A DNA stretch of 64,000 nt from Oscillospiraceae bacterium (lineage in GTDB: Bacteria > Bacillota > Clostridia > Oscillospirales > Ruminococcaceae): assembly GCA_017547245.1 (NCBI GenBank), contig JAFYQD010000003.1:62001-126000 (forward strand), in the 5' to 3' direction. The position numbers and the translations under genes are program-made. The notes under the pieces were generated by a model, which made no database searches, was not told the DNA's origin, and worked only from the letters and a program-made list of their open reading frames with translations. Positions 1-64,000 of this stretch are shown here, piece by piece (the first letter of the stretch is position 1; every line of letters starts with the position of its first letter).

Positions 1-809
1 GCGGAACCCTTGACCCCTTTGCAACCGGGGTGCTGCCCCTGTTTTTGGGGCGTGCCACCCGACTGTGCGATATGTCCCCCGTTGAGGATAAACGCTATAC
101 CGTTACCCTGCGGCTGGGCGTGGAAACCGACACCCAGGACATGACCGGAAAGGTGCTGAAGGAGTGCGACGGCAGCGTCAGCCGTGCCGATTTGGAAGCA
201 TTGATCCCCGAATTTACCGGAGCGCAGCAGCAGCTGCCGCCCATGTATTCGGCGGTGCAGGTGGGGGGACAGCGGCTTTATGACCTTGCCCGACAGGGCA
301 TAGAGGTGGAGCGTCAGCCCCGTGACATCACCATACATCACATCAATCTGTTGGAATATGATCGGGACAGCCGTCGTGCGGTGCTGGATGTTGGCTGCAG
401 CAAGGGTACCTATATCCGCACCCTGTGCCACGACCTTGGCCAAAAGCTGGGGGTGGGCGGTGCTGCCGAAACCCTGCGCCGTACCGAAGCTTTGGGCTTC
501 AGCCTTGAGGACTGCTGTGGTTATGACCGCATTGCATCTGCGCTGGAAGAAGGCGAGCAGGCCTTTGAGGCACTGCTGCTGCCGCTGGAAACAGTGTTCC
601 GCAGCTGCCCGGCTGTTTATCTTTCGCCCGCGCAGGACAAGATGTTCCGCAACGGTGTGCGCATGGATCTGGCACGCATCCACGGTGTGCCCCAACAGCA
701 CGATGGTCTGCTGAGGGTGCTGGGCACCGACCATGCCTTTTTGGGCGTGGCACGTGCTTCTTACGAAACAAGCGAACTGATTACCGTACGCAACTTCTGC
801 GGCGGATAA
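1..809 (+). CDS. truB: tRNA pseudouridine(55) synthase TruB (5' end outside window)
   Basis: TruB converts U55 in the T-loop of tRNAs to pseudouridine. The reading frame is open from base 3, and the first residues read GTLDPFATGVLP, the TruB catalytic block; its aspartate (codon at 12-14) is the nucleophile in this family. About 40 N-terminal residues are therefore missing beyond the window edge. The later KGTYIRTLCHDLG segment is also typical of TruB. The gene ends 37 bp before ribF, so the truB-ribF order common in Firmicutes is kept. The identification is firm; only the start is unseen. Confidence 0.95.
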   Translation, partial: GTLDPFATGVLPLFLGRATRLCDMSPVEDKRYTVTLRLGVETDTQDMTGKVLKECDGSVSRADLEALIPEFTGAQQQLPPMYSAVQVGGQRLYDLARQGIEVERQPRDITIHHINLLEYDRDSRRAVLDVGCSKGTYIRTLCHDLGQKLGVGGAAETLRRTEALGFSLEDCCGYDRIASALEEGEQAFEALLLPLETVFRSCPAVYLSPAQDKMFRNGVRMDLARIHGVPQQHDGLLRVLGTDHAFLGVARASYETSELITVRNFCGG

Positions 810-846
810 AATATGATTTTTTGGGAAAAAAGAAAGGAGCAGGGAC

Positions 847-1764
847 ATGGCTGAAGTTGTTCAGGCAAAACCGAATAAACAGACCGCTGTGGCTCTGGGT
901 TATTTTGACGGACTGCATCTGGGACACCGTGCGGTGATTGACTGCGCAGTGGATGCTGCAGACCGTGAGCTTATTCCTGCTGTCTTTACCTTTTCCATTG
1001 GGGCAGATGCCCCCAGCAAGAAAAAGGGCGCTGCTGCCCTTTCCACCCCCGAAGAAAAGCTGGAACTGCTGAAGCAGGCCGGCATACAATGGGTGGAAAA
1101 TCCCGACTTTGCCTCTTTTCAGGGAATGACCCCCGAAGAATTTGTGGAGGATTTTCTGGCAGGGCAGATGAATGCAAAGGTGCTGTGCTGCGGAAATGAC
1201 TTCCGCTTTGGCAAGGGCGCCGCAGCCGGCGTGGAAGACCTGAAGCGTCTGGGCGAACCCCTGGGTATGAGTGTCCGTGTGGTGCCTGCGGTGATGATAG
1301 ACGGACAGCCCGTCAGCTCCACCCGCATCCGTGCGGCCATTGCCGCAGGGAAGATGGCCGAAGCCGCCCGTCTGCTGGGCCGCCGCTACAGCTTTGCCGC
1401 ACCGGTGGTGCAGGGCAAACAGCTGGGCCGCAAACTGGGCTTCCCCACCGTCAACCAGACCCTGCCGGCAGGGCTTAGCCTTCCCCCGGCAGGTGTTTAT
1501 GCCGCATGGATAGAAACCCCCGATGGGGTATGGCGTATGGGTGTGTGCAACATTGGCGCACAGCCCACCGTGTTGGGCACCACCCCTTTGGCCGAAACCT
1601 ATATTCTGGATTTTGAGGGCGACCTGTACGGACAGACCCTGAGACTGGCCCCCTGCCGCAAACTGCGTGAAATCGCAAAGTTTGGCTCGGTGGAGGAATT
1701 GAGAGAAACAGTGCTGCACAATGCCCAAGAGGCAAGGCAGATACTGCAGGAACAAAACTGGTAA
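847..1764 (+). CDS. ribF: bifunctional riboflavin kinase / FAD synthetase RibF
   Basis: RibF makes FMN from riboflavin and ATP, then adenylates FMN to FAD. The N-terminal half (about residues 15-170) has the nucleotidyltransferase motif GYFDGLHLGHRAVI and the SSTRIRAAI block. The C-terminal half (about 180-300) is the riboflavin kinase, with GRKLGFPTVN and GVYAAWI. The 305-residue length is normal. The ATG follows a good ribosome binding site (AAAGGAG). It lies just downstream of truB and is probably cotranscribed with it. No FMN riboswitch is visible in the 37-bp gap. Confidence 0.95.
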   Translation: MAEVVQAKPNKQTAVALGYFDGLHLGHRAVIDCAVDAADRELIPAVFTFSIGADAPSKKKGAAALSTPEEKLELLKQAGIQWVENPDFASFQGMTPEEFVEDFLAGQMNAKVLCCGNDFRFGKGAAAGVEDLKRLGEPLGMSVRVVPAVMIDGQPVSSTRIRAAIAAGKMAEAARLLGRRYSFAAPVVQGKQLGRKLGFPTVNQTLPAGLSLPPAGVYAAWIETPDGVWRMGVCNIGAQPTVLGTTPLAETYILDFEGDLYGQTLRLAPCRKLREIAKFGSVEELRETVLHNAQEARQILQEQNW

Positions 1765-1826
1765 AAATGCCATGAAAACCCGCTTGGAACGGCCTTTATT
1801 TTTCCCAAAATAACGCTGTTTTTGGC

Positions 1827-1855
1827 TTTACAAGGCGTTTTGACTATGTTATAAT
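1827..1855 (+). promoter_or_regulatory. sigma-A promoter of rpsO
   Basis: TTTACA at 1827-1832 and TATAAT at 1850-1855 are separated by 17 bp, which is close to consensus. The promoter lies about 135 bp before rpsO, leaving a leader of roughly 125 nt. Such a leader is long enough for the S15 autoregulatory structures known in other bacteria, but I could not fold it. Confidence 0.8.
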
Positions 1856-1988
1856 TTTTAATTGCTGACGACCTTCTTCTAAGCTTTGGGGAAAACGCCC
1901 TTTCAGCAAACCGCAAGGTTTATACAGGGGATCACCCGCCCATTGCATGGAGGAATGGCGACAAATAAAATACAGAGGTGACTGCATT

Positions 1989-2255
1989 ATGATGCGCAAA
2001 GAAGAAAAGACCGAAATTATCCTGGCCCATGCCACCCATGAAGGCGACACCGGTTCTCCCGAAGTACAGATCGCTGTTCTGACCAAGAGAATCAATGACC
2101 TGAACGAACACCTGAAGGTTCACAAGAAGGACCATCACTCCCGTCGTGGTCTGCTGAAGATGGTTGGTCATCGTCGTAACCTGCTGGCTTACCTGCAGAA
2201 GAACGACATCGAACGCTACCGTGCAATCATTGCCAAGCTGGGTCTGCGTAAGTAA
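1989..2255 (+). CDS. rpsO: 30S ribosomal protein S15
   Basis: S15 binds the central domain of 16S rRNA early in 30S assembly. The 88-residue protein carries the family signatures [25 protein letters not shown] and RRNLLAYL. Two adjacent ATGs (1989 and 1992) follow AGAGGTG at 1973-1979; either gives a normal-length S15, and the longer in-frame extension upstream has no ribosome binding site. It is followed by pnp, the conserved rpsO-pnp pairing. Confidence 0.96.
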
Positions 2256-2267
2256 TTATCGTCTTAG

Positions 2268-2302
2268 AAGGCATGGGGTGTCTTTTGATGCCCCATGCCT
2301 TT
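2268..2302 (+). terminator. rpsO-pnp intercistronic hairpin
   Basis: An 11-bp perfect stem (arms 2268-2278 and 2291-2301) with a 12-nt loop is followed only by TTCCCC, so termination would be weak. In E. coli the equivalent gap contains an RNase III site through which PNPase represses itself. This hairpin could serve as an attenuator or processing site (inference). Confidence 0.6.
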
Positions 2303-2457
2303 CCCCGTGTACAATGGGATTTTTTCCTTAAATAAATCAGGGCCGACCGAAGGCAGTTTAGCAGCAGATCGAACTCTTCCACCGGTGGTGGAATGGCTGG
2401 ATCTATTGCTAAAACGTCAGCGGAAAGCCCCACCAAAAACAATGGAGGTAACAAAGG

Positions 2458-4581
2458 ATGTTTGAAAATTTCCGCGTATTTGAAACCACCCTGGCCGGCA
2501 AGCCCATCAGCTTTGAAACCGGCAAAATGTGCGGCCTGTCCAGCGGCTCCTGCCTGGTACGTTATGGCGAAACCAGCGTACTGTGCAACGCCACCATGGC
2601 ACAGAAGCCCCGCGAAGGCATCGACTTCTTCCCCTTGTCTGTTGACTTTGAAGAAAAGCTCTATTCGGTAGGCCGCATTCCCGGCTCTTTTATCCGCCGC
2701 GAAAGCCGTCCCCCCGAAACTGCCATTCTGGCCAGCCGTGTGGTTGACCGTCCCATTCGCCCCCTGTTCCCCAAGGATATGCGCAACGACGTTTCGGTTG
2801 TTATGACCGTTCTGTCGGTTGACCCCGACTGCTCGCCCGAAATTGCCGGCATGATCGGCACCTCTTTCGCCCTGAGCATCTCCAACATTCCCTGGAACGG
2901 CCCCATCGCCGGCGTTAACGTTGGCCTGGTAGACGGCGAAATCATCGTTTGCCCCAACGCCGAACAGCGTGAAAAGAGCGACCTGCAGCTGACCGTTGCC
3001 GGTACCGCCACCAAGGTTTGCATGATCGAAGCCGGCGCCAACGAAGTTGACGACGACACCATGCTGGAAGCCATCATGACCGGCTTTGCCGAAATCCAGA
3101 AGATGGTTGCCTTTATTGAAGGCGTACAGAAGGAAATTGGCAAGGAAAAGATCGTATTTGAATCCAAGGAAGTTCCCCACGACATGTTCGAAGCCATCAA
3201 GGAATTTGCCATTGATGACGTAAAGGCTGCCCTGGATACCGACGACAAGAACGTTCGTGAAGAACGTCTGGCTCCCATCGTTGCCGCCATCCACGAAAAG
3301 TTTGATGCCGAATATCCCGAACAGGAAGCTGTAATTGATGAATGCATCTACAAGCTGCAGAAGTTCATCGTTCGCCGCTGGCTGTTGGATGAAGGCAAGC
3401 GTGTTGACGGCCGCCAGATGGACGAAATCCGTCCCTTGAATGCCGAAGTTGGCCTGATTCCCCGTGTACACGGTTCTGCCATGTTCACCCGTGGCCAGAC
3501 CCAGGTTATGACCATCACCACCCTGGGCACCATCAGCGAAGCCCAGATTCTGGATGGCATTGACGGCAACACCAGCAAACGCTATATGCACCACTACAAC
3601 TTCCCCTCCTACTCGGTGGGCGAAACCCGTCCCAGCCGTGGCCCCGGCCGCCGCGAGATTGGTCACGGTGCACTGGCCGAACGTGCCCTGCTGCCCGTAA
3701 TTCCTTCCGTAGAAGAATTCCCCTACGCTCTGCGTCTGGTTTCTGAAGTTCTGTCCTCCAACGGCTCTACTTCTCAGGGCTCCATCTGTGCTTCCACCCT
3801 GTCCCTGATGGACGCCGGTGTTCCCATCAAGGCTCCCGTAGCCGGCATCAGCTGCGGCCTGATTACCGAAGGTGACCGCTGGATGACCATGGTTGACATT
3901 CAGGGTCTGGAAGACTTCTTCGGCGACATGGACTTCAAGGTAGGCGGCACCCACAAGGGCATCACCGCCATCCAGATGGACCTGAAGATCGACGGTCTGA
4001 CCCCCGAAATCATCAAGGAAGCCTTTGAAAAGACCCACAAGGCCCGTAACTACATCCTGGATGAAGTTATGCTGAAGGCTCTGCCCACTTACCGTCCCGA
4101 ACTGAGCAAGTATGCTCCCAAGATGCAGACTCTGGTTATCAACCCTGACAAGATCCGCGACGTTATCGGCAGCGGCGGCAAGGTTATCCAGAAGATCTGT
4201 GCCGAATGCGAAGTTAAGATTGACATTGAAGACGACGGTCATGTATTTGTTTCCGGCATTGATGCCGAAAACGTACGCCGTGCCGTAAATGTGATCGAGA
4301 CCATCGTAAACGACCCCGAAGTTGGCGCCATCTATAAGGGCAAGGTAACCCGTCTGATGAACTTCGGTGCTTTCGTAGAAATTGCTCCCGGCAAGGAAGG
4401 CCTGGTACACATCTCCAAGCTGGACGCCACCCGCGTTGAAAAGGTGGAAGACATCGTTAACCCCGGCGACGAAGTATTCGTTATGGTTACCGAAATTGAC
4501 CAGCAGGGCCGTATCAACCTCTCCCGCAAGGACGCTCTGGCTGCCATTGAAGCCAAGCGCAAGGCTCAGGCTCAGCAGTAA
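2458..4581 (+). CDS. pnp: polyribonucleotide nucleotidyltransferase (PNPase)
   Basis: PNPase is the phosphorolytic 3'-5' exoribonuclease of the RNA degradation machinery. The 707 residues show two RNase PH domains (about 10-220 and 310-540) with an alpha-helical linker. A KH domain starts near residue 560 (VINPDKIRDVIGSGGKVIQKI, GSGG loop visible). A C-terminal S1 domain (about 620-690) includes YKGKVTRLMNFGAFVEI. The start is the ATG after AATGGAGG. The 200-nt gap from rpsO holds the 2268-2302 hairpin and a second small hairpin near 2377-2393. The codon choice is strongly biased, as expected for a highly expressed gene. Confidence 0.97.
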   Translation: MFENFRVFETTLAGKPISFETGKMCGLSSGSCLVRYGETSVLCNATMAQKPREGIDFFPLSVDFEEKLYSVGRIPGSFIRRESRPPETAILASRVVDRPIRPLFPKDMRNDVSVVMTVLSVDPDCSPEIAGMIGTSFALSISNIPWNGPIAGVNVGLVDGEIIVCPNAEQREKSDLQLTVAGTATKVCMIEAGANEVDDDTMLEAIMTGFAEIQKMVAFIEGVQKEIGKEKIVFESKEVPHDMFEAIKEFAIDDVKAALDTDDKNVREERLAPIVAAIHEKFDAEYPEQEAVIDECIYKLQKFIVRRWLLDEGKRVDGRQMDEIRPLNAEVGLIPRVHGSAMFTRGQTQVMTITTLGTISEAQILDGIDGNTSKRYMHHYNFPSYSVGETRPSRGPGRREIGHGALAERALLPVIPSVEEFPYALRLVSEVLSSNGSTSQGSICASTLSLMDAGVPIKAPVAGISCGLITEGDRWMTMVDIQGLEDFFGDMDFKVGGTHKGITAIQMDLKIDGLTPEIIKEAFEKTHKARNYILDEVMLKALPTYRPELSKYAPKMQTLVINPDKIRDVIGSGGKVIQKICAECEVKIDIEDDGHVFVSGIDAENVRRAVNVIETIVNDPEVGAIYKGKVTRLMNFGAFVEIAPGKEGLVHISKLDATRVEKVEDIVNPGDEVFVMVTEIDQQGRINLSRKDALAAIEAKRKAQAQQ

Positions 4582-4587
4582 AAAATC

Positions 4588-4617
4588 AGCCCCCATCCAA
4601 ACAGATGGGGGCTTTTT
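4588..4617 (+). terminator. rho-independent terminator of pnp
   Basis: A 10-bp perfect stem (4588-4597 with 4604-4613) is followed by a run of T, directly after the pnp stop codon. Confidence 0.9.
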
Positions 4618-4632
4618 TGATGCAAAAAGAAG

Positions 4633-4666
4633 AACGCCCTGCCGGCCCAAAAGCCGACGGGGCGTT
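4633..4666 (-). terminator. terminator of the PRD regulator-EIIB operon
   Basis: GC-rich stem with arms 4633-4646 and 4653-4666. On the minus strand it lies seven bases past the EIIB stop and is followed by CTTCTTTTT. It can also act on plus-strand readthrough from pnp. Confidence 0.7.
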
Positions 4667-4673
4667 TTGTGTT

Positions 4674-4988
4674 TTAGTAAAGATCCATGTCGGGGGCGTT
4701 GCGAATGATTTCCAGAATTTTTCGGTTGGTGGATTCGCAGTCGATGCCCGAAAGATAGCAGGTATCGCTGACCACGGGAACAGGATACTGCATGAACATG
4801 GGGGAAGCGGTTACAATCAGGCAGATGTGATCTATGTACTGGTCAAGCTCGCTGAAGCGGCAGCAGATCAGTTCCACTTCGTTGACATGTTCCTGTTCAA
4901 AAAATTCTTCCAGCTGATATTTGATGGAGCTGGAACTGGCAATGGCTGCACCGCAGACACAGGCAACCCGTTTACGGATAACTCCCAT
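4674..4988 (-). CDS. PTS EIIB component, galactitol type (GatB-like)
   Basis: This 104-residue cytoplasmic protein resembles the EIIB of galactitol-class phosphotransferase systems. Near the N-terminus VACVCGAAIASSS places Cys12 as the phospho-acceptor, matching the C-G-x-x-x-A-S/T-S pattern of GatB proteins. It starts 24 bp after the PRD regulator and is cotranscribed with it. A second EIIB of the same class is encoded at 8965-9249 beside the EIIC. This copy may work with the same EIIC or may relay phosphate to the regulator (inference). It ends at a shared terminator. Confidence 0.8.
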   Translation of the reverse strand: MGVIRKRVACVCGAAIASSSSIKYQLEEFFEQEHVNEVELICCRFSELDQYIDHICLIVTASPMFMQYPVPVVSDTCYLSGIDCESTNRKILEIIRNAPDMDLY

Positions 4989-5012
4989 AATATCCTCTTT
5001 TCTGTCAAATCA

Positions 5013-7151
5013 TCAATTGGAATGACGTGCAATGCACTGAAGTATGTCGTCCTTGTTGCCGCGCCGGATGATGCGGCTGCTTTCGTTGTCTTTGAACATA
5101 CGGAAAAGCTGCGCCAAAGCTTTCAGATGGGTCTTTTCGTCCTTGGCCGAAAGGATGACGATAACGCTGACAGGGTCGTGATCTTTGTAGCCAAAATGGA
5201 CAGGCTGGTTAAGCATGGTCAGGCTCATGCCCAGTTCCAGCGCCCCTTCTTCGGGGGCGGCGTGGGCCAGCGCAATGCCGGGCAGCATGACCATATAGGG
5301 GCCAAACTGTTCCAGATTGCGGATGATGGATTCCTTGTAGGACGGTGCGATGACACCCTGTTTTTCCAGCAAGGCGGAAGAGGCCCGAATGGCTTCACGC
5401 CAGTTGTCGCTGCAGTTGATGGAGTTGATGCGGTCACGGGTAAGCAGGTCGCAGAGCGAAAGCTCACCGCGCAGGGTAACAGCCGGCAGGGCAGGGGGGC
5501 TGTTCATCAGTTCGTTCAGAAGTTCGTACTGAAGGTGCAGGCGGTCGTTTACCACACAATGTTTTTCGATGATATCCAGCAGGCGGTTTACGGTGGTAAC
5601 CTCGTGGTCGTAATGTTCGCGGGGAACAAAACGAAGCGAAAGGAATTCACTGACCTTTTGCTGGTCCTGTTCGCCAAACAGGGGGCTGACCTGAATGCAG
5701 TGGATATTCTCTTCCAGATGAAGGGGGACGGTGGTGATGATGTGGTCGATGCCGGTTTTGTCCATGGAGGCGGCTTCACGGCCCGAAACGGTGCCCACCA
5801 CCTCAACATTAAAGAGCTTTTCAATCTGGGCGGTGATCATCTGGGCAGACCCCAGACCGGTGCCGCAAACCAGCAGAATGCGGGCCTTGTTGCTGGTGCG
5901 CAGATTGACGCGGTGCAGGGCTGCGCCAAAGTGGAGGGTGATGAAAGAGACCTCATGGTCATTCATGGGGCAGTGGAGATATTCCTCCAGATGGTGGCAG
6001 ACAATGCGTGTGTTGATAAACAGGGCGTTGTAGCTGGAAACAATTTCGCTGTAAAGGGGGTTGTGATTGTACATGCCGAAGCGCAGACGGTGGGCAGCCG
6101 GCTTCAGGTGCATAAAGATGGCACGTTCGATGTCATCATATTGGTCGCCGAAATCGACCTGATAGATGCGGGCGATGTCGGCAATCATTTTGCGTGTAAC
6201 CTCCAGCAGCGGCTGGTCTTCCACCCTGGGGTCCACCGGCACATAGGGGCACATCACCTTGGCGCCCAACAGGCAATAGGTGAAATAATGGATTTCTTCT
6301 TCGGGCAGCAGACGGTCTTCAAACTCAAGCTCGTCCAGCACAAGGCGGGCGGCGGCATATTCGGCCGTCTGGGGAATATAATCGGCATTGGGGTCATTCA
6401 GAGGCAGGGCGTAACCCTGAAAACCGCGGCGGAAGATAATGGCCAGACGGATCATCAGTTCGGCAAAGCTGTCGTCGCTGAAGGGACGGTCAAGCAGACT
6501 TTCCAGACGCTTGACGGCGCGGCCGGCGGTCTGGGCAACCGCAGGGGGCAGCAGACAATCCACCAGCAGAAGTTCGGCCTTTACACGCAGCTCGTTGCCG
6601 TTGGTGGCATAAAGAAGCAGGCGGCTAAGGTCAACGCTTTCCATCAGAATCCGGGTAATCAGCTGGCGGCGGTTGATTTCATCCCCTTCGCAGTAAAGAC
6701 CCACACGGGGTTTTTTGATCAGGGTGATGTTGTTTTCGTTCAGCCATTCCTCGGTCTTTTCCAGATCTTTGAACATGGTGTTGCGGCTGCGGTCAAGGCT
6801 GTGGCAAAGGTCTTCGATGCGCATGGGCTGAACCGTCAGCAGCAGGTTAAGGCGCAAAAAGGCCTGGCGTTCTTCACCGGAATAGCTGTACTGATAGGAG
6901 CGCAGCTCGCCGGCGCAGCGGTCGACAAAATCATAAACTTCGGCACAGGGGAACAGGCGGACACCCTTGCTGCGTTCACGGTCCAGATAGGGCAGACCCT
7001 TTGAGACCATATACTGCTCTATTTTATCCAGGTTATAGCGGATACCGCGGACCGAAAGACCGTACTGGGCAGAAAGATCTTCGATCGATACATAGTCTTC
7101 GCATTCACGCAGATAGGCCATGATGTCCAGGTGCTTTCGATTGATTTCCAC
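5013..7151 (-). CDS. PRD-containing transcriptional regulator with EIIB and EIIA domains (MtlR/BglG type)
   Basis: The 712-residue regulator has the multidomain layout of PTS-controlled activators. It starts with a winged HTH (about 1-55, YVSIEDLSAQYGLSVRGIRYN) and a second HTH (about 85-165). Two PRD domains follow (about 185-290 and 300-410, with HFGAALHR). Then come a GatB-like EIIB domain (LLVCGTGLGSAQM, about 425-505) and a C-terminal EIIA domain (about 560-712) with a histidine in GIALAHAAPEEGA. In such proteins HPr and EII phosphorylation of PRD histidines and the EIIB cysteine sets activity. It is divergent from the EIIC gene and probably activates it. The start follows AGGAGGG. The sugar sensed is not evident. 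Confidence 0.88.
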   Translation of the reverse strand: MEINRKHLDIMAYLRECEDYVSIEDLSAQYGLSVRGIRYNLDKIEQYMVSKGLPYLDRERSKGVRLFPCAEVYDFVDRCAGELRSYQYSYSGEERQAFLRLNLLLTVQPMRIEDLCHSLDRSRNTMFKDLEKTEEWLNENNITLIKKPRVGLYCEGDEINRRQLITRILMESVDLSRLLLYATNGNELRVKAELLLVDCLLPPAVAQTAGRAVKRLESLLDRPFSDDSFAELMIRLAIIFRRGFQGYALPLNDPNADYIPQTAEYAAARLVLDELEFEDRLLPEEEIHYFTYCLLGAKVMCPYVPVDPRVEDQPLLEVTRKMIADIARIYQVDFGDQYDDIERAIFMHLKPAAHRLRFGMYNHNPLYSEIVSSYNALFINTRIVCHHLEEYLHCPMNDHEVSFITLHFGAALHRVNLRTSNKARILLVCGTGLGSAQMITAQIEKLFNVEVVGTVSGREAASMDKTGIDHIITTVPLHLEENIHCIQVSPLFGEQDQQKVSEFLSLRFVPREHYDHEVTTVNRLLDIIEKHCVVNDRLHLQYELLNELMNSPPALPAVTLRGELSLCDLLTRDRINSINCSDNWREAIRASSALLEKQGVIAPSYKESIIRNLEQFGPYMVMLPGIALAHAAPEEGALELGMSLTMLNQPVHFGYKDHDPVSVIVILSAKDEKTHLKALAQLFRMFKDNESSRIIRRGNKDDILQCIARHSN

Positions 7152-7550
7152 GGTGTATCCCTCCTTTTCTTTATTCCTATTATAATGCTGTAATTATTTG
7201 GCTTTTTCATCATAACACAACCATATATTCTTTGCAAAAGTCCAATTGTTTACAGTTTTTTTATTTTTTTGGACATCATGACCGCTTTGCTGTTTGGTTT
7301 TTGTTCAAATTGCAAAAATGGATGATTATAATCGGTCAAACTGCACAAAAAACGGTGGCGTTTGCCATTCATAATGAAAAATAATCCTTTTTTTCCTTGA
7401 AAATATGTCGTGAAAAATACATTGGACCCATGGTAAAAAAAAGATAATTTTGGTATTATGTTAGTAGTGTAAAAATAGCTATCTGTATCTTTGCGCCCTG
7501 TTGTGTATTTTGACAGATGGCCGTTTGAGAAAAATGAGGGGACAAAGCCG
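7152..7550 (+). promoter_or_regulatory. divergent regulatory region between PRD regulator and EIIC
   Basis: This AT-rich 399-bp gap separates divergent genes. On the plus strand an extended -10 (TGgTATTAT, 7451-7459) lies about 90 bp before EIIC. On the minus strand TATAAT (complement of 7181-7186) lies about 30 bp before the regulator. I see no convincing -35 for either and no clear catabolite-repression (cre) site. Activation by the PRD regulator would fit the missing -35. Confidence 0.5.
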
Positions 7551-8930
7551 GTGGAACAGATGATGCAAACCATTTTGGGATTCTTTTCTTCCATTCAGAA
7601 TATGGGCGCTGTGCTGTTTGTTCCCATCGTTATTTTTGTTACTGGCATTGTGTTTGGCCTGCACTGGATGAAGTCTTCCCGTGCCGCTATTACGGTGGGC
7701 ATTGGCTTTATTGGTGTAAATCTGGCGCTGTCGTTGGTATGGGACCAGCTTGGCCCCGTTACGCAGGCCATTGTGGAACGCTTTGGTCTGCGGCTGGAGG
7801 TTTTGGATACCAGCTGGACCTCGGCTGCGGCGGTGGCTTTTACCGGTCAGGTGGGTGTGTTTATCATCCCTTATGTGCTGCTGATCAATGTTATTATGAT
7901 TTCGCTGCGCCTGACCAAGACCATGAACATCGACATCTGGAACTATTGGCACTTTGCCCTTACCGGTACGCTGGTAACAGGCATGAGCGGCTCGGCCTTT
8001 CTGGGATTTTTGGCAACCGCCTGCCATGTGGTTATTGTGCTGCAGTTTGCCGACATCACCGCCAGAAAGGTTCAGAAGGAACTGAACATTCCCGGTATCT
8101 CGATTCCTCATGCAAACTCGGTGGCGCTGGCCCCCATCTATCTTATGCTGGATAAGCTGTATGACCGCATTCCGTTTTTGGCAGCCCGCTCGGAAAAAAG
8201 CGAGCAGGGCCACGGAGCTTTTTGGAAGTGGATTTCCGACCCGGTTATCATGGGCTTTTTGATCGGCATTGTGTTCGGCATTGTGGCCGGATGCCCCGCT
8301 GTGGAAACCGCCACCATTGCCATGAGTATGGCTGCGCTGATGTTGCTGCTGCCCCGTATGGTCAAGGTGATTATGGAAGGGCTGCTGCCCATTTCCCAAA
8401 GCGTTAAAAAGTTTGCCAACGAAAAAATGGGACGCCGTGTCATCCACATCGGTTTGGATTCGGCCGTTATTCTGGGTCATCCAACCACTTTGACCGCTTC
8501 CATGATTTTGATTCCCATCACACTGATGATTGCTTTTGTGCTTCCGGGCAACCGTACCATTCCGGTAGGCGACCTGGTGGCCATCAACTTTTTTATTGCG
8601 GTGGCCACTGCCGTACACAAGGGCAGCCTTGGACGCACCCTTATTTCAGGCACCGTTACCACCTCGATTATGCTGGTGGTGTGCAGCTATTTTGCACCGG
8701 CCTTTACCCTGTTGGCACGCCAGACCGGCGGCATGGTTCCGGCAGGCGAAGGCTCCACCATGATTTCGGCCCTGGCGGTGGGCGACCTGATGGCTTTTCT
8801 TCTGGAACGCCTTTCTTCCATTCCGGTGGCAGGTGCACTGCTGATGGTGGTTGTGACCGCAGCCATTGTGCTGGTTTGCCGCGAATATGAACGCAGGCAG
8901 GAAAACAGACAGACCGAAACCAACAACTGA
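7551..8930 (+). CDS. PTS EIIC component, galactitol type (GatC-like)
   Basis: The membrane permease of a galactitol-class phosphotransferase system has about 459 residues and roughly ten hydrophobic segments. It contains the family blocks MNIDIWNYWHFALTG, IPGISIPHANSVALAPIYL and the VAVHKG-like segment AVHKGSLGRTLISG. I chose the GTG at 7551 because GAGGGGA (7536-7542) is 8 nt upstream; the ATG at 7560 is too far from it, and the longer open frame upstream has no binding site. It is followed 34 bp later by its EIIB. No free EIIA gene is present in the window; the only EIIA domain is inside the divergent regulator. Confidence 0.87.
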   Translation: MEQMMQTILGFFSSIQNMGAVLFVPIVIFVTGIVFGLHWMKSSRAAITVGIGFIGVNLALSLVWDQLGPVTQAIVERFGLRLEVLDTSWTSAAAVAFTGQVGVFIIPYVLLINVIMISLRLTKTMNIDIWNYWHFALTGTLVTGMSGSAFLGFLATACHVVIVLQFADITARKVQKELNIPGISIPHANSVALAPIYLMLDKLYDRIPFLAARSEKSEQGHGAFWKWISDPVIMGFLIGIVFGIVAGCPAVETATIAMSMAALMLLLPRMVKVIMEGLLPISQSVKKFANEKMGRRVIHIGLDSAVILGHPTTLTASMILIPITLMIAFVLPGNRTIPVGDLVAINFFIAVATAVHKGSLGRTLISGTVTTSIMLVVCSYFAPAFTLLARQTGGMVPAGEGSTMISALAVGDLMAFLLERLSSIPVAGALLMVVVTAAIVLVCREYERRQENRQTETNN

Positions 8931-8964
8931 TAAAACGGAGATTCCCCGGAAAGGGATTGAGTAT

Positions 8965-9249
8965 ATGGAAAAAACGATTTTGATCGTATGCGGCACCGGC
9001 GTGGCTTCATCGGCTATTATGAGCAGCGCTGTGCAGGATCTGCTGGAACGAAACAAGCTGGATTCCAAGGTTATCCTTTGCCGCTACAGCCAAATGAAAC
9101 ACTATCTGCCCCAGGCCGATCTGGTCATCGCCTCGCTGGCACCTCCCGAGCAGCTGGAGCGTCCCGTGATTATGGGCACCGGTTTTTTGACCGGCGTGGG
9201 AGTGGATCAGCTGGAACAGGATATTCTGCGCCAGCTTTGTCCCGCATAA
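8965..9249 (+). CDS. PTS EIIB component, galactitol type (GatB-like)
   Basis: The 94-residue EIIB begins MEKTILIVCGTGVASS, with the phospho-cysteine at about residue 9 in the canonical CGTGxxxS loop. It takes phosphate from an EIIA and passes it to sugar bound in the adjacent EIIC. The ATG at 8965 follows GGAAAGG at 8948-8954. It is more canonical than the EIIB at 4674-4988 (CGTG rather than CGAA), so this is the likelier transport partner. Confidence 0.88.
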   Translation: MEKTILIVCGTGVASSAIMSSAVQDLLERNKLDSKVILCRYSQMKHYLPQADLVIASLAPPEQLERPVIMGTGFLTGVGVDQLEQDILRQLCPA

Positions 9250-9312
9250 ATTTTGGTACCTAAGATTCGGCGAAGAATCTGATATAAAAGTATATGATGA
9301 GGAGGCAACAAA

Positions 9313-10200
9313 ATGAAGTTTGAACTGGTAATCGACAGTGGTTGCAGCATTGCTGAAACCCCCATCTGGGATGACCGCAGCCAGACTCTGCTTTGGAACG
9401 ACCTGTTCACCGGTGACGTGTATGAATTTAACCCCGCCACCAAGGAACAGAAAATGTGGAAGACCAATGCTCTGATCGGCTCCTGTATCCCCTGCGAAGA
9501 TCCCAACAAGATTTTTGTTATGATCGAAACCGGCGCCTATCTGCTGGATAAGACTACCGGCGAACTGGAATTCCTGGCAGACCCCGAAAACGGCAACGAA
9601 AAGAATCGTTACAACGACACCCGCATCGACGCCAAGGGCCGTATTTTTACCAGCTCGGTAGCCAAGACCTATGGCACCGACGCCTATACCCCCGACCAGC
9701 TGGGTGCCTTCTATATGATTGACACCGACCACAAGACCGTCAAGCTGATCAAGGACGGCATCAACCAGTACAACTGCATCGTTTGGAACAAGGACAACAC
9801 CAAGATGTTTGTTGTAGATACCTACAACGAAACCCTGCTTTGCTGGAACTACGATTTGGAAACCGGCCCCGTTGGCGAACCCGAAATCGTAATCAACTTC
9901 AAGGGCGCCCAGGGCATGCCCGACGGCGTAAGCATTGACGAAGAAGACAACCTGTATGTCTGCCACTGGAGCCAGCAGATCAGCGTTTGGAACAAGGATT
10001 TTGAACTGATCAAGACCGTTGATTTCCCCGTTCCCCAGATTGCCTGCGGCGGCTTTGGCGGCGCTGACATGAAGGACTTCTATGTTGCTTCGGCTGCATA
10101 CTGCTATACCGAAGAAGACAAGAAGAACAACCCCGGCGCCGGCGGCACCTGGGTAGCAAAGAACGACATCAAGGGTCGTATGGACTACTTCTTCAAGTAA
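9313..10200 (+). CDS. SMP-30/gluconolactonase family protein
   Basis: A 295-residue six-bladed beta-propeller of the SMP-30/gluconolactonase family, whose members hydrolyse sugar lactones at a divalent-metal site. Expected metal ligands are visible: Glu15 in AETPIW, the Asn/Asp of NRYNDTRID, the Asn in NQYNCIVW, and the Asp of MPDGVSIDEEDNLYV. It has no signal peptide, so it is cytoplasmic. The start follows GAGGAGG. Its position between a PTS and a dehydrogenase-kinase pair suggests that a lactone arises when the imported sugar or polyol is oxidised (inference). Most of the gene uses the strongly biased codons of an expressed catabolic gene. Confidence 0.82.
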   Translation: MKFELVIDSGCSIAETPIWDDRSQTLLWNDLFTGDVYEFNPATKEQKMWKTNALIGSCIPCEDPNKIFVMIETGAYLLDKTTGELEFLADPENGNEKNRYNDTRIDAKGRIFTSSVAKTYGTDAYTPDQLGAFYMIDTDHKTVKLIKDGINQYNCIVWNKDNTKMFVVDTYNETLLCWNYDLETGPVGEPEIVINFKGAQGMPDGVSIDEEDNLYVCHWSQQISVWNKDFELIKTVDFPVPQIACGGFGGADMKDFYVASAAYCYTEEDKKNNPGAGGTWVAKNDIKGRMDYFFK

Positions 10201-10265
10201 GAAGCTGAAACAGAACCGAATGACGTAAACCGCGCCATTATTTATAAAAAAGGAGAGTAGAAACT

Positions 10266-11444
10266 ATGTTGAACGCATTTGAATTTGCACCCCCCAGAGT
10301 TGTATTTGGCGAAGGCAGTGTTGCCAAGGTTGGCGGCGAAGCAGCCAAGTATGGCAAGAAGGCTCTGGTTGTTACTTATGATGAAAAGTTCGTTAAGGAA
10401 GTTGGTTTCTATGATAAGGTAGCCAAGAGCTGCGAAGAAGCCGGCGTTGAACTGATCTGGCACTTTGGCGTAAAGAGCAACCCCACCGTTGAACATGCCC
10501 GTATCGCCATTGACATCATCAAGAAGGAAGCTGTTGACTGCATCATCGCCCTGGGCGGCGGTTCTGCAATGGACGAATCCAAGTGCATCGGCATTGGCGC
10601 TCTGTACGACGGCGACGTTTGGGATTTCTTCTGCGGCAAGGCTGCCATCGAAAAGATCATGCCTATCATCACCGTAGTTACCATTCCCGCCACCTCTTCC
10701 GAAACCAACGGCACTTCTGTTATGAACAACGAAGGCCTGCAGCGTAAGGAAGGCTGTGCCAACCCCATGATGAAGCCTGCTCTGGCCATCCTGGACCCCG
10801 AACTCACCTACTCCATCCCCGTAAAGCAGACCGCTTATTCTGCTGCCGACATCATCTCCCACCTGCTTGAACATTACCTGGGCCATGACGACGGCTTCTA
10901 TCCCTACCAGGATCATTTCTCTGAAGGCGGCATCCGCTCCATCATGGACTGCATGGACCGCATTCTGGAAAACCCCACCGATCCCGAAGCCCGCGCCCTG
11001 ATGATGTGGCAGGCCTCCTATGCCTGGAACGGCTTCTACGATGCCGGTTTTGCTCTGCCCAACTCCAACATCCATATTCTGGGCCACTCCCTGTCCAACT
11101 TCTATGACACCCCCCATGGCGCTGCCATGTCCATCACCATTCTGGCCACCCTGCGTTACTACCTGAAGGAACGCACCGCCCGCTACGCCACCTTCGCCCG
11201 CGAAGTATTCAAGGTTGACGAAGCTGACGATCTGAAGGCCGCCGAAGCCGGCATTGCCGCTCTGGAAGCCTGGTTCAAGAAGATCGGCACTCCCACCACC
11301 CTGGCCGAAGCCGGCATCACCGATGCCGACGCCATCGACAAGATGACTCCCGACGCATTCCAGACCGCTATCAACTGGGGCGAACTGGAAAAGTGGAGCT
11401 ACAGCGAAGATGTAATCCGCGCCCAGTTTGAACTGTGCAAGTAA
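10266..11444 (+). CDS. iron-containing alcohol dehydrogenase (YqhD/BdhA-like)
   Basis: A 392-residue NAD(P)-dependent, group III metal alcohol dehydrogenase. The nucleotide-binding GGGSAMDESKCIGIGA motif is near residue 95. Metal ligands are supplied by the AADIISHLLEHYLG and GHSLSNFYDTPHGAAM blocks (Asp and three His). The overall layout is closest to butanol dehydrogenase/YqhD enzymes that reduce aldehydes or ketones. It starts 65 bp after the lactonase with AAAGGAGAG. In this operon it probably oxidises or reduces a sugar or polyol intermediate; the substrate cannot be read from sequence. Confidence 0.88.
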   Translation: MLNAFEFAPPRVVFGEGSVAKVGGEAAKYGKKALVVTYDEKFVKEVGFYDKVAKSCEEAGVELIWHFGVKSNPTVEHARIAIDIIKKEAVDCIIALGGGSAMDESKCIGIGALYDGDVWDFFCGKAAIEKIMPIITVVTIPATSSETNGTSVMNNEGLQRKEGCANPMMKPALAILDPELTYSIPVKQTAYSAADIISHLLEHYLGHDDGFYPYQDHFSEGGIRSIMDCMDRILENPTDPEARALMMWQASYAWNGFYDAGFALPNSNIHILGHSLSNFYDTPHGAAMSITILATLRYYLKERTARYATFAREVFKVDEADDLKAAEAGIAALEAWFKKIGTPTTLAEAGITDADAIDKMTPDAFQTAINWGELEKWSYSEDVIRAQFELCK

Positions 11445-11527
11445 GTTTTTAAGATTGCTGTTCCGCCCCGGCTTTGGGGCGGACGGCACCCTTTGATACA
11501 AACTTAGTATTAAGGAGGACAACCCCC

Positions 11528-13075
11528 ATGAGTTGTTTTTTGGGTATTGACGCCGGCACCAGCGGCATTAAGGCCATTGTTCTGGAAGATACCGGCAGCA
11601 TTGTTGGCGTAGGCTACGCCGAATGTAATCTGATTACCCCCCGTCCCGCATGGGTAGAAGAAAACCCCCTGGATTGGTGGGAAGCCTGTGACACCGCAGT
11701 AAAGCAGGCCGTTGCCAAGAGCGGCAAGGGCATGGATATTGTAGGCATTGGTTTTTCCGGCCAGATGCAGGGCAGCACCCTGATGGATAAGGACATGAAC
11801 CCCATCGGCAACTGTATGATCTGGATGGACCAGCGCGCAGCCGACATCGCTGCCGACCTAAACACCAGAATGTCTGCCGAAGAAATTCTGGCCACCACCG
11901 GCAGCTTCTGCCTGCCCACCTATTGGGCACCCAAGCTGTTGTGGCTGAAGAAGAACAAGCCTGAAGATTACGAAAAAATCAAGGTTGTTCTGTTTACCAA
12001 GGACTATCTGAGATTCCGCATGACCGGCGAGGTTGCCACCGAAGTTTCGGACGCTTCCTGCAGCTGGCTGATCGACATGAAGACCAGAAACTGGTCCGAC
12101 CGTATGTTTGAAGTTACCGGCATTCCCCGTGCCATCGTTCCCGAACGTATGCTGGAAAGCACCGACGTGGCAGGCTACCTGCTGCCCGAAATTGCTGAAA
12201 GCTGGGGCATGAAGGCCGGCATCCCCGTAGCAGCAGGCGGCGGCGACCAGCCCGCAGGCGGCATCGGCGCCGGTGTTACCAGACCCGGTATCATTGCAGC
12301 CACCATCGGCACCTCCGGTGTAGTATTCGGCTGCTGCGAAACTCCTTTCGCTGACCCCAAGCCCCGCGGCATGTTCTCGCTTTGCCACTCGGCTCCCGGC
12401 ACCTACAGCTTCCTGGGCTGCACCCTGGGTGCAGGTGGCTCCTTTAAGTGGATGCGCGACACCCTGTTTGCCGACAAGAAGGCTGCCCTGGCCGCCGAAG
12501 GCAAGGATGTTTACGACTATATGACCCAGCTGGCCGCAGCTGCTCCCGTTGGCTGCGAAGGTCTGGTATACCTGCCCTATATGAGCGGCGAAACCACTCC
12601 TCACGTTGACCCCGATGCCCGTGGCGTATTCTTTGGCATGAGCTACCGCAGCGACCTTGGCGCTCTTTGCCGCTCGGTTATGGAAGGCGTAACCTTCTCG
12701 CTGCGTGACACCATTGAAATTCTGCGTGAGACCAACGGTCTTGATGTTACCGAAGTCCGTGCCATGGGCGGCGGCGCCAAGAGTGCTCTGTGGCGTCAGA
12801 TCCAGGCCGACGTTTACAACGCAACCGTAGTAACCATGAATATGGAAGAAGGCCCTGCCGCAGGCGCAGCCATCATGGGCGCCGTGGCCGCCGGCTACTA
12901 CAAGAACGTTCAGGAAGGCTGCGACGCCATTCTGAAGGTAAAGACCGTTACCGAACCCATTGCAGCCAATGTTGCAATGTACAACGAATACTACCAGACC
13001 TACCGCGAACTGTACCCTGCCCTCAAGCAGCTGTACAAAACTCAGGCAGGCCGTGTAAGCAAGTATCTCGACTAA
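11528..13075 (+). CDS. xylB: FGGY-family carbohydrate kinase, xylulokinase type
   Basis: A 515-residue sugar kinase with the two actin-like ATPase halves of FGGY kinases. The start MSCFLGIDAGTSGIKAIVL is the phosphate-1 motif, GFSGQMQG is the substrate loop, and VRAMGGGAKSALWRQIQAD is the FGGY C-terminal signature. The ATG at 11528 follows AAGGAGG at 11513-11519. Xylulokinases usually read GQMHG in the substrate loop. The Gln replacing His, and a length about 30 residues above E. coli XylB, leave room for a different ketose. It closes the PTS-lactonase-dehydrogenase operon. A kinase is unexpected beside a PTS, which already delivers phosphorylated sugar. Confidence 0.8.
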   Translation: MSCFLGIDAGTSGIKAIVLEDTGSIVGVGYAECNLITPRPAWVEENPLDWWEACDTAVKQAVAKSGKGMDIVGIGFSGQMQGSTLMDKDMNPIGNCMIWMDQRAADIAADLNTRMSAEEILATTGSFCLPTYWAPKLLWLKKNKPEDYEKIKVVLFTKDYLRFRMTGEVATEVSDASCSWLIDMKTRNWSDRMFEVTGIPRAIVPERMLESTDVAGYLLPEIAESWGMKAGIPVAAGGGDQPAGGIGAGVTRPGIIAATIGTSGVVFGCCETPFADPKPRGMFSLCHSAPGTYSFLGCTLGAGGSFKWMRDTLFADKKAALAAEGKDVYDYMTQLAAAAPVGCEGLVYLPYMSGETTPHVDPDARGVFFGMSYRSDLGALCRSVMEGVTFSLRDTIEILRETNGLDVTEVRAMGGGAKSALWRQIQADVYNATVVTMNMEEGPAAGAAIMGAVAAGYYKNVQEGCDAILKVKTVTEPIAANVAMYNEYYQTYRELYPALKQLYKTQAGRVSKYLD

Positions 13076-13238
13076 GCTATATTCTTCATTTATCTCCTAT
13101 CTATATACTTTTACAGCCAAGCCCTGTGGTTCGCCGCAGGGCCGGGAATACGGAACAGCCGCCGTGTTTCCGGCCGCGCAGCGAACCCAAGCCCCAATTG
13201 CCATCTGCGGCCACGAGCCGACGCAGGAGGATTCCGCT

Positions 13239-14213
13239 ATGATCGAAGTAAAAAATCTGACCAAATATTATGGCAGCAAAATGGGTGTGGAAGATGTCAG
13301 CTTCACCATCGAAAAGGGCGAGATCGTTGGCCTGCTGGGCCCCAACGGTGCCGGCAAATCCACCATCATGAAGATGATAAACGGCTATTTTCCGCCCACC
13401 AGCGGCACCATTACCGTTGGCGGCTATGACGTGGTGGAAAATCCCCGCGAGGCAGCTGCCTGCATTGGTTTCCTGCCTGAAATTCCTCCGCTTTATGTTG
13501 AAATGCCGGTGGAAGATTTTCTGATGTTCATTGCCAAAATTCGTGGCGTGCCCCGTGCCGAACGCAAGGATCATGTTGCCCATGTTATGGAACTGGCCAA
13601 CATCACCCATGTGCACGACCGCCTGATCAAAAACCTTTCCAAGGGCTACCGCCAGCGTGTCGGTCTGGCCCAGGCACTGGTAAACCTGCCCGAAGTTTTG
13701 ATTTTGGACGAACCCACCGTCGGTCTTGACCCCAAGCAGATTACCGAAGTTCGTGACCTGATCAAGGAACTGAGCAAGGAACATACCGTCATCCTCAGCA
13801 GCCACATCCTTTCGGAAGTGAATGCTATTTGCGAAAAGATTATCATCATCAACCGCGGCCGTCTGGTTACGGTGGATAGTGTAGAACACCTGGAACGCGG
13901 CACCGGCCGCAGCATGCTGCTGCGTGTAAAGGCCGACCCCCAGCGTGCGCTGGAGCTTTTGGGCAGAATGCCCGGAATTGAATCCATTCAGCGTCTGCCT
14001 GCACAGCCGGGCGATGGCGATTCGGTTCGCATTTCGGTGCTGGCTGCCGAAGACGGCGACATGGCAGAAGAACTTTTCCATGCCTGTGCCGTTCATGATA
14101 TGCCCATTTTGGAAATGCGCCGTCTGGACGCCTCGCTGGAAGAGGTCTTCCTGACCTTGACCGCCGACAATGCCGCTGCCCACACTGGGCAGGGTGAAAA
14201 GGAGGATGCCTGA
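13239..14213 (+). CDS. ABC transporter ATP-binding protein (GldA-like exporter ATPase)
   Basis: A 324-residue ABC ATPase with Walker A GPNGAGKST near residue 36, signature LSKGYRQRVGLAQAL, Walker B VLILDEPTVGLDPKQ and the H-loop SSHILSEV. The C-terminal extension (about 225-320) is the type found in ABC-2 exporters. The ATG at 13239 is preceded by AGGAGG at 13225-13230. Its stop overlaps the permease start by one base (TGATG), so the two are translationally coupled. A UUCG-capped hairpin lies upstream at 13121-13142. The following genes make this a Gld-type four-gene export operon; the substrate is unknown. Confidence 0.9.
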   Translation: MIEVKNLTKYYGSKMGVEDVSFTIEKGEIVGLLGPNGAGKSTIMKMINGYFPPTSGTITVGGYDVVENPREAAACIGFLPEIPPLYVEMPVEDFLMFIAKIRGVPRAERKDHVAHVMELANITHVHDRLIKNLSKGYRQRVGLAQALVNLPEVLILDEPTVGLDPKQITEVRDLIKELSKEHTVILSSHILSEVNAICEKIIIINRGRLVTVDSVEHLERGTGRSMLLRVKADPQRALELLGRMPGIESIQRLPAQPGDGDSVRISVLAAEDGDMAEELFHACAVHDMPILEMRRLDASLEEVFLTLTADNAAAHTGQGEKEDA

Positions 14214-14917
14214 TGGGTTTTGTATTCAAAAAAGAAGTGGGTGCCTATTTTTCCACCCCCTTTGGTTTCGTTTTTATGGGCATTTTCCTGCTGCTGAGCG
14301 GTCTTTCCTTCACCATCTATAATCTGGTGGGCCTCAGCGGTGATGTGGCAGGCATGTTCTCGCTGCTTTCCAATCTGGCATTTATGGTGTTCCCGGTTTT
14401 GACCATGCGTCTTTTTGCCGAAGAACGCCGTGCCGGCACCGAACAGCTGCTGCTTAACTCCCGTCTTTCGGTAACAGGCATTGTGCTTGGCAAATATTTT
14501 GCGGCCATTTTTGTTCTGCTGTGCAGTCTGGCCGTAACCCTCATTTATGTTGGTATTCTGATCAAGTTCGGTTATCCCAACCTGGGCTCGGTTGCCGCAT
14601 CTTATGTTGGATTTTTGCTGCTGAGCATGGCCATGATTGCGGTTTGCACCTTTGCATCTTCGCTGGCCGACAATCAGGTTACGGCAGCCATTGCATCCTT
14701 TGGCCTGCTGTTTGTGCTGGTTATGCTCAACTCCTTTACCCGCTCGGTTTCCATTCCGGTTGTGACCGATGTTCTCGGCGCCCTTTCCATCACCACCCGA
14801 TATGATGAATTTGTGCGCGGTATTTTCCGTCCCGGCCCGGTTTGCTATTACATTGCCTTTACGGCCGTGTCCCTTTTCCTTACGGTAAAGAACATTGAAC
14901 GACGCCGCCTGTGGTAA
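14213..14917 (+). CDS. ABC-2 type transporter permease (GldF-like)
   Basis: A 234-residue membrane protein with about six hydrophobic segments and the ABC-2 permease pattern. A short N-terminal amphipathic piece (FKKEVGAYFSTPFGFVF) precedes the first membrane span, and EERRAGTEQLLLNSRLS forms the coupling loop. The start overlaps the ATPase stop. It forms the membrane channel for the ATPase at 13239. The conserved cluster with the next two genes resembles the Gld-type ABC modules found in many bacteria that do not glide. Confidence 0.87.
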   Translation: MGFVFKKEVGAYFSTPFGFVFMGIFLLLSGLSFTIYNLVGLSGDVAGMFSLLSNLAFMVFPVLTMRLFAEERRAGTEQLLLNSRLSVTGIVLGKYFAAIFVLLCSLAVTLIYVGILIKFGYPNLGSVAASYVGFLLLSMAMIAVCTFASSLADNQVTAAIASFGLLFVLVMLNSFTRSVSIPVVTDVLGALSITTRYDEFVRGIFRPGPVCYYIAFTAVSLFLTVKNIERRRLW

Positions 14918-14955
14918 AAAGCAGGGAAGAGCAAATAGGCCTGAAGGAGAACGCT

Positions 14956-16386
14956 ATGGATAAGACTCAAAGCTTTCTGAAAAAGAAAAAACGCAGCTTT
15001 ATTACCATAACCGCCATCACCCTTGCGCTGGTGCTGCTGGTGTCGGTATTTGCTGTAAAAATTGCATACAATCTTCCCTGGAGCTATGACATGACCGCTA
15101 CCCGTCTGTTCACTCTTTCGGAACAGTCGCTGAGTGTAATCGATGCACTGACCGAACCGGTACAGATTGGCGCAGTCTATTCGGCAGGCAGTGAAGAAAT
15201 GATGGTTCAGTCGCTGCTGAACGAATATGATGAAGCCAGCGACCTGATCTCGGTGGAATACATAGACGCGGTAAAGGAACCTGCCAAGCTGGCCCGGTAC
15301 AATCTGGACCTTGCCTCGGTACCCAACGGTTCCATTATCGTAAAACTGGGCGACCACTATAAGCTGATCAACAGCGATTCGCTGTTTGACACCTCGTCGG
15401 AAGGTCAGAACACCTTCAGCGGCGAACAGCAGATTACCGGTGCGCTTCGGTTTGTTTCCAGCACCGACATGCCTGTGGTTTATGTCACCACCGGCCACAG
15501 CGAAACCAATCCCGACGATTCGCTGACCGTTGCCATGATCAACCTGGGTCTGGCAATGTACGATATGCGTTCCCTCAACCTGCAGCAGACCAATCAGGTT
15601 CCTGAGGATGCCGACATTGTCATCATGATGAACCCTCTGCAGGACATCAGCGAACGTGAACTTGGACTTTACAAAGACTATCTGAAAAGAGGCGGCGGCT
15701 TCTTGCTTTGCACCGATGCGGTTACCAACACCAACTCGCTGCAGCTGCCCAACCTGAACGCCCTGTGCAACAGTTTTGGTCTGGATATCACCAACAACTA
15801 TGTTGTGGAAGAAGACCAGGACAACTACCTTTCGGTAAGCCCCCTGTATCTGGTGCCCGACATGGGTGCCCATGAAATTACCCAGCAGATCGGCATACAG
15901 GAACTGCAGGTGGCACTGCCCATTGCCCGCGGCATCGGCACGGTTGATTATGACAGCAAGACCATCAAGCACGAAATGCTGCTGGCATCTTCTGAAAAAT
16001 CCTGGGCCCGTATCGATATGACCAACGACAGCACGGTCAAAACCGAAACCGATAAAAACGGTCCCATTCCTCTGGCCTATGCCGTTACCATCAGCAACGT
16101 GGCCTGGGGCAACGAAGCTTCCCGTGTGGTGGTTATTGGCGACACCACTTTTGCCACCGACGGCAACATCGAATTCCAGGGCAACAACGACCTTTGGATG
16201 AACAGCCTGAACTGGATTGAAGGCGGACGTCAGGCCGAGGTTATTTCGGCCAAGGTAATTGGCGGCAACAGCCTGGTCATCCGCGGCAACGACTTTGTGC
16301 GGCTGGCCGCCATCTGCGTTGGGGTCGTTCCTCTCATTTGCTTTATTTCGGCTTTGGCCGTATGGGCGCTGAGGAGGAACCAGTAA
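14956..16386 (+). CDS. GldG-like ABC-associated membrane protein
   Basis: A 476-residue protein with one N-terminal membrane segment (about 15-37), a large outward domain, and one C-terminal segment (about 445-465, LICFISALAVWALRR). This is the layout of the GldG family of ABC auxiliary proteins. The ATG at 14956 follows AAGGAGA at 14943-14949. Its stop overlaps the next start (TAATG). It probably forms the extracytoplasmic part of the exporter (inference from family and operon). Confidence 0.8.
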   Translation: MDKTQSFLKKKKRSFITITAITLALVLLVSVFAVKIAYNLPWSYDMTATRLFTLSEQSLSVIDALTEPVQIGAVYSAGSEEMMVQSLLNEYDEASDLISVEYIDAVKEPAKLARYNLDLASVPNGSIIVKLGDHYKLINSDSLFDTSSEGQNTFSGEQQITGALRFVSSTDMPVVYVTTGHSETNPDDSLTVAMINLGLAMYDMRSLNLQQTNQVPEDADIVIMMNPLQDISERELGLYKDYLKRGGGFLLCTDAVTNTNSLQLPNLNALCNSFGLDITNNYVVEEDQDNYLSVSPLYLVPDMGAHEITQQIGIQELQVALPIARGIGTVDYDSKTIKHEMLLASSEKSWARIDMTNDSTVKTETDKNGPIPLAYAVTISNVAWGNEASRVVVIGDTTFATDGNIEFQGNNDLWMNSLNWIEGGRQAEVISAKVIGGNSLVIRGNDFVRLAAICVGVVPLICFISALAVWALRRNQ

Positions 16387-17690
16387 TGAAGAAATATCGC
16401 GGTCTTATCATACTTGCAGTTGTTGCAGCAGCGTTGATAGGGATATATTTCTGGATGGAAACCACCGACAACGCAGCCATCAGCGGCAGCCTTTACCGCA
16501 TGGATGAGGACGAAACCATCACCGGCATTTCCATCAACAACGTCTATGGCCTTTATGAGTTTTCGCTTGACCAGGAAGGCCGATGGAATGTTACCACCGA
16601 TGGAAACACCTATCGTACCCACACCAACAAGATGGACCTCATCCTTTCGGCCCTTAAGAATATTTCCATCAGCCGTGTGCTGGATGAAGAAATTCCCGAC
16701 TATGGTCTGGAAAAACCGCAGTCCATTGTAACCTGCACCACCAGCAAGGGCGATACCCATTGCTTTGCCATCGGCAACGAAACGGTAAGCAAGGCTGAAG
16801 TTTATATCCGCAACCAGGAAAACGGCAAGGTTATGGTAACCAGTACCGGCGCGGTTGCCCAGTTTACCGGAAGCCTTTCGGCCTATCGTGACAAGGAAGT
16901 TTTCACCATCGACAAGAACAACATTGTTTCGGTGGAATATTACAAGGACGGCGAAAAACAGCTTGCGGTAGACCGCACCGGCGGCAGCTGGAAGCTGACC
17001 TATCCCTTTGAAGCACCTGCCCGACAGATTATCATGAACGAGTTCATTTCGGATTGGGTAAAGTGGACGGCAGCGGGCTTCCCGCAGGAAGGCAGCGAAG
17101 ACTATGCCGGCATGGGCCTGGAAAACAGCGCCACCTGGCTTGACTTTGTGGACGCAAACGGCAAGACCCAGCGCCTGCAGATTGGCAGCAACCAGGGCAC
17201 CGGCACCTATGTGCGCACCGGCGACCGGGACGAAGTGGCCGTAATGTACACCACCGACCTTGATTTCAGCAAATTTACCCCTGATGCACTGGTGTTTGTT
17301 TCGCCCTTGAAGGCAACTGCCGACCAGCTGGCATCCATTACCGTACAGACCGCAGCCGGCACCGACACCTTTGTGGTGGAACAGCTGGATGGCGGAAAAC
17401 AGAAGGTAACCCTGAATGGAGCAGAGATTCATTCCAACGACTTTGCTTCCATTTTCTCGAAATATATTGGCATGAATGCCGATGGTTATGCCCCGGGCGA
17501 CGCCGGGAACAGCGTTGTGGCAGTGCTGACCAGCACCTATGTGGATGGCAGCAAGGCACAGCTGATTCTGCAGCCCCGTGACGAATCCACCTTCTATATG
17601 CTGGTGGACGGCAGCACCGACTTCTACATCAATGCCAACGAGTTGGAAGAGCTGCTGTACCGCATCAACAGCGTAAAGGCAGCACAGTAA
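16386..17690 (+). CDS. DUF4340 domain-containing membrane-anchored protein
   Basis: A 434-residue protein with one N-terminal membrane anchor (about 5-25) and a large extracytoplasmic region of repeated beta-rich segments. It fits the DUF4340 family that sits beside GldF/GldG genes. The start ATG overlaps the upstream stop (TAATG), so it is coupled to the GldG-like gene. The function is not known; it may be a surface-facing accessory of the exporter. A 70-bp gap separates it from the sugar ABC operon. Confidence 0.75.
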   Translation: MKKYRGLIILAVVAAALIGIYFWMETTDNAAISGSLYRMDEDETITGISINNVYGLYEFSLDQEGRWNVTTDGNTYRTHTNKMDLILSALKNISISRVLDEEIPDYGLEKPQSIVTCTTSKGDTHCFAIGNETVSKAEVYIRNQENGKVMVTSTGAVAQFTGSLSAYRDKEVFTIDKNNIVSVEYYKDGEKQLAVDRTGGSWKLTYPFEAPARQIIMNEFISDWVKWTAAGFPQEGSEDYAGMGLENSATWLDFVDANGKTQRLQIGSNQGTGTYVRTGDRDEVAVMYTTDLDFSKFTPDALVFVSPLKATADQLASITVQTAAGTDTFVVEQLDGGKQKVTLNGAEIHSNDFASIFSKYIGMNADGYAPGDAGNSVVAVLTSTYVDGSKAQLILQPRDESTFYMLVDGSTDFYINANELEELLYRINSVKAAQ

Positions 17691-17760
17691 TTATTTTCGT
17701 ATAAGACGTCACTCCGGCGTTTTATAAAAAAAGAAAGAAAAAAACAAGGAGGCTATCACT

Positions 17761-18924
17761 ATGAAAAAGACCACCAAATTGGTCGCTCTGCTGATGGCAC
17801 TGCTGATGGTTGTAACTATGTTTGCAGCCTGCGGCGGTTCCAAGGCTCCCGCCGAAGAAGCTCCCAAGGCCGACGCTCCCGCAGCTGAAGCTCCCGCTGA
17901 AGAAGGCGCTTACATCGGTAAGGTAACCCTGACCCTGAAGCACGACGTACATGGCAACGACTCTATCTGGGCCGAAAAGTATGCCAAGGAAAAGTACGGC
18001 GCCACCTATGAAGTAATCGACCCCGACCAGGATCTGGCTAAGCAGATCGCCGGCGTTGAAACCTTCATCTCCAAGGGCGTAGATGGCATCATTCTGCACC
18101 CCGTAACTGAAGATGGCGTTAACGAAATCATTCAGGAAGTTCGTGATGCTGACATCAACATCATGGCTTACAACCTGAACCCCACCGACAGAAAGATCCC
18201 CTTCCTGGCCATCGACGAATCTGAAGTTGCTTTCCAGATGGGCGCCGACATGACCAAGCAGTGGATGGAACTGTATCCCGACAAGCCCGTTTCCGTTGGT
18301 TTCATTTCCTGGACTGACATCGCTTTCTGCTTCGACAACCGTACCGGTCCCTTCATCAAGGGCGTTAAGTCTGTTGTAGAACCCGACACCTCTGCCAACC
18401 CCAACCCCGCTGTATTCCAGAACTCCGCTGGTGAAGAACTGACCGGCGCTACTTACTGGGAACATGCAGGCGGCGTTCTGGAAGTTGCTCAGCAGGTTAC
18501 CGCTGACGCTATCACCAAGTACCCCAACGTAAACATTGTTTACGGCGATAACGTATCCAACGGCCTGGGCGCTCTGGCTGCCTACGAAGCCGCTGGCCGT
18601 GGTCTGGCTGAAGACGGTGTACCCCTGACCGAAATCATCGCTTCTACCGACGCTTCTTCCGGCGAACTGATCAAGCTGGCTGACCCCACCTGCTCCCTGA
18701 AGTACGCTCTGGGCATGCAGCCCCAGATCTTTGCTTACGCTCAGGTTGACATGATCATGGAACTGATCAACGGCACTCTGGACAACGACACCTACGTTGA
18801 AAGAACCACTCCCGACTGCTACTTCAACTACTACAAGGATTCCGTACAGGATATGCAGGATTGGTTCAACACCCAGTACAACCCCGCCACTCCTCTGGAT
18901 CTGGCTGCCGAAATTGCCAAGTAA
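17761..18924 (+). CDS. sugar ABC transporter substrate-binding lipoprotein
   Basis: A 387-residue lipoprotein: a hydrophobic signal peptide ends in the lipobox MFAAC, with Cys24 the lipidation site. A low-complexity Ala/Pro/Glu linker (about 28-50) precedes a periplasmic-binding-protein-like sugar domain of the RbsB type (about 57-370). The domain includes the GVDGIILHP and VYGDNVSNGLGALAAYEAAG blocks. It captures substrate outside the membrane for the ATPase and two permeases downstream. Codon usage is extremely biased, as in abundant proteins. The hairpin at 18949-18971 follows immediately and may let this gene be expressed above the rest. Confidence 0.9.
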   Translation: MKKTTKLVALLMALLMVVTMFAACGGSKAPAEEAPKADAPAAEAPAEEGAYIGKVTLTLKHDVHGNDSIWAEKYAKEKYGATYEVIDPDQDLAKQIAGVETFISKGVDGIILHPVTEDGVNEIIQEVRDADINIMAYNLNPTDRKIPFLAIDESEVAFQMGADMTKQWMELYPDKPVSVGFISWTDIAFCFDNRTGPFIKGVKSVVEPDTSANPNPAVFQNSAGEELTGATYWEHAGGVLEVAQQVTADAITKYPNVNIVYGDNVSNGLGALAAYEAAGRGLAEDGVPLTEIIASTDASSGELIKLADPTCSLKYALGMQPQIFAYAQVDMIMELINGTLDNDTYVERTTPDCYFNYYKDSVQDMQDWFNTQYNPATPLDLAAEIAK

Positions 18925-18948
18925 GGTTTGACTTTACCTGTATTTATT

Positions 18949-18971
18949 GCGGGGGGCTTCGGCCCCCCCGC
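18949..18971 (+). terminator. UUCG-capped hairpin after substrate-binding protein
   Basis: A GC-only stem capped by TTCG (loop 18958-18961) has no T-run after it. Hairpins in this position commonly protect the 3' end of binding-protein mRNA and dampen readthrough into the ATPase gene, giving excess binding protein (known behaviour; applied here by inference). Confidence 0.65.
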
Positions 18972-18984
18972 GGTAAAGCGGCTA

Positions 18985-19058
18985 TTGTCATACTGAATGA
19001 AGTAAAGGATCCCAATCTTGATTGGGCGGAGTATCCTTGACTTCCTTCAGGATGACAA
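18985..19058. repeat. long imperfect inverted repeat (REP-like intergenic element)
   Basis: Two 26-nt arms (18985-19010 and 19033-19058) pair with only three mismatches around an inner perfect hairpin (CCCAAT-cttg-ATTGGG, 19011-19025). The arms begin TTGTCATxCTGAA and end AAGGAT, resembling dispersed intergenic palindromes seen in diverse bacteria. It lies within a single operon, between the binding-protein gene and its ATPase gene. Confidence 0.75.
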
Positions 19059-19134
19059 GGACCGTATTGTCACTGTTATTCCCGCAAGGGATGGAATAAA
19101 ATAAGCCGGCTATGCCGGCGGGACGGAGGGAAAT

Positions 19135-20619
19135 ATGAGCGAATATGTATTGGAAATAAAAAATATCTCCAAACATTTTGCTGGCGTAAAGGCCTTGGAT
19201 GATGTTAGCTTTAACATTATTAAGGGCAGTTGTCACTGCCTGGTAGGCGAAAACGGCGCCGGCAAGTCTACACTCATCAAAATTTTGACCGGCGCACACC
19301 CCAAAACTTCCGGTACCGTTCTTTACAACGGCAAGGAATTTGCCCCCGGTGGTACCCGTGAAGCCATGCGCAGCGGTATTGGCTGCCTGTTCCAGGAACT
19401 GAACGTAGTAGAAAAGCTGCGTGTTGAAGAAAACATCTGTCTGGGCCAGGAAGAGACCAAGTTTGGCATTATCCGCAAAAAGAGCAACGCCAAGGTGTTC
19501 GAAGTTCTTAAGCGCATTGACCCCACCATCGACCCCAAGATGCTGATCGAAGACCTTTCGGTTGCCAAGCGCCAGTGTGTTGAAATGGCCAAGGCTTTGG
19601 CAATGGACAGCGATATCATCATCATGGACGAACCTACCGCTTCCCTTTCGGAAGAAGAAGTAAGACGTCTGTTTAAGATTATCGCCGACCTGAAGGCACA
19701 GGGCATCACCATCATCTATATCTCTCACCGTCTGGAAGAGATTATGGAACTGGCCGACTATGTTACCGTACTGCGTGACGGCAAGCACATTGCCACCAAG
19801 CCCCGCAGCGAAATTGAAACCCGTCAGGACCTGATTCAGATGATGATCGGTAAGGTTATCGTTGAAGACTATCAGCCCAACGACGTGGACGAAAACGTCA
19901 AGATGGTTGAAGTAAAGGGCATGAACAACCGTAAGCTGAAGGACATCAACTTCGACCTTTACAAGGGCGAAATCCTGGGCTTCTATGGTCTGATTGGTGC
20001 AGGCAAAACCGAAATTGCCCGCGCACTGTTCGGTGTGGACCCCTATACCGGAAAAGTTTCTGTCGATGGAACCCCAGTAAAGAGCACCGGTGCCCGCGGC
20101 GCTTTGGCCAACGGTATCGCTCTGGTTCCCGAAGAACGCCGTACCCAGGGCGTTGCCACCTCCCTGAGCATTCTGGACAACACCCCCATGATGAACTACA
20201 ATACCATCGCCACCAAGGGTGTTGTTAACAAGAAGAAGGAAGTTAACGTTGCTCTGGAATACATTGAAAAGATTGGTACCGCCTGCCGCAACGAACAGCA
20301 GTCGGTGGCCTACCTTTCGGGCGGCAACCAGCAGAAGGTTGTTATCTCCAAGTGTCTGAACGCTCAGCCCAAGGTTCTGCTGCTGGACGAACCCACCCGT
20401 GGTGTTGACGTAGGTGCCAAGCAGGAAATCTACTCCATCATCCGCCAGCTGGCCAAGCAGGGCTGTTCCATCATTGTCTTCTCCAGCGAACTGCCTGAAA
20501 TTCTGGGTCTGTGCGACCGCATCGGCCTTCTGTACGACGGCGAACTGAAGACCTTTATCAAGAATGGTCCTGAGGTTGACTCTCAGCAGATCATGCATGT
20601 TGTAACAGGAGGTAACTAA
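19135..20619 (+). CDS. sugar ABC transporter ATP-binding protein (RbsA/MglA-like, double ATPase)
   Basis: A 494-residue protein with two fused ABC ATPase domains, as in ribose and galactoside importers. The first (about 1-240) has GENGAGKST and IIMDEPTASL. The second (about 255-494) has GLIGAGKTE and LLLDEPTRGVDVG with an intact LSGGNQQKV signature. The start follows GGAGGG. Three bases separate it from the first permease gene. Together with two permeases and the binding protein it forms a complete ribose-type importer; the sugar is not evident. Confidence 0.92.
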   Translation: MSEYVLEIKNISKHFAGVKALDDVSFNIIKGSCHCLVGENGAGKSTLIKILTGAHPKTSGTVLYNGKEFAPGGTREAMRSGIGCLFQELNVVEKLRVEENICLGQEETKFGIIRKKSNAKVFEVLKRIDPTIDPKMLIEDLSVAKRQCVEMAKALAMDSDIIIMDEPTASLSEEEVRRLFKIIADLKAQGITIIYISHRLEEIMELADYVTVLRDGKHIATKPRSEIETRQDLIQMMIGKVIVEDYQPNDVDENVKMVEVKGMNNRKLKDINFDLYKGEILGFYGLIGAGKTEIARALFGVDPYTGKVSVDGTPVKSTGARGALANGIALVPEERRTQGVATSLSILDNTPMMNYNTIATKGVVNKKKEVNVALEYIEKIGTACRNEQQSVAYLSGGNQQKVVISKCLNAQPKVLLLDEPTRGVDVGAKQEIYSIIRQLAKQGCSIIVFSSELPEILGLCDRIGLLYDGELKTFIKNGPEVDSQQIMHVVTGGN

Positions 20620-20621
20620 GT

Positions 20622-21605
20622 ATGAGTAACGCTACTGCTAACAACCTGTCTAAATCGAAAATCAAGCTTACCATGGACGGTGTACAGAACATAGCTATTT
20701 TTGCTATCTTCTTTATCATCTGCATCGTGGGCTTTGCACTGGAACCCCAGCTGTTCCCCAGCCGTACCAACATCATGAACATTCTGGTATCCAACTCCAG
20801 TGTTATGATTGCAGCACCCACCATGTGCTTTGTACTGCTTTCGGGCAACCTGGATATGTCCCCCAACGGCGTGGGCGCCATGGCCGGCGTTCTGTTTGCC
20901 ATTTTTGCCCGTGCCGGCATGCCTGTAGGCGCTTCGGCCGCTGTATCCATCCTGATTGGTGCTGTTTGCGGCTTCCTGTGCGGTTTCATTATTTCCAAGC
21001 TGGAACTGCCTTCCTTCATCATCTCGCTGGCATTTAACTACATCACCCTGGGCGTTGCCCTGATTGGTGCAGGCGGTGCTATCATTTCGGCTGGTCTGCC
21101 CGGCAACATCGACGACCTGAGCCAGACCGTTTCCGGCATTCCTCTGCCTGTTGTTTATGCCATCATTATTGTTATCGTATTCCTTATCGTTCAGAGCAAA
21201 ACCGTTTTTGCCCGTGAAGTTACCGCTATTGGCGCCAACAGCTCGGCTGCCAAGCTTTCCGGCATCAGCCTGGTAAAGAACATCTCCATTGTTTTTGCAA
21301 TGAATGCCATCTTTGCCTCCTTTGCCGGCGTTCTGGTAACCTCCCGCTTCAGCGTAGCCGACTCGGGTATGCTGCCCGGTTTTGAAACCGACTGTATCAT
21401 CGCCTGTGTACTGGGCGGCACCGACATCAACGGCGGCCGCGGTACCGTTTTCGGCACCCTGATCGGCGCCTTGATCGTAGGCGTTCTGACCAACATCATG
21501 AACATGCTGGGTCTGGTAAGCTACACCCAGAACATTGTTAAGGGCCTGGTTCTCATCGGCGCTATTCTGATGAATGACGCTATCCGCACCAAGGTCAAGG
21601 TTTAA
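20622..21605 (+). CDS. sugar ABC transporter permease (RbsC-like), first
   Basis: A 327-residue membrane protein with 8-10 hydrophobic segments and the RbsC-family motifs VLLSGNLDMSPNGVGAM and GGTDINGGRGTVFGTLIGAL. The ATG lies three bases after the ATPase stop and is served by AGGAGG inside the ATPase end. It pairs with the next permease to form a heterodimeric channel. Confidence 0.9.
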   Translation: MSNATANNLSKSKIKLTMDGVQNIAIFAIFFIICIVGFALEPQLFPSRTNIMNILVSNSSVMIAAPTMCFVLLSGNLDMSPNGVGAMAGVLFAIFARAGMPVGASAAVSILIGAVCGFLCGFIISKLELPSFIISLAFNYITLGVALIGAGGAIISAGLPGNIDDLSQTVSGIPLPVVYAIIIVIVFLIVQSKTVFAREVTAIGANSSAAKLSGISLVKNISIVFAMNAIFASFAGVLVTSRFSVADSGMLPGFETDCIIACVLGGTDINGGRGTVFGTLIGALIVGVLTNIMNMLGLVSYTQNIVKGLVLIGAILMNDAIRTKVKV

Positions 21606-21619
21606 GAAAGGGGGTAGTG

Positions 21620-22612
21620 ATGATGAAAAAGAAATTCAACGTTAATCGTACCACTCGATACAACATCATGCTGCTGATCCTTCTTGCAGTTCTGATGATT
21701 TTCTTTGCTTCGCAGAATGACCGCTTCTTTACCCTGCTTAACCTGATGGGCATTGTTCGTCAGACCGTACCCCAGGCTCTGATTGCCTGCGGCCTCTGTT
21801 TCGTTGTTATTGCCGGCGGCATCGACCTTTCTACCGGCAGCTGCATGGGCCTGAGCGCCATCATCTACGGCAAACTTTGTCTGGCCGGCATGAACGCCTG
21901 GTTGGCGGTTTGCGTATGTCTGGTGTTTGGTGTTGTGCTGGCCTGGGTCAACACCGTTCTTTCCGAAAATCTGAAGATCCCCTCCATCATGGGCACTCTG
22001 GCAACCCAGCTTATCGCCGGCGGTGCAGCCCTTACCATCGTAAAGGCCATCCCCATCAGCGACCAGTTGGTAAAGCCCGTTACCATCATGAACCAGCTCA
22101 AGTTCTTTGACAAGAAGGTTCCTCTGGCTTTCTTCATCGTGCTTGTAGTAGTGCTGATCTTCATCTTCCTGGAAAAGAAGACCCTGATTGGCAAATACGC
22201 ACTGGCCATCGGCGGCAACGCCAACGCTGCTTTCTTCTCTGGTATTAACGTATGGAAGATGCGCTTCATCTTCTTTGTACTTTGCTCGGTTCTGTCCGCC
22301 TTCTCGGGCGTATGGATGGTAGGCCGTCTGGGTTCTGCTGACCCCACCATCGGCCGTGGCATGCACTTTGAGGTTCTGTCTGCCTGTATTCTGGGCGGTG
22401 TAAACATCAAGGGCGGTGAAGGTACCGTAATCGGCTGTATCCTGGGTACCTACATTCTGGCCATCCTGACCAACGGCATGCAGATGATGGACATCAGCTC
22501 CTTCTATCAGCAGGTAGTAATCGGTATCGTAATGCTGACTGCTCTGCTGGTCAACCAGCTGACTGCCAACCGCGCTGCCAAAAAGGCTGCTATTGCAAAG
22601 GCTGCTGCATAA
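21620..22612 (+). CDS. sugar ABC transporter permease (RbsC-like), second
   Basis: A 330-residue permease paralogous to the upstream one, with VVIAGGIDLSTGSCMGLSAI and GGVNIKGGEGTVIGCILGTY blocks. GTG 21617, ATG 21620 and ATG 21623 are all possible; GAAAGGGGG (21605-21614) best serves 21620 or 21623. Having two distinct permeases rather than one RbsC recalls YtfT/YjfF-type systems. A strong terminator follows, closing the operon. Confidence 0.9.
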   Translation: MMKKKFNVNRTTRYNIMLLILLAVLMIFFASQNDRFFTLLNLMGIVRQTVPQALIACGLCFVVIAGGIDLSTGSCMGLSAIIYGKLCLAGMNAWLAVCVCLVFGVVLAWVNTVLSENLKIPSIMGTLATQLIAGGAALTIVKAIPISDQLVKPVTIMNQLKFFDKKVPLAFFIVLVVVLIFIFLEKKTLIGKYALAIGGNANAAFFSGINVWKMRFIFFVLCSVLSAFSGVWMVGRLGSADPTIGRGMHFEVLSACILGGVNIKGGEGTVIGCILGTYILAILTNGMQMMDISSFYQQVVIGIVMLTALLVNQLTANRAAKKAAIAKAAA

Positions 22613-22628
22613 GTTCAGTAATGAAATT

Positions 22629-22661
22629 ACCCCCTTGGGCAAACGCCCAAGGGGGTTTTTG
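22629..22661 (+). terminator. terminator of the sugar ABC operon
   Basis: A 12-bp perfect stem (22629-22640 with 22645-22656) followed by TTTTT. Confidence 0.9.
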
Positions 22662-22771
22662 TATGGCAGCGCACAGCACGGGCAGAAACGGCCCTGCAAG
22701 GGCTTTTTGGGCCAAACACAACAAGTTAGACCGTAAAAACAATAAGCCCTGAGACAGCCTTTTATAAGGGT

Positions 22772-22802
22772 AAAAAAAGAGCAGGCGCATATGCACCTGC
22801 TC
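22772..22802 (-). terminator. terminator of the membrane protein gene
   Basis: GAGCAGG...CCTGCTC stem at 22779-22802 followed on the minus strand by seven T (22772-22778), just after the stop codon of the gene at 22821. Confidence 0.85.
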
Positions 22803-22820
22803 AATTTGTTTGCTTGAATG

Positions 22821-23699
22821 TTATTCCTGTACTTCTTCCACAATTTCTTCCACTGCTTCTTCGGCAGCCTTTTTGTTTTCAACCAAGGCGATGGTAACCG
22901 AAGCAATGACGGCAACAACGGCAGAAACCATAACAAAGATCAGTTCGCTGAAGGTGGGGGCGCCCAAATATTCCTTACCGCCGTGAATCAGCAAAGAGAG
23001 GGTGCGGGGCAGGAACAGGGTTACGCCGAAATAGAAGGTGAGCAGACCGTAGAAAACGGTGCGGCGTCCGCTTATTGCCAGCTCTGCGCCCATCATATAC
23101 TTCAGGCAGTTGGTCAGGAAGAATGCCATTGCGGCAATGGCAAGGATGTGCAGCATGTTGTCCGAAACATGGTAAACAACAGTGTGGGAAAGATAGGTGC
23201 AAACCAGTGCAGCGGCGCCCCACAGGGACATGATGGCAGCCGAGGCAAGGTCGATGCTTTCCTGCTTGCCCGAAATGCCCAGCAGACCCTGATAAAGCAG
23301 CAGCACGCCGCCCAGAACAAAGATGAAAGCAGGCAGGGCGGAGGGCAGATACAGGCCGTGACCGCTGATCAGGCCGCGGAATTCGGTCAGGAAGGTGAAG
23401 AGATAGCTGAGTTCGGCGGTGAAGCCCATCAGCATAAGACCGATGAAGAATTCACGGGGAAAGCTTTTGACTTCGGAAGAGAACTGATTGGCCTGACGGC
23501 GAACAACCAGCCAAATCAGCACTGCGCATACAAGCAGCATGGCGTTGAAGCCAAGCTCGGCAACGTTGCCCAGTGTGGTGTTATAGTAAAAACCGGTGGT
23601 GTGGTCAATGGCTGCAAACTGAAGCACAAAGCGCACAACAAGGGTTACTGCGGTCAGCAGAGCGGCGAATACAAAAGGCTTTTTAAGAGAATGATTCAA
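22821..23699 (-). CDS. polytopic membrane protein of unknown function
   Basis: I do not recognise this 292-residue protein. It has about eight hydrophobic segments and a short acidic C-terminal tail (repeated EE, ending VEEVQE). I set the start at a TTG (23697-23699) because GGAGG sits 7 nt upstream. The open frame continues far upstream over a region with no binding site that crosses the citrate synthase terminator. It is a single-gene unit with its own terminator. Confidence 0.65.
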   Translation of the reverse strand: MNHSLKKPFVFAALLTAVTLVVRFVLQFAAIDHTTGFYYNTTLGNVAELGFNAMLLVCAVLIWLVVRRQANQFSSEVKSFPREFFIGLMLMGFTAELSYLFTFLTEFRGLISGHGLYLPSALPAFIFVLGGVLLLYQGLLGISGKQESIDLASAAIMSLWGAAALVCTYLSHTVVYHVSDNMLHILAIAAMAFFLTNCLKYMMGAELAISGRRTVFYGLLTFYFGVTLFLPRTLSLLIHGGKEYLGAPTFSELIFVMVSAVVAVIASVTIALVENKKAAEEAVEEIVEEVQE

Positions 23700-23810
23700 A
23701 GCAATATCCTCCTTGGAACAGGGGACAGAACCCCTTTTATAAACATACGCATACATTATAACAAATCTGGCAGGAAAATCAACGAAAATTATGTGAACAA
23801 AGGTGTGGAT

Positions 23811-23845
23811 AAAACAAAAATCCCTGCGTCGGTTGACGCAGGGAT
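23811..23845 (-). terminator. terminator of citrate synthase gene
   Basis: Perfect stem TCCCTGCGTC/GACGCAGGGA (23821-23830 with 23835-23844) followed on the minus strand by TTTTTGTTTT. Confidence 0.88.
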
Positions 23846-23850
23846 TGAGG

Positions 23851-25224
23851 TCAGCGCTGGGAAAGGGGAATGTAGATGCGGGAACGGGAGTTGATGGCCT
23901 TGTAGGCAGGGCGCATAATCTTGCCGCCGGTGCGCAGTTCTTCCAGACGGTGGGCACACCAACCGGCCATACGGGCAGAAGCAAACAGAGGGGTATAAAC
24001 CTCGGGGGGAATGCGCAGCAGCTGATAGACCAACCCGGAATAAAGGTCAACATTGGAGCAGATGGTGCGGGGGTCGACGCCCTTTACCTCGGCCATCAGG
24101 TCGGGGGTAAGCCGTTCCACGGTGGAAAGCAGGCGAACATCGGCTTCAATATCGGTTCCTTCGGCCAGCTTGGTGATGTTCTTTTTCAGAATGACCGAAC
24201 GGGGGTCACTGAGAGTATAAACCGCATGGCCCATGCCGTAAATCAGGCCGGAATGGTCGCCGGCTTCTTTGGCAAGGATCTTCAGCAGATATTCCCGTAC
24301 GGCATTTTCGTCTTCGGGGTCGCTGATTTCTTCCTTCATAAAGTTCAGCATTTCCATAACCTTAAGGTTGGCACCGCCGTGTTTGGGGCCTTTCAGTGCG
24401 CCAACGCTGGCGGCAATGGCCGAATAGGTGTCGGTGCCCGAAGAGGTAAGCACACGGGAGGTGAAGGTGGAGTTGTTGCCGCCGCCGTGTTCGGCATGCA
24501 GAATCAGGCAAAGATCCAGCAGGTGGGCTTCTTCTTCGGTAAAGGTTTTGTCGCTGCGCAGGGTGCGCAGAATGTTTTGAGCGGTGGAAAATTCAGGCTT
24601 GGGGGCATGGAAGTACATGCTCTTGCGTTCATAGGCGCGGCGGCGCACCTGATAGGCCGCGGTGATGATGGAGGGGGTGCGGGCAATCAGCTCGATGCAC
24701 TGGCGCAGAACATTGCTGAGCGAAGTGTCGTCGGGATTTGCATCGTAAGAATAAAGGGCAAGGATGGAACGTGCCAGCTTATTCATGATGTTGGGGGAAG
24801 GAGCCTTGATGATCATATCATCGGCAAAATCTTCGGGAAGCTCACGGTACTGAGCCAGCAGCTGATTGAACTTTTCAAGCTGCTGAGGTGTGGGCAGACT
24901 GCCGAACAACAGCAGCCATGCGGTTTCTTCATAACCATAGCGGTTATCGGCCTGGCAGCCGTTGATAAGGTCGTTTATGTCGATGCCGCGGAAGGTGAGA
25001 TGGCCTTCTACCGGGAAGCGTTCGCCTTCGTCCAGAACGTAGCCGTGTACGTTGCATATCTGGGTAACACCTGCCATAACACCGGTACCGTCCGAGTTGC
25101 GCAGGCCGCGCTTTACGGGATATTTTCCGTAAACGGAAGGGTCAATGTGGTTATGGGTGTCATATTCATCGCATAAAATGTGGATGTAGTTGTCCATTTC
25201 CTGGGTGACGTATTCTTTTTGCAT
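23851..25224 (-). CDS. citrate synthase (si-type family)
   Basis: A 457-residue enzyme that condenses acetyl-CoA with oxaloacetate. The family histidines are present in LHAEHGGGNNSTFT and GPKHGGANLKV, the GMGHAVY block follows, and the catalytic aspartate is in the segment after it. The length is typical of the longer anaerobe citrate synthases. The first ATG follows GGGAGG. No aconitase or isocitrate dehydrogenase is nearby. It would feed the oxidative branch to 2-oxoglutarate, while the 52-63 kb cluster runs the reductive branch. A 2-methylcitrate synthase role cannot be excluded. Confidence 0.9.
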   Translation of the reverse strand: MQKEYVTQEMDNYIHILCDEYDTHNHIDPSVYGKYPVKRGLRNSDGTGVMAGVTQICNVHGYVLDEGERFPVEGHLTFRGIDINDLINGCQADNRYGYEETAWLLLFGSLPTPQQLEKFNQLLAQYRELPEDFADDMIIKAPSPNIMNKLARSILALYSYDANPDDTSLSNVLRQCIELIARTPSIITAAYQVRRRAYERKSMYFHAPKPEFSTAQNILRTLRSDKTFTEEEAHLLDLCLILHAEHGGGNNSTFTSRVLTSSGTDTYSAIAASVGALKGPKHGGANLKVMEMLNFMKEEISDPEDENAVREYLLKILAKEAGDHSGLIYGMGHAVYTLSDPRSVILKKNITKLAEGTDIEADVRLLSTVERLTPDLMAEVKGVDPRTICSNVDLYSGLVYQLLRIPPEVYTPLFASARMAGWCAHRLEELRTGGKIMRPAYKAINSRSRIYIPLSQR

Positions 25225-25385
25225 GTGGTCTGCCTCCCCATATTCTTTAGAAACATTATTACAATTTTAGCAGAATCATTTGTGCAAAGTCAAGGCGAAA
25301 AAGGCGTAAAAATAGCTAAAAATGCAGGATTCGAAAAACAAACTTTCATAATTTGATACAGGAATAAAAAAAGGAGGGGGTAAAA

Positions 25386-26438
25386 TTGAATTTGAAGGAG
25401 ATGGCAGCAGCGGTGGCTTTTCTGGTGCTGGCCGTTCCTGCAAGTGTGCTGCTGCGGCAGGACCCCGGCCTGCAGGCAGCGGTGGTGCAGCAAACTGCCC
25501 CAAGCGATTTGTCAGAACAGCCGCCCCAACCGACTGAGCAAAACCCCGATAATGACAAAGTTTTCGACGGTGCGCCATCGTCTTTTTTTATTCTTAACCG
25601 CTCCACCGGCAGGGTGGAAGAGATGTCGGCCCGGGACTTTGTAAGGGGTGCGGTGGCAGCCGAGATGCCGGCCCTGTATCACCCCGAGGCGCTGAAGGCA
25701 CAGGCTGTGGCGGCCTATACCTATGCCGTGCGGCGGGCGATGGAACAAAGAGCAAACCCCGACCCCGGGCTGAAGGGGGCCGACTTTGAGGCCGACCCCG
25801 AAAACCTGCAGGTCTGCCTGACCGAAAAACAGGCACGGGAGTTTTACAGCGAGGATTTTGCGTTTTATTGGAACAAGGTTTGCGAGGCTGCCGACCAAGC
25901 CGCAAAATATATCCTGCTTTATGAAGGACAACCGGCGGCCACAGCCTATCACGCCATTTCGGCTGGGATGACCGAAGACGCCGCACATGTATGGCAGGGC
26001 GAAACGCTGCCCTATTTGCAGGCGGTGGAAAGCCGGGGCGACCGGTTGGCGGCAGGGTATGAAAGTTGTGTTTCCTTTACAGCAGAGCAGTTGAGGGAGT
26101 TGCTGACCGAAAAAACGGGAGAAAACGGGCTGCCTGATGACCTTAACCGCTGGGTGGTGCCGCTGGAGTGGTCCCCTTCGGGATATGTTACGCTGGTGCA
26201 GATTGGGGAACAGAACATCACGGGGTTGGAGCTGCGTTTTCTTCTGGGGCTGCGTTCCAGCCACTTTCAGGTGGAACAGCAGGACGGTGTGTTTACCTTC
26301 AGGGTGCAGGGTTACGGCCACGGCGTCGGCCTGAGCCAGAATGGCGCCGACTATATGGCACGGCAGGGGGCCACCTTTGACGAAATACTGCTGCACTATT
26401 ATTCGGGTGTGACGCTGGCGCTTGCGTCCGAACAGTAA
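25386..26438 (+). CDS. spoIID: SpoIID/LytB-domain protein (stage II sporulation protein D)
   Basis: SpoIID is a membrane-anchored lytic transglycosylase that thins septal peptidoglycan for forespore engulfment. The 350 residues start with a hydrophobic anchor (about 6-24). Family blocks are VRGAVAAEMPALYHPEALKA (catalytic Glu), YHAISAGMTEDA and GYGHGVGLSQNGADYMA. I use the TTG at 25386 because AGGAGGGGG ends 5-7 nt upstream; the ATG at 25401 has no properly spaced site. It is divergent from citrate synthase and ends at a bidirectional terminator. Confidence 0.88.
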   Translation: MNLKEMAAAVAFLVLAVPASVLLRQDPGLQAAVVQQTAPSDLSEQPPQPTEQNPDNDKVFDGAPSSFFILNRSTGRVEEMSARDFVRGAVAAEMPALYHPEALKAQAVAAYTYAVRRAMEQRANPDPGLKGADFEADPENLQVCLTEKQAREFYSEDFAFYWNKVCEAADQAAKYILLYEGQPAATAYHAISAGMTEDAAHVWQGETLPYLQAVESRGDRLAAGYESCVSFTAEQLRELLTEKTGENGLPDDLNRWVVPLEWSPSGYVTLVQIGEQNITGLELRFLLGLRSSHFQVEQQDGVFTFRVQGYGHGVGLSQNGADYMARQGATFDEILLHYYSGVTLALASEQ

Positions 26439-26440
26439 AA

Positions 26441-26473
26441 AACCCCCTCCGCATATAGGTGCGGAGGGGGTTT
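26441..26473. terminator. bidirectional terminator between spoIID and acetyltransferase
   Basis: 12-bp stem (26441-26452 with 26461-26472) flanked by A-run and T-run, serving two convergent genes. Confidence 0.88.
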
Positions 26474-26476
26474 GCG

Positions 26477-27592
26477 TCAGTATTCTTCGCTGCACAAACA
26501 GTTTTGGGTGGGCAGCAGTTGGTCAAGCTTTGCCGCGGCCGCATCGTCGTGGATAGCGGCATTGCCTTCGACGGCAAGCTGTGCCAGGCTGCGATAGCCG
26601 CTGAGCCACTGGGCCAGCCGTCCTATGCTCAGGCTGACCTGGGGCGGAAGGGTGGTGGGCTGACCTTTCAGGTCAAAAATGCCGTTGTTGGCAGGCACAA
26701 CAGGGTCGGTTACCTCGATGGAAAAACCGTCCTGTCCGCCAAAAAGGTTAAGCAGGGTGGGCAGATGGGCAATTCCCATGCATCCCCACGGTTTGGTTTC
26801 GGTATAGGCTTGGGGCAGGGTGGGCAGGTGATCGGTGGGCAGCTTGATGGTCAGTTCCAGCCCTTGGGCAAGGTTGGCCAAAGCGGCAGCCAGACGGCAA
26901 AAAGCATTGTCATTCAGGGCTACGCACTCTTCCCCAAGCACCGATTTGTCATCGGTGAAATAATAGCAGTACCCTTCGATGTTGTTGTCGGCATCCATGG
27001 CGGCAATCAGCTTTGCGCCGCCTGCCTTATAGTCATCGGCTTTGAAGCACAGGTCTTTTTCTTCACGCCAAACAGGGCCACAATAGGGCTGAATGTACTG
27101 CTGATAGCAGGCGTGAAGCTGGGCGGTGCGCCGGCCAAAATCCAGCGGAACAACCCCCACGGGTTGGACAGGGCGGTCTGCGTTGGCATGTAGGGTAAGA
27201 AAGCCACGGTCACTGCAGGTATAGTGCTCCAAAGAAAAATACAGATTTTCCCGAACAGGGTGCAGGAAGGTAAGGGGGATGCTCCGACGGTGCATTTCCT
27301 GCTGAAAGCCGCTGAACAGTTGGCGCATAATGCCCTTGCCCCGATGGTCGGGATGGGTGGAAACCCCACCGATGATGATGGCCGGAACAACCCTATGGCG
27401 CACCCACAAACGGGTGGGCAGACCGTAAACCGCGGCAATGGGGCGGTCATCCACACAGGCGGTCAGACAATATTCGGGCCAAAAACGGTTGTGGAAAAAC
27501 CAATCACGAAAAACCTGGTCATCGCCAAAACAGGTGTGCCAAAGCTGGCTTAAAACATCTTTGTCCTGTGGTTTTGCCCAGCGGATATTCAT
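26477..27592 (-). CDS. GNAT family N-acetyltransferase (Eis-like)
   Basis: A 371-residue protein whose N-terminal GNAT domain has the acetyl-CoA loop GVSTHPDHRGKGIMRQL (about 75-92). A second GNAT-like domain and a C-terminal sterol-carrier-like domain follow, as in the Eis family of acetyltransferases. The start follows AAAGGAGGCGTC. It is a single-gene unit. Eis relatives acetylate amines of antibiotics, polyamines or proteins; the substrate here is unknown. Confidence 0.8.
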   Translation of the reverse strand: MNIRWAKPQDKDVLSQLWHTCFGDDQVFRDWFFHNRFWPEYCLTACVDDRPIAAVYGLPTRLWVRHRVVPAIIIGGVSTHPDHRGKGIMRQLFSGFQQEMHRRSIPLTFLHPVRENLYFSLEHYTCSDRGFLTLHANADRPVQPVGVVPLDFGRRTAQLHACYQQYIQPYCGPVWREEKDLCFKADDYKAGGAKLIAAMDADNNIEGYCYYFTDDKSVLGEECVALNDNAFCRLAAALANLAQGLELTIKLPTDHLPTLPQAYTETKPWGCMGIAHLPTLLNLFGGQDGFSIEVTDPVVPANNGIFDLKGQPTTLPPQVSLSIGRLAQWLSGYRSLAQLAVEGNAAIHDDAAAAKLDQLLPTQNCLCSEEY

Positions 27593-27749
27593 GCTGACGC
27601 CTCCTTTCGTGGAATGTTTCTGCTATTCAGTATAACAAAAAAACGGCAAATATCCAACCGTTCCTTTGGTTGACCGCAAGAAGGAATTATAGTAAAATTT
27701 TAGCAGAGAGTTCTGACAGCAACCTGGTTAAAGGAGGGTGAAAAAACAG

Positions 27750-28877
27750 ATGATCAGCGTGAAAAAACTTGGCTTTGGCATGATGCGCCTGCCCCTGTTG
27801 AACCCCGACCGCCCCACAAGCATTGACCTGGAACAGACCAAACAGATGGTGGATACCTTTTTGGAACGGGGATATACCTACTTTGACACCGCCTGGATGT
27901 ACCATTCTTTCCAGAGCGAAAAGGCTGCCAAAGAGGTGCTGGTGGACCGTCACCCCCGTGAAAGCTATACCCTGGCCACCAAGCTGCACGCAGGGTACAT
28001 CCAGACCGCCCAAGACTGCGACAAGATTTTTGAACAGCAGTGCGAAAAGTGCGGTGTGGACTACTTTGATTACTATCTGCTGCACGACATCGGTCAGAAC
28101 CACTATGAGGTATACACCCGTCTGAACTGTTTTGAATGGCTGCAGGAAAAAAAGAAGCAGGGAAAGGTAAAACACATCGGTTTTTCTTTCCATGACAATG
28201 CCGACCTGCTGGACAAGGTGCTGAGTGAACACCCTGAAATGGACTTTGTGCAGCTGCAGATCAACTATCTGGATTGGGAAAATCCTGCCATCCAGTCACG
28301 CCTTTGCTATGAGGTGGCCTGCAAACACAATGTACCCGTTATTGTTATGGAACCGGCAAAGGGTGGCATGCTGGCCAATGTTCCCCAAGAGGTAACCGAG
28401 ATGTTTGCGGCCTGTCACCCCGACTGGAGTGTTCCCTCATGGGCCATCCGCTTTGCCGCAGGGTTGGAAAACGTGGCACTGGTGCTGAGCGGTATGAGCA
28501 ATATGGAACAGCTGCTGGATAACACCGGCTATATGACCGAAGCCTGCCCGTTGGGACAGCAGGAACAGGATCTGCTGCAAAAGGCCATCGAGCGAATCAA
28601 CGCCGACATTGCCATCCCCTGTACAGGCTGTGCCTACTGCGTGGACGGCTGCCCCATGAACATTCCTATTCCACGCTATTTTTCTCTTTATAACGATGAC
28701 AAAAAGCTCCGCAAGGGCCGCAAATGGACCCTGCAGGAAGGCTATTATGACCGCCTGGCCATGGTGTTTGGCAAAGCAGGGGACTGCATAGGCTGCGGCC
28801 AATGCGAAGGCACCTGCCCCCAGCACCTGCCCATTGTGGAACACCTGAAAACCATTTCGAAAATTTGGGACAGGTGA
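27750..28877 (+). CDS. aldo/keto reductase with C-terminal 4Fe-4S domain
   Basis: A 375-residue protein. The N-terminal TIM barrel shows FGMMRLP, the catalytic Asp and Tyr in YFDTAWMYHS, and Lys in TKLH. A C-terminal ferredoxin-like region has CTGCAYCVDGCP and CIGCGQCEGTCP (two clusters, about 295-360). This architecture is common in anaerobes. The ATG at 27750 is 11 nt from AAGGAGGG; the GTG at 27738 abuts that site and is unlikely. It is followed 9 bp later by an ECF S component, so the three genes to 29862 probably form one operon. Confidence 0.88.
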   Translation: MISVKKLGFGMMRLPLLNPDRPTSIDLEQTKQMVDTFLERGYTYFDTAWMYHSFQSEKAAKEVLVDRHPRESYTLATKLHAGYIQTAQDCDKIFEQQCEKCGVDYFDYYLLHDIGQNHYEVYTRLNCFEWLQEKKKQGKVKHIGFSFHDNADLLDKVLSEHPEMDFVQLQINYLDWENPAIQSRLCYEVACKHNVPVIVMEPAKGGMLANVPQEVTEMFAACHPDWSVPSWAIRFAAGLENVALVLSGMSNMEQLLDNTGYMTEACPLGQQEQDLLQKAIERINADIAIPCTGCAYCVDGCPMNIPIPRYFSLYNDDKKLRKGRKWTLQEGYYDRLAMVFGKAGDCIGCGQCEGTCPQHLPIVEHLKTISKIWDR

Positions 28878-28886
28878 GGAGAAACC

Positions 28887-29447
28887 ATGGAGAACACCGT
28901 TGTATACAAACAGAGCAGATTGTCGATTAAAACCCAGACCCTTGCGGCGCTGGCGGCTGCCGGTGCGGCTGTGGCGCTGCCCCAGCTGGTGCATGCCCTG
29001 GGCGCCTTTTCCGGTATGGGCACAGGTTTGGGCGAGATGCTGCTGCCCATGCATCTTCCGGTGATGCTGGCCGGATTTTTGGCCGGTCCGTTGGCCGGAG
29101 CGCTTTCGGGTCTGGTGGCACCGTTGGTCAGCCATATGCTTTCGGGTATGCCGCTGGCCGCCATGCTGCCCTTTATGATGGTGGAACTGTTTGCTTATGG
29201 CTTGTGCGCAGGTTTGCTCAAGCGTTTCCGCCTGCCCATGCTGGGCAAGGTGCTGCTGACTCAGGTGGTTGGACGTGCCCTGCGTGCGGTGGCCATTCTG
29301 GTTGGATTCTATCTGTTGGGCAGCAAAATTGCACCGGCGGTTATATGGACCAGCATTGCTGCTGGGTTTGCAGGCATAGTGCTGCAGTGGGCAGTGCTGC
29401 CCCTATTGACCAAAAAGGCAGAAAGGCTGATGACCCATGAAGGCTGA
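28887..29447 (+). CDS. ECF transporter S component (substrate-binding membrane subunit)
   Basis: A 186-residue, very hydrophobic protein with about six membrane segments. HLPVMLAGFLAGPLAGALSG and the following PLVSHMLSG are typical of ECF S components, which bind a vitamin or its precursor and work with a shared EcfAA'T module encoded elsewhere. The ATG follows GAGGAG. Its end overlaps the next gene by 11 bp. The vitamin cannot be inferred: there is no riboswitch upstream and the neighbours are not diagnostic. Confidence 0.82.
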   Translation: MENTVVYKQSRLSIKTQTLAALAAAGAAVALPQLVHALGAFSGMGTGLGEMLLPMHLPVMLAGFLAGPLAGALSGLVAPLVSHMLSGMPLAAMLPFMMVELFAYGLCAGLLKRFRLPMLGKVLLTQVVGRALRAVAILVGFYLLGSKIAPAVIWTSIAAGFAGIVLQWAVLPLLTKKAERLMTHEG

Positions 29448-29862
29448 TTTGCAAAAAGCCAAAGCCTTGCTGCAGGACAAGGATTACACCTGTGTAATCT
29501 GCAAAGGGGAACAGATTTACACCAGCCGAAAAAGAGGCGTGGCTCCGCTGCTTGAATGGTTGGAGCAGAAGACTGACCTGAGCGGATATTCTGCGGCCGA
29601 CAAGGTGGTTGGCAGGGCTGCGGCCTTTCTTTACCTGCTGTTGGGAATCAGCCGCCTGCATGCATGCGTGATAAGCAGTTTGGCTTTGCAGGTGCTGGAG
29701 CAAAGCGGCATAACCTGTGAATATGATTTGCTGGTGCCGGCCATACGCAACCGTGCAGGGGATGGATTTTGCCCCATGGAAAGCGCAGTGGAAGAACTGA
29801 AAAAGCCCGAAGAGGCGCTGTGCGCCATCCGTGATACCCTGCAAAAACTGAAAAACCAATAG
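29437..29862 (+). CDS. DUF1893 domain-containing protein
   Basis: A 141-residue cytoplasmic protein of the DUF1893 family, which has a cytidine-deaminase-like fold in known members. TCVICKGEQIYTSRKRGVAPLL and KVVGRAAAFLYLLLG fit the family. It overlaps the S-component gene by 11 bp, indicating translational coupling. The role is unknown; linkage to a transporter suggests it may act on the imported compound (inference). It ends with TAG. Confidence 0.8.
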   Translation: MKADLQKAKALLQDKDYTCVICKGEQIYTSRKRGVAPLLEWLEQKTDLSGYSAADKVVGRAAAFLYLLLGISRLHACVISSLALQVLEQSGITCEYDLLVPAIRNRAGDGFCPMESAVEELKKPEEALCAIRDTLQKLKNQ

Positions 29863-29948
29863 CTTGTTCCCTTTGCCGATGTTTTTGCGAAGCTTCTTTG
29901 GTGCAAGAATTACATGTGAAGAGTAAGAACAGACCGTTTAAGATGAAA

Positions 29949-29981
29949 AAATCCCTCTCTGGAAAACAGAGAGGGATTTTT
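29949..29981. terminator. bidirectional terminator between DUF1893 gene and pyrE
   Basis: AATCCCTCTCT/AGAGAGGGATT stem (29949-29959 with 29968-29978), A-run on the left and T-run on the right. Confidence 0.88.
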
Positions 29982-30006
29982 GTATAAGCCGTTTTTGCTG
30001 TCAGCC

Positions 30007-30684
30007 TTATGCCTTTACACCGTACTGTTCGTAGTAGGCATCGATGGAAGCCTTCATGGCATCGTCGATGAGGATGCGTCCGTTGCGGGGCTGGTTGTAC
30101 AGATATTCCACAACTTCTTCCATGCTGACGATTGCGTTTGCGGGGAAGCCGTAAAGCTCCTGAATTTCCTGCAGAGCGCTCTTGTCGCCCTTGCCGCGTT
30201 CGCAGCGGTTCAGCGAAACGATCAGACCCTTGATTTCAACATCGGCCTGGGCCTTGATGATGGGGAAGGTTTCTTCAATGGATTTGCCGGAGGTGGTAAC
30301 GTCTTCGATGATGACAACACGGTCGCCGTCCTTCATCTTGCTGCCCAGCAGGATGCCGGTATCGCCATGATCCTTAACTTCCTTGCGGTTGGAGCAGTAA
30401 CGGATGTCCTTGCCATACAGTTCATTGATGGCCATGGTGGTGGCTACGCTGAGGGGAATGCCCTTGTATGCAGGCCCAAACAGAACATCAAAATCCAGAC
30501 CGTAGTTGTCGTGGATGGCCTTGGCGTAGTATTCGCCCAGTTTGCGCAGCTGGGTACCGGTTACATAGGCGCCTGCGTTCATAAAGAAAGGAGACTTTCT
30601 TCCGCTTTTCAAAGTAAATTCCCCAAACTTGAGAACATTACTTTCAATCATAAAATCAATAAATTCCTGCTTGTACTGTTCCAT
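30007..30684 (-). CDS. pyrE: orotate phosphoribosyltransferase
   Basis: Forms OMP from orotate and PRPP in pyrimidine synthesis. The 225-residue protein contains the PRPP loop VVIIEDVTTSGKS (about 120-133) and the FGPAYKGIPLS block. An AGGAGG site lies 10 nt before the ATG. A minus-strand TATAAT (complement of 30729-30734) lies about 45 bp upstream of the start. It stands alone, without other pyr genes. Confidence 0.94.
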   Translation of the reverse strand: MEQYKQEFIDFMIESNVLKFGEFTLKSGRKSPFFMNAGAYVTGTQLRKLGEYYAKAIHDNYGLDFDVLFGPAYKGIPLSVATTMAINELYGKDIRYCSNRKEVKDHGDTGILLGSKMKDGDRVVIIEDVTTSGKSIEETFPIIKAQADVEIKGLIVSLNRCERGKGDKSALQEIQELYGFPANAIVSMEEVVEYLYNQPRNGRILIDDAMKASIDAYYEQYGVKA

Positions 30685-30797
30685 TTTATAAAAACCTCCT
30701 GCATTGATGTCGTTTTTCTACGCAAACAATTATATCATACAAATATCTAAAAGGGTAGAGCAAACATGGAACCCAAGTGACAAAACTGAGCCGAACG

Positions 30798-30832
30798 ACA
30801 AAACAGCCCTCTGCTTTTTGCAGAGGGCTGTT
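30798..30832 (-). terminator. terminator of nrdDG
   Basis: 13-bp stem (30802-30814 with 30820-30832) followed on the minus strand by TTTTG, just past the nrdG stop. Confidence 0.8.
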
Positions 30833-30840
30833 GTTTTTGG

Positions 30841-31362
30841 TCAGTTATCCCACAGAACAGCTTTGCCGCATTGCAGGCTGGCGGGCAGGTCCAGCAGGCG
30901 CTGGTTTTCCGACCCGCGGAAGCGAAGAGAGATGTTCTTCTGCGCCATCACAAACTTTCCGTCCACCAGCACATCGATGAGGGAAAGAAGTTGGTCGGTG
31001 GCTTCGCACCGCTTGGCAAACCCTTCGGTCTGCAGTTCCTCCAGCGTAAAGCCGGTGTAGGCCCAAATGGTCTTGGTGGGATATTGGTCACGTACACGGT
31101 GCACAAAGGGCAGCAGGGCACGCTGGTTTTGGGGTTCAAAGGGTTCGCCGCCCAACAGGGTAAGGCCGTTGATATAGCTTGGCGAAAGCATCTTCAGGAT
31201 TTGTTCTTCGGTTTCGGCAGTAAAGGGTTGGCCGTAGCCAAAATCCCATGTTTGGGGCTGAAAGCAGCCCTCGCACCGGTTGGTGCAGCCCGAAACAAAG
31301 AGGGTGACCCGCACCCCTTCGCCGTTGGCAATATCACAGTTTTTAATTTCACCGTAATTCAT
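30841..31362 (-). CDS. nrdG: anaerobic ribonucleotide reductase activating protein
   Basis: A 173-residue radical SAM enzyme that installs the glycyl radical on NrdD. The 4Fe-4S ligands are Cys26, Cys30 and Cys33 in GCTNRCEGC; GGEPF near residue 93 is the SAM motif. Its ATG overlaps the nrdD stop by one base (TAATG), so it is translationally coupled. The length is typical. Confidence 0.95.
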   Translation of the reverse strand: MNYGEIKNCDIANGEGVRVTLFVSGCTNRCEGCFQPQTWDFGYGQPFTAETEEQILKMLSPSYINGLTLLGGEPFEPQNQRALLPFVHRVRDQYPTKTIWAYTGFTLEELQTEGFAKRCEATDQLLSLIDVLVDGKFVMAQKNISLRFRGSENQRLLDLPASLQCGKAVLWDN

Positions 31363-33530
31363 TACAGATGCAGCACTCTTTCCTTAATTTCCTGGGTACG
31401 GCCCTGGTTCCAATACTGGGTGCCGATGTAACCACAGGTGCGGCGGGCAACATTCATCTTGTCCTGATCGGTGTTGCCGCAGTTGGGGCAGTGCCAGATC
31501 AGCTTGCCGTCTTCTTCCACAATTTCAATTTCGCCGTCAAAGCCGCATTCCTGGCAATAGTCCGACTTGGTGTTCAGTTCGGCATAGATGATGTTGTCGT
31601 AAATAAACTTCATGACCTGCAGCACGGCGGGAATGTTCTGCTGCATGTTGGGTACTTCCACATAGCTGATGGCGCCGCCGGGGCTGAGGTGCTGGAACTG
31701 AGCTTCAAACTGCAGCTTTTCAAAGGCATCGATTTCTTCGGTTACATGTACATGATAGCTGTTGGTGATGTAGCCCTTGTCGGTAACACCGGGAATGACG
31801 CCAAAGCGGCGCTGCAGGGTTTTGGCAAACTTATAGGTGGTGGATTCCAGAGGAGTGCCGTAAAGGCTGAAGTCGATGTTGTGCTCGGCCTTCCAGCCGC
31901 GGCAGGCGGCGTTCATCTTTTCCATCACATCCAAAGCAAAGGGGGTTGCTTCGGGGTCGGTGTGGCTCTTGCCGGTCATGTACTTTACACATTCATAAAG
32001 GCCGGCATAGCCAAGGCTGATGGTGGAATAGCCGCCGTACAGCAGCTTGTCGATGGTTTCGCCCTTATTCAGACGGGCAAGGGCGCCATACTGCCACAGG
32101 ATGGGGGCAGCGTCCGAAAGGGTGCCCTTCAGGCGCTCGTGGCGGCAAAGCAGCGCACGGTGGCACAGCTCCAGACGTTCGTCAAAAATCTTCCAGAACT
32201 TTTCTTTGTCACCGCCCGAAGAAAGGGCAATGTCCACCAGATTGATGGTAACAACGCCCTGGTTGAAGCGGCCATAGTATTTGGGCTGACCGTTTTCATC
32301 CACATAGGGGGTAAGGAAGCTGCGGCAGCCCATGCAGGTGTAGCAGTGGCCGTCACCGTTTTTGTCTACCTTCAGCTCCAGCATCTTCTTTTCCGAGATA
32401 TAGTCGGGAACCATGCGCTTGGCGGTGCACTTGGCGGCCAGCTCGGTCAGATACCAGTACTTGCTGTCTTCGTGGATGTTGTCTTCTTCCAGAACATAGA
32501 TGAGCTTGGGGAATGCAGGGGTGACCCAGATGCCCTTTTCGTTCTTGACACCCTGATAGCGCTGCAGCAGAACTTCTTCGATGATAAGGGCAAGGTCGGC
32601 ACGTTCCTGTTCGTTTTTGGCTTCGCCCAGATACATGAACACGGTAACAAAGGGTGCCTGACCGTTGGTGGTAAGCAGGGTGACCACCTGATACTGAATG
32701 GTCTGAACGCCGCGGCGAATTTCTTCACGCAGACGCTTTTCGGTAATTTCGGTCAGCTTTTCTTCGCTGAGGGAAACGCCGCCCAGTTCTTCTTCCACAC
32801 TGCGGCGGATTTTTTCACGGCTGACCTGAACAAAGGGGGCCAGATGGGTCAGGCTGATGGACTGACCGCCATACTGGTTGCTGGCCACCTGAGCAATGAT
32901 CTGGGTGGCAATGTTGCAGGCGGTGGAAAAGCTGTGGGGACGTTCGATCAGGGTGCCGGTGATGACGGTGCCGTTCTGCAGCATATCTTCCAGATTGACC
33001 AGATCGCAGTTGTGCATGTGCTGGGCAAAATAGTCCGAATCGTGGAAATGGATGATGCCCTCGTTGTGGGCGTCCACAATATCGGGGGGCAGCAGAATGC
33101 GGTTGGTAAGGTCGCGGCTTACCTCACCTGCCATATAGTCACGCTGGGTGGAATTGACCACGGGATTTTTGTTGGAGTTTTCCTGCTTGGCCTCTTCGTT
33201 GTTGCATTCAATCAGCGACAGGATTTTGTCGTCGGTGGTGTTGCTTTTACGCACCAGCGAACGGGTGTAGCGGTAGGTGATGTAGTTCTTGGCTACCTCA
33301 AAGGCTCCGTGGGCCATGATTTTCTTTTCCACAAGGTCCTGGATTTCTTCTACGGTAGAGGCACGGCCCAAAGCTTCGCAGGCAATAACCACCGATTCGG
33401 TGATGCGGTCAATCTGCAGCTGGGTCATGCGGACAGCTTCATCCACCGAGTTGTTGGCCTTGGTTATGGCTATGCGGATTTTATTGTCGTTAAAGTTTTC
33501 TTCGGCGCCGTTGCGCTTGATAATTTTCAT
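31362..33530 (-). CDS. nrdD: anaerobic ribonucleoside-triphosphate reductase (class III)
   Basis: A 722-residue, oxygen-sensitive enzyme that makes dNTPs from NTPs with formate as reductant. An N-terminal ATP-cone (about 1-95, MKIIKRNGAEENF) regulates activity. The C-terminus has zinc ligands CQEC...CPNC and the glycyl radical loop RRTCGYIGTQYWNQG. The start is the ATG after GGGGGATG. The upstream region carries a near-consensus promoter overlapped by tandem NrdR boxes. No aerobic reductase is in the window. Confidence 0.96.
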   Translation of the reverse strand: MKIIKRNGAEENFNDNKIRIAITKANNSVDEAVRMTQLQIDRITESVVIACEALGRASTVEEIQDLVEKKIMAHGAFEVAKNYITYRYTRSLVRKSNTTDDKILSLIECNNEEAKQENSNKNPVVNSTQRDYMAGEVSRDLTNRILLPPDIVDAHNEGIIHFHDSDYFAQHMHNCDLVNLEDMLQNGTVITGTLIERPHSFSTACNIATQIIAQVASNQYGGQSISLTHLAPFVQVSREKIRRSVEEELGGVSLSEEKLTEITEKRLREEIRRGVQTIQYQVVTLLTTNGQAPFVTVFMYLGEAKNEQERADLALIIEEVLLQRYQGVKNEKGIWVTPAFPKLIYVLEEDNIHEDSKYWYLTELAAKCTAKRMVPDYISEKKMLELKVDKNGDGHCYTCMGCRSFLTPYVDENGQPKYYGRFNQGVVTINLVDIALSSGGDKEKFWKIFDERLELCHRALLCRHERLKGTLSDAAPILWQYGALARLNKGETIDKLLYGGYSTISLGYAGLYECVKYMTGKSHTDPEATPFALDVMEKMNAACRGWKAEHNIDFSLYGTPLESTTYKFAKTLQRRFGVIPGVTDKGYITNSYHVHVTEEIDAFEKLQFEAQFQHLSPGGAISYVEVPNMQQNIPAVLQVMKFIYDNIIYAELNTKSDYCQECGFDGEIEIVEEDGKLIWHCPNCGNTDQDKMNVARRTCGYIGTQYWNQGRTQEIKERVLHL

Positions 33531-33558
33531 CAGACATCCCCCTCTATGGTCCGGTTAA

Positions 33559-33574
33559 ACACAATATCTTGTGT
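33559..33574. promoter_or_regulatory. NrdR box 1 (proximal)
   Basis: ACACAATATCTTGTGT is a near-perfect palindromic NrdR box (family consensus acaCwAtATaTwGtgt), 29 bp before nrdD. NrdR represses ribonucleotide reductase genes when dATP is plentiful. Confidence 0.85.
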
Positions 33575-33590
33575 ACGTTTTTAATAGTAT

Positions 33591-33606
33591 TTACATAATA
33601 TAGGGT
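33591..33606. promoter_or_regulatory. NrdR box 2 (distal)
   Basis: ACCCTATATTATGTAA on the minus strand is a weaker NrdR box. Its centre is exactly 32 bp from box 1, about three helical turns, the spacing typical of cooperating NrdR box pairs. It overlaps the -10 element. Confidence 0.7.
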
Positions 33607-33623
33607 AAAAGGGCGGTTGTCAA
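33595..33623 (-). promoter_or_regulatory. sigma-A promoter of nrdDG
   Basis: On the minus strand TTGACA (33623-33618) and TATTAT (33600-33595) are 17 bp apart. The -10 lies inside NrdR box 2 and box 1 lies just downstream, so both bound boxes would block transcription. The rest of the 33531-33841 gap is AT-rich with nothing else recognisable. Confidence 0.85.
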
Positions 33624-33841
33624 TAGAAAAAAGCTAAAAATTGGATAATTTTTATAAAGTTTTTGATAAACGGGAGAAAAGCTTGTATTACAGCGCCAAA
33701 ATGATTGAATTATTTGTAAATTTTTTGTATTAAGATGTTTTTTCATATTCCCGTTTGATATTCATCACTCAAAGTTCACTTCCAGAGAAATAATGGATTA
33801 CAGAAGCAATTGTAGTTGCTATAAATAAGGAGCTGAAACAT

Positions 33842-34630
33842 ATGAAGGAAATGATGACGAACAAAGAGGAAGAAATCTTTGAAGTTGAGGAAGAAACTAT
33901 CTTAAAATCCTCTTTTTTACAAAGAATGAAAAAATGGCTGAAACAACATAAAAAAGTGCTGATTGTGCTGGTGGTATTTATTTTGGTGGCTGCGGTTTTG
34001 TTTTTTGTGGTGTTGCGTCCCCGCATGATGATGCGGTAGATGCAGGAACAGCATCAGGATACGGCCTTTATCCGTACTACAACGTTGCGCAAAACCTCGC
34101 TGGAAGACAGCATCAGCTCAACCGGTTTGGTGGCCAGCAATAATGTTTCCAATGTTACCACCAACCTGAATGCTGCTGTAAAAAGCGTAGAAGTTTCGGT
34201 AGGTGATTATGTGGAAGAGGGAGATGTAATCGTTACCCTGGATACCGTAAAACCGGCCATTGCAGCCATTGCGGCCATTAGTTTGCTTGTGGGTGGTATT
34301 GGTGTTATGAATATTATGATGGTTTCCATTACCGAACGTACCCGTGAAATCGGTACTCGCAAGGCTTTGGGAGCTCCCAATTTTACCATCCGTATGCAGT
34401 TTATTGTGGAAGCAGTGGTCATTTGCCTGATTGGTGGCGGCATCGGCATTGCCTTGGGCATTGGCCTTGGGGCAGCAGCCAGTCAGATGCTGGGATATGC
34501 CGCCAAACCTTCGGTATTTGCTATTCTGGCTGCATTTAGCTTTTCAATGGCCATTGGCGTGTTCTTTGGCTATTACCCTGCCAACAAAGCGGCAAAGCTT
34601 GACCCTATTGAAGCTTTGAGATATGAGTAA
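33842..34630 (+). pseudogene. macA-macB fusion remnant with internal TAG
   Basis: The first part (33842-34036) encodes a 65-residue piece with a cytoplasmic start and one membrane anchor, as in MacA/HlyD adaptor proteins, and ends at TAG (34037-34039). The frame resumes at once with an adaptor-like beta/lipoyl segment (SSTGLVASNNVSNV..., KSVEVSVGDYVEEGD). At about 34246-34262 it changes into the C-terminal membrane domain of a MacB-type permease (ISLLVGGIGVMNIMMVSITERTREIGTRKALGA...). The rest of MacA, the MacB ATPase and the periplasmic domain are missing. The ATG after the TAG has no ribosome binding site. I read this as an in-frame deletion between adjacent macA and macB genes plus a nonsense mutation. 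Confidence 0.8.
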
Positions 34631-34661
34631 GTCAGCCTCCTTGCATTTTTACTCATAACGA

Positions 34662-34693
34662 CAAAGAAGCCGCCCATTTGGGTGGCCTCTTTG
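34662..34693. terminator. bidirectional terminator
   Basis: Stem of about 14 bp (34662-34676 with 34680-34693) ending in CTTTG, between the converging pseudogene and the helical protein gene. Confidence 0.7.
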
Positions 34694-34700
34694 TTTGTGG

Positions 34701-35135
34701 TCACAGGAACTGGCGGATATCCACAGCCAGTTTTTCTTCCAGATTGATCAGCCGCTTGGCAATGTCTTTGGAGCGTTCGTCGGCTGCTTTGTAGCGGTTA
34801 AGGTACATGTTCAGCGATTTTACCCCCATGTTGCAGCCGTCGGTCATCAGGTCGGCGATGGTGTTGTCCGAATCGTCCATGGCCAGCTTCATGTTGGTTT
34901 TCATCCAGGACATGCCCTTGATTACAGGGTTGGGGTCTTTGCCCTGATCCTGAAATCGGGTCAGCTGACTTTCAATTTGGCTTTCCAGTTCTTTGTGGGC
35001 GGTGCGGCAGGTGGTCAGCCGTTGGCGCAGGTCTTGGGAATGCACCTGTTCCACAACGTCGTCGATGGAAGAGATGCCCATCTTTACGCCTGAGTCACAT
35101 TCACGCAGCAGTTTTACGGTATCCTGTTCAATCAT
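34701..35135 (-). CDS. helical-bundle protein of unknown function
   Basis: A 144-residue soluble protein predicted almost entirely helical by its heptad-like pattern (KLLRECDSGVKMGISSIDDVV, LMTDGCNMGVKSLNMYLNRY). I recognise it as similar to unnamed clostridial proteins with a ferritin-like or four-helix bundle look (weak). The start at 35135 is chosen because AAAGGAGG sits upstream; the longer frame runs through the tRNA-tail repeat and is not coding. Confidence 0.65.
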   Translation of the reverse strand: MIEQDTVKLLRECDSGVKMGISSIDDVVEQVHSQDLRQRLTTCRTAHKELESQIESQLTRFQDQGKDPNPVIKGMSWMKTNMKLAMDDSDNTIADLMTDGCNMGVKSLNMYLNRYKAADERSKDIAKRLINLEEKLAVDIRQFL

Positions 35136-35200
35136 ACTTTTATCCTCCTTTGTTGGAAGGTTAGTATGTCCAAAAACACTGTAGATAATAGAAGAACATT

Positions 35201-35421
35201 CCACACCCACAAAAAAGCACCCCCACAGGGATGCTTTTGTTTGGCGGAGGGTGTGGGATTGCGACTCGCTGCGCTCGCATGCATAACTTCGACCAGCCAA
35301 TCACCCTGCGCCTTTGGCTTGGGTTCTTGGGGTCTCACTTATCGAACCGGTGGGTTCTCACCCACACCCACAAAAAAGCACCCCCACAGGGATGCTTTTG
35401 TTTGGCGGAGGGTGTGGGATT
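35201..35421 (-). repeat. tRNA-Ser(TGA) tail-duplication element (E1)
   Basis: A 60-bp perfect direct repeat (35201-35260 and 35362-35421, period 161 bp) contains the tRNA 3' end, CCA and terminator. The copy at 35362-35421 belongs to the real tRNA; the other is an orphan 3' tail. The 101-nt core (35261-35361) begins, in the tRNA's direction, with a near-inverted copy of the tRNA T-arm (GGGTGTGGG then GAGAACCCAC). It therefore can pair with either tail. The core is related to that of E2 (69 of 83 aligned positions identical by my count). There is no ORF or transposase. Confidence 0.85.
35372..35399 (-). terminator. terminator of tRNA-Ser(TGA)
   Basis: AAAGCATCCC...GGGTGCTTTTTT hairpin on the minus strand directly after CCA; an identical copy sits at 35211-35238. 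Confidence 0.85.
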
Positions 35422-35491
35422 CGAACCCACGTGGGGTTGCCCCCAAACGGTTTTCAAGACCGCCTCGTTATGACCGCTTCGATAACCCTCC
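35403..35491 (-). tRNA. tRNA-Ser (anticodon TGA)
   Basis: 89 nt including encoded CCA. Acceptor GGAGGGT pairs with ACCCTCC, the anticodon loop CTTGAAA reads TGA, a long serine-type variable arm (GGGGGCAACCCC) is present, and the T-arm is GTGGGTTCGAATCCCAC. The discriminator is G, as in tRNA-Ser. Confidence 0.96.
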
Positions 35492-35503
35492 AAATACCCG
35501 AAT

Positions 35504-35533
35504 ATGATACCATATCGGAGTTGGCATAGTCAA
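35504..35533 (-). promoter_or_regulatory. promoter of tRNA-Ser(TGA)
   Basis: TTGACT (35533-35528) and TATCAT (35509-35504) on the minus strand, spacer 18 bp, just upstream of the tRNA. Confidence 0.75.
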
Positions 35534-35592
35534 GAAAAGCCGACTTACCCGACAAAAAAAGAGCAGATTTGAGCCTGCAGAACAAAGGCCTG

Positions 35593-35784
35593 TCAGTCTA
35601 TCAATCCGTATTCTTTGTACAAAGACAATATGCGGTTGTACATCAAACGGTTCCCCATATACTGCCGGTAGGTTGCGGTTTTTTCTTTACCTTCGGCCTT
35701 TAGTCTATCCATTATTGTTTTTTCATCATCATACCGCTTCAGAATATCCGCAGGCATTTTTTCAAAAGCTTCTATGCGTTCCAT
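35593..35784 (-). CDS. small conserved-looking protein, function unknown
   Basis: A 63-residue charged, helical protein (MERIEAFEKMPADILKRYDD...) with no membrane segment. The ATG at 35784 follows AAGGAGA; the longer frame upstream overlaps galE and lacks a site. The good ribosome binding site and ordinary composition suggest a real gene. I do not recognise the family. Confidence 0.6.
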   Translation of the reverse strand: MERIEAFEKMPADILKRYDDEKTIMDRLKAEGKEKTATYRQYMGNRLMYNRILSLYKEYGLID

Positions 35785-35965
35785 ACGATTCTCCTTAACA
35801 ATACGGTTGTTTGTCAAATTCATTCTTCCAACAGGCACACCACATTTCAACAGACAAGGAAGGAAAGGCGGATTTGCAGCAGCCCAAAACAATAAGAGCT
35901 GCATAAGTTGGTTGAAAGCGGGCAGTTTCAATGGTAAAATGAGAAAAAAGACGGGAGGGAAAGGC

Positions 35966-36970
35966 ATGAACATTCTGGTGACCGGCGGTGCCGGATACAT
36001 TGGCAGCCACACCTGCGTAGAATTGCTGCAGGCAGGCCACAAGGTGATCATTGCAGATAATTTTTCCAACTCGAAATCGCAGGTGCTGCAGGCCATTGAG
36101 GCCATCACTGGCAAAAAGCCTGTTTTTTATCAGATAGACGTGGCCGACTATAAGGCGCTGAAGCAGCTGTTTTGTGAAAATGATATTGACGGAGCAATCC
36201 ATTTTGCAGGATATAAAGCGGTGGGAGAATCGGTGCAGAAACCGCTGAGTTATTATCAGAATAATTTTTGCACAGCGCTTACCCTTGCACAGGTCATGCA
36301 GGAAGAAGGGGTTTTCCGTCTGGTGTTTTCTTCTTCGGCCACGGTTTATGGCATCGATAATCCCATCCCCTATAAAGAAGAATACCCCACCGGAGCGGTC
36401 AACCCTTATGGACGCACCAAGGTGATGATTGAACAGATGCTGACCGATCTGGCGGCATCGGACCGTCGCTGGAGCATTGCACTGCTGCGCTATTTCAACC
36501 CCATTGGCGCCCACCCCAGCGGTCTGCTGGGCGAGGATCCCAACGGTATCCCCAACAACCTGCTGCCCTATATCGCAAAGGTGGCGGCAGGTCAGCTGCC
36601 CCACCTTAATGTGTTTGGCGATGATTATGACACCCGTGACGGCACAGGCGTGCGTGATTACCTGCATGTGGTCGACCTGGCCGAAGGTCATCTGGCCGCC
36701 ATGGATTACATGATGGAACACAATGGCGTGGAAGCGGTCAACCTGGGCACAGGGCAGGGCAGCAGCGTTATTGAGGTGCTGCATGCCTTTGAACAGGCCT
36801 GCGGCAAACAACTGCCCTATCAGATTGCCCCCCGACGCCCCGGTGACATCGGCGAATATTATGCCCACCCGGGCAAGGCCGAGCGGCTGTTTGGCTGGAA
36901 GGCCAAACGCAGCCTGCAGCAGATGTGTGCCGATAGCTGGCGCTATACCTGCAGACAGAATAACCTTTAA
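35966..36970 (+). CDS. galE: UDP-glucose 4-epimerase
   Basis: A 334-residue short-chain dehydrogenase-type enzyme that interconverts UDP-glucose and UDP-galactose. The NAD-binding start is MNILVTGGAGYIGSHT; the catalytic YxxxK is in NPYGRTK, and the serine/threonine is in SSSATVYG. The ATG at 35966 follows GGGAGGG; the longer frame lacks a site. No other Leloir genes are adjacent. It supplies UDP-galactose for cell-surface sugars or galactose use. Confidence 0.94.
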   Translation: MNILVTGGAGYIGSHTCVELLQAGHKVIIADNFSNSKSQVLQAIEAITGKKPVFYQIDVADYKALKQLFCENDIDGAIHFAGYKAVGESVQKPLSYYQNNFCTALTLAQVMQEEGVFRLVFSSSATVYGIDNPIPYKEEYPTGAVNPYGRTKVMIEQMLTDLAASDRRWSIALLRYFNPIGAHPSGLLGEDPNGIPNNLLPYIAKVAAGQLPHLNVFGDDYDTRDGTGVRDYLHVVDLAEGHLAAMDYMMEHNGVEAVNLGTGQGSSVIEVLHAFEQACGKQLPYQIAPRRPGDIGEYYAHPGKAERLFGWKAKRSLQQMCADSWRYTCRQNNL

Positions 36971-36985
36971 GAAAGGAAGAACAGA

Positions 36986-37258
36986 ATGAATCCCGGTATT
37001 GTTTTGATTGGTGGAATACTGTTGATATTGCTTGCCGCAGCCCTGTTGTTGGGTCTGCAGATATGGTTGGCCGGCAAAAAGAAGATGCTGCCGGGGTTGA
37101 TTCAGCCCGGGGTGTGGTGCCTGTTTGCGGTGATAAGCAATCTGCTGCCCCGCATGGACGGCACTGCCGTACAAAGCGGAGTAAGCGGCATAGGTGCCAT
37201 TGTAATGGCGGTGCTGAGTTTGATTGTGTTTTTGTTTGCACGTAGTAGGCTGAAATAA
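36986..37258 (+). CDS. small membrane protein of unknown function
   Basis: A 90-residue protein with three hydrophobic segments (about 4-27, 40-54 and 66-85), short loops and a basic end. It starts 15 bp after galE with AAAGGAAG, so it is cotranscribed. I recognise no family. Confidence 0.6.
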   Translation: MNPGIVLIGGILLILLAAALLLGLQIWLAGKKKMLPGLIQPGVWCLFAVISNLLPRMDGTAVQSGVSGIGAIVMAVLSLIVFLFARSRLK

Positions 37259-37307
37259 CTAACTGTAATAATAGTTGCAAATTATACAAAATATGACAAA
37301 CAGAAAA

Positions 37308-37337
37308 CCCCGTTCCGACAAGGAACGGGGCCTTTTT
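37308..37337. terminator. bidirectional terminator between galE operon and hflX
   Basis: CCCCGTTCC/GGAACGGGG stem (37308-37316 with 37322-37330) followed by CCTTTTTG, with an A-rich left flank for the minus strand. Confidence 0.8.
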
Positions 37338-37395
37338 GTAATGTCTATAAATACCAAACGTATAACTCATCTAGGATTATACAAAAATCGACCTT

Positions 37396-38649
37396 TTAGG
37401 GATTGCGCTGGACATAGTCGGCCACACGGTGCAGCTCTTTACTGCTTACCAATGCATCCAGCAGGATGCCGTCCTCGGTATATTCACGGCTGAAGATTTT
37501 GCCGCCGGTTTCCACAATGTGATTTTCCAATCCGCCCTGTGCATAGGGCAGCAGCAGGGTCAAACGCTGCTGGGTGGGGGGAAGCAGACGGCAGATGCTT
37601 TGCAGCAAGTTGTCGATGCCATAGCCTGTGCGTGCTGAAATCAGCACACTGTTGCGGCCAAGGTCCAGCGGTTCGTAGGCCAGCTTGTCGCACTTGTTCA
37701 GTACGGTAAGCACGGGGATGTGGTCGGCCTTCAGGTCTTTCAGCAGCTGGGCGGTCACCTGCAGGTGAGCCTCGGCCTCGGGGGAGGAAATATCGCAGAC
37801 ATTCAGCAGCAGGTCGGCCTGTGCGGCTTCTTCCAGTGTGGACTTAAAGGCTTCTACCAGATGGTGGGGCAGGCGGCGCACCAGACCAACGGTATCCACC
37901 AGCACCACGGTGCGGCCATCGGGCAGCTCCAGGGCACGGGCGGTGGGGTCAAGGGTGGCAAACAGCTTGTCTTCCGAAAGAACACCTGCGTCGGTAAGGC
38001 GGTTGAGCAGGGTGGATTTGCCCACATTGGTATAGCCCACAATGGCCACCGTAACAGCGCCGTCTTTTTTGCGGCGGGTGTGCACCAGCTCGCGGCGTTT
38101 GGCCAAAGTTTCCAGCTGGCGTTCCAGCGAGGTGATGCGGCTGCGTATGTGCCGGCGGTCGCTTTCCAGTTTGGTTTCGCCGGGGCCACGGGTGCCTATG
38201 CCGCCGCCCAAACGGGAAAGACTGGTGCCCAAACCGGCCAGACGGGGCAGGCGGTAACGCTGCTGGGCCAGCTCAACCTGCAGGCGGCCTTCGCTGGTGG
38301 TGGCGCGCTGGGCAAAAATATCAAGAATCAAAGTGGTGCGGTCAATTACATCACAGTCGCAGGCTTTTTCTATGTTACGCAGCTGGCTGGCGGTCAGCTC
38401 GTGGTCAAAGATGATTAGGTTGGCGCCGTCGGCCTTAATAAACTCGGCCATTTCTTCCAGACGGCCTGCGCCGATGCAGGTGGCAGGGTCAAAGGATTCG
38501 CGGCGCTGGGTAATCCGTGCAACCACCTCTGCGCCGGCCGAATAGGCCAGCTCGGCCAGTTCGTCCAGCGATTCTTCCACATCATATTCACCGGTATCTA
38601 CGGCCACAAGCAGCGCACGCTGTATGGCCTCCTGTTTGGTTTCGAACAT
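37396..38649 (-). CDS. hflX: GTPase HflX
   Basis: A 417-residue ribosome-associated GTPase that splits stalled 70S ribosomes in well-studied species. The N-terminal HflX domain contains CIGAGRLEEMAEFI and the glycine-rich RLGGGIGTRGPGETKLE. The G domain (about 200-365) has GYTNVGKST, DTVGLVRRLP and NKCDKL. It lies 17 bp after lexA on the minus strand and is probably cotranscribed, which would put it partly under LexA control (inference). Confidence 0.93.
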   Translation of the reverse strand: MFETKQEAIQRALLVAVDTGEYDVEESLDELAELAYSAGAEVVARITQRRESFDPATCIGAGRLEEMAEFIKADGANLIIFDHELTASQLRNIEKACDCDVIDRTTLILDIFAQRATTSEGRLQVELAQQRYRLPRLAGLGTSLSRLGGGIGTRGPGETKLESDRRHIRSRITSLERQLETLAKRRELVHTRRKKDGAVTVAIVGYTNVGKSTLLNRLTDAGVLSEDKLFATLDPTARALELPDGRTVVLVDTVGLVRRLPHHLVEAFKSTLEEAAQADLLLNVCDISSPEAEAHLQVTAQLLKDLKADHIPVLTVLNKCDKLAYEPLDLGRNSVLISARTGYGIDNLLQSICRLLPPTQQRLTLLLPYAQGGLENHIVETGGKIFSREYTEDGILLDALVSSKELHRVADYVQRNP

Positions 38650-38666
38650 AAAAGCTCCTTTGCGGA

Positions 38667-39257
38667 TCAGTCGTAGTGGCGCAGGCAGGATGCCACACGG
38701 CCAAGAATGCGTACCTCAGGAACGATGATGGGTTCCATGGTGTCGTTTTCGGGCTGCAGGCGATAGTGCCCGTTTTCCTTATAAAAACGTTTTACGGTTG
38801 CTTCTTCGTCAATCAGCGCAACCACAATCTGGCCGTTTTCGGCCGTTTCGGTTTTGCGCACCACAATGATGTCGCCATCCAGTATGCCGGCGTTGATCAT
38901 ACTTTCACCCTGAATGCGCAGGGCAAAAAAGTCATCGGGATTGCCGCTGCCGTGATAGGGTACCAGCTGGTCGGCCACATCTTCAAAGGCAAGGATGGGC
39001 TGGCCGGCGGTAACACGGCCCAGCAGGGGAACCATCAGCGTAGTCTGGCTGCCTGCCAGACGGATGGAACGATTGAGCCCCTCGCTGCGGGTGATAAAGC
39101 CCTGTGCTTCCAGCTCGCCCAGATAGCGGTGGACGGTGGAGGTGGATTTGATGTTCAGGGCGCTGCAGATTTCACGCACGGTGGGGGGCACCCCTTCGGC
39201 GGTGGAGCGGCGGATATAGGAAAGGATATCGGTGGCTTTTTTGTTGAGTTTTTTCAC
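38667..39257 (-). CDS. lexA: LexA repressor
   Basis: The SOS repressor, 196 residues. The winged HTH is N-terminal (about 1-65, VPPTVREICSALNIKSTSTVHRYL). The self-cleaving peptidase domain has Ala84-Gly85 as cleavage bond, Ser119 (GESMINAG) and Lys156 (ATVKRFY). All catalytic residues are intact. A LexA-type box overlaps its own promoter upstream, indicating autoregulation. hflX follows closely. Confidence 0.95.
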   Translation of the reverse strand: MKKLNKKATDILSYIRRSTAEGVPPTVREICSALNIKSTSTVHRYLGELEAQGFITRSEGLNRSIRLAGSQTTLMVPLLGRVTAGQPILAFEDVADQLVPYHGSGNPDDFFALRIQGESMINAGILDGDIIVVRKTETAENGQIVVALIDEEATVKRFYKENGHYRLQPENDTMEPIIVPEVRILGRVASCLRHYD

Positions 39258-39300
39258 AGCAGATGCCTCCGTTCTTTGACAGAATCATTTGTTCTTTTTT

Positions 39301-39329
39301 AGTATATCACAGCCGCCCCAAAGATGCAA
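39301..39329 (-). promoter_or_regulatory. sigma-A promoter of lexA
   Basis: TTGCAT (39329-39324) and TATACT (39306-39301) on the minus strand, spacer 17 bp; the -35 overlaps the LexA box. Confidence 0.75.
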
Positions 39330-39340
39330 ACATATGTTTT
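39327..39340. promoter_or_regulatory. LexA box (SOS operator)
   Basis: CAAACATATGTTTT matches the Gram-positive SOS operator CGAACRNRYGTTYG at 12 of 14 positions and overlaps the lexA -35. The rest of the gap to 39617 holds only the candidate small transcript below. Confidence 0.7.
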
Positions 39341-39474
39341 GATTTTCCTTGTATAGACGCATGGTTATGCCAATAATAGGGTTTTGCCTATGCCTTTTTG
39401 CCGACAGGGTTTTCTTTTACAAATCTTTGCAGGTTTATTCACAGGTCGTACACAATTTCATAATTTTGTAGGGG

Positions 39475-39592
39475 TATAATAAGAATGCAAAAGAGAGAAA
39501 AAGACAAATTCCGTTTCAAAATAATTACCCCCCTCCTTAATCCATCTCAAACAAAAAGCACGGGCATCCGAAAGGATGCCCGTGTTTTTTTG
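39475..39592 (+). ncRNA. candidate small RNA with anti-Shine-Dalgarno motif
   Basis: TATAAT at 39475-39480 (no good -35), then about 105 nt ending in a strong hairpin (39558-39569 with 39574-39585) and a T-run. The middle contains ACCCCCCTCCTTAA (from about 39528), complementary to AAGGAGGGG ribosome binding sites. A 71-codon frame begins at 39485, but it runs through the terminator and has no ribosome binding site. This is a hypothesis only. Confidence 0.35.
39551..39592. terminator. bidirectional terminator upstream of 39618 gene stop
   Basis: 12-bp stem GCACGGGCATCC/GGATGCCCGTGT with A-run left and T-run right; on the minus strand it ends the 39618-39959 gene. Confidence 0.85.
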
Positions 39593-39617
39593 TATTATGA
39601 ACAGACGGGGATTGTCA

Positions 39618-39959
39618 TTACGGTTCTTTCGGTTCAAAGAAGACCCACTCGTGTTCCACCAGAACAGCCAACCCCGATTTCCCGCCCAATCCGTTGGTGA
39701 TTTTGGCATAGTCTGCGCCAAGGCAGTCAAAGTTGGCCTGACCGTTTTGGTCGGGGGTAAGGTGCGGTTCAATAACTTCTTCAATGCTGCCCAGAATGGC
39801 CTCGGGGGCAATCTCGACCGGCAGGGCCTGTTGGCTGGAGACAAAAATTCGATCCTCAACAAACACCATGTTGGCATGTTGATGCTTTGGGCGGTTGATG
39901 CGCACAGCTGCCAGCACCATGACCACAATGGCAAGGATCAATATCAAGATGCGTTTCAT
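39618..39959 (-). CDS. membrane-anchored or secreted protein of unknown function
   Basis: A 113-residue protein with a hydrophobic N-terminus (about 4-19) that is a signal or anchor, followed by a small extracytoplasmic domain. A good AAGGAGG precedes the ATG. There is no lipobox cysteine. I do not recognise the family. Confidence 0.6.
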   Translation of the reverse strand: MKRILILILAIVVMVLAAVRINRPKHQHANMVFVEDRIFVSSQQALPVEIAPEAILGSIEEVIEPHLTPDQNGQANFDCLGADYAKITNGLGGKSGLAVLVEHEWVFFEPKEP

Positions 39960-40141
39960 TCGTGTTCCTCCTTTGCGGCCTTTGGTTTTATTTTAGCATT
40001 GCGAAAGAAAACAGGCAACAATCAAAATACCGTATGTCCGTTTTACAAGCTTTTTACAAACAACTGACCCAACTGTGGCAGCAGCCTTTGTGATGTATTG
40101 ATAGAATGAAAGAGTAAAAAGCGGAAAGGCGGAATTTGAAC

Positions 40142-41884
40142 ATGAGTATTTTTGATCTTCTTTCGTTAATTGGCGGCCTGTGCCTGTTCCTGTTTGGCAT
40201 GAGTGTGATGGGCAATGCCTTGGAACGCCGCGCCGGCAGCAAACTGCAGGGTCTGCTGAGCAAGCTGACCACAGGAAAACTTGCCGGGCTGCTGACCGGT
40301 TTGGGTGTTACCGCAATCATACAAAGTTCCTCGGCCACCACGGTAATGGTTGTGGGCTTTGTTAACTCCGGTCTGATGACCCTTAAGCAGGCCATCAACG
40401 TGATTATGGGTGCCAACATAGGCACCACCGTTACCGCCTGGATTTTAAGCCTGAGCGGCATTGAGGGGGATGCCCTGTGGCTCAAACTGTTGAAACCCGC
40501 ATCCTTTACCCCTGTGCTGGCGCTGATTGGTATCGTGCTGTTTATGTTCTGCAAAGGCGACAGAAAAAAGGACAGCGGCACCATTCTGCTGGGGTTTGCC
40601 GTGCTGATGTTTGGCATGGACACCATGAGCGATGCCGTTGGCGGTCTGGCAGATGTGCCTGAATTCCAGCAGATTTTCCTGATGTTCACCAATCCTATTC
40701 TGGGCGTGCTGGCAGGTGCTGTGGTCACAGCCATCATTCAGTCCAGCTCGGCTTCGGTTGGTATTCTGCAGGCTTTGTCGGCCACAGGTCAGGTCAGTTA
40801 CGGCGCTGCCGTTCCCATCATTATGGGCCAGAACATCGGCACCTGCATCACCGCCATACTTTCTTCTTTTGGCACCAACCGCAATGCCAAACGTGCCGCC
40901 TATGTTCATCTTTCCTTCAACATCATCGGTACTGTTGTGTGGCTTGGCGTTTTCAGTCTGGTAAAAACGGTATTTGCCCCGGCTGTTTTGAATCAAGCGG
41001 CAGGACTTTCGGGCATTGCCACCTGTCACTCAATCTTTAACATTGCATGTACGGTTCTTCTGCTGCCCCTTTCGGGCTTGCTGGAAAAGCTGGCCTATAA
41101 GCTGGTACCCGAAACCACAACCCCCGATGTTGTGGCCGAACTGGACGAACATCTGATGACCATTCCTGCCGTTGCGCTGGAACGCTGCCATGACCTTGCT
41201 TCCGATATGGCTCTGGACGCCATGAACGCCATGAAGGATGCAATGGACTGCCTGAAGGAATACAGCATGACTTTGGTGGAGTCGGTGCATGAAAAGGAAA
41301 GCAAGACCGACCACTACGAGGATATTATGAGTACCTATCTGGTCAAACTGAGCGCCATGCAGCTTAGCGACCACGACAGCGCCGAGGCTGCCAAACTGCT
41401 GAAGGTGATCGGTGACCTGGAGCGTGTGGCCGACCACGCCGACAATATTCTGGATTCGGCCGAAGAAATGCAGAACAAAAATGTTACCTTTTCCGATTCG
41501 GCCATCCGTGAACTGGATAATCTGATTGCTGCCACCAACGAAATTGTGGACATCAGTTTTGCTGCCTTTGTGGGCAACAACCTGCAGCTGGCACATAAGG
41601 TTGAGGCCCTGGAGCAGGTGATCGACCGCCTGAAGGATATGATGCGTACCAACCATATCCTGCGACTGCAGCAGGGAACCTGCAGCATTGAAACCGGGTT
41701 TATCTGGTCGGATATTTTGACCAATCTGGAGCGTGTTTCCGACCATTGCTCCAACATTGCGGGACACATGATGGACGCTGCCGAAGAAACCATGAATATT
41801 CATCAGTCCATCCGCACCATGAAGGCCGAAAGCCCTGAATACAAAGAACAGTATGCCGAATATGCCGCCAGATACCTTGCCTGA
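40142..41884 (+). CDS. Na/Pi cotransporter family protein with PhoU-like domain
   Basis: A 580-residue protein. The N-terminal membrane part (about 1-300) has the duplicated QSSSATT/QSSSASV repeats of NptA-type sodium-phosphate symporters (AIIQSSSATTVMVVGFVN; AIIQSSSASVGILQALS). The C-terminal cytoplasmic PhoU-like helical domain (about 340-560) likely senses phosphate status. I use the ATG at 40142, 9 nt after AAAGGCGG; the TTG at 40136 is too close to that site. It is a single-gene unit ending at the 41918-41949 terminator. Confidence 0.9.
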   Translation: MSIFDLLSLIGGLCLFLFGMSVMGNALERRAGSKLQGLLSKLTTGKLAGLLTGLGVTAIIQSSSATTVMVVGFVNSGLMTLKQAINVIMGANIGTTVTAWILSLSGIEGDALWLKLLKPASFTPVLALIGIVLFMFCKGDRKKDSGTILLGFAVLMFGMDTMSDAVGGLADVPEFQQIFLMFTNPILGVLAGAVVTAIIQSSSASVGILQALSATGQVSYGAAVPIIMGQNIGTCITAILSSFGTNRNAKRAAYVHLSFNIIGTVVWLGVFSLVKTVFAPAVLNQAAGLSGIATCHSIFNIACTVLLLPLSGLLEKLAYKLVPETTTPDVVAELDEHLMTIPAVALERCHDLASDMALDAMNAMKDAMDCLKEYSMTLVESVHEKESKTDHYEDIMSTYLVKLSAMQLSDHDSAEAAKLLKVIGDLERVADHADNILDSAEEMQNKNVTFSDSAIRELDNLIAATNEIVDISFAAFVGNNLQLAHKVEALEQVIDRLKDMMRTNHILRLQQGTCSIETGFIWSDILTNLERVSDHCSNIAGHMMDAAEETMNIHQSIRTMKAESPEYKEQYAEYAARYLA

Positions 41885-41917
41885 AGCGCAAAATAAAGTT
41901 TTGACGGAAAAGACTGA

Positions 41918-41949
41918 AAAACCCCCGTGCACAACGCATGGGGTTTTTT
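41918..41949 (+). terminator. terminator of Na/Pi transporter gene
   Basis: AAAACCCC-GTGC/GCAT-GGGGTTTT hairpin followed by TTTG. Confidence 0.8.
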
Positions 41950-41997
41950 GTTTGGAATATATTTATCTCGACTTGTGGAATTACCGCTCCGTTAAAA

Positions 41998-42226
41998 TTT
42001 AAAAGGAAAAAAGCCACCCGATTGGGTGGCTTTTGCTTGGCGCGCTTGAAGGGACAGCGATGCGCTTCGCGCCCATGCATAGCTTCGCCCAACCAATCGT
42101 CCTGCGCCTTTGGCTTGGACTCTTGGGGGCTCAGTTATCTCACCCCAAGGGGTTCTCGTCCCTTCAAGTTTAAAAGGAAAAAAGCCACCCGATTGGGTGG
42201 CTTTTGCTTGGCGCGCTTGAAGGGAC
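41998..42226 (-). repeat. tRNA-Arg(ACG) tail-duplication element (E2)
   Basis: A 58-bp perfect direct repeat (41998-42055 and 42169-42226, period 171 bp) contains the tRNA-Arg 3' end, CCA and terminator; the 42169-42226 copy belongs to the real tRNA. The 113-nt core (42056-42168) begins in the tRNA's direction with CTTGAAGGGACGAGAACCCC. This equals the reverse complement of the tRNA T-arm and acceptor at 18 of 20 positions. The rest of the core (42057-42139) is about 83% identical to E1 (35261-35343). No protein is encoded. Confidence 0.85.
42179..42206 (-). terminator. terminator of tRNA-Arg
   Basis: AAAGCCACCCAATCGGGTGGCTTTTTT on the minus strand, right after CCA; an identical copy lies at 42008-42035. 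Confidence 0.88.
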
Positions 42227-42285
42227 TCGAACCCCTGACCTACTGGTTCGTAGCCAGTCACTCTATCCAGCTGAGCTACAAGCGC
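42209..42285 (-). tRNA. tRNA-Arg (anticodon ACG)
   Basis: 77 nt with encoded CCA. Acceptor GCGCTTG pairs with CAAGCGC, the D-arm has AGCTGGATAGAG, and the anticodon loop CTACGAA reads ACG. TadA (51281) would convert A34 to inosine. The T-arm is GGGGTTCGAGTCCC. Confidence 0.96.
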
Positions 42286-42301
42286 ATTTGACAGCTTAGA
42301 T

Positions 42302-42330
42302 ATAATACCACACCAAAAAAGAATTGTCAA
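42302..42330 (-). promoter_or_regulatory. promoter of tRNA-Arg
   Basis: TTGACA (42330-42325) and TATTAT (42307-42302) on the minus strand, spacer 17 bp. Confidence 0.85.
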
Positions 42331-42359
42331 CTAAAAAATTGCATTTCTTTCAAAAAATA

Positions 42360-42389
42360 TTGACTATACATTACTTTGTCTGTTATAAT
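42360..42389 (+). promoter_or_regulatory. promoter of tRNA-Ser(CGA)
   Basis: TTGACT at 42360-42365 and TATAAT at 42384-42389, spacer 18 bp, about 30 bp before the tRNA. Confidence 0.85.
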
Positions 42390-42419
42390 AATCGATGTTC
42401 CTCGGAACAAGCCAAATAC

Positions 42420-42510
42420 GGAGATGTATCGAAGTGGTCGTAACGAGAACGACTCGAAATCGTTTTGTCTGGAGACAGGCACGTGGGTTCGAATCCCACC
42501 ATCTCCGCCA
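42420..42510 (+). tRNA. tRNA-Ser (anticodon CGA)
   Basis: 91 nt with encoded CCA. Acceptor GGAGATG pairs with CATCTCC, the anticodon loop CTCGAAA reads CGA, a long variable arm (GTCTGGAGACAGGC) is present, the T-arm is GTGGGTTCGAATCCCAC and the discriminator is G. Confidence 0.96.
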
Positions 42511-42707
42511 CAAGAAAACCGCCTTTCAGGGCGGTTTTTCTTTTTGCGGTGGGATTCGATAGTCTTAATCCAACAGTCCGGGGGACTGTTGGGCAGCAGC
42601 CGAAGGCTGACTGCAACCTCTATTTTTGCAGCGCAAAAATGATGCCCGTCGATATCCCACCATCTCCGCCACAAGAAAACCGCCTTTCAGGGCGGTTTTT
42701 CTTTTTG
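42493..42707 (+). repeat. tRNA-Ser(CGA) tail-duplication element (E3)
   Basis: A 54-bp perfect direct repeat (42493-42546 and 42654-42707, period 161 bp, the same as E1) contains the tRNA 3' tail, CCA and terminator. The 107-nt core (42547-42653) starts with GGTGGGATTCGA, the exact reverse complement of the tRNA T-arm bases 42489-42500. Its interior differs from E1 and E2. It contains CAACAGTCC/GGACTGTTG, CAGCC/GGCTG and TTTTTGC/GCAAAAA hairpins. Confidence 0.85.
42515..42545 (+). terminator. terminator of tRNA-Ser(CGA)
   Basis: AAAACCGCC...GGGCGGTTTTT hairpin after CCA; an identical copy is 161 bp downstream. Confidence 0.85.
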
Positions 42708-42710
42708 TGT

Positions 42711-43541
42711 TCAGCTTCTTGTTCTAAGCTGCCAGAAGGCAACCGCACTGGCGGCGGCCACATTCAGCGAATCCACGCCGTGGCTCATGGGGATGCGCAC
42801 CGTATAGTCACAGTCGGCAATGGTTTGATGCACCAGACCGTCCCCTTCGGTGCCCAGCACAACGGCCAGTTTTTCTTCTTTGGGCAGGTCGGGGTCATCC
42901 ATGCTTACCGATTTGTCGGTGAGGGCCATGGCCACCGTTTTGAAGCCAAGGGCCTGCAGGCGCTCCATGCCGGGGTGGGGCCACTGGTCGGGCGTATCGC
43001 CGATGCGTGCCCACGGAACCTGAAAAACCGTTCCCATGCTTACACGCACAGCCCGTCTGCAAAGAGGGTCGCAGCAGGTGGGGGTCAGCAGAACGGCATC
43101 CATATTCAGCGCAGCGGCCGAGCGCATAATCGCCCCCACATTGGTGGAATCGGCAATCCCTTCCAGTACTGCGATGCGGCGTGCGTTGGCACAAAGCTCT
43201 TCTACCGAAAGGGGTGTAGGACGGCGCAGAGCGCACAGGATGCCCCGTGTCAGCTCATAGCCGGTCAGTTGGGCCAAAACCTCACGGTCGGCGGTATAAA
43301 CAGGGATGTCGCCGCAACGGGCAATGATGTCGGCGGCCTGTCCCTCAATATGGTGGCGCTCCATCAACAGGGCGATGGGGGTGTGGCCTGCGTTCAGTGC
43401 CAAGCGGATAACCTTGGGGCTTTCGGCAATAAAGATGCCCTTTTCCGGCTCCAGACGGCTGCGCAGCTGGGCTTCGGTCAGTCGGGCAAAGATATCCAGT
43501 TCGGGGGCAGAAAAGTCGGTGATCTCGATGACGTTGGCCAT
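42711..43541 (-). CDS. TrmH/SpoU-family RNA 2'-O-methyltransferase
   Basis: A 276-residue SPOUT methyltransferase for rRNA or tRNA ribose. The knotted SAM-binding domain shows EGIADSTNVGAIMRSAAAL, VLGTEGDGL and IPMSHGVDSLNVAAASAVAF. An N-terminal L30e-like substrate domain (about 1-100) precedes it. The start at 43541 follows AAGGAGG; the 21-codon extension upstream lacks a site. The target base is not deducible. Confidence 0.88.
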   Translation of the reverse strand: MANVIEITDFSAPELDIFARLTEAQLRSRLEPEKGIFIAESPKVIRLALNAGHTPIALLMERHHIEGQAADIIARCGDIPVYTADREVLAQLTGYELTRGILCALRRPTPLSVEELCANARRIAVLEGIADSTNVGAIMRSAAALNMDAVLLTPTCCDPLCRRAVRVSMGTVFQVPWARIGDTPDQWPHPGMERLQALGFKTVAMALTDKSVSMDDPDLPKEEKLAVVLGTEGDGLVHQTIADCDYTVRIPMSHGVDSLNVAAASAVAFWQLRTRS

Positions 43542-43571
43542 GGCAGCCTCCTTGGCAGTAAGTATGAATAT

Positions 43572-43600
43572 AGTATAGTACCGCCGCCAAAACCTGTCAA
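43572..43600 (-). promoter_or_regulatory. promoter of the RNA methyltransferase gene
   Basis: TTGACA (43600-43595) and TATACT (43577-43572) on the minus strand, spacer 17 bp. On the plus strand TTGACA (43612-43617) with GATACT (43633-43638) may serve asparaginase, but its spacer is only 15 bp. Confidence 0.8.
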
Positions 43601-43674
43601 ACAACCGCTTCTTGACAAAACCGAAAAGGACAGATACTCTTTAAAACAGAGAAATTTGTTTTGGAGGACCCGTT

Positions 43675-44670
43675 ATGAAAAAGATCCTTCTTTTGGCAAC
43701 CGGCGGCACCATTGCCTGCCGTCCCAACGAACAGGGCGGTCTGGCACCGGCCATTACCCCACAGGAACTGCTTAACTTTGTGCCCGAACTGGCAGAGCTT
43801 TGTCAGATCGAAACCCTGCAGCTTTTTAATCTTGACTCCACCAATGTTGGCCCCGAACACTGGGTCAGCATGGTGCAGGCGGTAAAGGAGCATTACGACG
43901 CTTACGATGGGTTTGTTATTACCCACGGCACCGACACCATGGCCTACACCGCATCTGCGCTCAGCTATCTGATCCAGAACACCGGCAAGCCCATTGTGCT
44001 TACAGGCAGCCAGAAATCCATCTATAACCGCGATACCGACGCCCGCAACAATCTGCTGCGAGCCTTTGCCTATGCTTCTGCAGAGGGTGCCTGGGGCGTA
44101 CAGATCGTTTTTGATAACAAGGTAATATTGGGTACCCGTGCCCGAAAGGTGCGCAGCAAGAGCTTTGACGCCTTTTCCAGCATCGACTATCCCGAAACAG
44201 CGGTCTTTCGTGATTCTCGTCTGATTTTCTTTATGAACAAACCCACCGACCTGCCCCCTGTGCAGTTCTACACCAAGCTGGATTCCAGCGTGTTTGTGCT
44301 GCGCCTTGTGCCGGGCATCTCTGCCGAGATTTTCGGTTTCCTTAAACCCATGTTCCGTGCCGTCATCATCGAAGGCTTTGGTGTGGGCGGCCTTCCCGAC
44401 AGCAACCAAGGCGCCATGCTGAAGGCTGTGGCCGACTGGACCGCCAGCGGACGCATTGCGGTGTTTTCCACCCAGGTGCAGCATGAAGGCAGCGACCTCG
44501 GCATCTATGAGGTGGGCCGCATTGCCAAAGAACTGCCCGGTGTGCTGGAGGCCCACGACATGACCCCCGAGGCCGCCGTAACCAAACTGATGTGGGTGCT
44601 GGGCCAGACCGATGACCGTGACACCGCCCAGAAGATGTTCACCACACCCATCCAGCACGACCTGCTGTAA
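43675..44670 (+). CDS. ansA: type I L-asparaginase
   Basis: A 331-residue cytoplasmic enzyme that hydrolyses asparagine to aspartate and ammonia. Catalytic threonines are in LLLATGGTIAC (Thr12-type) and VITHGTDTM, with LTGSQKS between strands. There is no signal peptide, consistent with type I. Good GGAGGA site. Aspartate could feed oxaloacetate and the succinate pathway at 52-63 kb (inference). Confidence 0.93.
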   Translation: MKKILLLATGGTIACRPNEQGGLAPAITPQELLNFVPELAELCQIETLQLFNLDSTNVGPEHWVSMVQAVKEHYDAYDGFVITHGTDTMAYTASALSYLIQNTGKPIVLTGSQKSIYNRDTDARNNLLRAFAYASAEGAWGVQIVFDNKVILGTRARKVRSKSFDAFSSIDYPETAVFRDSRLIFFMNKPTDLPPVQFYTKLDSSVFVLRLVPGISAEIFGFLKPMFRAVIIEGFGVGGLPDSNQGAMLKAVADWTASGRIAVFSTQVQHEGSDLGIYEVGRIAKELPGVLEAHDMTPEAAVTKLMWVLGQTDDRDTAQKMFTTPIQHDLL

Positions 44671-44683
44671 CACAAAACAACAT

Positions 44684-44719
44684 GACCCGAGGTACAGCTG
44701 ATGTACCCCGGGTCTTTTT
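44684..44719 (+). terminator. terminator of ansA
   Basis: GACCCG-AGGTAC/GTACC-CCGGGTC hairpin followed by TTTTTA; it overlaps the end of the converging TetR gene. Confidence 0.8.
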
Positions 44720-45266
44720 ATCGGAAGAAGGAGAAGCGTTTCTGCCTGCTGCCGAAGTATTCGCTTTTCAAAACCTCGTTAATTTCTTCGGGGCTTTCCT
44801 TACAGCCGCCCTGCAGCCAATGCTTGAGGACAGCGTTCAGCCCTGCCTCAAAAAAGGCAATATGAAGGTTGATGTGCCTGTCATTATAGTAAGACTGAGC
44901 ATCTTCTTTGTTGTAGCCAAAGGTATCGCAGTCTATGCTCATCCCCAGTTTGAAGTAGGTGTTGTAGAACATCTGGTTTTCTTTGATGTGCTGAAAGAGG
45001 GGGAGAAAATCGTGGCTGTTTTTCTGGGCGTTTATCTCGTCCTGATAGAGCGAAAGCACTTCGGACCGGAGGCGGCGCTGCACCGCCTGGGCCAAATCAT
45101 AGACATCCACATAGTTTGCATAAAAGGTGGTACGGTTGACCTGAGCTTCCCGACAGATGTCGGTAATGGAAAGATCATCGATGTCGTGGGACTGCAAAAG
45201 ACGCACAAAAGTATTCTCGATGCGGCGCTGAGACTCTTTTCGACGCTTATTATTTGGCGTATTCAT
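44718..45266 (-). CDS. TetR/AcrR family transcriptional regulator
   Basis: A 182-residue regulator. The N-terminal TetR HTH (about 15-60) is ITDICREAQVNRTTFYANYVDVYDL. The C-terminal helical ligand domain resembles DhaS/TetR_C families. The ATG at 45266 follows AAGGAG; the longer frame upstream lacks a site. No obvious target gene is adjacent, so its regulon is unknown. Confidence 0.83.
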   Translation of the reverse strand: MNTPNNKRRKESQRRIENTFVRLLQSHDIDDLSITDICREAQVNRTTFYANYVDVYDLAQAVQRRLRSEVLSLYQDEINAQKNSHDFLPLFQHIKENQMFYNTYFKLGMSIDCDTFGYNKEDAQSYYNDRHINLHIAFFEAGLNAVLKHWLQGGCKESPEEINEVLKSEYFGSRQKRFSFFR

Positions 45267-45414
45267 GCGAAAAACTCCTTTATTCCAACAAATGTATATA
45301 TAATAACCGATTGTTTTACTGCGTGCTAAAGATATTTTAACACATAATCTTAAAATATACAAGTGTTGTTTTAATAAAGAAAATGGACTGCAAAATGTTC
45401 GTGGATTGACAGCA

Positions 45415-45448
45415 TAAAAAAAGGATCCGCCGAAGCGAATCCCCTTTT
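45415..45448 (-). terminator. terminator of bactofilin gene
   Basis: AAAAGGATTCGC/GCGGATCCTTTT-type stem on the minus strand followed by a T-run (45413-45420). Confidence 0.75.
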
Positions 45449-45462
45449 AACTGCTATGTAGT

Positions 45463-46050
45463 TTACTTCTTGGAAGCACCGATCTGGATGCCGCCCTGAA
45501 TAACAGCGCCCTTGCTGACGGTCATGGTGCTGGTGGTTACAACGCCTTCTATCCAGGCAGTTTCCTCCAGCGAGGTATTGCCGGACACAATAAGGTCACC
45601 GGTAATTTTGCCGGCACAGGAGATGTCCTTGGCGGTTACATTGCCGCAGATGGTGGAGTCGTGATTGATAATGACCATGCCGAGGGCGGTTACATCACCG
45701 ATCAGGGTGCAGCCTGAAAGATGCAGACCCTTGGCAGAGATGTTGCCCTGAACGTTGGAGCGCAGGGTTACCGAGCCCTTACTATCAATGTTGCCCTTAA
45801 AGCGGCCGGAAATTTCCACGTCGCTGTCGGTGCGCAGATTGCCCTCCAGCACAGCGTCGTGCGAAAGATAACTCATATTGGGACCGCTGAATTTTTCGGG
45901 AGCAGCAGGAACAGCAGGGGTTGGGGCGGCAACGGGTGCTGCGGCGGGGGTGTCTTTCTGTTCGTCCATTTCAACATCAATGTTTTCCTGAACCTCGCCA
46001 ACACCGAACATGTCAAACATGATTTGTTTCTTGTCAACCGTCTTTTTCAT
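45463..46050 (-). CDS. bactofilin (polymer-forming cytoskeletal protein)
   Basis: A 195-residue protein with a disordered Ala/Pro linker (about 30-55) and a central bactofilin beta-helix (about 62-180) built of short glycine-punctuated turns (VEISGRFKGNIDSKGSVTL, GDVTALGMVIINHDS, GDLIVSG). Bactofilins polymerise without nucleotide and scaffold cell-shape proteins. It is a single gene with its own terminator. The start follows AAGGAGGG. Confidence 0.88.
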   Translation of the reverse strand: MKKTVDKKQIMFDMFGVGEVQENIDVEMDEQKDTPAAAPVAAPTPAVPAAPEKFSGPNMSYLSHDAVLEGNLRTDSDVEISGRFKGNIDSKGSVTLRSNVQGNISAKGLHLSGCTLIGDVTALGMVIINHDSTICGNVTAKDISCAGKITGDLIVSGNTSLEETAWIEGVVTTSTMTVSKGAVIQGGIQIGASKK

Positions 46051-46391
46051 AGGGAACCCTCCTTTTAAGCTGTCGTTCGGGGGAAAGTTGAGAAAAGAAT
46101 GCAGTGAATATACAGCTGCGGACCAAGCATATGCTGCGTCGATTTAGCAGAATATCTTTTTCATAGAGAAACCATAAGAAGAGGATGCGCAGTATTGGCG
46201 GCATAATCAAAGCAAAGAAAAACCATTGGCGCTCATCTTCTTTCCATAGATTGCTTAGAATAAATGTAGCAGAAAGACTGTAAAATAATGTTAATCTGGC
46301 ATGGAATGCTCTTTTTTTGCTATGAAATGCCAGAGGACTGGTGTAAAAAGCCAGTATGTGGTAAAATGGTGAAAAGAAAGGAGGGAAAAGA
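46051..46391 (+). other. 341-bp intergenic region before the LytTR pair
   Basis: No gene is supported here. Inverted repeats TCTGGCAT (46295-46302)/ATGCCAGA (46327-46334) and ACTGG (46337-46341)/CCAGT (46351-46355) lie before TAAAAT (46362-46367), a weak -10 next to the regulator gene. These repeats may be operator sites; no consensus LytTR direct repeats were identified with confidence. Confidence 0.4.
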
Positions 46392-47105
46392 ATGTATATT
46401 GCCGTTTGTGATGACCATATTGAAGAGCTGAAAGCCATTGAAAGTCTGCTGGAACTTTGGCAGAAAGAACGAAAAGTAGTTCTGCGTTACAAATTGTTCC
46501 AAAGTGCCAGTGCAATGCTGGATGCTGCCTCGAAAGAACGGTTCACTTTGTATTTTCTGGATGTAATGATGCCCGGTCTGGATGGCTTGGATGCTGCCAG
46601 AGAAATCAGATCGTTTGATGATACGGCAGATATTGCTTTCCTTACCTCCACCCCAGGTTTTGCCTATGAAAGCTACAGTGTGCATGCACTGGACTATCTG
46701 CTGAAACCGATCAGCGAAAAGCTGCTTTTCCCCATCATCGACCAGCTTTATCAAAAAGAAAACAAGCCCAGCGACTCGCTTACCCTCAAATGCGGTGCAA
46801 CTTTGGTGCGTGTGCCGTTTTCGCAGCTCTCTTATGTGGAAGTAATTGGTAAACATCTTTATTTCAATCTTGCGGATGGGACCATGCGTCAGGTGAATGC
46901 AGCGATGAACGAATATGAGGGCGTTCTGCTTTCTCGTCCCGAGTTTATGCGCATTCATCGATCCTATATTGTCAATATGCTGCATGTGGACGAGCTTTCC
47001 TCTTCCGGGCTGCATACATTCTCGGGCAAAAAACTGCCTGTTTCCCGTTTGCTGTATCCTCAGTTACAAAAAGACTATATGAAGTTGTTGTTTTCGGAGG
47101 AATGA
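46392..47105 (+). CDS. LytTR-family response regulator (AgrA/VirR-like)
   Basis: A 237-residue regulator. The N-terminal receiver has Asp57 as phosphorylation site in YFLDVMMPGLDG and acidic CDDH at the start. The C-terminal LytTR DNA-binding domain (about 135-235) includes the IHRSYIVNMLHVDEL block. The AAAGGAGGG site is perfect. It is followed 4 bp later by its histidine kinase. No peptide-processing AgrB or prepeptide gene is next to it. Confidence 0.9.
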   Translation: MYIAVCDDHIEELKAIESLLELWQKERKVVLRYKLFQSASAMLDAASKERFTLYFLDVMMPGLDGLDAAREIRSFDDTADIAFLTSTPGFAYESYSVHALDYLLKPISEKLLFPIIDQLYQKENKPSDSLTLKCGATLVRVPFSQLSYVEVIGKHLYFNLADGTMRQVNAAMNEYEGVLLSRPEFMRIHRSYIVNMLHVDELSSSGLHTFSGKKLPVSRLLYPQLQKDYMKLLFSEE

Positions 47106-47109
47106 AAAA

Positions 47110-48414
47110 ATGACATTTCTTTCCGTTCTTATGGTAATAAACTACAGCCTGGTGCTGATTTATGGTCTGTTCCTGAGTGCAGGTATTGCCGGCGGTTGGC
47201 AAACTCAGCGCCAAAGAAACACCATCATAGCCCTTTGTCCCACGCTGCTGCTTGTGCAGGCCTTGGGAGCCATTTTCTTTGGGGTTGACATGGTGCAGAG
47301 AATATATCCGGTAATTGTGCATCTTCCGCTGGTGCTTATCCTGATTTTTGTGCTTAAAAAAACAGTTGGCATTGCTGTGGTCAGTGTTCTTACCGCTTAT
47401 TTGTGCTGCCAGTTCCCCAACTGGGCAAAGATGGCAATTGACTATCTGACCGCCTCGCCCGTGGTGGCTGAAATCGGCTATATGGTGGTAATAGTGCCCT
47501 GTTTTTATCTGTTGAACCGATTTATGGTAAAGGCCGCCCACAGGGCAATGACGTTTACCAACAATTCACTGCTTTTGTTCGGCAGTCTGCCTTTGTTCTA
47601 CTATCTGTTTGACTATGTCACCACAGTTTATTTCAAGTCGGCATATCACAGCATTGCCGCCCTGCAGGATTTTCTTCCCACGGCGGTTTGCGTATTTTAC
47701 ATCGTATTTCTGTCGGCCTATCATGCCCAGGAAGAAAAGTGGACACAGGCCAATTTGCAGAACACCCTGCTGCGGCTGGAGCTGAAGCAGTCGGCAATAG
47801 GTCTGGAAAACATGCGCCAGACCGCAAGACGTGCCGCCGTTTATCAACACGATATGCGTCACCATATGCTGGCAATCAAAGGATTTTTGGAGACGGGTGA
47901 AAATGCACACGCCATGGACTATGTGCAGAAAATCACCAGCAATCTGGAAAAAATTGCGATTGCCCGTTATTGTGAAAACTCGTTGGTGAATCTGCTTTGC
48001 TCGTCTTTCCGCAGCAGAGCCGAAGAGCTGAACATCGACCTGACCATCAAAGCAAAGGTATCACCCAAAGCGGTAATTCCTGACACTGAGCTTTGTTCGC
48101 TGCTGTCCAATGGTTTGGAAAATGCGCTGCAGGCTGTTGAGGGGCTTGCCCCGCCCCATAACTGGGTAAACTTTTATTGCGAAGAAAAGCTGAACAAACT
48201 GCTGATTGAAATCAAAAATCCCTATCAGGGCGAGCTTGTCATCAAGGATGGGCTGCCCTGGACCGAACGTGAAGGCCATGGTTATGGCTGCCGAAGCATT
48301 CGCACCATAGCCGAGCATCACCGCGGCCTCTGCACCATGGATGCAGAAAACGGTGTTTTTACCCTGCGTGTGGTACTGCCTTTCAGCAGGCAGCCCGGTC
48401 GGGAAAATGACTGA
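47110..48414 (+). CDS. GHKL sensor histidine kinase (AgrC/ComD-like)
   Basis: A 434-residue membrane kinase. About six hydrophobic segments occupy residues 1-200. The H-box YQHDMRHH follows (His247, followed by Asp248, as in AgrC-type kinases). The GHKL ATPase shows NGLENALQAVE (N-box) and GHGYGCRSI (G-box). It pairs with the upstream LytTR regulator. The ligand may be a peptide, but no candidate gene is near. Confidence 0.87.
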   Translation: MTFLSVLMVINYSLVLIYGLFLSAGIAGGWQTQRQRNTIIALCPTLLLVQALGAIFFGVDMVQRIYPVIVHLPLVLILIFVLKKTVGIAVVSVLTAYLCCQFPNWAKMAIDYLTASPVVAEIGYMVVIVPCFYLLNRFMVKAAHRAMTFTNNSLLLFGSLPLFYYLFDYVTTVYFKSAYHSIAALQDFLPTAVCVFYIVFLSAYHAQEEKWTQANLQNTLLRLELKQSAIGLENMRQTARRAAVYQHDMRHHMLAIKGFLETGENAHAMDYVQKITSNLEKIAIARYCENSLVNLLCSSFRSRAEELNIDLTIKAKVSPKAVIPDTELCSLLSNGLENALQAVEGLAPPHNWVNFYCEEKLNKLLIEIKNPYQGELVIKDGLPWTEREGHGYGCRSIRTIAEHHRGLCTMDAENGVFTLRVVLPFSRQPGREND

Positions 48415-48418
48415 ACAA

Positions 48419-48454
48419 AGCCATCTGCCGAAACCGTGCAGATGGCTTTATTTT
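48419..48454 (+). terminator. terminator of the two-component operon
   Basis: AGCCATCTGC/GCAGATGGCT stem (48419-48428 with 48438-48447) followed by TTATTTT. Confidence 0.85.
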
Positions 48455-48558
48455 GTCGCAGGATTTAAGGGATAAATGTGTTGTTTTTATTCCCAAAGGA
48501 TATAAAACATGGTAAAATGGAAAACAAAAAGACAGAATTCTTTTACCGGGAGGTAGCT

Positions 48559-48957
48559 ATGAATAAAAGCACCATTAAGGGGCTGCACCATGTGGCCCTG
48601 AATGTAAATGATCTGGAAAAAGCCATCGGGTTTTATCAGGCACTGGGTATGACCCTGCTGCGCAGATGGGGCGAAGGTGCCTCGGCCGGTGCCATGCTGG
48701 ATATGGGCGACGGCAGCATTCTTGAAATGTTTGCCGACGGCGATGGCAAGGGAACCGTTGGCGTAATCGGCCATTTTGCGCTGGATGTGGAAGATGCCGA
48801 CGCAGCCTATGCCGCCGCACTGCAGGCCGGTGCAGCTCCCGATCCCGGCTGGGAACCTCAGGATATTGTAATCGGTTCGCAGCCTCCTTATCCTGCCCGT
48901 GTTGCCTTTGTGTTTGCCCCCACAGGGGAACGTGTGGAATTCTTTCAGGTAAAATAA
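48559..48957 (+). CDS. VOC-family (glyoxalase-like) protein
   Basis: A 132-residue protein with the paired beta-alpha-beta-beta-beta modules of the vicinal oxygen chelate family: LHHVALNVNDLEKAIGFYQALGM and, in the second half, GERVEFFQ supplying the last metal ligand. The ATG at 48559 follows GGGAGG; the 27-codon extension upstream lacks a site. The precise reaction (glyoxalase, fosfomycin resistance or other) cannot be told. Confidence 0.78.
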   Translation: MNKSTIKGLHHVALNVNDLEKAIGFYQALGMTLLRRWGEGASAGAMLDMGDGSILEMFADGDGKGTVGVIGHFALDVEDADAAYAAALQAGAAPDPGWEPQDIVIGSQPPYPARVAFVFAPTGERVEFFQVK

Positions 48958-49044
48958 CAGAGGCTTGCCGCAAAAAGCCCCTGAACTTGCTTTTTCAGTA
49001 TCGTTATGTTACCCTTGAAACATCAAAAAACGGAGGTGAAGGCC

Positions 49045-49413
49045 GTGAAAATTCAAAAATCGGCCCAGGATTATCTGGAAACCATGCTGATGCTGCAGCA
49101 GAGCAAAGGATACATCCGTTCCATCGATGTGGCAGAACAGTTGGGTGTGACCAAACCCAGCGTAAGTTATGCCACAAAACGCCTGCGTGAAAACGGTTAT
49201 ATCACCATGGACAGCGACGGTTTGATCAGCCTGACCAAGGCAGGCATGGAAATTGCCCAAACCATGTTTGAACGCCACACGGTGCTGACCGAGTTTTTGA
49301 TCCGTTTGGGTGTGGATGAAGAAACTGCCCGTGAAGATGCCTGTAAAATGGAACATGACATCAGCCAGCAGACCTTTGATGCGCTGCGCCGCCACGCCGA
49401 ACAGAAAAAGTGA
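49045..49413 (+). CDS. DtxR/MntR-family metalloregulator
   Basis: A 122-residue winged-helix regulator (SAQDYLETMLMLQ, SIDVAEQLGVTKPSVSYATKRL) with a short C-terminal metal-binding helix region (about 75-120, HTVLTEFLIRLGVDEETAREDACKMEHD) and no SH3 domain, as in MntR. It starts at GTG 49045, 6 nt after GGAGGTG. It likely senses manganese or iron. No transporter is adjacent. Confidence 0.85.
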   Translation: MKIQKSAQDYLETMLMLQQSKGYIRSIDVAEQLGVTKPSVSYATKRLRENGYITMDSDGLISLTKAGMEIAQTMFERHTVLTEFLIRLGVDEETAREDACKMEHDISQQTFDALRRHAEQKK

Positions 49414-49418
49414 TAAAA

Positions 49419-49456
49419 AAAGCCCCTCTGCCAAGCGGCAGAGGGGTTGTTTTTTT
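49419..49456. terminator. bidirectional terminator
   Basis: CCCCTCTGCC/GGCAGAGGGG stem (49423-49432 with 49437-49446) with A-run and T-run flanks. Confidence 0.88.
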
Positions 49457-49458
49457 AA

Positions 49459-50208
49459 CTAAAACAGGGGATAGACATTGGCGTTGAACCACTGGTAGCC
49501 CAGATCGAGCTGGGGAATGGGGAAGATGGTTTGGGCAACGCCCCAAATGGCCCACAGGAGTGCAAGCACAACAATAAACAGCACAAATACCAGCAGAGTC
49601 CAGCCAAAATTGCTGCCCGAGGTATCGGTCAGATCCAGAGGTTCTTCCTCGCCCTGCATGTCATTGAACTTTTCTACCATGGTGCGGCCGTTTTCGTTTT
49701 CTTCGGCAGGCACGACGGGTTCCACAACAGGCTCCTGGACAGGTACGGCAGCTTCAATGGATTCTTCCACGGGTTCTTCAGCAGGTGCGGCAGCCTCAAC
49801 GGGTTCTTCCATAGGAGCTTCTTCTGCCAAAACTTCGGAGGCTTCTTCTTCCAAAGAAACTTCTTCCACAACGGGCAGAGCCTCTTCCACAGGCAGAACT
49901 TCCTCAGGTTCTGGCATAACCTCGGCAGGCTGTGCAGCCGGCTGTTCCAAAGGCTGTTCCTGAACGGGCATAGCCTTTTGCAGAATGCGGCGGGTGCATT
50001 CCAACAGAACAGAGTCCTGAAGCTCGGCAGTGATGGGTTCATTGGAGGACAACAGCTGACGATGGGCCTCGCCAAAGGCCTGGAAGGTCAGTTCCATAAC
50101 CTTCTGGCGGTCGCTGGTGACTTCGCCGCACAGGCGCATAACCTGATAGCCGCGGCGCTGATACATCTGACGAAGCATTTCTTCGGTAAATTCGTGGCGG
50201 TGTTCCAT
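49459..50208 (-). CDS. Pro/Glu-rich protein with C-terminal membrane anchor, unknown function
   Basis: A 249-residue protein. A folded-looking N-terminal helical region (about 1-82) is followed by a long acidic proline-rich linker (about 83-180, many PVE/EEP repeats), then one membrane segment (about 208-228) and a short outside tail. I recognise no family. The layout suggests a cytoplasmic domain tethered to the membrane by a flexible linker. Confidence 0.65.
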   Translation of the reverse strand: MEHRHEFTEEMLRQMYQRRGYQVMRLCGEVTSDRQKVMELTFQAFGEAHRQLLSSNEPITAELQDSVLLECTRRILQKAMPVQEQPLEQPAAQPAEVMPEPEEVLPVEEALPVVEEVSLEEEASEVLAEEAPMEEPVEAAAPAEEPVEESIEAAVPVQEPVVEPVVPAEENENGRTMVEKFNDMQGEEEPLDLTDTSGSNFGWTLLVFVLFIVVLALLWAIWGVAQTIFPIPQLDLGYQWFNANVYPLF

Positions 50209-50359
50209 ATATGCCTTCCTCCGTTTCAGGCGGATTTTCGATATCTTAAGTATACACGAAAATGTGTGCGATGGGAAGTCATAAGCTGTGTTTTTTAGGG
50301 CTGTACTACGCTTTTGTGGCCAAATATGTTATACTGAAAAACAGAAAGGGAGACAGCTT

Positions 50360-51262
50360 ATGAAGGGGACAGCAAGGCAACAACCGAATAGATTTGGCGG
50401 CCTGTTTGCGCTGTCCAACGGCATAGGTCTGGCCATGCTGGGATATGTTGGGCTCAGTGCTCTGCTTACCTTTGTGGTGGATGGCTGGGCGGCCGACCGT
50501 GGAGAGCTGGTGCAGGCCGTGGCAGCACTGGCCCGTTATGCCCTGTCGCTGTTGGTTCCGTTTGCTTTTGTGGGTTGGATGATGCGTGACGAAATACAGC
50601 CTGTGCCGCACCAGCCCAAAATAAGGGATAAAAGCTTTTGGGCGGCTGCCCTGGCGGCAGGTCTGGGCATGGCCTGTCTGGGCAACTTTTTGGCATGGCT
50701 GATGCAGCTGACCGCCGCCCGTGAGGGTGTGGAGCTGGCCCATGCTGCGGCCATAACCGGCGAAAGCCCGGTCACCCGTATGGTGATATTTGTGGGATAT
50801 AGCCTTTTGGCCGCCCTGGTGGAAGAGATTGTCTTCCGTGGGGTGGTGCTGCGTATGCTGCGCCCATGGGGCGATGTTTGGGCCATATGGTGCTCTGCAG
50901 CGTTGTTTGCGCTTTGCCATGCCTCGCCGCTGCAAACCCTGCCTGCGCTGCTTACAGGGGGCTTGCTGGGCATTCTGACCGTGATGACCGGAGGAATTGG
51001 ACTCTCGGTGGTGGTTCACACCTGTTACAATGCCATGGCGCTGGTGCTGAACGCCCTGTTGGAAGAGAACCAATCGGCGCTGCCGGTGTTGATTATCTGG
51101 GGCGTTATGATGGTTGTTGGCCTGCTGGCAGCACCCAGACTGGTGACCCGATGGAACAACTGCCGCATTATTTGGGGACGCAGCCGCAAAGATTTTTATA
51201 TTGCTCCGCTGATGATGCTGGCCGCTGCCTTTATGGCGGTGCGCATTGTTGCCGGAATATAG
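50360..51262 (+). CDS. CPBP-family intramembrane glutamic protease
   Basis: A 300-residue membrane protein with about eight spans and the CPBP motifs EEIVFRG and ALFALCHASP, which hold the catalytic Glu and His residues. Relatives process prenyl-modified or bacteriocin-type peptides. The ATG at 50360 follows AAAGGGAGA. It ends with TAG and is followed 18 bp later by tadA. Confidence 0.85.
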   Translation: MKGTARQQPNRFGGLFALSNGIGLAMLGYVGLSALLTFVVDGWAADRGELVQAVAALARYALSLLVPFAFVGWMMRDEIQPVPHQPKIRDKSFWAAALAAGLGMACLGNFLAWLMQLTAAREGVELAHAAAITGESPVTRMVIFVGYSLLAALVEEIVFRGVVLRMLRPWGDVWAIWCSAALFALCHASPLQTLPALLTGGLLGILTVMTGGIGLSVVVHTCYNAMALVLNALLEENQSALPVLIIWGVMMVVGLLAAPRLVTRWNNCRIIWGRSRKDFYIAPLMMLAAAFMAVRIVAGI

Positions 51263-51280
51263 CCGAAGGGGGAAGGGAAG

Positions 51281-51736
51281 TTGTACCGCCGACCCGAAGA
51301 TGAAACCTATATGAAACTGGCTTTGGAAGAAGCCCAAAAAGCCGCCCTGCTGGGGGAAGTTCCTGTGGGGGCTGTTGTGGTGCGTCAAAATGAGGTGATT
51401 GCGGCTGCCCATAACCTGCGCGAGCAGAACCACATGGCCACCGCCCATGCCGAACTGCTGGCCATTGAAGAAGCCTGCCGAAAACTGGATGGATGGCGGC
51501 TGGCCGACTGCACCCTTTATGTTACACTGGAGCCCTGCCCCATGTGTGCGGGCGCCATCATCAACAGCAGAATGCAGCGTGTGGTTTATGGTGCGGCCGA
51601 CCAAAGGGCCGGGTGCTGCGGCAGCGTGGCAAACTTTTTCCACATGCCTTTTAACCATGCGCCGGTGCTGACAGCCGGTGTGCTGGAAGAAGAATGCGCC
51701 GCCCTGCTGAAGGATTTTTTTGAAGAGAGAAGATAA
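51281..51736 (+). CDS. tadA: tRNA-specific adenosine deaminase
   Basis: A 151-residue enzyme that converts A34 of tRNA-Arg(ACG) to inosine. Zinc and catalytic residues are in TAHAELLAI (HAE) and LEPCPMCAGAI (PCxxC). I use TTG 51281 because GAAGGGG lies about 8 nt upstream and the EDETYMKLALEEA segment is expected within ten residues of the start. Its tRNA substrate is encoded at 42209-42285. Confidence 0.93.
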   Translation: MYRRPEDETYMKLALEEAQKAALLGEVPVGAVVVRQNEVIAAAHNLREQNHMATAHAELLAIEEACRKLDGWRLADCTLYVTLEPCPMCAGAIINSRMQRVVYGAADQRAGCCGSVANFFHMPFNHAPVLTAGVLEEECAALLKDFFEERR

Positions 51737-51917
51737 ATCACACAAAACAGCCTGCCTGCGTATGATGAAACAGAGCAAAAATAAAAAATTGCCCAAACAC
51801 ATCTGAACAAGGGAAAGGCTGGTGTCTGCAAATGAAAGTGATTGTCTGGAGAAGCCCTCGGCTGGTTTCGTGCGTATTGAGAATGATCTTTAAAATCGAC
51901 AAAAGTGAACAGTGAGC

Positions 51918-51958
51918 AAAACCCCGGAACCGAAGGCTCGGATCCGGGTTTTTTTTGT
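51918..51958 (+). terminator. terminator downstream of tadA
   Basis: AACCCCGGAACCGA/TCGGATCCGGGTT stem capped by AGGC and followed by eight T. It lies about 180 bp after the tadA stop. Confidence 0.8.
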
Positions 51959-52038
51959 TTGTTTTGGGCTGATTCTACTACAAAAAACCAGGAAATAGTA
52001 TCTTTTTGAAAAGATGATATACAAATGATAAGTGCAGA

Positions 52039-52056
52039 TTGCTGAAATTTTAACAA
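52039..52056. promoter_or_regulatory. Rex-like operator 1
   Basis: TTGCTGAAATTTTAACAA matches the Clostridia Rex site TTGTTAANNNNTTAACAA at 12 of 14 fixed positions and overlaps a promoter -35. Rex releases DNA when NADH/NAD is high, inducing NADH-consuming fermentation genes. Confidence 0.6.
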
Positions 52057-52079
52057 ATAATATGGTGCTTTTATATAAT
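52050..52079 (+). promoter_or_regulatory. distal promoter of the succinate cluster
   Basis: TTAACA at 52050-52055 and TATAAT at 52074-52079, spacer 18 bp, with Rex-like operator 1 covering the -35. It would give a leader of about 235 nt. Confidence 0.55.
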
Positions 52080-52164
52080 TTAACGAGTTAGGTGTGACTA
52101 ACTTCGTCAATTTGCTTTGTAAATACATTGGAAAAGTGGCGTATTTATGCAAAAATGACTGAGA

Positions 52165-52182
52165 TTGTTAATTTTATATCGC
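52165..52182. promoter_or_regulatory. Rex-like operator 2 (half-site)
   Basis: A perfect left half TTGTTAA is followed by a poor right half (10 of 14 overall), 55 bp before a second -10. Confidence 0.4.
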
Positions 52183-52217
52183 TAATAAATTATCGATTAT
52201 CAAATGCAAATATGTAC

Positions 52218-52242
52218 AAAGCGGGCAGAAAAATGGTATAAT
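52218..52242 (+). promoter_or_regulatory. proximal promoter candidate of the succinate cluster
   Basis: TATAAT at 52237-52242. The -35 is weak (TGTACA at 52213-52218, spacer 18). It lies 79 bp before the dehydrogenase start. Confidence 0.55.
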
Positions 52243-52320
52243 ATTAAGCGTAGAAAAAGCGGCCAAAAATGGTCGGTATTTAAATGATAAAAATTGAGAA
52301 AAAGGCAGGTAAGAAGAGCT

Positions 52321-53274
52321 ATGGCAGCAGAAAAAATCACAGTTATCGGCGCAGGCAGCGTCGGCTCTACCACAGCGTTTGCTTTGATGCTTAAAAACCT
52401 TGCAGACGAGATTGTTCTGGTGGACATCAACGAAAATAAGGCGTTGGGCGAGGCAATGGATATCCATCAGGGAAGCCCCCTGCTGGCCAAGCCTGTTACC
52501 GTAACCGCCGGCACCTATGAAACTGCCGCAGGCAGCGACATTGTTGTTATCACCTCCGGCATGCCCCGCAAGCCCGGCATGACCCGTCTGGACCTGGCCC
52601 AGACCAACGTGGATGTTATGAAGGACATTGCATCCAAAATTACCAAGACCTGCCCCGATGCTACATACATCATCGTTTCCAACCCTGTTGACATTCTGAC
52701 CTATGTGTTCAACAAGGTTTCGGGCATTCCCGAAGACCGCATCATCGGCAGCGGCACCCTGCTGGATACCGTCCGCCTGCGTGCCCGCATTGCCCAGTAT
52801 CTGTCGGTTTCGCAGAAAAACGTACACGCCTATGTTTTTGGCGAACACGGTGAAACCTCTTTCATCCCCTGGAGCATTGCTGAAGTTTCTACCATCAGCA
52901 TTGCCGACTATAAGAAAAAGATCGAGCTTTACAACGACACCATGATCGATCTGGACTACGACGAAATTTACAATTACATGCGTTCTTCGGGTGCAAAGAT
53001 TATCGAACGCAAGGGCTTTACCAACTATGCCATTGCTGTTTCGGTATGCACCATCTGTGACCACCTGACCGGCGGCGTAAACTCGGTAGATACCCTTTCC
53101 ACCATGCTGCACGGTGAATACGGTCTGGACGATGTTTGCCTGAGCCTGCCTGTGCTGATCGGTGATGACCGTGTACAGGGCCGCATCCTGCCCACCCTGA
53201 CCGAAAAGGAAATGGAGCAGCTGCACGCCAGCGCAAACGCACTGAAGAACATTTTGAATCAGGTTAAGATTTAA
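52321..53274 (+). CDS. malate dehydrogenase-like enzyme of the LDH/MDH family
   Basis: A 317-residue NAD-dependent 2-hydroxyacid dehydrogenase with the Rossmann start [15 protein letters not shown] and catalytic histidine in FGEHGET. Overall it resembles L-lactate dehydrogenases (GSGTLLD block). However, the specificity loop reads [13 protein letters not shown], with Arg83 where LDHs have Gln102 and MDHs have Arg. That, and location directly before fumarase and a fumarate reductase, point to oxaloacetate-to-malate reduction. The ATG at 52321 is preceded by AGGTAAGAAG. Automated tools would probably name it ldh. Confidence 0.75.
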
Positions 53275-53308
53275 GTTTGAGATAGAGAAGAAACGGAGGA
53301 AGAAAAAC

Positions 53309-54682
53309 ATGGAATACCGCATTGAACGTGACTCGATGGGCGAGATGCAGGTGCCTGCAGACAAGTACTGGGGCGCACAGACCCAGCGCAGCAAGCAGAA
53401 CTTTGTAATCGGCGGCGAAATTATGCCCCGTGAAATTACCCATGCATTCGGCATTTTGAAAAAGGCTGCAGCCATTGCCAACAACAGCATCAAGCCCGAA
53501 AAGATGGATGACAAGCGTCTGGAAGCCATCTGCAAGGCCTGTGACGAAGTGATTGCGGGTCAGCTGAACGACCACTTCCCCCTGGTGGTATGGCAGACCG
53601 GCAGCGGCACCCAGAGCAACATGAATGCCAACGAAGTAATTGCCAACCGTGCCAACGAAATTCTGGGCGAAAAGCTGTGCCATCCCAATGACCACATCAA
53701 CATGTCCCAGTCTTCCAACGATACTTTCCCCACCGCCATGCACATCTCGGCTGTGCTGGCCATCGAAGACGATCTGTTCCCCGCCATCGACCAGCTGATT
53801 GCCACCTTCCGGCGTCTGGAAGAAGAACATGAAGGCGTGGTAAAGACCGGCCGTACCCACCTGCAGGATGCTGTACCCATCAGCTTCCCCCAGGAAATCA
53901 GCGGTTGGCGCAACATGCTGGAAAAGACCCGCGGCCAGCTGGAACTGGCTCTGCCCGGCCTGCGTGAGCTGGCACTGGGCGGCACCGCCGTGGGCACCGG
54001 CCTCAACTGCCCCAAGGGCTTTGCCGAAGAGGTGGCAAAGCAGGTTGCCGACATGACCGGCAAGCCCTTTGTTACCGCCCCCAACAAGTTCCATGCACTG
54101 ACCGCCAAGGATGAACTGGTGTTTGCCCACGGCGCCCTGAAGGCTCTGGCCTGCAACATGATGAAGATTGCCAACGACGTGCGCTGGCTGGCCAGCGGCC
54201 CCCGCGACGGTCTGGGCGAAATCTTCATTCCCGAAAACGAACCCGGCTCTTCCATCATGCCCGGCAAGGTTAACCCCACCCAGTGCGAATCGGCCACCAT
54301 GGTTGCCGTACAGGTTATGGGCAACGACACCGCCGTTGGCATGGCAGCCAGCCAGGGCAACTTTGAACTGAACGTGTTCATGCCCGTACTGATCTACAAC
54401 TTCCTGCAGTCGGTTCGTCTGCTGGCCGATTCCATCCGCAGCTTTGATACCAACTGCGCCTGCGGCATCACCGCCAACCGCGAAAAGATGCACCACAACC
54501 TGTACAACAGCCTGATGCTGGTAACTGCGCTGAACCCCTATATCGGTTACGACAACGCAGCCAAAACCGCCAAGAAGGCTTATAAGGAAAATATCTCGCT
54601 GAAGGAAGCCTGTGTATCGCTGGGATTCCTGACCGAGGAAAAGTTTGACGAAGTATTCAAGCCCGAAGAAATGTGCAAGTAA
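53309..54682 (+). CDS. fumC: class II fumarate hydratase
   Basis: A 457-residue, iron-free fumarase that interconverts malate and fumarate. Signatures are [31 protein letters not shown] and [15 protein letters not shown]; the GKVNPTQCE form separates it from aspartase. Good GGAGGA site. It is followed 13 bp later by hdrB, linking fumarate production to the next genes. Confidence 0.95.
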
Positions 54683-54695
54683 AGGAGACCTGGTC

Positions 54696-55481
54696 ATGAC
54701 TTATAGCTATTATCCCGGATGCACGCTGAAAGACCGGGCCAAAGAACTTGACCTGTATGCCCGTGCTTCGGCCAAGGCTTTGGGAATCGAACTGAAGGAA
54801 CTGCCCCAGTGGCAGTGCTGCGGTGCGGTTTATCCTCAGGCTTCGGATGAAATTGCATCCCGACTGTCTTCGGTGCGTGCTTTGATGAACGCTGAAGAAG
54901 GCAAGCTGGTAACCATGTGTTCGGCCTGCCACCATGTCATCAAGCGCACCAACTATGACTGGAACAACGACGAAAACTTCCGCACCAAGGCAACCAACTA
55001 CATGAAGGCCGAAACTGCCTATGACGGCAGCACCCAGGTGCTTCATTTCCTGGAACTGATCCGTGACGAAATCGGCTTTGAAGAACTGGCCAAGCGTGTG
55101 GTTAACCCCCTGAAGGGCCGGAAAATCGGTGCTTTCTATGGCTGCATGCTGCTGCGTCCCGGCAAGGTGCTGGCTTTCGACGATCCCGAAAACCCCACTA
55201 TCATCGAAGATTTTATCCGTGCACTGGGTGCCGAGGCTGTCAGCTTCCCCTACCGCAACGAGTGCTGCGGCGCTTATGTTGCGCTGGAGGACAAGTCGGC
55301 TGCCGTAAACCAGGTTGACCGTGCCCTCCATTCGGCTGCCGCAGCCGGCGTGGAAGAACTGATCACCGCCTGCCCCCTCTGCCGCTATAATCTGGTGGAA
55401 AATGCCGTGAAGGAAACCATGCCTGTTCATTACTTTACCGAACTGCTGGCCGAAGCCCTGGGCGTTAAGGAGGTGCAGTGA
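54696..55481 (+). CDS. hdrB: HdrB-like heterodisulfide reductase subunit B
   Basis: A 261-residue protein with two CCG domains, WQCCGAVYPQ...CSACHH and NECCGAYVAL...CPLCRYN. In methanogen HdrB these cysteines hold two non-cubane 4Fe-4S clusters that split a disulfide. The ATG at 54696 follows AAAGGAGA. It overlaps hdrC. This organism is not expected to have CoM-S-S-CoB, so the partner here may be another disulfide or the fumarate reductase itself (inference). Confidence 0.9.
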   Translation: MTYSYYPGCTLKDRAKELDLYARASAKALGIELKELPQWQCCGAVYPQASDEIASRLSSVRALMNAEEGKLVTMCSACHHVIKRTNYDWNNDENFRTKATNYMKAETAYDGSTQVLHFLELIRDEIGFEELAKRVVNPLKGRKIGAFYGCMLLRPGKVLAFDDPENPTIIEDFIRALGAEAVSFPYRNECCGAYVALEDKSAAVNQVDRALHSAAAAGVEELITACPLCRYNLVENAVKETMPVHYFTELLAEALGVKEVQ

Positions 55482-55873
55482 TGGAAAACAATGTAAAACT
55501 GCTGACCGAAACTGCACTGCGCATCAGCGGTGTTAACCCCCGCAAGTGCATGAAGTGCGGCAAGTGCAGCGGCACCTGCCCCAACTATGACAAGATGGAA
55601 TACCATCCCCACCAGTTTGTGACCATGGTGGACCGCGGCCAGATTGAAAAGCTGATGGAAAGCGATTCGATTTACCAGTGCCTGAGCTGCATGGCCTGTG
55701 TGGAACGCTGCCCCCGCGGCGTGGAACCCGGCAAGCTGGTGGAAGCCGTTCGTCTGCTGAAAATTCGTCAGCAGGGAATGGACCGCAAGGGCCCCATCGA
55801 CATTCCCCCCATGGTGGATGAAAACGTACCCCAGCAGCTGCTGATGGCAGCCATGCGCAAATACAGAAAGTAA
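55481..55873 (+). CDS. hdrC: HdrC-like heterodisulfide reductase subunit C
   Basis: A 130-residue ferredoxin-like protein with two 4Fe-4S motifs, CMKCGKCSGTCP and CLSCMACVERCPRGV, linking HdrA and HdrB electronically. The ATG at 55481 overlaps the hdrB stop (TGATG) and is 7 nt from AAGGAGG; GTG 55478 is a less well spaced alternative. Confidence 0.9.
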   Translation: MENNVKLLTETALRISGVNPRKCMKCGKCSGTCPNYDKMEYHPHQFVTMVDRGQIEKLMESDSIYQCLSCMACVERCPRGVEPGKLVEAVRLLKIRQQGMDRKGPIDIPPMVDENVPQQLLMAAMRKYRK

Positions 55874-55888
55874 GGAGGAAAACCACAG

Positions 55889-57880
55889 ATGCAGAAAATA
55901 GGTGTATTTGTCTGCTGGTGCGGTTCCAACATCGCAGCTACCGTTGATGTTAAGGCCGTTGCCGAGGCAATGAAGAACGAAGACGGCGTGGTGGTTTCCA
56001 CCGACTATCAGTACATGTGCTCGGCCGCAGGCCAGAAGATGATTCAGGATGCCATCCACGAACATCAGCTGGACGGCATTGTTGTCTGCTCCTGCTCGCC
56101 CAGAATGCACGAGGCCACCTTCCGCAAAACTGCCGAAGCCGCCGGCCTCAACCCCTACATGGTAGAAATCGCCAACATCCGCGAGCAGTGCTCCTGGATT
56201 CATAAAGATATTCCCGAAGGCACCGAAAAGGCCATCATTCTGGCACGTTCGGCCATTGCCAAGCTGCGCCACAATATGCCCCTGCAGGCCGGAACCAGCG
56301 CCGTTAAAAAGCGTTGTCTGGTCATTGGCGGCGGCATTGCCGGCATCCAGACCGCACTGGACGTTGCCGACGCAGGCTTTGAAGTTGACATTGTGGAAAA
56401 GCGTCCCACCATCGGCGGCCGTATGGCTCAGCTGGACAAGACCTTCCCCACACTGGACTGCTCGGCCTGTATTCTGACCCCCAAGATGGTAGAGGCCAGC
56501 CAGAGCGAAAAAATCAACATCATCAGCTATGCCGAGGTGGAAAAGGTAAGCGGCTTTGTGGGCAACTTCACCGCCACCATCCGCAAGAAGGCACGCTATG
56601 TTGATGAAGTAAAGTGCACCGGCTGCGGCCTGTGCATGGCCAAGTGCCCCGCCAAAAAGGGCAAGAACGAATTCAACATGGAACTGGACAACCGTCCTGC
56701 CATTTACATTCCCTTTGCTCAGGCCATCCCCAATGTTGCTGTTATTGACCCCGAACAGTGCAACAAGCTGAAGAATGGCAAGTGCGGTTTGTGCGAACGT
56801 GTATGCACCGCCGGCGCCATCAACTATAAGCAGGAAGATGAGCTGATTGAACGTGAATACGGTGCCATTGTGGTGGCCACCGGCTTCCAGCCCATGGATG
56901 TAAACCCCCTGAACGAACTGGGCTATGCCGAAAACGCCGACGTTGTAACCAGTCTGGAACTGGAACGACTGATGAACGCCGCAGGCCCCAGCAAGGGCAC
57001 TCTGCTGCGTCCCAGCGACGGCAAGCACCCCCACACCATTGTGTTTGTACAGTGTGTTGGCAGCCGCTGTGATGAAAACACCAAGCGCGGCAAGCCCTAC
57101 TGCAGCAAGATCTGCTGTATGTACACCGCCAAGCATGCAATGCTTATCCGCGAAAAGTATCCCGACACCGATGTTCATGTGTTCTACATAGATGTGCGTA
57201 CCCCCGGCAAGAACTTTGACGAGTTCTATCGCCGTGCCGTGGAACAGTACGGTGTTGACTACATCAAGGGTCAGGTTGGCAAGATTGCCAACGAAAACGG
57301 CAAGCTGATGGTACAGGGCAGCGACCTGATTAACGGCGAACAGATTACCATTGCCGCCGACCTGGTGGTTCTGGCAACCGCCATCGAGCCCGACCCCACC
57401 GCCCGCAGCATCGGCACCATGCTGACCTCCTCCATGGATACCAACGACTTCTTTACCGAAGCTCACCCCAAGCTGCGCCCCGTGGAATCGCCCACCGCAG
57501 GCATCTTCCTCAGCGGTGTTGCCCAGGGCCCCAAGGATATTCCTGAAACCGTTGCCCAGGCAGGTGCCGCCGCCAGCAAGGTAATTGGTCTGCTGGCCAA
57601 GGACCATCTGGTGACCAACCCCTGCGTGGCCGGCAGCAACGAACTGCTGTGCAACGGCTGCAGCCAGTGTGAAAAGGTTTGCCCCTATGGCGCCATCACC
57701 TATATTGACAAGGAAGTGCGCGGCCCCGGTGTGCGTGAAGTACGCCGTGTCGCTCAGGTTAACCCCGCTGTATGTCAGGGCTGCGGTGCCTGCACCGTAA
57801 CCTGTCCCTCGGGCGCAATGGACCTGAAGGGCTTCTCGAACCAGCAAATTATGGCGGAGGTGGATGCAATATGTCTGTAA
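55889..57880 (+). CDS. hdrA: HdrA-like FAD and iron-sulfur subunit (candidate bifurcating flavoprotein)
   Basis: A 663-residue flavoprotein with the full HdrA layout. An N-terminal domain (FVCWCGSNIA, VVCSCSPRMHEATF) is followed by the FAD Rossmann GGGIAGIQTA from residue 147. Mid-protein ferredoxin motifs are CTGCGLCMAKCP and CGLCERVCTAG. C-terminal motifs are CNGCSQCEKVCP and CQGCGACTVTCP. HdrA is the flavin-based bifurcation site in methanogens. The stop overlaps the next gene by 10 bp. Strong AAGGAGGA site. Confidence 0.92.
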   Translation: MQKIGVFVCWCGSNIAATVDVKAVAEAMKNEDGVVVSTDYQYMCSAAGQKMIQDAIHEHQLDGIVVCSCSPRMHEATFRKTAEAAGLNPYMVEIANIREQCSWIHKDIPEGTEKAIILARSAIAKLRHNMPLQAGTSAVKKRCLVIGGGIAGIQTALDVADAGFEVDIVEKRPTIGGRMAQLDKTFPTLDCSACILTPKMVEASQSEKINIISYAEVEKVSGFVGNFTATIRKKARYVDEVKCTGCGLCMAKCPAKKGKNEFNMELDNRPAIYIPFAQAIPNVAVIDPEQCNKLKNGKCGLCERVCTAGAINYKQEDELIEREYGAIVVATGFQPMDVNPLNELGYAENADVVTSLELERLMNAAGPSKGTLLRPSDGKHPHTIVFVQCVGSRCDENTKRGKPYCSKICCMYTAKHAMLIREKYPDTDVHVFYIDVRTPGKNFDEFYRRAVEQYGVDYIKGQVGKIANENGKLMVQGSDLINGEQITIAADLVVLATAIEPDPTARSIGTMLTSSMDTNDFFTEAHPKLRPVESPTAGIFLSGVAQGPKDIPETVAQAGAAASKVIGLLAKDHLVTNPCVAGSNELLCNGCSQCEKVCPYGAITYIDKEVRGPGVREVRRVAQVNPAVCQGCGACTVTCPSGAMDLKGFSNQQIMAEVDAICL

Positions 57881-58308
57881 ACGAAAAGACCTGGAAACCT
57901 AAAATTGTAGCCTTCTGCTGCAACTGGTGCTCCTATGCGGGTGCCGACCTGGCCGGTTCGGGCAGACTTGCCTATCCTGCCGAAATCAAGATTATCCGTG
58001 TTCCCTGCAGCTGCCGTGTAAACCCCATGTTTATTCTGCGTGCCTTTGAACGCGGTGCCGACGGTGTTATCATCTGCGGCTGCCACCCCGGCGACTGCCA
58101 CTACACCAGCGGCAACTATTATGCCCGCCGCCGCATGACCATGCTGTTCAGCATGCTGGACTTTTTGGGCATTGAACGCGGCCGCACCCGTGTGGAATGG
58201 GTATCGGCTGCCGAAGGTCAGAAGTTTGCCAACACCATGAATGAATTCGCCAAGACCATTACCGAACTGGGCGAGAACAGAAAGTTGGGTGATCTGAGAT
58301 GCAAATGA
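57871..58308 (+). CDS. MvhD/FlxD-like iron-sulfur subunit
   Basis: A 145-residue protein of the MvhD family (FCCNWCSYAGADLAGSGR; CGCHPGDCHYTSGN), which docks on HdrA and holds one 2Fe-2S cluster. It is FlxD of the FlxABCD-HdrABC complexes of sulfate reducers and fermenters. The ATG at 57871 lies inside the hdrA end, with GGAGGTGG upstream. Confidence 0.9.
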   Translation: MSVNEKTWKPKIVAFCCNWCSYAGADLAGSGRLAYPAEIKIIRVPCSCRVNPMFILRAFERGADGVIICGCHPGDCHYTSGNYYARRRMTMLFSMLDFLGIERGRTRVEWVSAAEGQKFANTMNEFAKTITELGENRKLGDLRCK

Positions 58309-59180
58309 TCGCAAACGAACTGAAAAAACGCGCATTGGAACTGTTGGCCGACGGCACCGTAAAGCGTGTGCTGGGCTGGCAGAAGGGCGAATTTGAGCAT
58401 GACTGGTCTCCCGCACTGTTTGAGACTGCCGAGGAGATGAAAGGCTTTGTTTACGGCAAATATGCCGGCGCCAACCTGAGCAAATACTGCCTGAAGCTGA
58501 ACAAGGAAGAAGGCAAAACTCTGGTAATGCTTAAGCCCTGCGACACCTATTCCTTCAACCAGCTGCTGCACGAACACCGCCTGAACCGTGAAAACTTTTA
58601 CATCATCGGTGTGGGCTGCAAGGGTATGGAAGACCAGAACGGTCTGCTGATGAAGTGCACCTGCTGCAAGGGCAAGGTTTTTGAGCTTTCGGATGAAGTG
58701 ATTGACGACGAAGAAAGCCGCCAGCCCATGCCCGAAGTTGACCGCTTTGAACAGGTGGCCAAGCTGGAGCAGATGACCCATCAGGAACGCTTTGAGTTCT
58801 GGAGAAACGAGCTTTCCCGCTGCATCCGCTGCAATGCCTGCCGCAATGTTTGTCCTGCCTGCACCTGTGTAAAGTGTGTATTTGACAACCCCGGTTCCGG
58901 CATTGCCAGCAAGGCCAATGTCACCGATTTTGAGGAAAACATGTTCCACATCATCCGTGCCTACCATGTGGCCGGCCGCTGCACCGACTGCGGCGAATGC
59001 AGCCGTGTTTGCCCCCAGAACATTCCTCTGCATCTGCTTAACCGCAAGTTCATTAAGGACATGAACGAGCTGTACGGCGAATATCAGGCCGGTGAGGGCG
59101 CCGAAGAACGCACCCCCATGACCAGCTACACCCTGGAAGATGTGGAACCCGGCATTGTACACGAAAGGGGGAACGAATGA
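58299..59180 (+). CDS. FlxC-like iron-sulfur protein
   Basis: A 293-residue soluble protein. The N-terminal half resembles the FlxC/anaerobic-sulfite-reductase-A type fold (LVMLKPCDTYSFNQLL). The C-terminal half has two clusters, CIRCNACRNVCPACTC and CTDCGECSRVCPQNIP. Start is uncertain: ATG 58299 or ATG 58305, the latter overlapping the upstream stop (ATGA). The FlxB/FlxC naming is by order and similarity and could be swapped with the next gene. Confidence 0.8.
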   Translation: MQMIANELKKRALELLADGTVKRVLGWQKGEFEHDWSPALFETAEEMKGFVYGKYAGANLSKYCLKLNKEEGKTLVMLKPCDTYSFNQLLHEHRLNRENFYIIGVGCKGMEDQNGLLMKCTCCKGKVFELSDEVIDDEESRQPMPEVDRFEQVAKLEQMTHQERFEFWRNELSRCIRCNACRNVCPACTCVKCVFDNPGSGIASKANVTDFEENMFHIIRAYHVAGRCTDCGECSRVCPQNIPLHLLNRKFIKDMNELYGEYQAGEGAEERTPMTSYTLEDVEPGIVHERGNE

Positions 59181-60193
59181 TGCGCAAGTTTGCTGCCAAC
59201 AAGGTAGAGGACATCATCAAGGCTATCCCCATGCCGGTTTATGCACCCATCGAAGAAAATGGTATGGTGCAGTACGACCGCTTTGAAGAAGGCGCCAAGC
59301 TGAACCTTGACACCTGCAAAACCGAAAAATCCCCCAAGGATTTGCTGTTCCCCCAGTGGGAGGATATGATGCACTTCCGCATGGAAGGAAAGACCATCAG
59401 CATTACCGAGCAGGAACGCTGCAGCCAGGACTATGTGCTGTTTGGCGCCCGTGCCTGTGACCTGAAGGCCTTTGAAGTGCTGGATCGTGTATTTTTGGTG
59501 GATCCTGTGGACACCTATTATGCCGCCCGCCGTGCCCACGGCATTGTTGTGGCACTGGCCTGCGGCGAACCCGAAGACACCTGCTTCTGCGGTGTGTTCG
59601 GCATTGACCCCGCCAACCCCACCGCCGATGTGGTGATGTGGAAGGTAGGGGAGGAGTACTATGCCGAAGCACAGACCAAGCGCGGCGAAGAACTGATGGC
59701 CAACTGGGAAACCCAGGAAGCCGACGCTGCCGCATTGGAACCCGTCAAGGCAGAAATCGGCAAAAAGCTGGCCGAAAAGCCCTTTGCCAACCTGAACCTT
59801 GAAGGTCTGGACGGAGACCACATGATGGAAATGTTCCGTTCCGCACAGTGGAAGAAGCTTTCGATGGCCTGCCTGGGCTGCGGCAGCTGCACCTTTGTCT
59901 GCCCCACCTGCCAGTGCTATGACATCCGCGACTACGACAGCGGCAAGGACATCCAGCGTTACCGCTGCTGGGACTCCTGCATGTACTCCGACTTCACCTT
60001 GATGGCACACGGCACCAACCGTCCCACCCAGGTGGAACGTTACCGCCAGCGCTTTATGCACAAGCTGTGCTATTACCCTGCCAACAACGAAGGACTGTAT
60101 TCCTGTGTGGGCTGCGGCCGCTGTGTGCGCAAGTGCCCCATGAACCTGAATATCGTTAAAGTGATCAAAGCACTTGGGGAGGAGAAGAAATGA
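59177..60193 (+). CDS. FlxB-like iron-sulfur protein
   Basis: A 338-residue soluble protein related to the previous one. The N-terminal domain has RACDLKAFEVLDRVF. Later cysteine motifs CLGCGSCTFVCPTCQC and CVGCGRCVRKCP would hold two 4Fe-4S clusters. Its ATG overlaps the upstream stop (ATGA). The next gene starts in its last codons. It probably carries electrons from FlxA to HdrA. Confidence 0.8.
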   Translation: MMRKFAANKVEDIIKAIPMPVYAPIEENGMVQYDRFEEGAKLNLDTCKTEKSPKDLLFPQWEDMMHFRMEGKTISITEQERCSQDYVLFGARACDLKAFEVLDRVFLVDPVDTYYAARRAHGIVVALACGEPEDTCFCGVFGIDPANPTADVVMWKVGEEYYAEAQTKRGEELMANWETQEADAAALEPVKAEIGKKLAEKPFANLNLEGLDGDHMMEMFRSAQWKKLSMACLGCGSCTFVCPTCQCYDIRDYDSGKDIQRYRCWDSCMYSDFTLMAHGTNRPTQVERYRQRFMHKLCYYPANNEGLYSCVGCGRCVRKCPMNLNIVKVIKALGEEKK

Positions 60194-61023
60194 CAAAGGA
60201 AACTCTGGTACCGGTGCTGGGAGTAGTTACCGACGTTCGGGTAGACACCCCCGACGTAAAAACCTTCCGTGTGAATGCGCTGGATGGCGGCAAGTGCTTT
60301 GAGCACAAGCCCGGCCAGTGCGCCATGCTTTCCATCCCCGGCGTGGGCGAGGCTATGTTCTCCATCACCTCTTCTCCCACCAACAAGGAATACATGGAAT
60401 TTTCCATCAAAAAGTGCGGCTGCCTTACCGACTGGCTGCACCGTATGGAAGTGGGTCAGCAGATTACCATCCGCGGACCCTATGGCAATGCCTTCCCCGT
60501 AGATACCGACCTGAAGGGACAGAGCATTCTGTTTATTGCCGGCGGCATCGGCCTGGCACCCCTGCGTTCGGTCATCAACTATGTTCGCGACAACCGTGCC
60601 GATTACGGCAAGGTAGCCATCGTTTACGGTTCCCGTTCCAAGGATGACCTTGTGGATTATCCCGAAATTGTAAACGAATGGTGTCAGGAAGCCGGTATTG
60701 ACGTATACCTGACCATCGACAATGCCCAGGAAGGCTGGGACGGTCATGTTGGTTTTGTACCCAACTATGTCAGCGAAATCGGCTTTGACCCCAACACCTA
60801 TGGACGTTCGCTGGTCTGCGGCCCTCCCATCATGATCAAGTTTGTGCTGCAGGCGCTGGATAAGCTGGGCTTTGACCACAAGCAGGTTTATACCACCATG
60901 GAACTGCGTATGAAGTGCGGCGTTGGTAAATGCGGCCGCTGCAACATTGGTCACAAGTATGTCTGCAAGGATGGCCCTGTCTTCCGCTATGACGAACTTG
61001 GCGAACTGCCCGATGAGTATTAA
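60190..61023 (+). CDS. FlxA-like FAD/NAD(P)H-binding oxidoreductase subunit
   Basis: A 277-residue ferredoxin-NADP reductase-type protein with an FAD-binding beta-barrel (about 1-100, MFSITSSPTN) and an NAD(P) domain (about 105-225, FIAGGIGLAPLRSV). A C-terminal cluster motif CGVGKCGRCNIGHKYVC follows, as in PyrK and FlxA. It is the likely NADH entry point of the complex. The start overlaps the upstream stop (ATGA). Confidence 0.88.
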   Translation: MTKETLVPVLGVVTDVRVDTPDVKTFRVNALDGGKCFEHKPGQCAMLSIPGVGEAMFSITSSPTNKEYMEFSIKKCGCLTDWLHRMEVGQQITIRGPYGNAFPVDTDLKGQSILFIAGGIGLAPLRSVINYVRDNRADYGKVAIVYGSRSKDDLVDYPEIVNEWCQEAGIDVYLTIDNAQEGWDGHVGFVPNYVSEIGFDPNTYGRSLVCGPPIMIKFVLQALDKLGFDHKQVYTTMELRMKCGVGKCGRCNIGHKYVCKDGPVFRYDELGELPDEY

Positions 61024-61038
61024 TGGAGGGAAACGGAA

Positions 61039-61704
61039 ATGCTGAATGTTTATCTGATGGGCAAGAAATATGAAGTGCCCGAAGGTCTTACCATTATGGG
61101 GGCTATGGAATATGCCGGCTATCAGCTGGTGCGCGGCTGCGGCTGCCGCAACGGCTTCTGCGGTGCCTGTGCCACCATCTACCGCATCAAGGGCGAGCGC
61201 GAACTGAAGGTCGCTCTGGCCTGCCAGACCACCGTACAGGAAGATATGTATGTGGCCACCCTGCCTTTCTTTCCCCTGGAAAAGCAGGTTTATGACATCA
61301 ATGAAGTTAAGGCAGACGCCCAGATTATGATGCAGCTTTACCCCGAGATTTACAGCTGCATTGGCTGCAACGCCTGCACCAACGGCTGCAGCCAGGGTCT
61401 GGATGTTATGCAGTACATTGCCGCTGCCCAGCGTGGTGACTTTGCCACCTGTGCCGAAATCAGCTTTGACTGTGTAATGTGCGGCATTTGTTCTTCCCGC
61501 TGCCCCGCCGGCATCAGCCATCCCCAGGTTGGCGTGCTGGCCCGCCGCATCAACGGCAAATATATTGCACCCGAAGCCAAGCACCTCACCGAACGTGTTA
61601 AGGAGATCCAGGACGGCCTGTGCACCGAGGCCATTGAAGCCATTATGGCCAAGCCCATCAATGAGCTGAAGGAACTCTACAACACCCGTGACATTGAAAA
61701 GTAA
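61039..61704 (+). CDS. fumarate reductase/succinate dehydrogenase iron-sulfur subunit, soluble type
   Basis: A 221-residue FrdB/SdhB-like protein. An N-terminal 2Fe-2S domain has CGCRNGFCGAC and a later Cys in ALACQT. The C-terminal part has CIGCNACTNGCS and CVMCGICSSRCP; the second is a full 4Fe-4S pattern where classical SdhB has a 3Fe-4S motif. It passes electrons to the flavoprotein encoded next. There is no membrane-anchor subunit gene. It begins 15 bp after FlxA with a GGAGGG site. Confidence 0.87.
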   Translation: MLNVYLMGKKYEVPEGLTIMGAMEYAGYQLVRGCGCRNGFCGACATIYRIKGERELKVALACQTTVQEDMYVATLPFFPLEKQVYDINEVKADAQIMMQLYPEIYSCIGCNACTNGCSQGLDVMQYIAAAQRGDFATCAEISFDCVMCGICSSRCPAGISHPQVGVLARRINGKYIAPEAKHLTERVKEIQDGLCTEAIEAIMAKPINELKELYNTRDIEK

Positions 61705-61717
61705 GGAGGCGCAAAGA

Positions 61718-63325
61718 ATGGATTACACCAAGGAAATGCTTGCCTCCATGGCTAAAGTAGAGGCTGCACGTGAAAAGAACATCGCTTTGGAACCCCGCAG
61801 ACTGACTGCCGAAGAAAAGGAAGCCCTGCTGAACCAGTACCATCCCGACTATAAGGATGAAGGCTTTACCACCATCAAGGTTGGCCCCAACGCAGGCCAG
61901 AAGGCTCCCATTGAGCTGAACGAAATGCTGGAAGCCAACAGCCGTGTCAAGGACATGGACATCGACCTGAGCCAGGTTGACTATGACGTGGATGTTCTGG
62001 TCATCGGCGGCGGCGGTTCGGGTTCTTCGGCCGCCATTGAAGCCCACGAAGCCGGCGCAAAGGTTATGATTGTTACCAAGCTGCGCATCGGCGACGCCAA
62101 CACCATGATGGCCGAAGGCGGCATTCAGGCTGCCGACAAGGAAAACGACTCGCCTGCCCAGCACTATCTGGACGTAATGGGCGGCGGCCACTATGCCAAC
62201 ATTCCCGAACTGGTACGCAAGCTGGTTATGGACGGCCCCAAGAGCATCAAGTGGCTGAACGAACTGGGCGTTGAATTTGACAAGGACAGCGACGGCACCA
62301 TGGTTACCACCCATGGCGGCGGCACCAGCCGCAAGCGTATGCATGCCGCTGCCGACTATTCCGGCGCCGAAATTATGCGTACTCTGCGTGACGAAGTGCT
62401 CAACCGTGAAATTCCTGTGGTTGACTTTACCGCAGCCATTGAACTGATCAAGGACGAAAACGGCCGCTGTGCCGGTGCTGTTCTGCAGAACATGGAAACC
62501 GGCAAGATCCTGATTGCCCGTGCCAAGGCCGTTATTCTGGCCACCGGCGGCGCAGGCCGTATGCACTATCAGGGATTCCCCACCTCCAACCATTACGGCG
62601 CCACCGCCGACGGTCTGGTTCTGGGTTACCGTGCCGGTGCCAAGCTGCTGTATCAGGATACCCTGCAGTACCATCCCACCGGTGTTGCTTTCCCTGCACA
62701 GATTTTTGGCGCACTGGTAACCGAAAAGGTTCGTTCCATGGGCGCAAAGCTGATCAACAGCGAGGGCGAAGCCTACATCCATCCCCTGGAAACCCGTGAC
62801 GTAAATGCTGCCGGTGTTATCCGTGAATGCAGCACCAACGGCAAGGGTGTAGATACCGGTATGGGTAAGGCCGTTTGGCTGGACACCCCCATGATCGATA
62901 TGATCCATGGCGAAGGCACTCTGGAAAAGCGTCTGCCTGCCATGCTGCGCATGTACATGAAGTACGACATCGACATCCGCAAGGTACCTATCCTGATTTA
63001 CCCCACCCTGCATTATCAGAACGGCGGTCTGGAAATCAACGACAAGGACGAAACCTGCGTACCCGGCCTGTATGTTGCCGGTGAAGCTGCCGGCGGTATT
63101 CATGGCAGAAACCGTTTGATGGGCAACTCACTTCTTGATATAATAGTATTTGGCCGCAACGCCGGTCAGGTGGCTGCCGAAGCAGTAAAGACTGTAGAAG
63201 TAGGCAAGCTGAACCTGAACCATGTTGATGAATATGCCGCCGAACTGGCTAAGGCCGGTATCAGCAGCGATATGGTTTCGCCCAAGCTGCTGCCCAACTA
63301 TGCCAACGGTCGCAAAGCCATCTGA
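61718..63325 (+). CDS. fumarate reductase-like flavoprotein (non-covalent FAD, truncated C-terminus)
   Basis: A 535-residue FrdA/SdhA/NadB-family flavoprotein. The FAD Rossmann GGGGSGSSAA starts near residue 97, after an unusual extension of about 90 residues. Fumarate-site residues of E. coli FrdA align with His319 (QYHPTG), Arg360 (ETRDVNAAG), His432 (TLHYQNGG) and Arg466 (GRNRLMGNS). The covalent-FAD His44 is replaced by Asn128 (ANTMMAEGG), implying non-covalent FAD. The protein ends about 70 residues after Arg466, so most of the usual C-terminal domain is absent. ATG 61718 follows AAGGAGG. Confidence 0.87.
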   Translation: MDYTKEMLASMAKVEAAREKNIALEPRRLTAEEKEALLNQYHPDYKDEGFTTIKVGPNAGQKAPIELNEMLEANSRVKDMDIDLSQVDYDVDVLVIGGGGSGSSAAIEAHEAGAKVMIVTKLRIGDANTMMAEGGIQAADKENDSPAQHYLDVMGGGHYANIPELVRKLVMDGPKSIKWLNELGVEFDKDSDGTMVTTHGGGTSRKRMHAAADYSGAEIMRTLRDEVLNREIPVVDFTAAIELIKDENGRCAGAVLQNMETGKILIARAKAVILATGGAGRMHYQGFPTSNHYGATADGLVLGYRAGAKLLYQDTLQYHPTGVAFPAQIFGALVTEKVRSMGAKLINSEGEAYIHPLETRDVNAAGVIRECSTNGKGVDTGMGKAVWLDTPMIDMIHGEGTLEKRLPAMLRMYMKYDIDIRKVPILIYPTLHYQNGGLEINDKDETCVPGLYVAGEAAGGIHGRNRLMGNSLLDIIVFGRNAGQVAAEAVKTVEVGKLNLNHVDEYAAELAKAGISSDMVSPKLLPNYANGRKAI

Positions 63326-63350
63326 CATTTCGTTTATTTTTAGCGCCTTT

Positions 63351-63379
63351 CTTCCCGGAGGTTCGTTTACTCCGGGAAG
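63351..63379 (+). terminator. intercistronic hairpin before the exchanger gene
   Basis: 10-bp perfect stem CTTCCCGGAG/CTCCGGGAAG (63351-63360 with 63370-63379) without a T-run; probably an attenuator or mRNA stabiliser. Confidence 0.55.
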
Positions 63380-63413
63380 AAGTACGTGTTGTTATGTATG
63401 GAGGTAAAACAAT

Positions 63414-64000
63414 ATGACTCTCGGTAGTATTTTTTCGGTAACCGGGATCGGATTCATGATGTTCTGTGTGTTTATTGTTGCCGCACTGGGCTATGCATTG
63501 GGCCGTATCACCGTAAAGGGCGTTAACCTGGGTACCGCAGGTGTGTTTATCGTTGCACTGCTGTTTGGCTGCTTCTTCTTCAATCCTCTGCAGGCACAGC
63601 TGATGAATGCCGGCGCCACCTATGTCAGCAACGCTCTTAAGATTCTGGAAAATCTGGGCCTGATGCTTTTTGTAACCGCAGTAGGTTTCATTGCCGGTCC
63701 CAACTTCTTTGCAGGTCTTAAAAAGAACTTTAAGTCCTACATCCTGCTGGGTGCAGCCATCATCATTTCGGGCGCTCTGGCCTGCATTTTCTGCATCGTA
63801 GCATTTGACTGCAATGCCTCTATGGCTGTTGGTATTCTGTCCGGTGCTCTCACCTCCACCCCTGCCTTCTCGGCAGCAAAGGAAACCGTTCAGGTTATTG
63901 CCGAAACCCCCGAAATGGCAATCGAACTGGAAAACATGGTAACTGTAGGCCATGGCATTGCCTATCTGTTTGGTGTGGTAGGTGTTGTACTGTTTGTACA
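63414..64000 (+). CDS. AspT/YidE-family dicarboxylate exchanger, candidate succinate exporter (3' end outside window)
   Basis: The visible 195 residues form a hydrophobic protein with about five to six spans and the AspT-family features LGYALGRITVKGVNLGTAGVF-like, LGLMLFVTAVGFIAGP and SGALTSTPAFSAA. Family members exchange aspartate/alanine, and SucE of Corynebacterium exports succinate. ATG 63414 follows GGAGGTA. Its place right after the fumarate reductase genes supports succinate export (inference). The gene continues past base 64000. Confidence 0.78.
   Translation, partial: MTLGSIFSVTGIGFMMFCVFIVAALGYALGRITVKGVNLGTAGVFIVALLFGCFFFNPLQAQLMNAGATYVSNALKILENLGLMLFVTAVGFIAGPNFFAGLKKNFKSYILLGAAIIISGALACIFCIVAFDCNASMAVGILSGALTSTPAFSAAKETVQVIAETPEMAIELENMVTVGHGIAYLFGVVGVVLFV

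Follow-up and report, generated by a model that had tools for sequence, protein, structure and literature searches.

Candidate RtT-type non-coding RNAs downstream of tRNA genes in the genome of an Oscillospiraceae bacterium

The three tRNA genes found in a 64,000-nucleotide stretch of an Oscillospiraceae genome (the window; assembly GCA_017547245.1, contig JAFYQD010000003.1, positions 62,001 to 126,000) are each followed by a second copy of their own 3' tail and terminator, the two copies enclosing a short interior that opens with an inverted copy of the T-arm. We consider it probable that each unit is a tRNA-linked non-coding RNA of the RtT type, made by read-through, closed by pairing of the inverted T-arm (T') with the second tail (T2) and capped by this tRNA tail. 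The catalogued occurrences of RtT RNA (rttR, RF00391), on which there has been little work, are in enteric bacteria and their relatives. The layout has a named precedent in this RNA, although the initial annotation knew of no named family built in this way, and the sequences suggest that such units extend far more widely than RtT as catalogued.

Layout of the units in the window and the genome

Exactly three tRNA genes were predicted in the window by ARAGORN (Ser-TGA, Arg-ACG and Ser-CGA), and repeat analysis confirmed the perfect direct repeats of tail, CCA and terminator annotated at these genes, with lengths of 60, 58 and 54 bp and offsets of 161, 171 and 161 bp downstream, respectively. 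The gene of tRNA-Ser(TGA), which carries the first tail (T1), lies at 35403..35491 on the reverse strand and is followed on that strand by terminator 1 (35370..35402, from sequence and repeat analysis), by the unit of T', core and T2 (35242..35369, from folding and a match to covariance model R1; T2 at about 35260-35242) and by terminator 2 together with the initial bases of another T' (35201..35241, from sequence), where the 60-bp repeat ends. Also on the reverse strand, tRNA-Arg(ACG) with its T1 (42209..42285) precedes terminator 1 (42169..42208, same basis), a unit at 42038..42168 (from folding and a match to model R2; T2 at about 42056-42038) and terminator 2 (41998..42037, from sequence), which ends the 58-bp repeat. 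On the forward strand, tRNA-Ser(CGA) with its T1 (42420..42510) is followed by terminator 1 (42511..42546, again from sequence and repeat analysis), a unit at 42547..42671 (from folding and related cores at other tRNAs; T2 at about 42654-42671) and terminator 2 (42672..42707, from sequence), where the 54-bp repeat ends. As had been noticed, T' forms the start of each core at all three loci, with longest exact matches to the inverted T-arm of 9 nt (Ser-TGA), 11 nt (Arg-ACG) and 12 nt (Ser-CGA); at Ser-TGA and Arg-ACG the inverted copy covers almost the entire T-arm, and its loop is altered. A strong terminator precedes each of the three units, and between terminator 1 and T' there is no space for a separate promoter, which points to read-through of terminator 1 as the way in which the units would be transcribed.

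The genome sequence is incomplete and yielded 31 tRNA genes, among which the proposed scan for a second tail returned a complete unit at eight, a unit truncated by a contig end at Pro-CGG, a degenerate unit at Ser-GGA and none at the other 21, three of which have fewer than 250 bases of sequence left downstream. The initial observation of units at three out of three tRNA genes is therefore valid within the window and not genome-wide. A single genome can have related cores at several tRNAs, their ends matched to the host tRNA in each case, and cores related to that of Ser-CGA sit behind other tRNAs in this genome and in genome G001. When the Ser-CGA stretch was searched against 41 genomes, alignments beyond query position 140 were confined to G000 and G001, except for one 29-base match in G019, and a spread of this core past the genus was not supported by that search; the other matches corresponded to the tRNA or its tail, and a few of these continued as far as the terminator or the beginning of T'.

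RtT RNA as a named precedent

The tyrT/tyrV units of Escherichia coli K-12 have their parts in the same order as the window units, namely T1, a spacer, a T' formed by the inverted T-arm (loop GAGAA), core hairpins and a T2 ending in CCA, and the annotated 3' end of rttR is the second CCA. The E. coli units are arranged in tandem, with a copy number that varies among strains, and according to the RefSeq annotation RtT also occurs behind a tRNA-Ser gene, besides the tyrT/tyrV operon. Since the complete genome of E. coli K-12 MG1655 has the identical layout, the objection that the duplications could be an assembly artefact of the present genome fails. Like RtT, the window units are located 3' of a tRNA gene, end in a copy of the tail of their own tRNA and are predicted by folding to be closed by the inverted T-arm on the second tail, whereas they differ in scoring below the Rfam cut-off, in having a strong terminator in front and in occurring at many tRNAs per genome. 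The RF00391 model gave a weak match at Ser-TGA (35381-35242, reverse strand; 23.8 bits against a gathering threshold of 45), and when 8.1 kb were scanned at permissive thresholds no Rfam family other than tRNA attained its gathering score. The RF00391 threshold was passed by one of 20 unit-bearing loci (L139) and by none of 61 relatives.

Two covariance models, whose E-values rest on a short calibration, suggest a link of two of the three window units to RtT. Model R1, built from 22 enterobacterial units, matched the Ser-TGA unit in the window (35368-35242, 23.5 bits, E 3e-4; one weaker match, E 0.57, fell inside the tRNA), and this unit was its sole match in the whole genome up to E 1 (E 0.006). 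Model R2, built from six Coriobacteriia units, matched only Leu-CAA (4.9e-12), Leu-CAG (9.3e-7) and the window Arg unit (42164-42038, 28.9 bits, 5.2e-6) in the whole genome up to E 5, and gave weak matches on E. coli tyrT (E 0.0016 and 0.0067). The Ser-CGA unit was matched by neither R1 nor R2 in the window and genome scans, and its core type differs in this respect from the RtT-linked units; this lack of a match and the low RF00391 score at Ser-TGA speak against the link to RtT. As modelled, the covariance links join Bacillota, Coriobacteriia and Enterobacterales. TRIP1 repeats, which we take to be possibly tRNA-linked, were weighed as a relative and dropped.

In the literature searched, passages of PMC2965389 and PMC4986893 were the only ones to mention RtT, and the latter reports its release from the tRNA transcript in E. 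coli and Northern blot signals of RtT-family RNAs in A. pleuropneumoniae. No cross-phylum family of this layout is described in the titles and opening parts of abstracts searched, a scope outside which most subscription journals fall. The RNAs rrA, rrB and rrF are read-through sRNAs between the dual terminators of E. coli rRNA operons (PMC8144298); compared by description only, they differ from the units in that the start of the abstract mentions neither a tRNA-tail copy nor an inverted T-arm. Similarly, a passage of PMC5222698 (citing Lalaouna 2015) describes sRNA sponges that are 3' fragments of tRNA precursors in E. coli. Like the units, these derive from the 3' part of a tRNA transcript, but, again by description only, the passage includes neither a copied tail nor a closed, structured unit, and the two are not known to share any sequence.

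Distribution, structure and preservation of the units

A search with the layout pattern returned 119 stretches on contigs titled with many phyla and, to judge from these sequences, units of a similar kind have a patchy distribution across many distant bacteria. The tRNAs in front of them, as named by ARAGORN, represent at least 12 amino-acid specificities, and a structured interior of near-constant length together with the inverted T-arm recurs across phyla. Within the order, the pattern matched 14 of 295 genomes, the window's own included, and its reversed control none; moreover, the 11 tail positions not fixed by the pattern were those of the upstream tRNA at all 11 sites in 109 of 120 rows from named genomes. 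Both results exclude chance, as argued initially from the three loci. Viral contigs contributed 19 pattern rows, of which 10 share 10 or 11 of the 11 free positions and carry a unit, and nine share five or fewer and represent neighbouring or chance tRNA tails. Among 50,697 phage records, seven matched the Ser-TGA stretch, all within its tRNA part.

Compensatory changes on both sides of predicted helices were observed in 8 of 19 pairs in one set and 12 of 17 in another, although part of the covariation in the T'-T2 stem arises from the way in which each copy tracks the tRNA. The tRNA-sense strand was more stable than its complement in 95 of 118 units, and it folded better in 43 of 52 core clusters (59 of 111 in a downstream control), the z-score form of this test being weaker (35 of 52). 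Differences in T2 are confined to 4 of 374 free sites, whereas the homologous spacers differ at 14.8% of sites. T' is less preserved, with a match past the fixed bases that is short in many rows. An inverted second copy of the 5' strand of the T-stem was present inside 28 of 118 units (4 of 118 in the control), and a direct second copy was weakly above control (20 versus 12 of 118).

Proposed mechanism and alternative explanations

In the proposed RtT-type RNA, T' would pair with T2 and close a small multi-hairpin molecule, and T2 would supply a tRNA-like 3' end in CCA that could be trimmed by tRNA 3' maturation, as annotated for E. coli rttR. Units would stand singly or in tandem, as T1-terminator-(T'-core-T2-terminator)n, in arrays that may expand, contract and swap terminators through recombination, a T1-T2 deletion making T2 the working tail; the identity of T2 with the tail of its own tRNA may be due to such deletions, to a need of the RNA for that end, or to both. 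In this organism the RNA would be expressed by read-through and processed at its second CCA, and the units may have a regulatory role, possibly through exchange of T' between T1 and T2. Points against an RNA are the strong terminator before each window unit and the fact that recombination alone could keep T2.

The initial annotation had offered a read-through RNA and a mobile element as its two options, and the former is now better supported, by the compensatory changes, the sense-strand folding and the annotated E. coli RNA. A minimal non-autonomous DNA element, whose insertion at tRNA tails would duplicate the tail and copy it inverted with an enzyme acting in trans, appears unlikely to us. 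It would account for the recurrence of related cores at several tRNAs within one genome, each with ends fitted to its tRNA, and for the filled and empty sites at one tRNA seen at E. coli tyrT (SK1144 versus K-12), at E. coli tRNA-Ser and at Pro-GGG (G000 versus G001). However, the empty sites fit deletion within an array equally well, the ends vary with the host tRNA and are not fixed, units of such length contain no gene and in particular no mobility gene was found inside one, and the fresh single insertion expected of such an element was not clearly found among the compared sites. The E. coli core is also rare on phages (1 of 50,697 records, a Salmonella contig record) and plasmids (27 of 72,556 records, some of them chromosome-sized), and the sense-strand bias indicates RNA. 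Direct repeats of the tRNA 3' end that finish at or just after CCA are likewise known as attL and attR of integrative elements at tRNA genes, and T1 and T2, which repeat the stretch from T-loop to CCA, might be such sites after an island or prophage lost its interior. The unit in 10 of the 19 viral-contig rows and an integrase gene adjoining the RtT array in one E. coli strain agree with this origin, yet the interior of the window units is about 160 bp long, non-coding, structured and without an integrase; random deletion scars are disfavoured because the structured, near-constant interior recurs across phyla with the inverted T-arm, and we regard this origin as highly improbable.

Folding raises a further alternative, in which T' would capture T1 of its own tRNA and inactivate or delay it, T2 competing for T', so that the unit would be an autoregulator of a single tRNA. 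In equilibrium folding of full transcripts, T1 was favoured over T2 as the partner of T' at each of the three units (expected pairs 7.7, 10.0 and 5.9 versus 0.5, 0.0 and 2.9), and the fold energy was lower by 7 to 14 kcal/mol than that of the separately folded parts taken together. Nevertheless, the tRNA folds first in transcription, most transcripts are lost at terminator 1 and do not extend to T', and T' is less well kept than T2, so this model is improbable in our judgement. It is conceivable, although we put it forward only tentatively, that the units form a bacteria-wide class of tRNA-gene-specific RNAs combining a core shared within a lineage with reverse and forward copies of the T-arm and tail of their own tRNA. 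They would act as tRNA-specific sensors or switches through a shift of T' from T1 to T2 or back, and their ends would be built and refreshed by a process that re-copies the tail.

If the units are RtT-type RNAs, a neglected RNA of E. coli would belong to a wide and fast-evolving family, and its tRNA-specific ends would open its role to tests in a laboratory strain. Besides, tail duplications behind tRNA genes should then not by default be taken for scars of integration.

Units with a second tail behind the tRNA genes

All three tRNA genes in the window are followed by the same construction, which on the tRNA strand comprises the tRNA with its own tail (T1), an intrinsic terminator, an inverted copy of the T-arm (T'), a hairpin core, a second tail (T2, including discriminator and CCA) and a second terminator. 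The duplication of tail and terminator and the inverted T-arm that the initial annotation described at Ser-TGA, Arg-ACG and Ser-CGA were recovered, with direct repeats perfect over 60, 58 and 54 bp, respectively. From T' to T2 these units span 128, 131 and 125 nt in the same order, and their folds were predicted at -53.6, -56.8 and -56.6 kcal/mol (z-scores of -3.1, -3.4 and -5.7 against mononucleotide shuffles). The occurrence at three out of three tRNA genes holds for the window and not for the genome (an assembly of 1.23 Mb with completeness rated at 56%), in which T' and T2 are present at 8 of the 31 tRNA genes found, the other five being Gln-TTG, Thr-CGT, Leu-TAA, Leu-CAG and Leu-CAA. Compared with the tRNA's own tail over 19 bases, T2 has no or one mismatch in seven of these eight units and three in Leu-CAA. 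Pro-CGG is followed by T' and part of the core before the contig ends, Ser-GGA by a degenerate unit with T' and core and without T2, and no unit traces were found at 21 of the 31 genes, three of which have fewer than 250 bases remaining downstream. Behind tRNA-Ser-GGA of G001, a genome of the same genus, the stretch at about 1080-1526 of locus L072 resembles by eye the end of an integrase gene (putative), as opposed to the degenerate unit of the window's genome.

RtT as a named precedent

The initial annotation knew no named family with this layout; Escherichia coli K-12, however, carries units downstream of tyrT and tyrV with their parts in the same order, and its annotated ncRNA rttR (RtT, RF00391) has its 3' end at the CCA of T2. 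In strain SK1144 no units were found at tRNA-Tyr, the first tail joining directly to the stretch located after T2 in K-12. The E. coli core was found in 4,695 of 5,426 E. coli genomes, at 1-14 places per genome. RefSeq also annotates an RtT sRNA downstream of a tRNA-Ser gene, which we take to be serX, and among six such loci several units were present in two and none in four, two of which retain T'. In L235 (1-710, E. coli FWSEC0005), a tyrosine-type integrase gene is annotated near an array of RtT units at the tail of a tRNA-Ser gene, so that phage-type integration and the units use the same tail. RtT is reported to be tied to the stringent response (PMC2965389, PMC4986893), and two RtT RNAs are placed upstream of tRNA genes (PMC4986893), whereas the units described here lie downstream.

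The window's set remains below the Rfam RtT cut-off (23.8 vs 45 bits), which was passed by one of 20 unit-bearing loci scanned against all of Rfam. Relatedness was further assessed with two covariance models, R1 (built from 22 units of enterobacteria, located at tRNA genes for Tyr, Ser, Lys and Pro) and R2 (six Coriobacteriia units), whose E-values are rough because calibration was short. In the window, the Ser-TGA unit was the top match of R1 (E 3e-4), followed up to E 10 by a single weaker match (E 0.57) within the tRNA; genome-wide it was the sole match up to E 1 (E 0.006). In the same genome, R2 picked out Leu-CAA and Leu-CAG together with the Arg unit of the window and no other up to E 5; it also matched Clostridia units and, weakly, the E. 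coli tyrT units. The Ser-CGA unit was matched by neither model and is linked by its layout and by relatives downstream of other tRNAs in its genus. Among 80 of the at least 119 loci from the genome scan (enterobacteria and most Coriobacteriia left out), R2 gave 49 matches at 41 loci and R1 43 matches at 38 loci up to E 0.05, with 12 loci matched by both and 13 by neither; one R2 match (L142) sits apart from the unit located by the layout search. Since these loci were preselected by a pattern fixing parts of T' and T2, the matches provide support, not proof.

Distribution, upkeep and turnover

The layout pattern, which fixes T1 in part, eight T' positions and seven T2 positions, was found in 14 genomes out of 295 from the order and, in a phylum sample, in 4 out of 398 (both counts include the window's own genome); its reversed control matched none of the 295. 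Genomes of named species yielded at least 119 matching stretches. Titles among the listed matches include Coriobacteriia, Clostridia, several proteobacterial classes, Verrucomicrobia, Lentisphaerae, Chryseosolibacter (Bacteroidota), Saccharibacteria, Gracilibacteria, Fermentibacteria and one Thermoplasmatota, many records being MAGs in which misbinning is possible. Three matches (L098, L108, L183) share one contig of Kerfeldbacteria (candidate phyla), and two of these follow tRNAs for Glu and Trp. Seven viral contigs (L213, L214, L219, L220, L223, L224, L225) carry units with a near-identical Ser-type tail, with T1 not called as tRNA; they may be the ends of prophages in which a unit of the host is included. 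Among 118 listed matches, the T' loop reads GGATTCGA in 64 and GGATGAGA in 50.

Across 120 listed matches, ARAGORN ended the tRNA at T1 in 114 and at T2 in none, and T2 equalled T1 at all eleven positions left free by the pattern in 109, at ten in 7, at nine in 2 and at eight in 2. The comparison of tails and spacers covered 117 units. In 34 of them the spacers following T1 and T2 are homologous with a divergence of 5% or more; in this set 14.8% of the aligned spacer positions are different, vs 4 of 374 free sites in T2. A further 40 units show no clear similarity between their spacers, and here T2 has differences at 11 of 440 sites. Two enterobacterial tRNA-Tyr loci (L107, L174) have cores identical save near the end and differ from each other at one acceptor base in T1 and T2 alike. 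Judged from these comparisons, T2 is maintained and follows the tRNA between species, which means either function or repeated recombination, the data fitting both.

Of 30 loci from Collinsella, 25 could be parsed as Glu-TTC, with T2 within three mismatches in 19, T2 with an extra base in one, a core without T2 in one, only T' or part of it in three and nothing in one; terminator variants trade places between the two terminator sites. Related cores (about 86-95% alike) lie behind Val-TAC or Gln-TTG in 19 of 20 further stretches, with ends matching those tRNAs (the CCA end being less exact for Gln-TTG), and the remaining stretch has no tRNA. Pro-GGG differs between two genomes of the window's genus: G001 carries a unit there, and G000 has an empty site whose terminator is similar to terminator 1. 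At the sequence level, these patterns show expansion, loss and core sharing, dynamics that do not cover the origin of the tRNA-matched ends. Isolated T' copies, some of them accompanied by the first core bases, often remain downstream (L069, after terminator 2; L233, L234, L284, L287), a pattern that would fit truncation or deletion of units. In L167, an upstream segment of about 104 bases (1-104) is a dispersed repeat that recurs at numerous sites across several genomes of Collinsella.

Evidence for an RNA on the tRNA strand

Changes on both sides affect 8 of 19 predicted pairs in the enterobacterial alignment and 12 of 17 in that of Coriobacteriia and relatives (48 sequences, 95.7% of cells paired, weak consensus energy), part of the latter falling in the T'-T2 stem, where changes track the tRNA. 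Of the two strands, the sense strand has the more stable fold in 95 of 118 units, and by core cluster in 43 of 52 (35 of 52 by shuffle-corrected z), compared to 59 of 111 control downstream flanks. By these measures, the units behave as RNA transcribed in the tRNA sense.

Equilibrium folding of the full transcripts pairs T' preferentially with T1 in all three window units, thus making it possible that T' acts as a switch on the tRNA itself, although the terminator and the folding of the tRNA during transcription speak against this as the default. The reading that we favor is that the units represent a putative RNA made by read-through, whose 3' end is of the tRNA type.
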